A stretch of DNA of 23,351 bases from positions 1-23,351 of IMG/VR virus record IMGVR_UViG_3300014325_000043; one strand, written 5' to 3'. This DNA is from a virus. The notes under the pieces were generated by a model that made no database searches, was not told the origin of the DNA, and saw only the letters and a list, made by a program, of their open reading frames with translations. Shown here one piece after another: positions 1-23,351 of the stretch (position 1 is its first letter; every line of letters begins with the position of its first letter). Made by a program: the position numbers and the translations under genes.

Positions 1-240
1 GGCGCCACCCACGGGAGACATGAGAGCCTCCTTCAGCGCAGACGGCTGTTCCGGCGCACTCGTTATCGTGGGCTTCGTGTCCTGGTCAAACTTCAGCCGG
101 ATCGCGCTCGCATTGGCATCGCCCGGGATGTTCGGGAGCACGTTCTGCTGGAAGTACGCATTGCGAGCTGCTTCCTTGGCATCGGGCGCGAGTGCTTGAA
201 AGTTGGGGTCAGCGACAACTTCAGTCCATGGGCGTGCCAT
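1..240 (-). CDS. N-terminus of a large virion/ejection protein (partial)
   Basis: The frame is open from ATG at 240 to the left edge, giving 80 residues with no stop. It begins MARPWTEVVADPNFQALAP and continues with a helical stretch, EAARNAYFQQNVLPNI. From memory, this kind of opening (a tryptophan, then an acidic and aromatic helix ending in YF) is common at the N-terminus of large phage internal or lytic-transglycosylase ejection proteins. The catalytic part, if there is one, lies outside the window. The gene starts 3 bases after the stop of the preceding ejection gene, so it belongs to the same late operon. The start is chosen because an upstream ATG/GTG pair at 242-247 runs into a stop after a few codons. 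Confidence 0.7.
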   Translation of the reverse strand, partial: MARPWTEVVADPNFQALAPDAKEAARNAYFQQNVLPNIPGDANASAIRLKFDQDTKPTITSAPEQPSALKEALMSPVGGA

Positions 241-243
241 GCA

Positions 244-1713
244 TCACCAGAGCGGCTTGCCGTCTGCGCCGGTTGGCGCGGTGGAAGTAGGTGGCGTGTC
301 TTTGCCGACTCCAGCGCCACGAGCCGATGCGGCCTTCAGGCCCTCTTGGACAGCATCACGTTTGTTCTGGGCGGACTTGATCATGGCTTCCTTGAGCCCC
401 TGATAGCCGCCTTCGGTGAAGGCCTTGTGGAATATCTCCACCGCGTCTTTGATGTTGCCTTCAGCCGGCGCAGCTGAACCCGTCGAGCCGCTCGAAAGCT
501 TCGCGTACTCAGTCGCGGCCTCGCGCATATACAGAACCAGCTGCGCAGAATCCTTGTCGCCGCCGAAAGAGAGATTGTTCTTCAAACCGACCAACGCTCG
601 ATTGACCACGTTGGGCGCATCCGGCAGTTTGGCGACCAACGGCTCGATCTGTGCGAAGTCCTTCTCGAGCTTGCTGGCCTGCACATTCGCGGACGCAGCC
701 TGAGTCATCAACTGTGCGGTGCTCTTCTTGGCGCCGTTGAAATCCAGTTGGCCCGTCCGGACCAGGTCCGCCACCTGATCGGGAGTCTTGCCCGGATTGC
801 GATCGAGCAGTCCGCGGAAGGTCGACTTCATCTGCTCCCGCGAGCGAAGCCCCGCAGGCAGAGAAACGCCCTGCTCGGCCAGCGCGCCCATCAATTGACT
901 CTCATCGGGCGCGAAGTTCTTCGCCTCCTGGGTGGGCGTCTGAGTCTTCGGAATTGGCGCAAGCCCGGGAACTTGCTGGCCCGTCACATTGTTGACTGGA
1001 ATGAGCCGGTCGCCCGCATCCTTCCATTCCACCGTCGACTTCGGAGCGGCTGACGCGAGCGGCGGCGCGGAAGGGTTGTTCGGATCCAGGAGCACATCCC
1101 CCTGGGAGAGCTTGATGGGTGCGGGCGGCGGCGCGGCGGAGGCAGCCGTCGTGAGCTGCTGCCGGAACTGATCAAGATTGCCGGGAGCCGACAGCGGTCC
1201 TACATAGGGACTCTGGATGCCGAGCGAGGAAAAGGCATCCTTGACGTCCGGATCGTTCTGAATGAGTCCCAGATAGGCGTTGGGGTCCTGGGCGGTGTTC
1301 AGGCCCTTCAATACCCGCTGCGCCACAGTGGCAGCCTGGGTGCGGTCCGCGCGCTCGGCCTGCTTCAAGCCCAATTGCCCCTGTTTCAGTTGGATCTGGC
1401 GCTCCTGCTGCAGGAAGTCGCGATCCTGGGCCTGCTGGTCGAGTTGTCGCTTGATGAGCGTGTGCTTGAACGCGTTGTCCATCGCGTTCTGGTAGGTGCC
1501 CTGCGAGCCCTGGTAGGCATCGAGCAGCCCCGATCCCAAGCCCATCATGCTGTAGGGCGCGCGCATGATGCCGAGGCCCAGCGTGATCAGTGACTGATTG
1601 CGGGCCGCCGAGGCGGTGGCCGGATCCACGTAGCCCGCTACGTTGGGATCTGACGGGAACAGCCCATTGCCGAGCGCGCTCGAGCCATTGTTGATCGCGT
1701 CCAGAATGCTCAT
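244..1713 (-). CDS. internal virion / DNA ejection protein
   Basis: The 489-residue protein has a small hydrophobic N-terminal part (residues about 25-70: glycine, leucine, methionine-rich). A glutamine and arginine-rich predicted coiled coil follows at about 85-125 (repeats of QQ, LKQ, KQAERAD). The centre is proline-rich and the C-terminal half helical. I see no enzymatic motif. Composition and place, directly after a Gly/Ala-rich membrane-active-looking protein in a podovirus tail block, fit one of the ejected internal proteins that carry DNA across the envelope (the role of P22 gp7/gp16/gp20). The start ATG is 1 base from the upstream stop. The family assignment is inference, not recognition of a named family. 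Confidence 0.75.
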   Translation of the reverse strand: MSILDAINNGSSALGNGLFPSDPNVAGYVDPATASAARNQSLITLGLGIMRAPYSMMGLGSGLLDAYQGSQGTYQNAMDNAFKHTLIKRQLDQQAQDRDFLQQERQIQLKQGQLGLKQAERADRTQAATVAQRVLKGLNTAQDPNAYLGLIQNDPDVKDAFSSLGIQSPYVGPLSAPGNLDQFRQQLTTAASAAPPPAPIKLSQGDVLLDPNNPSAPPLASAAPKSTVEWKDAGDRLIPVNNVTGQQVPGLAPIPKTQTPTQEAKNFAPDESQLMGALAEQGVSLPAGLRSREQMKSTFRGLLDRNPGKTPDQVADLVRTGQLDFNGAKKSTAQLMTQAASANVQASKLEKDFAQIEPLVAKLPDAPNVVNRALVGLKNNLSFGGDKDSAQLVLYMREAATEYAKLSSGSTGSAAPAEGNIKDAVEIFHKAFTEGGYQGLKEAMIKSAQNKRDAVQEGLKAASARGAGVGKDTPPTSTAPTGADGKPLW

Positions 1714-1714
1714 G

Positions 1715-3142
1715 TCAGGCCTTCATCCCGTTGCGATTGACGCCGGGGCCGGTCCCGTAGACTGTGCCCGACAGGTATGGCGTCAGAGGCTTGATGCCGT
1801 ATTGAGCCGCCAGGGCCTGCGCCTGAGGATCTTTGACAGCCTGCTGCGCAAGTGTCGCGCGCGCCACTGCCGCGATGTTGGGATCCGAACTATTCAGATT
1901 ACTTTGCAACCGATCCCACCAGCTCTTGTTCAGGGCAAACGCTGGAGTCATCAAGCCAAGCGCCACGGGCAGAGCAATCCCTGCGATTGCTCCTGCGGCC
2001 CCAAGTCCCGCACCAATGCCCGCGCCACTGCCCGCACCAGCCTCAGCACCCCCACCCCCCAGGCCAGTAATCGTGGGTGCTGCAGTCGCGGCATCCGTCC
2101 CCACCGCGCTCAACGCGGCATCACCAGCCCCAGCAGCGCCTGCACCGGTGGCACCGGTGGCGGCTCCTGCTCCCAGTCCTCCACTCAAACTACCAGTGGG
2201 GGCTGGCTGAGCCGCCAGCCATGCATCATTCCCTGCCGCGATGCCCGCAGAGTCCGATGCCACAGTGGGCGCAACCGTCGTCCCAATGCCGGTGGCCGCC
2301 GTATTGGCGGCCGTGGTCGCCCCGGCTCCAATGCCGGCCGCGCTGCCTGAGCCCAATAGCGAGCCGGCCTGACCCAACAGACCGCCCGTAGTGGAACCGG
2401 CACCCGTCAACTGACCCAGCAGTCCCGCTCCGGCGGTGAGTCCTCCGATGACATTGGCCGCAGTGCCCGCGGCCCCCGGATTGATGCTGGTCGAGCCCGA
2501 GCCGAATTTGCCACCCGTCTGGGAGATAAGACTCGCGTAATCCGCCAGATTCTGCTGCGGCATCTGCGCGATCGTCGGGTAGAGCGAGGCGCCCTGAAGA
2601 CTCTGGGAGCCGGCGGTGGAGGCGATGTTCGATCCCAGGCCTGCAGCATTCGCCTGCCGCGCAAGCGCATCGTTGTACTGTCCCAGATATGCCTGCTGGG
2701 CATTCAGGTTCATGTTGTTGCCGATCTGCGAGGTGGCCCAGTTCAGATCCTTGATGGCACCCGATGGATTCCCCAGGAAGCTCGCGCGCTGGTTGAGCTG
2801 TGGGATCTCGGTGTTGTTGAACGAGTTCCAGGTCTGCTGGTTGGCGGCATCGAGCGCATTATTGACAGCCGTATAGTCCGGCTTCCCGGACAACTGGCTC
2901 GCGATCGCGGAACTGACCCCCGGAGTCAAGGCAGAAGACAGGCCCCCGATGTCACTCGTTCCATTGATCGCGCCGCCGAGCGCTCCGGTCACCTGGCCGT
3001 AACCGAAGTTGCCGGCTGGGTTCGCATACTGCGGAGCCGTGGTGTTGTACAGCCCCTGGGACTTGCTCATGGCGTCCAGCAGATAGGGCTGCGCCTGGGC
3101 CCAGGGATTGGAATTGGTGACTTCGCTGCCGCCGCCGCTCAT
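1715..3142 (-). CDS. Gly/Ala-rich DNA ejection protein
   Basis: The 475-residue protein begins MSGGGSEVTNSNPWAQAQPY. It has an N-terminal half rich in Gln, Asn and Ser (about 1-215), a long Gly/Ala/Thr low-complexity middle (about 220-385), a hydrophobic segment near 385-410 (IAGIALPVALGLMTPAFAL) that could span a membrane, and an ordered tail with a KSWWDRLQSNL motif. Low-complexity, membrane-compatible proteins of this kind are typical pilot or ejection proteins of short-tailed phages. It sits between a small Q/M-rich protein and a coiled-coil ejection protein. Exact function cannot be read from the sequence. Confidence 0.75.
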   Translation of the reverse strand: MSGGGSEVTNSNPWAQAQPYLLDAMSKSQGLYNTTAPQYANPAGNFGYGQVTGALGGAINGTSDIGGLSSALTPGVSSAIASQLSGKPDYTAVNNALDAANQQTWNSFNNTEIPQLNQRASFLGNPSGAIKDLNWATSQIGNNMNLNAQQAYLGQYNDALARQANAAGLGSNIASTAGSQSLQGASLYPTIAQMPQQNLADYASLISQTGGKFGSGSTSINPGAAGTAANVIGGLTAGAGLLGQLTGAGSTTGGLLGQAGSLLGSGSAAGIGAGATTAANTAATGIGTTVAPTVASDSAGIAAGNDAWLAAQPAPTGSLSGGLGAGAATGATGAGAAGAGDAALSAVGTDAATAAPTITGLGGGGAEAGAGSGAGIGAGLGAAGAIAGIALPVALGLMTPAFALNKSWWDRLQSNLNSSDPNIAAVARATLAQQAVKDPQAQALAAQYGIKPLTPYLSGTVYGTGPGVNRNGMKA

Positions 3143-3146
3143 TGGC

Positions 3147-3392
3147 TTACCTCAGCGAGTAAGCGCCGGTTGCGACGGGCTGCGTGCCCATGCGTCCGAG
3201 ACCGTAGGGTGACTGTTGCATGGACATGCCACCAAGGCCCGTTCCCTGGAGCATCTGCAGACGCGCCATGAAGGCAGGATTCGCCATGAGTTGCTGCAGC
3301 ATCGGAGATATCTGCTGCCCCATCGGCTGTTGCATTGGGGCGGTCTGGGGATACCCCAGATAGGGCTGCTGCTGCGGGCTAGTTGCGAACAT
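3147..3392 (-). CDS. small Gln/Met/Pro-rich virion-associated protein
   Basis: The 81-residue protein has a strongly biased composition: PQQQPYLGYPQ at the start, then MQQPMGQQ and many Met, Gln and Gly. It looks disordered and has no recognisable domain. A good ribosome binding site (GGAAGGAG about 9 bases before ATG) supports the start at 3392, which overlaps the end of the GNAT-like gene by 14 bases. Its place among the ejection proteins suggests a virion component or a chaperone for them, but that rests on neighbourhood alone. Confidence 0.65.
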   Translation of the reverse strand: MFATSPQQQPYLGYPQTAPMQQPMGQQISPMLQQLMANPAFMARLQMLQGTGLGGMSMQQSPYGLGRMGTQPVATGAYSLR

Positions 3393-3807
3393 GCGGGCGG
3401 AGCTCCTTCCAGGCGACCAGGGAAGGCTGTGTCTGCCACCCGTGCCGCGATAAGAACGTGCTCCACCCCGCCCGACCGAGCATCGATATCGTACTCAGAT
3501 TACGCGTCAGACACCAATCTTCGAGATACTTCGTCACACTCTCGCCGTACTTCGCGAGCGATCCAACTTCACCGGCGAGCGCCACGATATTCCCAACCAT
3601 TTCGCTTGGGTATCTGACGCTTTCCATCACGATACCGCCCACGATCTTGTCCTCGATCACGAGGATGAGTTGAGCCCGCTCGGCCAGGAGGATGTGCAGC
3701 AGCCCGTCGATGTCCAGGTGGGGATGGTGCTCAAGCGCCTTCGCGAACATGAAGTCCACCAGCGGCCAGAACTCCGGCACAAGATGCGTAGGTATTTCCC
3801 GGATCAC
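3379..3807 (-). CDS. GNAT-like internal virion protein (T7 gp13-like)
   Basis: With a GTG start at 3807 the protein has 142 residues. The pattern is acetyltransferase-like: a strand pair (AQLILVIEDKIVGGIVMESV), then a helix and a C-terminal strand after SMLGRAGWSTFLSRHGWQ, ending WKELRPHVRN. Short podovirus GNAT-like proteins resembling T7 gp13 are internal virion proteins rather than proven enzymes. The GTG overlaps the upstream stop as GTGA, the pattern used repeatedly in this operon, so I prefer it to the upstream GTG at 3852, which would give 157 residues. Neighbours are tail and ejection genes. Confidence 0.65.
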   Translation of the reverse strand: MIREIPTHLVPEFWPLVDFMFAKALEHHPHLDIDGLLHILLAERAQLILVIEDKIVGGIVMESVRYPSEMVGNIVALAGEVGSLAKYGESVTKYLEDWCLTRNLSTISMLGRAGWSTFLSRHGWQTQPSLVAWKELRPHVRN

Positions 3808-4244
3808 GTCTTGGAGATCCCACGCCAGCGAGCCGCGAAGGGGTCTCGCCACAGCGTCGCTGCCGCATTGGTCGAGAGCTGGTAGTCCGTGACCAGCGCG
3901 AATCGATTACTGGCGCTCGACTCGGCCGCCTGGCTCTTGAGCACCGCAACCCCAGTGCCGACATTGATGAACACGACCTCCCGAAGCGCATCGATTGCAC
4001 CGCGTTGAAGGCCCGTGAACGTTTGAGTCGTGGAAGTCGACACCAGCAATACGTTTCCGGCCACCTTCCAGTTGGCAGATGAGCCGTTTGACACCGAAAG
4101 CGAGGCGGACTGGGTCGGCATGGTGCGATAGAACACTGACTCCGCGTTGTCAGCTAGATCATCTGCGATCCGGTTGAACTCGGAGCGCACAGCGCGTGGC
4201 AACTCCTTGACATCCGATGGAATGATGGCCGGCTTGTAGCTCAT
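3804..4244 (-). CDS. small tail/virion protein of unknown role
   Basis: The 146-residue protein starts MSYKPAIIPSDVKELPRAVRSEF at an ATG that overlaps the stop of the stabilisation protein (ATGA). A helical N-terminus (about 10-45) is followed by a beta-rich part (about 45-115; WKVAGNVLLVSTSTT, EVVFINVGTGVAVL) and a tail ending DYQLSTNAAATLWRDPF. A helix followed by a compact beta domain resembles small trimeric tail or needle-tip proteins, but I recognise no family. Confidence 0.6.
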   Translation of the reverse strand: MSYKPAIIPSDVKELPRAVRSEFNRIADDLADNAESVFYRTMPTQSASLSVSNGSSANWKVAGNVLLVSTSTTQTFTGLQRGAIDALREVVFINVGTGVAVLKSQAAESSASNRFALVTDYQLSTNAAATLWRDPFAARWRGISKT

Positions 4245-5776
4245 CGATAGCCGTCCGAATCGAATTCGACGTCGAAGCCGGCAAAACGGATGCTGTTCGT
4301 CCCACCGTAGGCGAACTTGAGCGTAATCCACCGCCCCGACACGCGGCAGTCAATCTTGTAATCTGTACCTACGGTGAGATTGAAGGGCCCGGAGAAAGTC
4401 GTAGCTCCATCTGGGGTTACTTTCGATCCCACATACACCGAGAACGTATCGCCGGCGGTCCCAATCACCTTCGGGAATATGCGTTTGATGCGCTTGAAGC
4501 TGTTCAGGTCGCGCGTCAGACCGATATTCGAGCGCGTCGCGTAACAATTCATCGCCGTGCCGTTGAAGGTCTCCCCGTCTTCCGCTTGGTAGGCTGCGGG
4601 AGCAGCGCCGTTGAACAGCACGAGTCGGTTACTGAAAGGCGTGAACGTGGACTCATCGAAGGTCGTGGTCAGACTGTCGAATGAGCCTGACTGACCGTCA
4701 AAAGTCAGCTCAGAGCCAATCACGATGCCGGTCGAACCGATGGAGATGTTGACGCCCAATTCCCGGACGAACCAATTGTTATTTGCCCAGTCCCAGCACA
4801 GCGCGAGATTCGGGAAATCATTACCGGTCTGACAGAAGCAGATCCACATCGTGTGGTTGACGAAATCTGGCGCAACAAAGGTACGCTGATACCGTGAGGC
4901 GTTGAGCGAGTTGAAGAAGAAGCGCTTGTTGCGCTTGTCGGCCACCGACTGAGCGTTCGAGCCATCATGCAGGATAATGTCGTCCGTGGTAACGACAAAA
5001 TGCTGCGCGCCGAAAGCCGCGGCGCAGTTTTCTGAGAGAAGCCCAGCCTGTGAGAACAATTGGCGGAATGCAAACGAATCGTTCGTCTGCACAGGCTGCA
5101 TCAGATGCGTCGTGAATTGCTTGTAGACGATATTGACATCGCGCAGCGGAAGGCAATCGATCAGGTAGTCCTGCGTCTCACCCAACTCCGTGCGCCCTGC
5201 AAAATTCGTCGGGTCCGTATAGTCCCATGAACCTGGCAGAGCCCCTACTCCTGCGATATCCGACCAGCGCAGCACACGCGGGTTATAAGTGCCGCTCTCC
5301 GTCAAGCGCAACGCAATCAACTGATCCTGAAATGCACGGATGACTTTGCAGGTCGTAGATGCGGGCCAATTCGCGAGTGCCTGAACCTTATTCGTCAGCC
5401 CTGGTTGCCAGCTCTGAGGCGCCAATACCGTATCATTCAGAATCTGGTAGCCATGGAACTGACATCCCGTGTATCCGAGATCAGGCGCAGCGTTGTAGCT
5501 GGCGCTCGAGACGTTGGCGTGAGTCGTGCCGTCCGTGGCATACAGAACCGATTCGTTGCCGTAGATCCAAAAACTGGTGATTCCATCGCCAATCGAAGCT
5601 GCCCACATCGGTGTTACTGAAAGCGAGCCGAATACTGCGGACTGCCCTTTGCACTTCTCAACCGCCGCATCACGATAGCGAAAGTTGCGAGAATCCGTAA
5701 AGACGCCATCCGGTAACTGGAGGTCTACCGGATCGGATATCAGTCCCTGCGTGATGTCATCGATCGAGGTGCGCAT
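4241..5776 (-). CDS. packaged-DNA stabilisation / tail accessory protein (P22 gp10-like)
   Basis: The 511-residue protein is beta-rich throughout, with repeated blade-like segments holding W, F and G (SFWIYGNESVLYATDG, HFVVTTDDIILHDGS, HTMWICFCQTGN). It opens SIDDITQGLISDPVDLQLPDGVFTD-like, giving the feeling of the gp10/beta-propeller proteins that close the head-tail junction of short-tailed phages. Length is close to that family's roughly 470-520 residues. The start ATG shares its A with the upstream stop (TGATG). It comes after the adaptor and fibre genes, where a tail-hub component is expected. Assignment is by fold pattern and synteny. Confidence 0.65.
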   Translation of the reverse strand: MRTSIDDITQGLISDPVDLQLPDGVFTDSRNFRYRDAAVEKCKGQSAVFGSLSVTPMWAASIGDGITSFWIYGNESVLYATDGTTHANVSSASYNAAPDLGYTGCQFHGYQILNDTVLAPQSWQPGLTNKVQALANWPASTTCKVIRAFQDQLIALRLTESGTYNPRVLRWSDIAGVGALPGSWDYTDPTNFAGRTELGETQDYLIDCLPLRDVNIVYKQFTTHLMQPVQTNDSFAFRQLFSQAGLLSENCAAAFGAQHFVVTTDDIILHDGSNAQSVADKRNKRFFFNSLNASRYQRTFVAPDFVNHTMWICFCQTGNDFPNLALCWDWANNNWFVRELGVNISIGSTGIVIGSELTFDGQSGSFDSLTTTFDESTFTPFSNRLVLFNGAAPAAYQAEDGETFNGTAMNCYATRSNIGLTRDLNSFKRIKRIFPKVIGTAGDTFSVYVGSKVTPDGATTFSGPFNLTVGTDYKIDCRVSGRWITLKFAYGGTNSIRFAGFDVEFDSDGYR

Positions 5777-7278
5777 CAGTTAAGCAGATAGCTGACGGTA
5801 TTGATTGAAGTGATACCCTTGATTCCGACACTCGTCCAGCCAGTCGCGCTGCCACTCAACCAGAACGTGATCGTGCCACTGGACGCGGTCATCACGACCT
5901 CCACTCCATTCGGCAATGTGGTGTTGTTATTCTCGTAGCTTCCGGCTGCTGCAGGAAGATGCTGTGTCACGGCCGGCTGTACAGCCGATGGCAATCCCGT
6001 ATAAGTGAACGAGGTCGCATTGCTCGTTGCGTTTGCCACGCAAATTTCCAGCATCACGAGATTACCGATACGGGTCCAGCGCGCGGTGCAGGTTGGAGAA
6101 GTTGCTCCCCCTGTCATCGTAGCCGTGAATGTGCCCGTATCGGGTGTCATATCCACGAGAGACGCTGCGACCGGACCCCGAGCGAGAACCTGCGGGGAAT
6201 TCAGAATCTCGAAAAGATTGAGAGAATTCGGCGCATCCGTGACCAGCACAGCAATATCAGAACTTCCGGTTGTCCCGCCATTAACTAGAAGCCCACGGGC
6301 TCCAGAGGTATTGGAACCTGCAAATACGCCAGCATACGCCGCCGCCGCCTCTCCATTCGCAGTAAATGTGTTACCGCTACTTGCAGCATTGACTGTGGTA
6401 TTCCCAGTTGAACTGACTCGAATCCGTTCCGCTGACGCGGTCGCGTCATATATTGAGAACGCTCCAACCGCAATCTGGCCAACGCCAACCTGGTATTGAC
6501 GTGTGCCAGTCTGTCCGTCTATCAATCCAACTAAGGCAGAAGCGGAACTTCCTCCGCCTGTAATCTGTATGCCGTTAACGGTGGAGTTAGGCGTCGTGAT
6601 TGTCAAAGGAACACCGCTACTCGGAGCCGCGATCGTCACATTTCCGGCTGAAGTCCACTTCAGTATGGATGATCCCAGCGTTCCCGCGCTCGCTGTTGTA
6701 CCAAGCGACCATGTATTAGCGGCATCGTTCTGAATGGTACCGAAATTAGTTCCGCCACTATTGATGACAAGGCCGTTCTTTGCGTTATTGTCTACGCGAA
6801 CTGCATTTCCGCTAAATATGTGCGCTCCGGTCCAAGTGGGCGACATCGTGAGATCGAGACTCGTACTCGGTAGATTCCCGCTAACACCCGTGGTCAGGCT
6901 GACCTGTGCCCATGCCGGGTTGTTTGACGCTCCTGTGTTGGATAAATACCGTGTCGAGCTGGTGCTCTTAGCGAGATTCACCAAGGTGTTCGTAGCACTG
7001 GCATAGAGAATATCGCCTTGTGCAGTAGACAGTCCCGTGAGTTGGTTGATTTGTGTCGGTGTGGCCGTCACAGCACTATTGATATTTGGGAAATCGTTCT
7101 TGAGCGCCGTCTTGATATTGCGGATATGGTCATCGGAGGTCGAGGCCAGATCAGACCCCAGCGGCCATGAGGCGTTCAAATCACTGATGTGCGTGACCGA
7201 TTCAAGCCCAGCCCACGAGACGGCGCCAAGTGCGAGACCCAACACGAGAGCCGCAGTGCGGCGGATAATCTGCTTCAT
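5776..7278 (-). CDS. tail fibre protein with an N-terminal signal peptide
   Basis: The 500-residue protein carries a phage fibre N-module (HISDLNASWPLGSDLAS...DDHIRNIKTALK, about residues 30-65), which recurs at the start of fibre and tail-spike proteins. A long Ser/Thr/Gly/Asn-rich repeat-like shaft follows, and then a beta-rich head (about 390-500) with a WTRIGNLVMLEICV strand typical of tail-knob domains. Unexpectedly, a Sec-type signal peptide precedes it: K2, R6, R7, a hydrophobic run at 8-20 and a likely cleavage after S-W-A (A23). The ATG at 7278 shares a base with the upstream stop. A GTG one codon earlier is possible. The protein probably determines host range. Confidence 0.75.
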   Translation of the reverse strand: MKQIIRRTAALVLGLALGAVSWAGLESVTHISDLNASWPLGSDLASTSDDHIRNIKTALKNDFPNINSAVTATPTQINQLTGLSTAQGDILYASATNTLVNLAKSTSSTRYLSNTGASNNPAWAQVSLTTGVSGNLPSTSLDLTMSPTWTGAHIFSGNAVRVDNNAKNGLVINSGGTNFGTIQNDAANTWSLGTTASAGTLGSSILKWTSAGNVTIAAPSSGVPLTITTPNSTVNGIQITGGGSSASALVGLIDGQTGTRQYQVGVGQIAVGAFSIYDATASAERIRVSSTGNTTVNAASSGNTFTANGEAAAAYAGVFAGSNTSGARGLLVNGGTTGSSDIAVLVTDAPNSLNLFEILNSPQVLARGPVAASLVDMTPDTGTFTATMTGGATSPTCTARWTRIGNLVMLEICVANATSNATSFTYTGLPSAVQPAVTQHLPAAAGSYENNNTTLPNGVEVVMTASSGTITFWLSGSATGWTSVGIKGITSINTVSYLLN

Positions 7279-7904
7279 CACATTCTGCCTCTGATGGTGC
7301 CGCTGGACTGTTCGCGATTGGCGCGGCGTTTCAATTCCCGCTCGGCTTCCAGCTCGCGCGCCCTGAGTCGGTCCGCCTTCTGGAGCGCCTCGGGACCGTC
7401 GATATACATCTCCAACACTTCTACCGTGGCATGGGTGCGAATGACCTCATAGCCCTCGTCGAGCCACGCGTTGGTCGTTGTGGAGTCACTCGTTGACAAT
7501 GAGATGCCCGTGATGTCGAACAAATAGGCGATCTGCACGCTGTAGCTCTGATCCGGTGGCGGATAGACGCGGATGTTGCGGTTCTGCACCGCGTACCAGA
7601 CCGGCTCCGCGCTCAAGCTGCGGTCCCGGAGCTGCTCATCGATCCAGGTATAGGTGCGCTCATACATCGGCTTGAAGCGCGAGCTGACCAGGAGCTTCGC
7701 GTAGTCAAGCTCGATGAAGTTGGCCGTAAGGGAGGTGAACTCGCCGGCCAGAATCATCGTCTTGCGCTTCGTGTTGAATCCATAGCGACGGGCGCGATAG
7801 AACTTGATCGCGTTCGCGATCGCTTCCTGGATGCGGGCATCAAAGTCCGTCGAACGATTCAGATCGCCACGGATCGCCGCAATCGCTGCGCCGAGAGTAG
7901 GCAT
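7278..7904 (-). CDS. head-tail adaptor (P22 gp4-like)
   Basis: The 208-residue protein is mostly helical. It opens PTLGAAIAAIRGDLNRSTDFDARIQEAIANAI and has a conserved-looking aromatic segment (KFYRARRYGFNTKRKTMILAGEFTSL), then WIDEQLRD...VWYAVQNRNIRVYPPPDQSYSVQIAYLF. It ends in a charged helix (LRARELEAERELKRRANRE). This order (helical bundle, then RYGFN or similar, then an IRVYPxP strand pair) matches the small adaptor that binds below the portal ring in P22-like podoviruses. The start ATG shares an A with the TAA of the 54-residue gene upstream. Confidence 0.75.
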   Translation of the reverse strand: MPTLGAAIAAIRGDLNRSTDFDARIQEAIANAIKFYRARRYGFNTKRKTMILAGEFTSLTANFIELDYAKLLVSSRFKPMYERTYTWIDEQLRDRSLSAEPVWYAVQNRNIRVYPPPDQSYSVQIAYLFDITGISLSTSDSTTTNAWLDEGYEVIRTHATVEVLEMYIDGPEALQKADRLRARELEAERELKRRANREQSSGTIRGRM

Positions 7905-8068
7905 TACCGCGGATTCCTACGACGGCCGCTCACGTTCACTGTGGACTGTTTCTCACCGGGGGCCGAGGACATGGCTTTCTCGACCGTCTTCCACTGCTGC
8001 TCGCGCTCAGGAATACGATCGGGCGGCCGATAGTTGTACGCGTTCGCAGTGCGGGTCTTTTTGGCCAT
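7904..8068 (-). CDS. 54-residue basic hypothetical protein
   Basis: A 54-residue reading frame fills the gap between two coupled genes. It begins MAKKTRTANAYNYRPPDRIP, contains EREQQWKTVEKAM and ends GRRRNPR. Its ATG overlaps the TAA of the preceding gene by one base, and its own TAA overlaps the next ATG by one base, so the frame is fixed at both ends. It is proline and arginine-rich with no fold I can recognise. It is probably a small virion or assembly factor like its upstream neighbour. Confidence 0.65.
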   Translation of the reverse strand: MAKKTRTANAYNYRPPDRIPEREQQWKTVEKAMSSAPGEKQSTVNVSGRRRNPR

Positions 8069-8238
8069 TACGAGCCTCGTCGACCTTTCGCCGACATGCG
8101 CGCCATGCGCTTCTCGCCGTATTTGGCGCGCCCGATAGAGGCCGCAAGCGCCGCAGGATTCTTTACGCCGCCACGCCGCGCGAGCTCGTGCTCGAGACTC
8201 TTGAAGCGGGCTCCGGATCCAAGTTTTGCCTTAGCCAT
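8068..8238 (-). CDS. small conserved basic phage protein (56 aa)
   Basis: Starting MAKAKLGSGARFKSLEHELA, then RRGGVKNPAALAASIGRAKYG and a basic tail, this is a type of small protein I recall from many tailed phages (KLGSGxRF...GVxNPxALAAxIGRxKYG). Its role is unknown, and in other phages it is found next to head-tail genes. A strong site (AGGAGCAAGC before ATG) supports the start at 8238. The start lies inside the 3' end of the glycosyltransferase gene, a 76-base overlap in another frame. Many Lys and Arg residues suggest nucleic-acid contact. Confidence 0.75.
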   Translation of the reverse strand: MAKAKLGSGARFKSLEHELARRGGVKNPAALAASIGRAKYGEKRMARMSAKGRRGS

Positions 8239-8921
8239 GCTTGCTCCTGATACCAAAGGGAATCGTGATCAGCGCCCTGCCACCCATGCGTGAAAGGTCC
8301 GCCGAGAGTGAAATGCGCGATCTTGGGATGGAGAGGTTGGGCCTGAACGTTCACGAGCCAGTTCCACTCCGCCGGCAGTGCGCCAATCTCCTCGTCGGCG
8401 CACCAATAAAACTGGTGCAGGTCAAACCCACGGCGCTCCTGCACATCGACCAGTGACAACCGACGATTGGCTGGATGGTCACAGTTCCACAGCACGACGC
8501 TCGACCAGTTCTTGCGTGGATAGGTGAGTTGCGCCTGACCATCCATCTTCTGCAGCGCGCCGATCTGCGGAGTGTGCTGGACGCACATCACGGCATACCG
8601 GGGGTCCGCGAGCGCAAAGAGGTGCGCGACGTCGTCGAGAAAGACGACATCACTATCCGCGAACAGGGCCCATCCGGTCTGAGCCAGCATCGGCACGAGA
8701 AAGCGCGAGATCGCGAATTCTGTAGAAGCCGGCGCATTGCTAGGCAAGTCATACCGCTGCCCACGAAGATCCGTAGGACGACGCAGAAGGCCCCACGCCT
8801 CCAGCCTGCGGATATCCAAGGGAGTCACGTTAACCGACGCTGAAGCGCGCCGGCGCAGGCTCGAGACGGCCACTTCGTAGGCTTCGGACTCGCGCGCGTC
8901 GTATCCGACGTAGATCTTCAT
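8163..8921 (-). CDS. glycosyltransferase, GT8/GT-A type
   Basis: The 252-residue protein begins MKIYVGYDARESEAYEVAVSSL, the usual opening of small GT-A glycosyltransferases. It has a nucleotide-sugar and metal-binding DXD motif as D89-S-D91 (WALFADSDVVFLDD) and then VMCVQHTP, SVVLWNCDH and a C-terminal HFTLGGPFTHGW that often ends the catalytic core. It would transfer a sugar from a nucleotide donor in the cytoplasm; substrate unknown. Its ATG overlaps the stop of the preceding glycosyltransferase (ATGA). It is third and last of three transferases in this cassette. Confidence 0.85.
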   Translation of the reverse strand: MKIYVGYDARESEAYEVAVSSLRRRASASVNVTPLDIRRLEAWGLLRRPTDLRGQRYDLPSNAPASTEFAISRFLVPMLAQTGWALFADSDVVFLDDVAHLFALADPRYAVMCVQHTPQIGALQKMDGQAQLTYPRKNWSSVVLWNCDHPANRRLSLVDVQERRGFDLHQFYWCADEEIGALPAEWNWLVNVQAQPLHPKIAHFTLGGPFTHGWQGADHDSLWYQEQAWLRQNLDPEPASRVSSTSSRGVAA

Positions 8922-9646
8922 GCCACCTCCGCATAGTGGCTCATGAGGTCTTTCCGATCGCCCTTGAGGTGCAGAATCGCCTTCTCGCTCACATCCTGGT
9001 CGATACGATCAGGCGAGAAATTCCATACTTGCGCCGGCAACTGCCGCACCGTCAGAAGCGTCCCGCGATCCTCCAGCGACCACCGAATCCTCACATCCTT
9101 GTCAGCCTGTGCTTCGCGCGGAGGTGCGCCGACGAGATCCGCAAGCGCTAACTGGTTTCCGTACCACTCCTGCTTTGAGTTCGCCATGAGCAGTATCCGA
9201 TAGCGTAGCCAGTAGAAGGCCTCGATAGTCGAGGGGCGAACATGCGCGCCCACCACGCCATAGTTGTATGGCTGGGCGCGCACGAACTCATCGAGTTCGG
9301 GATCATCGTTTACATGCGAGCGCCAGGTGACATAGAGATCCGGCACGAGCGACCAGGGGAACTTGCGGCGCATCAACACATCCGCATCGAGGAACAGCAC
9401 CCGATCACCGCGCTCGAGATAGCTCAAGGCGGCGATCTGGGCATCCAGGTTCGCAACCATGGCCGGCCGTCCCGGCTCAAGCGTGTGGAAGGCGACATCT
9501 TTCGGTCTGGGCGTCGAAGAGGGCTCGTCCGTCCAGATGTGAATGCGCGCTTCCGGATCAACCCGGCGCACGCTGCTCATCGAGAGCTCAGCAAAGTAGA
9601 TGAACTGCTCACCGCGGATCCAGTAGACGTAATGGGTTTGGCTCAT
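8918..9646 (-). CDS. glycosyltransferase, GT8-like
   Basis: The 242-residue protein starts MSQTHYVYWIRGEQFIYFAE. It has a clear GT-A core: a strand RVLFLDADVLMRR carries the DXD motif (D87-A-D89), preceded by NLDAQIAALSYLERGD. Later come YNYGVVGAHVR and a long acceptor-side part ending AILHLKGDRKDLMSHY, where His and Gly may line the active site. The ATG overlaps the stop of the methyltransferase gene (ATGA), which rules out the longer frame reaching 9781. Together with its neighbours it forms a sugar-modifying cassette. Confidence 0.8.
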   Translation of the reverse strand: MSQTHYVYWIRGEQFIYFAELSMSSVRRVDPEARIHIWTDEPSSTPRPKDVAFHTLEPGRPAMVANLDAQIAALSYLERGDRVLFLDADVLMRRKFPWSLVPDLYVTWRSHVNDDPELDEFVRAQPYNYGVVGAHVRPSTIEAFYWLRYRILLMANSKQEWYGNQLALADLVGAPPREAQADKDVRIRWSLEDRGTLLTVRQLPAQVWNFSPDRIDQDVSEKAILHLKGDRKDLMSHYAEVA

Positions 9647-10218
9647 GCGGCCATCCTCACATCGGTATCTTTCTGCACCACCCAGACGGAGTCCGGGCAG
9701 ACCGCCACTCGCAGCAACGGGAACGCTTTCGCGACTGCGCGCATGACACCCGGGAAGCGGTGTTGGTAGTCGTGGCCGCACAGATAACCGCCATCACGCA
9801 CCAGGGGCCACCACGCCTTGATGTCGGCGAGAGCGTTCTCGTAGTCGTGGCCGGCATCGATGAAGACGATGTCATAGGGCGCCGGTCGTCGGGGATGCTG
9901 ACCATTAGCCAGCAACTCCACTGCATTCATGCTAGTCATACGAAACATGTGCGCGCGCCACTCGTTCTTTCCAACATTCGCCCAGAAATCGCGCTCGATC
10001 TGAGCGAAGTCCCAGTCCTTATAGTCCTCGTCGGCGTTCGCCATTGGTGCCCACGGATCAATAGTGATCACATGGAGCTCAGGAAGCGTCTCGAGCAGAA
10101 AGCCGGTCGTTCTGCCTTCTTTGCAGCCGACTTCGACTAGCGTTCTCGCGCTCATCTGCTGACATAGCCCCGCGAGCACTTCCCAGCGACGGAGCGGGGA
10201 TTGAAAGCTATGCCCCAT
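9643..10218 (-). CDS. class I SAM-dependent methyltransferase
   Basis: The 191-residue protein has a Rossmann-fold methyltransferase core: motif I LVEVGCKEGRTTGFLL, an acidic residue after strand 2 (VITIDPW), then DIVFIDAGHDYENALADIKAWW and a glycine loop with GGYLCGHDY. This resembles the Methyltransf_24 type of enzyme that often methylates sugars or small acceptors. An ideal Shine-Dalgarno (AAGGAG, 6 bases before ATG) fixes the start at 10218, rejecting the longer frame from 10263. It lies between glycosyltransferases, so O-methylation of the added sugar is plausible (inference). Confidence 0.8.
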   Translation of the reverse strand: MGHSFQSPLRRWEVLAGLCQQMSARTLVEVGCKEGRTTGFLLETLPELHVITIDPWAPMANADEDYKDWDFAQIERDFWANVGKNEWRAHMFRMTSMNAVELLANGQHPRRPAPYDIVFIDAGHDYENALADIKAWWPLVRDGGYLCGHDYQHRFPGVMRAVAKAFPLLRVAVCPDSVWVVQKDTDVRMAA

Positions 10219-10337
10219 GGGAATCTCCTTTCCAGAGCTTGCCACGTACCACCAGCGAAACAATCATTTGCGAAACCCCGAAATGAGCGGCGATCGCAGT
10301 TGTTGGCTATCGAAATTTTCTGCCAAACTCATGCGGC

Positions 10338-11765
10338 TTACTCCATGTTAAAACGCGCCCGAAGCGACTCATGGAGGACTGTGGAGGGCGGTCCCCAGTC
10401 ACTCCCGTGTTGCCGCAACAGGCGCGCATTCGGGTGGGCGTACCAGAACCATTGCTCTCCTGAGAGACCGTACCGCCATGCAGGCTTGGACGGTGTCATG
10501 ACATAGGTCGGATGCCCCAGTGCCGCCGACAGATGCGCGATGCTCTGACATACGGTGACCGTGGCATCGGTGGCCTTGACGAGCGCCGCCTGATGCTTGT
10601 ACTCCCAGGCCCAGCAGGCAGATGGGTACCAGAGAAACCGTCCAGGGCCATAGGCCTGCGCCATGTAGTCGCCGAACTTGGTCATGTCCTCGTAATCGAG
10701 CGATACGAAGAGGTAGCGAGGGTCGGACAAGATGTTCGCGAGTACATCGGGGACCAGAATGCGGTAGGTGCGCGCGGTCGACATCGTTCCGCCGCGCATG
10801 GCCAGCCCGATGATCTTACGGCCCGCGGCGATCTGCTCGAGGTGAGTGCGCATCTCGCGCACCTCTTTGGGATCTGCCGAATATACCGGACCCTGCCAGG
10901 TGAACTGACTCAAGTCCCGGCGGTATAGGCGCCCAAGATTACCGATCGCGATCTTTGCGTCCGCCTGGATCTGCCAGTTGGGATTCTTGATCTTGCGCGT
11001 GGGATAGAGCGTTATCGAATGGCCCGGTGACTTCATCCAACTTGCGTGTTGATGGAGCGATTCCAGACGCGCATGACAGTCGAAGACGATCTCGTAGTCC
11101 TTCTTCGCATCCCGAAGGATCGTCGAGAACATGATCTCGTCACCGATGCCCTGCTCTCCATAGACGATCAGCGTTTTCCCTTTTCCGGCGAGCTCGGCAT
11201 GAAGTTCGGGAGTGAGTGCGGGTGGATCCGGATCGTAGACTTTGTTCACACGATGCCGGTGGGCTCCTTCCGCGTAGAGATCGAATCCGCGGGCGTAGTC
11301 GCCAGCCTCGAGATACAACAGCGCGAGATTGAACTTTGCCCCGAGATGGTCCGGTTTCGCGGCAATGGCTCGCTCCCCGTACGCGATGCCCGGGGCCGGC
11401 TCGCCCTCATTGACGTAGGAGCCGCAGAGATTAGCCAGGATGTCGGAATCCTCGCCGATGCGCTCCAGTCCTCGTTGGAGCATGAGCCGTGCCGGCTCAA
11501 TCCGGCCCATCGTGCGTAGGACGCCACCCATGTTGGCCCACACCGCGTGATGAGGTTCAAGCTCCATGCTCTTTCGGAACAGCTCATAGGCGACAACCTG
11601 TTTCCCCTCGAGGGAGCACAGGATGCCGCCGTAGAAGTAGAGCGGCCCGATATCGGGCTTCTGGTCCAGCGCCGGCCAGAGGAGCTCGTGCGCCAGTTGG
11701 AGATTGTCTTCGCGGATGGCTGCTGCGATCCGCTCGACAACGATGTTGAGTCCGAGTTCTTGCAT
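10338..11765 (-). CDS. TPR-containing glycosyltransferase (GT9/GT41-like, GT-B)
   Basis: The 475-residue protein has four or five TPR-like helix pairs in its first 170 residues (for example YELFRKSMELEPHHAVWANMG, AYGERAIAAKPDHLGAKFNLALLYLEAGDY). A GT-B domain follows: GEQGIGDE (203-210) and, near the C-terminus, QSIAHLSAALGHPTYVMTPS (407-426) with AWRYGL. These are hallmarks of TPR proteins fused to heptosyltransferase-like or O-GlcNAc-transferase-like domains. The TPR part probably recognises a protein acceptor. The ATG has a strong GGAGGGGAACA site. The gene directly follows a decoration-like virion protein, a possible substrate. Confidence 0.8.
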   Translation of the reverse strand: MQELGLNIVVERIAAAIREDNLQLAHELLWPALDQKPDIGPLYFYGGILCSLEGKQVVAYELFRKSMELEPHHAVWANMGGVLRTMGRIEPARLMLQRGLERIGEDSDILANLCGSYVNEGEPAPGIAYGERAIAAKPDHLGAKFNLALLYLEAGDYARGFDLYAEGAHRHRVNKVYDPDPPALTPELHAELAGKGKTLIVYGEQGIGDEIMFSTILRDAKKDYEIVFDCHARLESLHQHASWMKSPGHSITLYPTRKIKNPNWQIQADAKIAIGNLGRLYRRDLSQFTWQGPVYSADPKEVREMRTHLEQIAAGRKIIGLAMRGGTMSTARTYRILVPDVLANILSDPRYLFVSLDYEDMTKFGDYMAQAYGPGRFLWYPSACWAWEYKHQAALVKATDATVTVCQSIAHLSAALGHPTYVMTPSKPAWRYGLSGEQWFWYAHPNARLLRQHGSDWGPPSTVLHESLRARFNME

Positions 11766-11797
11766 TGTTCCCCTCCGCCCAGAGGAAAGATCAGTTG

Positions 11798-12238
11798 TTA
11801 CGGGAAGTTCTGGCCGGGCACCTTGTAGTAGATGACCAGCTCACCCAGATAACCGAGCGTTGCACCGGCCGCCGAAACCATTTGGACCGGCACATACCGC
11901 GGCATCTTGTCGTCAGAAAGAGAGGCCTGGGCTTTTAGGCCCAGAATCTTCGCTGCGGCTCCTTGATAGCGCGCGGCCGAGTAGGTGGCCGAGGTGAAGA
12001 ACGCCGAGGGGCTTGCGCTCGTGCCGAACTTCAAGACGGTGGTACCGATGCTGGTCGCCGTGCCGCCGTAGAACACGACATCCAGCGGGATCGCATTCAC
12101 CGGCAGCTTGCCGATCTGGATGATGTCCGTGGGCGAGAACGTGCTGGAGAACGACAGATGCAGGACCAGCGCATTGACGCCTGCGTGAACGGCCTCGGGC
12201 TGATTCAACCAGGAGCTTGTGATTTGACGAGTAGGCAT
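11798..12238 (-). CDS. decoration-like virion protein
   Basis: The 146-residue protein follows the capsid gene directly. It is beta-rich, with Ser/Thr-dense strands (LHLSFSSTFSPTDIIQIGKLP, TSIGTTVLKFGTSASPSAFFTSATYS) and the ending GYLGELVIYYKVPG. It has no enzyme motif. A small beta-rich protein immediately after the capsid gene usually decorates the head surface. That function is inferred from position and composition. AAGGAAACACC before ATG fits a start at 12238. The many Ser and Thr residues make it a candidate acceptor for the glycosyltransferases encoded next to it. Confidence 0.65.
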   Translation of the reverse strand: MPTRQITSSWLNQPEAVHAGVNALVLHLSFSSTFSPTDIIQIGKLPVNAIPLDVVFYGGTATSIGTTVLKFGTSASPSAFFTSATYSAARYQGAAAKILGLKAQASLSDDKMPRYVPVQMVSAAGATLGYLGELVIYYKVPGQNFP

Positions 12239-12247
12239 GGTGTTTCC

Positions 12248-13309
12248 TTAGCTCGCCACTTCATAGCTCGACATCGTCACAGTGGCGAAGTCCGAGCCGT
12301 TGAAGCGCGTCTTGACGAGTCCACCGATGCAGCCGGCGGCTACACCCAACTGGTTCTCGTAGTCGAAGAGTTCCTCCTTCCAGGAGAAGGTGTTCTTCCC
12401 GTAACCGCGGCCGAAGGCGAGACAAGCCGCCTGAGCGCCGCACAGTACCGCCCGCACGACGTTGTTATTGGCGTCGCCCGCCAGCGTCGAAGGGATGCGC
12501 ACGCTCTCATGCAGAATGACGCCGTTGTAGAGACCAAGTGCGCCGGTAAAGATCGGGTTGTTCGTGATCTCGCCGCCCTGCATTGCCGCCTTCTGGATAT
12601 CGCTCCACTGGGTTGAGCCCGAGAGGCTCTGCCGCAGCGAGGTCACCTGATAGGGATGCAGGAAGGCCACGAGGTAGTCGTTCGACCCCACCCGCACGGG
12701 GCGCAGGTAGTTCACCGCGAGCTTGCCCTTCTCCACCGCTTTGTCGATGAGAGCCAGACTGAATCGGTTGGAGGTCGTCGCGGAGAGCGATGCTTCCGCA
12801 GCCTCCGAGCCCGGAAACACCATGTGGCCGCTGTCGGGCGCGGTCGCTGCCTGCAGTCCGGTGAAGCGTTGATCCGCCTGTCCGGAGTTGCCCGTGATCT
12901 GGTTGAAGAACCAGCGGTCGATGCGCTCGCTCCACCAGTCCGCCAGGCCGTCGCGGGCCTCGTCTCGGATCGTGAAGGGCACCCGCTGCTCGCTCATCTT
13001 GCCGCTCGAGCGCACCGCATGGCGGAGCTGATCGATGGTGACGTTTTGCGAGTAGGTGACGAGCGCTTCCTCGTTACCTTCGAGGGTCGCATCGCCTTGG
13101 ACGCCGGCGCCTCCCAGCTGCTGCCGCAGTCCGAAGGTCAGGCGGTCGCCCGGGCCTTTGTTGAGCTCGGTCTTGATCTGGATCAGCGCGTTGCTGTCCG
13201 TGCCCATGAACTGCAGCGCAAAGGTCTTCTTCAGCGCTTCCTTCATGAGCTCGTTGGACCATCGCTTGACGGCCAACGGTGAGTTGACTGGATAGTCTGT
13301 GCCTGCCAT
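12248..13309 (-). CDS. major capsid protein, N4 gp56 type
   Basis: The 353-residue protein matches the N4 gp56-like capsid type. It opens AGTDYPVNSPLAVKRWSNEL, with ALKKTFALQFMGTDSNALIQ and GPGDRLTFGLRQQLGGAGVQ. Then follow TIDQLRHAVRSSGKMSEQRVPFTIRDEARDGL-like and DRWFFNQITGN motifs, and later RVGSNDYLVAFLHPYQVTSL. It builds the icosahedral head. Length agrees with this family. The gene is preceded by the scaffold and a lipoprotein gene across a 224-base gap. Unlike its neighbours it has no strong Shine-Dalgarno visible before the ATG, which is odd for an abundant protein. Confidence 0.85.
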   Translation of the reverse strand: MAGTDYPVNSPLAVKRWSNELMKEALKKTFALQFMGTDSNALIQIKTELNKGPGDRLTFGLRQQLGGAGVQGDATLEGNEEALVTYSQNVTIDQLRHAVRSSGKMSEQRVPFTIRDEARDGLADWWSERIDRWFFNQITGNSGQADQRFTGLQAATAPDSGHMVFPGSEAAEASLSATTSNRFSLALIDKAVEKGKLAVNYLRPVRVGSNDYLVAFLHPYQVTSLRQSLSGSTQWSDIQKAAMQGGEITNNPIFTGALGLYNGVILHESVRIPSTLAGDANNNVVRAVLCGAQAACLAFGRGYGKNTFSWKEELFDYENQLGVAAGCIGGLVKTRFNGSDFATVTMSSYEVAS

Positions 13310-13533
13310 GGAGCGGTCTCGAGGTGAAGAACGAATCCCGGTGAGGTAACCGGACTTTCGTCACCTTGACGCAGTGACCGCTGGCGCCCCTTGAGGTGGG
13401 CGGCACCTTTGAGCCTATGACGCACAGCTCGCGCGAATGGGCGGAGTGTTGCTCAGCTTCCCTGCTGATACAACAACCATTTTGCGCGGGAATTACCTAA
13501 ATAAGCGGCTGCCAGCCGATCACGTGGGAATCG
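13310..13533. other. intergenic spacer upstream of the capsid gene
   Basis: This 224-base gap is one of the few real spacers in the operon. No frame in it has a convincing start and site. It carries weak inverted repeats: a CCGGT/ACCGG pair at 13337-13352, and an AGGTG/CACCT pair near 13394-13408 without a T-run. I see no clear promoter or terminator. It may tune capsid mRNA. Confidence 0.4.
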
Positions 13534-13737
13534 TCATCGGCTACGGTTCTCATCTTGCGCATAGTGCCCTCGATCACATTCCTCCATTGGCAGCAACATT
13601 TCTCCACTACCAGTGTTGAAATCTTGATACCAGATATGTTGCTCATCACATACGAACTTAAGTCCGTAGTTATGGGCATCAATCTTCACGCACCCCGCTA
13701 ATAGAAGCGTCACAAAGGCCACTACCAGCCTAATCAC
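13534..13737 (-). CDS. small phage lipoprotein
   Basis: The 67-residue protein starts at a GTG that overlaps the stop of the scaffold gene (GTGA). It begins with a hydrophobic signal VVAFVTLLLAGC, a good lipobox LLAGC with the lipidated Cys at residue 16. The mature part is about 50 residues with two further cysteines (CDEQHIWYQDF..., MEECDRG). It would be exported and attached to a membrane. Its presence between scaffold and capsid genes is unusual. Possible roles are host-surface modification, exclusion or a lysis accessory. It cannot be assigned from sequence. Confidence 0.75.
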   Translation of the reverse strand: MIRLVVAFVTLLLAGCVKIDAHNYGLKFVCDEQHIWYQDFNTGSGEMLLPMEECDRGHYAQDENRSR

Positions 13738-14675
13738 TTTCGTTTTCTCACCCCGAAGCGCTCGGCGAGCGCGCTGGCAAACTCCGGCATCGTATCGCCC
13801 TCGTCTTCTCCGGTGGCCTCTGCCCCGCCGCCCCCGCCCATGGAGCGCAGCGCGTCTTTGTCAGGTTTGGGCGTGCCGTTGGCGTCTGCAGGAGGCGTCG
13901 CGGCTTTCGGCTGATAACCCATCGTCTTGGCGTAGTTGTACGCAAACTCCGCGGGATTCCCGCCGGCGCGCAGGATCTGCGCGGCCGCGCCGATCTCTTC
14001 CGAAGTGATCTGCTGCTGGATCTGCTGCGGGGTCGCCTGAGGATAGAGCATCTGCAACTGATTGCCGCGCACCAAACGGATGTGATCGATCGCCGAGGTG
14101 TAATCCGGCGTGGTCTTGATGAACGCCTGCTCGTGCTGCTGCACGCCGCTCAAAAGCTGGTTCAATTGCTGCTGCTGCTCACGCTCCTGAGTCTGCCGGG
14201 TGGTGGCCTCGTCCAGCTTCTTGAGGGCATCTGCGGTTTGTTTCGCCTTCGCGTCGACGTAACCTTTCGGATCCTCCAGGAAGTTCGGGTCCTTTGGCTC
14301 TTGAGCGGCCTTCTTCTGCGCGCGCAGGTCCTTGAGCAACTCCGCATCTTCGGCCGAGAGCTTCGGCTGAGATTCGAGAGCGGCAATCTGCGTCTTGAGT
14401 GCCTTGATGGTCTCGCGCGACTCATGCAAAGCCGCGATCGGGACTAGTTTGTCTTTTCCATCGGCTCCTGGAGCGCCTGCAGCTGCAGCGTCACCCGCAA
14501 CTGCTGCCCCATCGGCAGATTTTCCAGTAGCCCCTTCAGCTGGTGCTCGTTGTCCTTCATCGCCTGCTCCAGCAGCGCCCGATACTGCTCCCTGATCTGC
14601 TCCAGCTGTTCCGCCAGATCCTGCGTCTGCATTGATGTCCGCCCCCGAGTCGATTTGTTCGATGACTGCGCTCAT
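13734..14675 (-). CDS. scaffolding-like head assembly protein
   Basis: The 313-residue protein lies between portal and capsid genes, the usual place for a scaffold. It has a disordered Ala/Gly/Asp N-terminus (about 1-75), a helical coiled-coil middle (about 80-200; ETIKALKTQIAALESQPKLS, LKKLDEATTRQTQEREQQQQ), a helical QQIQQQITSEEIGAAAQIL part and a charged C-terminus ending GVRKRK, typical of scaffolds that bind the capsid through a basic tail. There is no protease motif that I can see. The start ATG follows the portal stop by 2 bases after a GGGGCGGGG site. Confidence 0.75.
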   Translation of the reverse strand: MSAVIEQIDSGADINADAGSGGTAGADQGAVSGAAGAGDEGQRAPAEGATGKSADGAAVAGDAAAAGAPGADGKDKLVPIAALHESRETIKALKTQIAALESQPKLSAEDAELLKDLRAQKKAAQEPKDPNFLEDPKGYVDAKAKQTADALKKLDEATTRQTQEREQQQQLNQLLSGVQQHEQAFIKTTPDYTSAIDHIRLVRGNQLQMLYPQATPQQIQQQITSEEIGAAAQILRAGGNPAEFAYNYAKTMGYQPKAATPPADANGTPKPDKDALRSMGGGGGAEATGEDEGDTMPEFASALAERFGVRKRK

Positions 14676-14677
14676 GA

Positions 14678-16678
14678 TTACCCCGCCCCTGCTTGAAGTG
14701 CCCCGGCTTCCGCCGCTTTACGAATGGTTTCTACATGTTGGAGCGCCGCATTACCCGGCGCTTCCCAGATGCCTGTCTGTGCTTTGACGGTATCCAGTTG
14801 CGCACTGGCGTTATCCGCGTTGGCCGACGCCTGATCTTTCGCGATTTTGGTGACCGCAGCCTTTTGCGCCAGAGCCTGGGCCGCTTGCTGGGCCTGTTGG
14901 GCCTGCGGTGAGGGCTGCAGCTGCTGTTTCCACTTCTGCGCGAGATCATCCGGAAGCGGCGCATAGTCGAGCACCTCTTTGGGAATGGCGATACCGGCCT
15001 GGAGGGCCATCGGGATGGTCTCTTTCAAGACAGCCCAGACGCGCTCGCGCATGTTTACTGACGTGGGCGCCTCATCCACGATGATGTCGAACGTGGCGGT
15101 GAGCGGATCGCGCAGGAGCGGCACATATTGCGCGCCTTCCTGGCCCACGATCCGGATGAGCCGGCCGTCCGCCATGAAGTCGCGGATCATGCTGAGCATG
15201 GTGCGGCCCGACTCCTGGTAGTAACGCCGCAGTCCGTCGAAATACCAGGCCACGATGGCCAGCGCGCCTTGCTTGCGCTGCGCCTCGACAATGCCCGGCT
15301 GCTGGCGGTCGGTGAGTCCCAGGAGTTCGGCGTTGATACCGGACACGCCAGGGAGCGCATCCATCGAGAACTGCATCAGGCGGTCCATGCCCTGCGGATA
15401 GGAGCCATCCGGTTTGGGCTGGATCTTGCCGCCAGTGAGTGCGCCAGAGCGGACGAACGTCGGCTTGCTGGGGTCGGCCCATGAGTCCTCGAACTCCGCA
15501 GAGTCCTCGACCGCATCTTCCTCGATCATGACGCCGCCCTTGGCGTTCACCATGAGCTGCCAGATGATCGACGAGAAAAACGCGTTGACCCAACGCTGCG
15601 GGTCTTTCAGGTTTCGCCCCAGGCCATACCAAAGGTTTTTGTTGCGATCGCGCTTGCCGGTGATCGCGTGGAAGGTGAAGGCCGGAATCGACTTGATCTC
15701 GCCATGAATGCCGTCGCTGGTGATCCAGCAGCGGTAGTAGCGCTTGATTTTCTGCTTGTCCGGCTGGTGCGCGATGCCACCCGCCTGGAGTTGCTGCTGG
15801 ACCTGCGGCCATTCCTCGTCCGAAAACTGCTGGGTAGCCGGCGGCGCGCCAGGGAATTGCGCGGTCACATTCCAGACCGTGTGCAGGCAGTAGAACTGAT
15901 AGTCCGCCACCATGAAGTGACCGCGGGCCTCGTTAGGGACTGCCTGCCCGTCGTAGTCCTGCGGCTTGGTGATGACCTGCAGCCCCTGATCGATGTCACC
16001 CGGGTCCATTCCCACGATCGACACGCTACCCGTGGGCTCAGCGTCAAACAGGTCCTTGTACTCCTCGAACGTCACCCGTTTCAGTCGGACATGCCAGCGC
16101 CGATCGATCAGGTTCTTTTTGCGCGCCATCGGGTCCCAGATCATTTCCATGGGATCGCGCCGCTCCTGCGCAATCGCCCCACCCGGATCGTCCTGGTCGC
16201 TGTAGAAGTCCTCGATCCAGCCCATGCCCGTCAGCAGCGTGTCGTGGCCGGCATCGGATTCCTCGAACTCCGAACCGCACTGATCGCGACACCAGGCGAG
16301 CGCGCCCGTGGCGACGTCATTGATAGCCACAGCGCCATTGCGCCGCGGGTAACAGCGAATCTCCTGGCGGTTGTTGATCTGCAGCCCCATGACCACGTCG
16401 ATGAACTTCGACATGAGGTTGAAGGTCACCATGGGCCGGTTCTGCTCGCGCATCCGCGTCTCATCGTCGACATCCCACTGCCGGCCGGCGACGTAGTCGA
16501 ACAGCTCCTTGGCTTCCTGGCGCCAGTCCTTCGAATGCGCGTAGCCGGCGGCCGAGCGGCGCCGAAACTCGTTCAGCGTCTCATCCGGATCAGGCGGCGC
16601 ATACGGCTGCGCGCTCCGGGGCATCGTGGCGTAGGGCTGTGGGCCCTGTTGGGGATCGGAGGCGGGTTGTTCGTTCAT
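14678..16678 (-). CDS. portal protein, P22 type
   Basis: The 666-residue protein has P22-portal features: ELFDYVAGRQWDVDDETRMR, then NRPMVTFNLMSKFIDVVMGL and NNRQEIRCYPRRN. These come after a disordered proline-rich N-terminus and before a large C-terminal part (wing, stem, crown) ending in a glutamine-rich coiled tail near 560-640. Portal dodecamers form the DNA entry pore and dock terminase. Its ATG overlaps the terminase stop (ATGA), which rules out the longer frame from 16825. Length is somewhat below that of P22 portal, which is about 725 residues. Confidence 0.9.
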   Translation of the reverse strand: MNEQPASDPQQGPQPYATMPRSAQPYAPPDPDETLNEFRRRSAAGYAHSKDWRQEAKELFDYVAGRQWDVDDETRMREQNRPMVTFNLMSKFIDVVMGLQINNRQEIRCYPRRNGAVAINDVATGALAWCRDQCGSEFEESDAGHDTLLTGMGWIEDFYSDQDDPGGAIAQERRDPMEMIWDPMARKKNLIDRRWHVRLKRVTFEEYKDLFDAEPTGSVSIVGMDPGDIDQGLQVITKPQDYDGQAVPNEARGHFMVADYQFYCLHTVWNVTAQFPGAPPATQQFSDEEWPQVQQQLQAGGIAHQPDKQKIKRYYRCWITSDGIHGEIKSIPAFTFHAITGKRDRNKNLWYGLGRNLKDPQRWVNAFFSSIIWQLMVNAKGGVMIEEDAVEDSAEFEDSWADPSKPTFVRSGALTGGKIQPKPDGSYPQGMDRLMQFSMDALPGVSGINAELLGLTDRQQPGIVEAQRKQGALAIVAWYFDGLRRYYQESGRTMLSMIRDFMADGRLIRIVGQEGAQYVPLLRDPLTATFDIIVDEAPTSVNMRERVWAVLKETIPMALQAGIAIPKEVLDYAPLPDDLAQKWKQQLQPSPQAQQAQQAAQALAQKAAVTKIAKDQASANADNASAQLDTVKAQTGIWEAPGNAALQHVETIRKAAEAGALQAGAG

Positions 16679-18231
16679 CTGCTCATCCAGGTGCCCGCCC
16701 GCCGTTTGTTGCCGTCTGCATAGCGATCCCTGGCCGCGACATTCGGTATCCGCGGCCAAGGCAAATCCACATCGAAGATGCGCGCGATCACATCCAGCCC
16801 ATCGTCGTGCACCGGCACGGGCCACGCCATCAACTCTTCCTCGATCAGCACGTGGATCAGGTCCACCGTCTTGCCGTCATAGAGCGTGTACATCAGCCGA
16901 TGCGGCATATAGAACCGGCCGGCCGCGAATACCGGCATCAGGCGGTTGATGCGGTCGGGCTTGGAGAGCTGGCCGCCGAGCTCCAGGATCTCAAAGCGGT
17001 AGTTCTCATCAGCCTGGACCGACTGGATGTGATCGATGTCCGCATCCTTGCCGTACTTCTCGTAGCCCACCTTCAGCGGCTTGTCCCATTTCTGGTGCAG
17101 TTCAATGAACTTGCGCGCGCGTTCCTTGAGACTCAACCGGTCCCGCACGAAATCGAGCAGGTAGTAGTTCTCATCCGGCCCCTGGCCGATCACCGCCATG
17201 GTGGTGTAGTCGGACGATTTCTTTTTCGAGTTGGCCGGGTCACACAGGAGCGCGAGATTCATCCCGCGCCAGTTCTTCACCTCGTCGTAGTAGCGGATCC
17301 AGCCGCGCTCGAAGGACTGCTTGCTGTCGACTGTGGGATTCTGGAGCAGCTGCGCGCTAGCCACGTAGGGCCCCATGTCGCGCGCCTTCTTGGCGAACTG
17401 CTCGCGCGTGAGATACACCGGCTCGCCCGTAAGCGTCCCATCGTGCGTGGCGGGGCGGATGCGCGGCTTCACCGCGCCGCGCTCGAGCATCGTGCGATAG
17501 GTGTCGGCATGGTGATAGCGCGTGCCAATCACCCTCAATCGGGTATCTGTCGTGCCGAGATTCAGATGCAATGACCATGCGTCGGTGGTCTTCAGGATCA
17601 TGTCGGGCGAGCCGACGCTGCCCAACGTGACGATGTCATCGTCCACCAGCACGTCGAAGTGCTTGGCGGTGGGCTGGCCGTCCACGACGCCCCACGCCTC
17701 CACCGTCGCTTCCTTGGGGTTGGTCCTGCGTTTGACGACCAATCCATCATCCTGGCTCCAGGTCGGCGCCTCGCGCTCGGCGTTGCCCCACAGGATGTCC
17801 GGAAACAGGAGCTTGAGATCGTCGTTGGATTCGAGCTCGTGCTTGATCTGACGCAGGAACGACTTCGCGATGGGCCGCGTGTGGCTGAAGATCCCGAATG
17901 TGGGCTCGCGACCGCCCCAGTGGGGAAGCGGATCCTCGCCATGGGATGCGAGGATGTCCTGTAGCGTTTTACCGAAGGTGATGACGGTCGACTTGCGATG
18001 GTCACGGCCCCACAGGTCGAGATAGCCGTCCGGTTCATTCTGGACTTCCCGTATCCGCGCCAAAAGCCACGGGTGCTCCATGTCCGAGCGTCCCAGTACA
18101 TACCGGAGCAGGTAATACAGGTCCGTTCGGATCAGCCGGCGGGTTTGTTCCAGGCGATCCAATGGCGAGAGCTCGAGCAAGCAGGTCGCTAGCTCGTTGT
18201 AGTGATGCCTCACTAGCCGTATGTCGGACAT
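16675..18231 (-). CDS. terminase large subunit
   Basis: The 518-residue packaging motor has an N-terminal ATPase (a Walker A-like WGRDHRKST at 74-82 and Walker B FDVLVDDD at 192-199) and a C-terminal RNase H-like nuclease with acidic residues at D331 (CDPA), E391 (VGYEKYG) and near D480 (PVHDDGLD). It cuts and pumps DNA into the prohead. The start at 18231 is chosen because TDLYYLLRYVLG, which is conserved-looking in this family, lies ahead of the next ATG (18081). As a result it overlaps the small subunit by 197 bases in another frame. Confidence 0.9.
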   Translation of the reverse strand: MSDIRLVRHHYNELATCLLELSPLDRLEQTRRLIRTDLYYLLRYVLGRSDMEHPWLLARIREVQNEPDGYLDLWGRDHRKSTVITFGKTLQDILASHGEDPLPHWGGREPTFGIFSHTRPIAKSFLRQIKHELESNDDLKLLFPDILWGNAEREAPTWSQDDGLVVKRRTNPKEATVEAWGVVDGQPTAKHFDVLVDDDIVTLGSVGSPDMILKTTDAWSLHLNLGTTDTRLRVIGTRYHHADTYRTMLERGAVKPRIRPATHDGTLTGEPVYLTREQFAKKARDMGPYVASAQLLQNPTVDSKQSFERGWIRYYDEVKNWRGMNLALLCDPANSKKKSSDYTTMAVIGQGPDENYYLLDFVRDRLSLKERARKFIELHQKWDKPLKVGYEKYGKDADIDHIQSVQADENYRFEILELGGQLSKPDRINRLMPVFAAGRFYMPHRLMYTLYDGKTVDLIHVLIEEELMAWPVPVHDDGLDVIARIFDVDLPWPRIPNVAARDRYADGNKRRAGTWMSR

Positions 18232-18469
18232 CCATCACAGCCTTGAGCGGACCGCCATCCTTACCGGTGATCTGCAGCGGAAGCAGCTTGCCCAGCAGTT
18301 GCGCAAATACTTCAGGCCGCTTGCGACCGACGCGAACCAGGTATTGCTCCCCTCCGAGAGTGACGAAGGCGTTCTCAATCGCCGCCTTGACCTCGCGAGT
18401 GAGTTTGTTCTGAACGCCCTTCTTGCGCCCCCCAGGTCGCTGGCCTTTCTTGGCGGGATGCAGCGCCAT
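18035..18469 (-). CDS. terminase small subunit-like protein
   Basis: The 144-residue protein is basic at the N-terminus with the GGRKKGVQNKLTREVKAAIE motif and then AFVTLGGEQYLVRVG and FAQLLGKLLPLQITGKDGGP. I associate this pattern with small terminase-like DNA-binding proteins encoded next to the large subunit. Residues 1-85 look well formed. The last 50 or so (PGTNPPADPNGPVLPAP onwards) are low-complexity and overlap the large subunit's start region. It would recognise the packaging site on phage DNA. The start ATG follows a double stop (TAA TAG) of the previous gene. Confidence 0.7.
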   Translation of the reverse strand: MALHPAKKGQRPGGRKKGVQNKLTREVKAAIENAFVTLGGEQYLVRVGRKRPEVFAQLLGKLLPLQITGKDGGPLKAVMDVRHTASEASLQRASDLLARALAIGSPGTNPPADPNGPVLPAPVCTGTLGHGAPVAFGADTGSPE

Positions 18470-18472
18470 CTA

Positions 18473-18685
18473 TTAATCACCTACTTTTTGCTCGGGAGTT
18501 TGTGCAACAGTCGTGCGCCTCGCCCGCGCACGTAACAATGCCTGTCGCAGAGTGGAACGTGAAATACTGTAATGCGCGCACAACGTTTTATCTGTAAGCA
18601 TTTTGCGCGCCTCTTTCTTGGCCAGGAGGTCATCCTCAGCCGCCTCGGAGAGGCGATAGTGATATGCGCGCGTGCGATTGCTCAT
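18473..18685 (-). CDS. small HTH protein
   Basis: The 70-residue protein has a helix-turn-helix-like segment, TLCAHYSISRSTLRQALLRA (about 34-53), after an acidic helix (SEAAEDDLLAKKEARKML) and a basic N-terminus. It could bind DNA, perhaps helping recognition of the packaging site or regulating late genes. Its place just before the terminase genes supports the first idea, by analogy only. The start ATG lies 1 base after the stop of the cysteine-rich micro-ORF. Confidence 0.65.
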   Translation of the reverse strand: MSNRTRAYHYRLSEAAEDDLLAKKEARKMLTDKTLCAHYSISRSTLRQALLRARARRTTVAQTPEQKVGD

Positions 18686-18686
18686 C

Positions 18687-18752
18687 TCAACATCCGCAGT
18701 TCTTACAGGTCGTGCAGTTCTTGGGTAACCAGCGCCTTACCGCGCAGATCAC
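18687..18752 (-). CDS. candidate cysteine-rich micro-ORF (21 aa)
   Basis: A 21-codon frame starts at a GTG overlapping the upstream TGA as GTGA, the coupling pattern used elsewhere in this operon. It ends one base before the next ATG. The C-terminal part reads CTTCKNCGC, a C-x2-C-x2-C-x-C cluster, with an earlier Cys at residue 3, so five of 21 residues are cysteine. This could bind zinc or be a metallothionein-like tail. Its size makes chance quite possible. Confidence 0.4.
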   Translation of the reverse strand: MICAVRRWLPKNCTTCKNCGC

Positions 18753-19111
18753 CCAACAGTAAAACCCGTGGGAGCACTCGGCGTCGTGACCAGATCGGTC
18801 CAGGTCAGAATGGGCGTCTCGGGCGAGATGTTCGAGCCGAGTGAGTCCTTGAGCCCGATGTAGTACGTGGTGCCGGGAACGAGCGCGATCTTCAGATCCG
18901 CCTGCGCATCCACCGTGATGTGCTTGGAACCGTTCGCATTCGTCGTTGCCGCGGTGACATTGGCCGCGGGCACCGCATAGCTCTTGACCGGTGGGTTCAC
19001 CGTGTCCACGAAGGCCGTGAAGGTGAGAGAGGCGATCTGAGCGGCCGTGAGATTACCGACATTGCCGGCATCATCCGTTCCGGTCAGCGGGGTATCGAAA
19101 GCGATCTTCAT
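18749..19111 (-). CDS. small secreted-like or virion beta protein
   Basis: The 120-residue protein has few helices and many Thr, Val and Ala (SLTFTAFVDTVNPPVKSYAVPAANVTAATT, HITVDAQADLKIALVPGTTYYIGLKDSLG). It ends PSAPTGFTVG, the typical linker before a fibronectin type III or similar domain. It is probably a small beta-sandwich domain of a surface or virion protein, though none follows here. A GGAGA site 4 bases before the ATG at 19111 supports the short start; the frame runs further upstream without a good site. Function is unknown. Confidence 0.6.
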   Translation of the reverse strand: MKIAFDTPLTGTDDAGNVGNLTAAQIASLTFTAFVDTVNPPVKSYAVPAANVTAATTNANGSKHITVDAQADLKIALVPGTTYYIGLKDSLGSNISPETPILTWTDLVTTPSAPTGFTVG

Positions 19112-19119
19112 GGAATCTC

Positions 19120-19500
19120 CTACACAGGTTGGCGGAATAAACGGGGTTCGACGTGGTCGAGCAGCTCGCCGCGGATCTCGACGCGCCCCAGCTTGTGGCG
19201 CTTGTTGAGCTCGGTCCACGCGGAGTCGAAATCCGTTGCGATCGGGGTCATCGTCTCGATGAGGAATTCCTGCTGCTTCTCCTGGCGCGGATCAACACGG
19301 GCCTTCGGGTCTTTCTTGCCGTAGGGCGTTTTGATCTCGAGCGGCTGCCAGCAGTGATCGTGATGACGCGCGCACCAGAAGCGCAAGAGCAGGTCCACGG
19401 GCCGGCCGATCACCCACACGCCAATGCCAGCCGCGCGCAGGTCGCGGATCAACTCCGTCTGTACGCTGTCGGTCTTCGCGGCGTAGCGATGGATACTCAC
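19120..19500 (-). CDS. PD-(D/E)XK nuclease-like protein (VRR-NUC/Holliday-resolvase type)
   Basis: The 126-residue protein has the small nuclease layout: an N-terminal helix (DSVQTELIRDLRAAG), a strand with D36 (GRPVDLLL), then a core strand E55-x-K57 (WQPLEIKTP), followed by EKQQEFLIET (helix). This matches a single-domain endonuclease of the resolvase/VRR group that could process replicated or branched DNA. The GTG start overlaps the stop of the 52-residue gene (GTGA). Longer frames starting at 19665 overlap that gene and are rejected. Confidence 0.7.
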   Translation of the reverse strand: MSIHRYAAKTDSVQTELIRDLRAAGIGVWVIGRPVDLLLRFWCARHHDHCWQPLEIKTPYGKKDPKARVDPRQEKQQEFLIETMTPIATDFDSAWTELNKRHKLGRVEIRGELLDHVEPRLFRQPV

Positions 19501-19655
19501 CGGTAACGACGCCTCTCTCGTTGAGCCAGCAGCGAGCGAAACTCCTGAATCCCCGCGCGCATCTTCAACGTGCGCTCGTCCACTTCCTTGCGGGCCCACC
19601 ATTTGGCCCACAACTCGGGGGTGAAACGGACTCGCGGACAATAGTTCCAGCTCAC
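19497..19655 (-). CDS. 52-residue basic hypothetical protein
   Basis: A 52-codon frame joins helicase and nuclease genes. Its GTG overlaps the helicase stop (GTGA), and its TGA overlaps the nuclease GTG. The protein starts VSWNYCPRVRFTPELWAKWW, then continues with a basic helix KMRAGIQEFRSLLAQRERRRYR. It is tryptophan and arginine-rich, with no known domain. Fixation of the frame by overlapping starts and stops on both sides argues that it is real. Role unknown, possibly DNA-linked. Confidence 0.65.
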   Translation of the reverse strand: MSWNYCPRVRFTPELWAKWWARKEVDERTLKMRAGIQEFRSLLAQRERRRYR

Positions 19656-20557
19656 GCGTAGGCATCCTCTGGGAGATACCGGATAGGCTGATCGAACTTG
19701 GAGAACAACAACTGACGGGAATTCTTGTCGTAATGCAGCTTCATCGTGCCAATCCAGTTTACATCACCGCGCTGTTTCCAAACAGTCAACTCTGCATCAT
19801 GTTGCTCGTCGTGCTTGCGCTCCAGCGTTACGACGAGATCTGCTTGAGCCACAATGTCCTGAGCGCCTCGGATGTCATAGAGGTCCATTGGCGCGCGGGA
19901 ATTCGCTGTTTTTCTGGGATGTGCAACAAGATGCACGTGAGCGTTTGAGAGTCGGGCGAGTCTTCCAAGCATATTCCCCATTTCACGCTGTCCGTCGTAG
20001 TCGTCAGTGCGGAGGTCGAGACGCATGAGGGAATCGATGACGACATGACTGAGTCCATACCTCTCGCAAGCAAAACGGATGATGCCCATGAGCAGCGTGG
20101 GCTCAATCATCTCCGTGGAATCAAACACGAACAGTCGTTCGTCCCAGTCATCCAGACACCACTCTCGCTGAACCTTGGTGGGCGAGCGGACGCCCGTCGC
20201 GGTGCACATGAACTCACGCCACACATCGTCCGGGCCTTCCTCCAGGCTCACGAACAGTGCGCGATGGCGATTCTTCAGCGCATGCAACATCAGCTGGCGC
20301 AGGAACGCAGTCTTGCCGCTAAAGGTCGGGCCCGACCAGACCGTCACCTTGCCCGGCATGAACCGGACGTACTCGTTCGCACCTGCCCATGGCAGCGTCA
20401 GACCATCCGACAACGGCGGCCGGAATTGCTCGATCAGAGCCTGGGCGATCTGATGCCGAGGCGTAATGATTCGCGAGTCGCCCTGCTGCCTCCCGAGCTC
20501 CAGCAGCCAGTCGTGATCGTCGCGCGTCACGGCGAGTGTCGGACCCACTTCCCTCAC
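19652..20557 (-). CDS. RecA-type replicative helicase (DnaB/Twinkle-like)
   Basis: The 301-residue protein has a RecA-fold helicase core: Walker A GPTFSGKT (76-83), SLEEGPDD, Walker B HVVIDS (about 171-176) and an H-x-HLVAHPRK strand (207-216) with SRAPMDLYDIRGAQDI. It lacks any N-terminal primase or DnaB-type N-domain of useful size, so it is a stripped-down helicase for unwinding at the phage fork. The GTG start overlaps the upstream stop (GTGA) and is preceded by GGAGG. The gene follows the initiator and a TOPRIM-like small gene, an order like the two halves of T7 gp4. Confidence 0.85.
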   Translation of the reverse strand: MREVGPTLAVTRDDHDWLLELGRQQGDSRIITPRHQIAQALIEQFRPPLSDGLTLPWAGANEYVRFMPGKVTVWSGPTFSGKTAFLRQLMLHALKNRHRALFVSLEEGPDDVWREFMCTATGVRSPTKVQREWCLDDWDERLFVFDSTEMIEPTLLMGIIRFACERYGLSHVVIDSLMRLDLRTDDYDGQREMGNMLGRLARLSNAHVHLVAHPRKTANSRAPMDLYDIRGAQDIVAQADLVVTLERKHDEQHDAELTVWKQRGDVNWIGTMKLHYDKNSRQLLFSKFDQPIRYLPEDAYA

Positions 20558-20859
20558 AGCACCACCTCCGCGCCGCGGCCGCGGAAGTACGTCACGAATC
20601 GCCGCGGATTCGCGCTCGCCAGGAGCTGCGCGGCCGCCGCGCCCTCCTCCCCCTGATCTGCGATCAGGATCACCTCGAGCCCCGCCACGTACGGCACCTC
20701 AGCGGCAACCGGTAGCGGCAGCACGAAGTTACCCCCCGCTTCCAGGTTGGCCCGCTGGCGCCAGTCGTCCGTGACCCACACTGCGCCGGCGGGTTTCTGC
20801 CCTCGGCGCCGGAGGTGTCCGAGCGTGGACCAGCTAGGGGTTGATGCATTGAAGCCCAC
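20554..20859 (-). CDS. small protein resembling a degenerate TOPRIM domain
   Basis: The 101-residue protein has a GAVWVTDDWRQRANLEAGG segment and, after VAGLEVILIADQGEEG, a strand and helix (AAAAQLLAS). This order of strand, helix, strand with D-x-G resembles the TOPRIM fold of primases, but the expected catalytic E and DxD residues are replaced (VTDDW, ADQGEE). The GTG start at 20859 has an AGGGG site and overlaps the initiator's end by 26 bases; the frame from 20925 has no such site. I am unsure of the TOPRIM link. Confidence 0.55.
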   Translation of the reverse strand: MGFNASTPSWSTLGHLRRRGQKPAGAVWVTDDWRQRANLEAGGNFVLPLPVAAEVPYVAGLEVILIADQGEEGAAAAQLLASANPRRFVTYFRGRGAEVVL

Positions 20860-21553
20860 GCTTCCCCTCTGTCCGCGCCTTGCGCGCGTACTCACCCCGC
20901 TCCTTGCACCGCTGGATCCAGCCACGCCATACAGCCGCCCAATCGGAGCGCGGAGTCTTGAACTCCCAGTCGCGGAACTTCTGTGCCTCCGTCTCTGCGT
21001 CGACGTCTGGCAGAAGCGAGCGAGCGAGGTCTAAATCCGGGTTGAAGTCCCTCGGTACCCGAGAGGCGCGCTTTGCGCGCTTCGGTTTCCCCTCTCTCTC
21101 TGTATCTGTATCTGTATCTGTATGTGCGACATTCGCGACTTGCTGCGACTCGTCGCGACACTCCGCGACAGGTTGCGACGGCGCGCGACATGCTGCACGC
21201 TTAGCGGCGATCCGTTCTCGGTCCGCCTTTCGCTTATCCTCCGCGGTTACCAGTTCCAGATAGACGCGGTGGTTCACCAGGCGCCAGCCCCATGGACGAT
21301 GGTCGTCCAGCCGGACTATGCGACGCCCGTCATCGCCGGGCGTACGCGAGTAGGGATCGGGCTTTTCAAGCACTTCGATCCCCTGCTGGATTATCTCCAG
21401 CGGGATACTGGTGCGCGCGGCAATGGCCTGCGGGGTCATATCGACAACCCCGTCCGCGTCGCACAACACAATCATCTGCTGGAAGGCCACGATCGCCTGC
21501 CAGTGTCCGTAAAGCGTTCCGTCATACATCGAGGCAAAGATCTTCCCGTACAC
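20834..21553 (-). CDS. replication initiator / replisome organiser (lambda O-like role)
   Basis: The 239-residue protein has an N-terminal winged-helix part (about 1-105) with VYGKIFASMYDGTLYGHW, DGVVDMTPQAIAARTSI, KPDPYSRTPGDDGRRI and GWRLVNHRVYLEL. This pattern recurs in phage initiators located before a helicase. A variable linker (about 110-165) holds a TDTDTDTE repeat, and the C-terminal part (about 185-225) reads QKFRDWEFKTPRSDWAAVWRGW. It should bind the origin and load the helicase. The GTG start is one base after the previous stop. DNA inside the linker carries the 10-bp repeat array listed separately. Confidence 0.8.
   Translation of the reverse strand: MYGKIFASMYDGTLYGHWQAIVAFQQMIVLCDADGVVDMTPQAIAARTSIPLEIIQQGIEVLEKPDPYSRTPGDDGRRIVRLDDHRPWGWRLVNHRVYLELVTAEDKRKADRERIAAKRAACRAPSQPVAECRDESQQVANVAHTDTDTDTEREGKPKRAKRASRVPRDFNPDLDLARSLLPDVDAETEAQKFRDWEFKTPRSDWAAVWRGWIQRCKERGEYARKARTEGKRGLQCINP
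21101..21124 (+). repeat. TGTATC hexanucleotide repeat
   Basis: Three perfect TGTATC units and a fourth ending TATG occupy 24 bases, next to a CT run (21092-21101). On the coding strand this yields the alternating Thr-Asp stretch of the initiator's linker. A six-base unit preserves the frame when units are gained or lost. The T/A-richer, strand-asymmetric tract abuts the iteron array. Confidence 0.85.
21126..21189 (+). repeat. iteron-like array of GCGAC, candidate replication origin
   Basis: GCGAC occurs at 21126, 21135, 21145, 21155, 21165, 21175 and 21185. The first step is 9 bases and the others are exactly 10. A degenerate GCACG follows at 21195. The period of 10 is not a multiple of 3, so the encoded protein shows no repeat. 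The pattern therefore exists at DNA level, one copy per helical turn. Initiator genes that contain their own binding sites, as in lambda O, give the model for an origin here. Confidence 0.65.
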
Positions 21554-21554
21554 G

Positions 21555-21722
21555 TCAGCGCAGACCTCGCTCGATTTCCATCTTCAGAACCTGCTCGGGT
21601 GTCCTTGCAGAAATCAACTCTTTCATCCGTAGAGCCGCAATCCGCTTTGTGAGCGGGTCGCGCGCTTCTACCAGTTTCAGCCGGTAGCGTTCGATGGCGG
21701 CTTCGCGTTGCTCGTCGGTCAC
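21555..21722 (-). CDS. small charged helical protein
   Basis: The 55-residue protein starts at a GTG overlapping the upstream TGA (GTGA), reading VTDEQREAAIERYRLKLVEA and LTKRIAALRMKELISARTPEQVLKMEIERGLR. It is almost wholly helical and charged, with no family I recognise. The larger frame from 21794 overlaps the membrane protein gene and is rejected. It is the second gene of the leftward early operon, just before the initiator, and may be a regulatory or adaptor peptide. Confidence 0.55.
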   Translation of the reverse strand: MTDEQREAAIERYRLKLVEARDPLTKRIAALRMKELISARTPEQVLKMEIERGLR

Positions 21723-21892
21723 GATGCCAGCCACTTTGCGAGCAGGAGCACGCCGAGCCAGAAACCCGCGATGATCAACACGCATGCCGTCCACAACACC
21801 GGCACATCGATCTTCACCGGCTGATCCGGGAGCGCCATCACGGGCTTTGGCCGGTGGCGTCTGCGAAGATGCGGAAGCGTGACAGCGTTCAT
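21719..21892 (-). CDS. small membrane protein, one TM segment
   Basis: The 57-residue protein starts MNAVTLPHLRRRHRPK and has a basic N-terminus and one C-terminal hydrophobic segment (VLWTACVLIIAGFWLGVLLLA). An AGGTG site 5 bases before the ATG supports 21892 rather than the upstream ATG at 21916. It is the first gene of the long leftward operon. A basic tail plus one TM resembles small phage membrane factors, but no function can be named. Confidence 0.6.
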   Translation of the reverse strand: MNAVTLPHLRRRHRPKPVMALPDQPVKIDVPVLWTACVLIIAGFWLGVLLLAKWLAS

Positions 21893-21963
21893 AACATCAC
21901 CTGTGCGATGCGGCACGGTAAATGCTGGGATGAGGGGTTGGGCGTGTGACCTTGATCCGAGCC

Positions 21964-21993
21964 AAAAAAAGGCCGGACGGTTAAGCTCCGGCC
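21964..21993 (-). terminator. rho-independent terminator before the leftward operon
   Basis: On the minus strand a GGCCGGA/TCCGGCC stem of 7 bp (21971-21977 with 21987-21993) closes a 9-base loop and is followed by seven T residues. It would stop leftward transcripts from the Cro-like promoter before the long operon begins. There is no T-run on the plus strand, so it works in the leftward direction only. Confidence 0.8.
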
Positions 21994-22014
21994 AACTCTA
22001 GGGAGGTCAACGCA

Positions 22015-22242
22015 ATGAAAATCGCTATTTTCGCTGCAATCGGCAGTGTTGTTATGTTGTGCGGCTGTGTCAGTGAGAAAACCGCCCTGACGAATTCTGC
22101 AGGGCAGCAAGTCCACTGTGATAGCTGGGGATTCGGCGTGATCGGAGCCCCCGTCGCCATGGCCTCGCACGCCGACTGCATGAAAAAGGCGCACGCGGCG
22201 GGATACACGGAGTTTCCGGTCGCTCAGCAGCCCGCGAAGTGA
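22015..22242 (+). CDS. small lipoprotein (moron-like)
   Basis: The 75-residue protein has a signal with a lipobox-like MLCGC (Cys at residue 18), and a mature part holding two more cysteines (HCDSWGFGVIGAP, HADCMKKAHAAGY). A strong site (AGGGAGGT) 7 bases before ATG supports the start. It is on the plus strand while its left neighbours run the other way, so it is an independently expressed unit, possibly active in the lysogen. A lipoprotein could alter the cell surface or block superinfection; this is not shown by the sequence. Confidence 0.75.
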   Translation: MKIAIFAAIGSVVMLCGCVSEKTALTNSAGQQVHCDSWGFGVIGAPVAMASHADCMKKAHAAGYTEFPVAQQPAK

Positions 22243-22245
22243 TGC

Positions 22246-22374
22246 ATGAGCACCTGGCAGTTCTGGGGGATTTTTGTCGTCCTCCTTGGCGTCGGTTGGG
22301 GACTGGACCACATCCATGAACGGCTGCGCGAGATCGCCAACCTGTTGCAGGACATCCGAGACAACAGGAAATAG
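22246..22374 (+). CDS. one-TM small peptide (42 aa)
   Basis: A 42-codon frame begins 3 bases after the lipoprotein stop. It starts MSTWQFWGIFVVLLGVGWGL, a TM segment at residues 5-20, followed by a charged amphipathic helix (HIHERLREIANLLQDIRDNRK). With no spacer between the two, it is probably co-translated with the lipoprotein. A TM peptide with a charged tail next to a lipoprotein is reminiscent of small envelope pairs (spanin or exclusion proteins), but no match is recognised. Confidence 0.65.
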   Translation: MSTWQFWGIFVVLLGVGWGLDHIHERLREIANLLQDIRDNRK

Positions 22375-22564
22375 CGCATAGGACGGCCGCAGAAAAGTTA
22401 GGAGTTCTATCGGAACCTGAATGCCACCCCGGTGGAACTGAACGGGCGATAAACGTGCATCAAGCTGTGACGTAAGTCTCACCTGCTCCTTGGGTAGGAC
22501 TGTTGTCTCCCCTTCGAGACAGGCGCAACCTTGGTCGCGTTGCGCAAAATGGAAGGGGGGCAGG
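22375..22564. other. convergent spacer
   Basis: The gap between the plus-strand pair and the leftward HTH gene holds the tandem hairpins listed separately and a CCACC/GGTGG palindrome near 22427-22438. I see no gene with a good start. Confidence 0.4.
22504..22545 (-). ncRNA. two tandem hairpins, put-like
   Basis: Read leftward, a GCGCAAC/GTTGCGC stem of 7 bp with a 9-base loop (22523-22545) is followed after one base (22522) by a TGTCTC/GAGACA stem of 6 bp with a 6-base loop (22504-22521). Neither has a T-run. Two stem-loops separated by one unpaired base is the layout of the put antitermination RNA of phage HK022. The regulatory role is inference. Confidence 0.35.
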
Positions 22565-22837
22565 TTATGCACGGCTTGACTCGTTTTCGGATACGACAAC
22601 CTGCCGGGCCGTTCCGCGAGGCTTATTCAGCTTGTTCAGCTGACCCTCAGACAGTCGGTGTCCTTTGCGCTTTACTGCGGCGATCACCGCGTCCCAGGAT
22701 TCCGGGGGAATCCTTTTGCGCTGCGACCACTTGGCGCAGGTCTGCCACTCGACCCCCACATCACGCGCCATCTCGACCTGCGTGGGCCAGAGGCCGAAGA
22801 TTTGTTCAATCGACGATAAGTTCAAACGCGGTGGCAT
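22565..22837 (-). CDS. Cro-like HTH regulator
   Basis: The 90-residue protein has a helix-turn-helix near residues 18-40 (WPTQVEMARDVGVEWQTCAK) followed by WSQRKRIPPESWDAVIAAVKRKG, a combination common in phage Cro or Cox-type regulators. A polar tail follows. It diverges from the repressor gene, separated by 89 bases with an operator over its promoter. It is the probable first gene of the leftward early transcript and would oppose the repressor. Confidence 0.65.
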   Translation of the reverse strand: MPPRLNLSSIEQIFGLWPTQVEMARDVGVEWQTCAKWSQRKRIPPESWDAVIAAVKRKGHRLSEGQLNKLNKPRGTARQVVVSENESSRA

Positions 22838-22850
22838 ATCCCGATTTAAT

Positions 22851-22869
22851 CATGGACGATAAATCCATG
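22851..22869. promoter_or_regulatory. operator 1 between the divergent regulators
   Basis: CATGGA and TCCATG form a perfect 6-base dyad around CGATAAA. The site covers the -10 (TATCGT, 22856-22861) of a leftward promoter whose -35 would be TTGTCA (22880-22885). The same CATGGACGA element recurs twice at 23267-23308. Confidence 0.6.
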
Positions 22870-22926
22870 CAATCGTGGATGACAATGGAACTGACCCTGG
22901 CGCCGACGCCGGGGACAATCTTTGGC

Positions 22927-23217
22927 ATGGATAAGCCAATCGGTCGGCCACGCAAGCCCGTGCCCCCCAGCGCGTACGAGGAAGCGTTCAGGCGCCGCGT
23001 GCGGGCCGCGCGAGCTCTTTACACGGAAGAACCCAAGGAAATGGCACGGGCCCTGGGTGTGCGCGAGGATACGTATTACCGATACGAGACGCGCACCATG
23101 CTTCCACATCACCTGATCGAGCGCTTCTGCCAGATCACCGGGGTAACCGTGGATTACCTCATCAAGGGCCCTCAGCCAGGCCAGCCATCCCACACGGGAA
23201 TTACCGCGAGAGAGTGA
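22927..23217 (+). CDS. short HTH repressor (CI-like)
   Basis: The 96-residue protein has one HTH domain (about 36-58, KEMARALGVREDTYYRYETR) preceded by a basic proline-rich tail and followed by RFCQITGVTVDYLI, typical for the XRE family. It has no C-terminal peptidase domain, so it should dimerise differently from lambda CI and may not respond to RecA cleavage. The start at 22927 is the best ATG. An in-frame ATG at 22852 exists but falls inside operator 1. The frame continues further upstream, antisense to the Cro-like gene. Confidence 0.65.
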   Translation: MDKPIGRPRKPVPPSAYEEAFRRRVRAARALYTEEPKEMARALGVREDTYYRYETRTMLPHHLIERFCQITGVTVDYLIKGPQPGQPSHTGITARE

Positions 23218-23233
23218 CGTAGCCATCGCCGTG

Positions 23234-23256
23234 ATGTGACGCACGTCACATTTTTT
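23234..23256 (+). terminator. rightward terminator after the repressor gene
   Basis: An ATGTGAC/GTCACAT stem (23234-23251) with a GCAC loop is followed by T residues (23251-23256), 17 bases after the repressor stop. The core TGTGA-N6-TCACA (23235-23250) also fits a perfect CRP/Clp-type binding site. Confidence 0.6.
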
Positions 23257-23266
23257 GCGCCCGAGT

Positions 23267-23285
23267 CATGGACGAATAATCCTTG
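23267..23285. promoter_or_regulatory. operator 2 (rightward promoter)
   Basis: CATGGA and TCCTTG surround CGAATAA, one mismatch from the perfect dyad of operator 1. Its centre is 23 bases from that of operator 3. It overlaps the -35 of the rightward promoter. Confidence 0.55.
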
Positions 23286-23310
23286 ACTTCGTGGACGAAC
23301 TGTCCATAGA
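23283..23310 (+). promoter_or_regulatory. rightward promoter
   Basis: A -35 TTGACT (23283-23288) and a weak -10 CATAGA (23305-23310) are separated by 16 bases. Operators 2 and 3 overlap it, so it is probably repressed in the lysogen. It would drive the gene starting at 23320. Confidence 0.45.
23290..23308. promoter_or_regulatory. operator 3 (rightward promoter)
   Basis: TGGAC (23292-23296) and GTCCA (23302-23306) form a perfect dyad and share the TGGACGA half with operators 1 and 2. It sits between the -35 and -10. Confidence 0.6.
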
Positions 23311-23319
23311 CTTGCGCCC

Positions 23320-23351
23320 ATGGACACCAAACGCAAGTCAACAACCCCTGA
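23320..23351 (+). CDS. start of a rightward gene (partial)
   Basis: An ATG at 23320 opens a frame reading MDTKRKSTTP to the right edge. It lies just downstream of the repressible promoter and has no visible Shine-Dalgarno, so it might be near-leaderless. Ten residues allow no identification; by position it would be the first rightward early gene. Confidence 0.35.
   Translation, partial: MDTKRKSTTP

Follow-up and report, generated by a model that had tools for sequence, protein, structure and literature searches.

Several phages carry a replication origin within the gene for their own initiator. In lambda and Stx phages, the origin consists of iterons and an AT-rich region midway along the initiator gene (PMC7466680). 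In-gene repeats have also been established experimentally as an origin for SPP1 gp38 (PMC6316719) and for Tuc2009 Rep2009, a protein reported to bind the repeat region (PMC8965321). The repeats of the lambda O, SPP1 gp38 and Tuc2009 Rep2009 genes have the same position as those of the locus described here: they lie in a linker that joins a DNA-binding domain on its N-terminal side to a replication domain, variable in kind, on its C-terminal side. The lambda iterons are 18-bp imperfect palindromes spaced at 20–24-bp steps, without a 10-bp chain. In the rep gene of Tuc2009 (NC_002703), CAACC occurs four times at exactly 11-bp steps, which provides a precedent, in an in-gene origin that has been proven, for iterons spaced one turn apart; no such array was found in TP901-1 rep.

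We analysed a 23,351-nucleotide stretch of viral DNA (IMG/VR record IMGVR_UViG_3300014325_000043, positions 1 to 23,351), hereafter the window. An earlier note, made from the sequence alone, had placed seven GCGAC copies in the linker region of an initiator gene, and the open reading frame and the positions of the copies agree with this (Table 1). On the plus strand the copies start at 21126, 21135, 21145, 21155, 21165, 21175 and 21185. The description of six at exactly 10-bp steps is right for the copies and wrong for the steps, five of which are 10 bp and one 9 bp (9, 10, 10, 10, 10 and 10 on the plus strand). The iterons therefore lie within the initiator coding sequence and between its domains, as in a lambda-type in-gene origin.

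The contrast that the note had drawn between a short 10-bp unit and the longer lambda iterons also held, since the window has 5-bp cores in direct repeat every 10 bp, whereas lambda has 18-bp palindromes. Such palindromic iterons are absent at the window locus, searches of Pfam and PHROGs gave no match to the lambda O family, and no PDB relative was found by sequence for lambda O. The Tuc2009 origin, ori2009, resembles the window in its linker position, its one-turn short direct repeats and the short purine-rich repeats that follow them, but differs in its core, its 11-bp step and its initiator type (annotated as a DnaD-like helicase loader). SPP1 oriL differs from the window in that SPP1 has a second origin, oriR, elsewhere.

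Table 1. Features of the initiator locus in the window
Feature	Position	Strand	Basis or remark
DnaB-like helicase ATPase gene, downstream of initiator	19652..20557	-	Pfam, PHROGs
Initiator gene, 239 aa, GTG start	20834..21553	-	ORF; wHTH N-domain, basic helix, linker with putative origin, C-terminal replication domain
C-terminal domain, ~residues 150-239, proposed helicase/primosome recruitment	20837..21106	-	phrog_3992, phrog_1408 matches
Hexamer tract (ACAGAT)n on gene strand, encodes TDTDTDT	21099..21125	-	abuts array; proposed DNA-unwinding element
Iteron array, seven GTCGC on gene strand	21126..21189	-	steps 10,10,10,10,10,9 in gene direction
Basic helix, residues 107-122, KRKADRERIAAKRAAC, proposed iteron-core reader	21188..21235	-	within predicted helix 95-123
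Helix 52-63, canonical HTH recognition helix	21365..21400	-	without tracking of core
N-terminal winged-helix domain, residues 1-106	21236..21553	-	AlphaFold2 models, mean pLDDT 86

GCGAC is not enriched across the window as a whole (76 sites versus 101 expected); it is the regular spacing that sets the array apart. Among all 5-mers, no chain at 9–10-bp steps is longer than the array itself, with 7 copies; in the remainder of the window the maximum is 3. Scoring chains of any 5-mer in the same way in 100 first-order Markov sequences of window length (23 kb each) gave a best chain of 3, making the array very unlikely by chance.

The C-terminal part of the initiator matched phrog_3992 (primosomal protein, E 1.5e-8) and phrog_1408 (replication initiation protein, E 4.4e-5), and the product of the helicase gene matched Pfam DnaB_C (E 1e-9) and AAA_25 (E 2.9e-12) as well as phrog_239 (DNA primase/helicase, E 2.8e-38). 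Pfam gave no match to the initiator and a PDB profile search returned nothing meaningful, while Foldseek against the PDB found weak wHTH matches only, the best being the centromere-binding protein AspA (E 0.06). Replication initiators and replisome organizers are among the nearest viral structure models. AlphaFold2, run with family alignments, predicted helices at residues 18–30, 41–48 and 52–63, strands at 79–81 and 90–92, and a single continuous helix at 95–123, the second half of which is basic. Taken with the linker, the replication-type C-terminal domain and the helicase gene nearby, the predicted wHTH domain suggests a member of the broad class of phage replication initiators and replisome organizers. 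Using tblastn against named phages, we found similarity to the window initiator in mycobacteriophages, confined to the C-terminal domain; the N-domain of one relative, L208, was likewise searched against named phages and none was found.

A profile of the N-domain retrieved 215 relatives from viral contigs, 80 of which were taken irrespective of arrays. In 53 of 73 distinct genes, the same place in the linker held at least three exact copies of one 5–6-bp core at 8–11-bp steps. The remaining quarter or so had fewer than three exact copies, most of them with two or with degenerate copies, and some of these genes perhaps carry degenerate arrays. Consecutive spacings in the 53 relatives were 8 bp (3 cases), 9 bp (66), 10 bp (117) and 11 bp (19), with none of 12 bp, and harmonics appeared near 20 and 30 bp. 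The core itself varied: GTCGC (17 genes), TCAAC (13) and GTCAC (10) were accompanied by GTAAC, GTTAGC, GTAAAC, GTCAGC, GTCCC, GTCCAC and GTAGC. What is conserved is thus the period and place of the array and not the sequence of its core, and the comparison of homologues that the note had proposed, in which spacing should be kept while other bases vary, came out as expected. The C-termini of the relatives are non-homologous, the domain having been swapped for unrelated ones. In L007, the basic helix and the array are separated by an in-frame insertion, an HNH-endonuclease-like segment (~430–590; CAYCGG...DHIIPKSKGG...CRRCNQHK).

Repeats within a coding sequence could instead be a coding tandem repeat, produced by slippage, which would make the linker flexible and repetitive as a protein while the DNA itself has no role. 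The earlier note had dismissed this on the grounds that the protein is not repetitive. That premise is wrong: the linker is weakly repetitive (CRAPSQPVAE / CRDESQQVAN), a 10-residue quasi-repeat that arises from the ten codons spanned by every three 10-bp units, with the GTCGC core translated in its three frames as CR, SQ and VA. The argument from the protein cannot, therefore, exclude coding repeats, to which the 18 near-identical units of the relative L207 also lend some colour. The conclusion of selection at the DNA level nevertheless stands, by way of synonymous recoding, in which the protein was kept and codons were redrawn from the gene's own usage. Recoding destroyed the arrays: the seven GTCGC sites of the window linker were reached in 3 of 20,000 recodings, and the gene has 7 copies versus 1.45 in recoded versions. 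In 47 of 53 family genes the chain beat synonymous recoding at p≤0.01, although individual p values are somewhat optimistic because the core was picked as the best from a word list. Moreover, the reading frame is broken by 9- and 11-bp steps, all three frames are in use across the arrays of 29 of the 53 genes, inverted core copies are present in L216 and L012, and the period is kept in relatives with other protein linkers. An array of four copies in Escherichia phage Evi even lies within the wHTH coding region, and was matched in 0 of 5,000 recodings. The array is hence under constraint at the DNA level beyond the protein sequence, being unlikely even given the protein, and the coding-repeat explanation is largely refuted; we consider it the least probable of those discussed here.

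Directly after the array of the window comes a 27-bp tract with a G+C content of 0.42, versus 0.62 for the gene, most of which (21099–21123) is a tandem repeat of period 6. A low-G+C region adjoining the iterons, and plausibly serving in unwinding, is also part of the lambda-type layout. In the relatives, the 36 bp following the array averaged a G+C content of 0.41 versus 0.53 for the genes and were lower in 49 of 53, with a lag-6 identity of 0.58 versus 0.27 elsewhere. Their hexamers are A-rich (GCAGAT, GCAGAA or TCATCT). L206 and L263 have the hexamer the other way round, so that the protein reads SVSVSV instead of TDTDTD, and 7-bp steps are found in L233, L246 and L252; the hexamer DNA thus seems to be selected independently of the linker that it encodes. 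These observations point to a function of the tract at the DNA level, most simply as a DNA-unwinding element.

With the lambda, SPP1 and Tuc2009 precedents, we read the window array as an in-gene replication origin with head-to-tail half-sites of one helical turn, a basic-helix reader and a hexamer unwinding element, and put the probability of this reading at about 0.8. The earlier note had also taken the array for the replication origin, with every bound monomer on one DNA face, and the kept spacing and the linker position shared with lambda O, SPP1 and Tuc2009 support it, origin activity itself being what we infer from them. Initiator protomers would bind the GTCGC half-sites head to tail, one for each turn of the helix, which would place them all on the same DNA face, and could then form a nucleoprotein filament. 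The strands would open at the low-G+C (ACAGAT)n tract, after which the C-terminal domain may recruit the phage DnaB-like helicase.

The initiator might instead bind the array as a regulatory site, in autorepression, copy-number control or handcuffing, with replication starting elsewhere. The minimum of the cumulative GC skew falls at 21818, some 0.6 kb from the array, but in this record, which is a fragment, the skew is weak, shows no clear switch and is uninformative as to the origin, which leaves room for a regulatory site. The two arrays within one Evi gene (described below) suggest an architectural role and would suit such a site. A low-G+C repeat tract abutting the array is, on the other hand, the standard layout of iterons with an AT-rich region, and the same in-gene layout is an origin in SPP1, Tuc2009 and lambda (PMC6316719, PMC8965321, PMC7466680). 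We therefore regard a purely regulatory array as improbable and keep to the origin reading in what follows.

Mutual information (MI) between each N-domain column and the core type, with core labels assigned automatically, was used to find the residues that track the core. The six most informative columns were 111, 107, 118, 115, 110 and 114, all within the basic helix. Leave-one-out nearest-neighbour prediction from the 16 helix columns gave the right core for 40 of 50 genes. The remaining N-domain columns were right for 25 of 50, and none of 200 random sets of 16 columns exceeded 30. A tree built from the winged helix alone requires no fewer than 27 changes of the core, a count that includes 13 labels assigned by eye. 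We propose that the half-site would be read by the basic second half (~107–122) of the long helix leaving the winged-helix domain. In the putative code, D111 with K118 would specify GTCGC (found together in 16/16 GTCGC genes), N or A111, mostly with Q118, would specify GTCAC (N or A111 in all 12 GTCAC genes), and T111 with H118 would specify GTAAC (8/8 GTAAC genes). The code is a statistical one, and binding of the initiator to the array would follow from it. One gene, L193, has the core GTAGC with D111 but Q118, a misfit to a simple code of Gln for A and Lys for G, under which K would be expected.

The informative residues occupy one face of the helix (MI moment at 100 degrees 0.52, p 0.001). 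Residue 113, although variable, carries no core information, and residues 120–122 carry little or none despite being nearer to the array. The likeness to bZIP proteins lies in this use of one face of a basic helix, with informative residues at i, i+3/4 and i+7. In the predicted structure the putative specificity residues share a single face of an unbroken basic helix, as in bZIP proteins; the leucine zipper that follows the basic region in the bZIP family proper is absent, and the repeat-encoded linker comes next.

Since wHTH domains usually read DNA with their recognition helix, helix 52–63 might be expected to read the core of the in-gene origin, leaving the basic helix to add affinity only. 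Its mean corrected MI with the core is 0.08 bits, on which it was rejected as the core reader, and it is nearly identical across many GTCAC and GTAAC genes. The covariation of basic helix and array could then reflect linkage: the two are neighbours in the DNA, which makes some co-inheritance expected, and recombination would move them together. Linkage, however, favours no single helix face and skips no variable residues, so that the one-face pattern and the silence of the variable residues 113 and 120–122 argue against it, and the pairing of helix and core recurs in initiators outside the family. Reading of the core by helix 52–63 is consequently unlikely, and the core is probably read mainly by the basic helix in a bZIP-like manner.

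The helix motif also served as a predictor beyond the family. Scanning viral contigs with QTR[EK]RVxKHR alone yielded 35 non-redundant genes, 11 inside the N-domain family and 24 outside it, the latter mostly Firmicutes-type organizers. GTAAC chains were present in 11/11 of the former and 19/24 of the latter, versus a mean of 3.4 and a maximum of 9 under synonymous recoding. Among sixteen GTNNC words tested outside the family, the runner-up to GTAAC was its reverse complement, GTTAC. Organizers with QNRERKxxQRE carried GTCAC in L367, L371 and L373 (two copies only in L373), while L370 and L372 have QNRERK yet no clear GTCAC array; in L273, also outside the family, KREADRxRIxxKR accompanies GTCGC. 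Firmicutes-type organizers with QTRKRVAKHR or QNRERKRRQR (L279, L283, L367 and L371) are thus like the window in their helix–core pairing (GTAAC, GTCAC) and in-gene array, but unlike it in an N-domain that the profile of the window does not match. Three further helix-motif scans gave few matches, and in a class-wide genome search around L010, which covered 369 genomes, the 3 matches were weak or already known.

GTCAC arrays with four exact copies at 10 bp occur in at least 120 viral stretches, many of them in other initiator families. Many four-copy GTCGC matches in viral contigs were set aside because they lie outside initiators and seem to reflect chance in GC-rich DNA or repeats of other kinds. 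The replication protein of Escherichia phage Evi and Pseudomonas phage phi1 (phrog_1408/3729 type, with a DnaT-like C-domain) resembles the window initiator in having a GTCAC array in its linker after an ERKRxQRER helix; in Evi this array is followed by ACAGATAAAGATA repeats (ACAGATA-type). It differs in an N-domain unmatched by the profile of the window and in a second GTCAC array within the winged-helix coding region, the two arrays lying at 1628–1664 and 1888–1934 in Evi (L269) and recurring in phi1 (L270). The presence of GTCAC arrays in several initiator families might be explained by a shared host factor, with the arrays serving as sites for another phage or host protein in place of the initiator. 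We think this very improbable, given that cores differ among close relatives and track the initiator's own helix.

In-gene phage origins were already known, from a few models; what seems to be new is the recurring class of one-turn arrays, the hexamer element and, above all, a code in the basic helix from which the core can be predicted in more than one family. None of these was described in the open-access literature that we searched. With moderate confidence, we propose that phage initiators of this class are widespread and belong to several N-domain families, in phages of both Gram-negative and Firmicutes type, and that they would recognise the in-gene origin through a portable bZIP-like basic helix, with a simple code centred on residues 111, 115 and 118. 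As the helix is encoded directly beside the half-sites, reader and site would be inherited and exchanged together, and a single recombination could, if this is true, give rise to a new origin specificity. Here the origin appears legible from sequence: specificity would be predictable from about six initiator residues, a prediction that already holds across initiator families. Annotation of many phages and prophages could then include their origins and replication-incompatibility groups. An initiator gene of the Evi-related type, with an in-gene array of this sort, is present in 2,064 of 5,426 complete E. coli genomes, usually annotated as a hypothetical protein, which makes laboratory tests practical.

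Two further observations concern the GTCAC arrays. Compared with Evi, L013 has extra 10–11-bp units inside the domain. In L109, a DUF6291 protein gene, a GTCAC array is followed by CAGATA-type hexamers in another frame (QIQVQVQEQIQRQ); this is the same DNA module in a protein of unrelated look.
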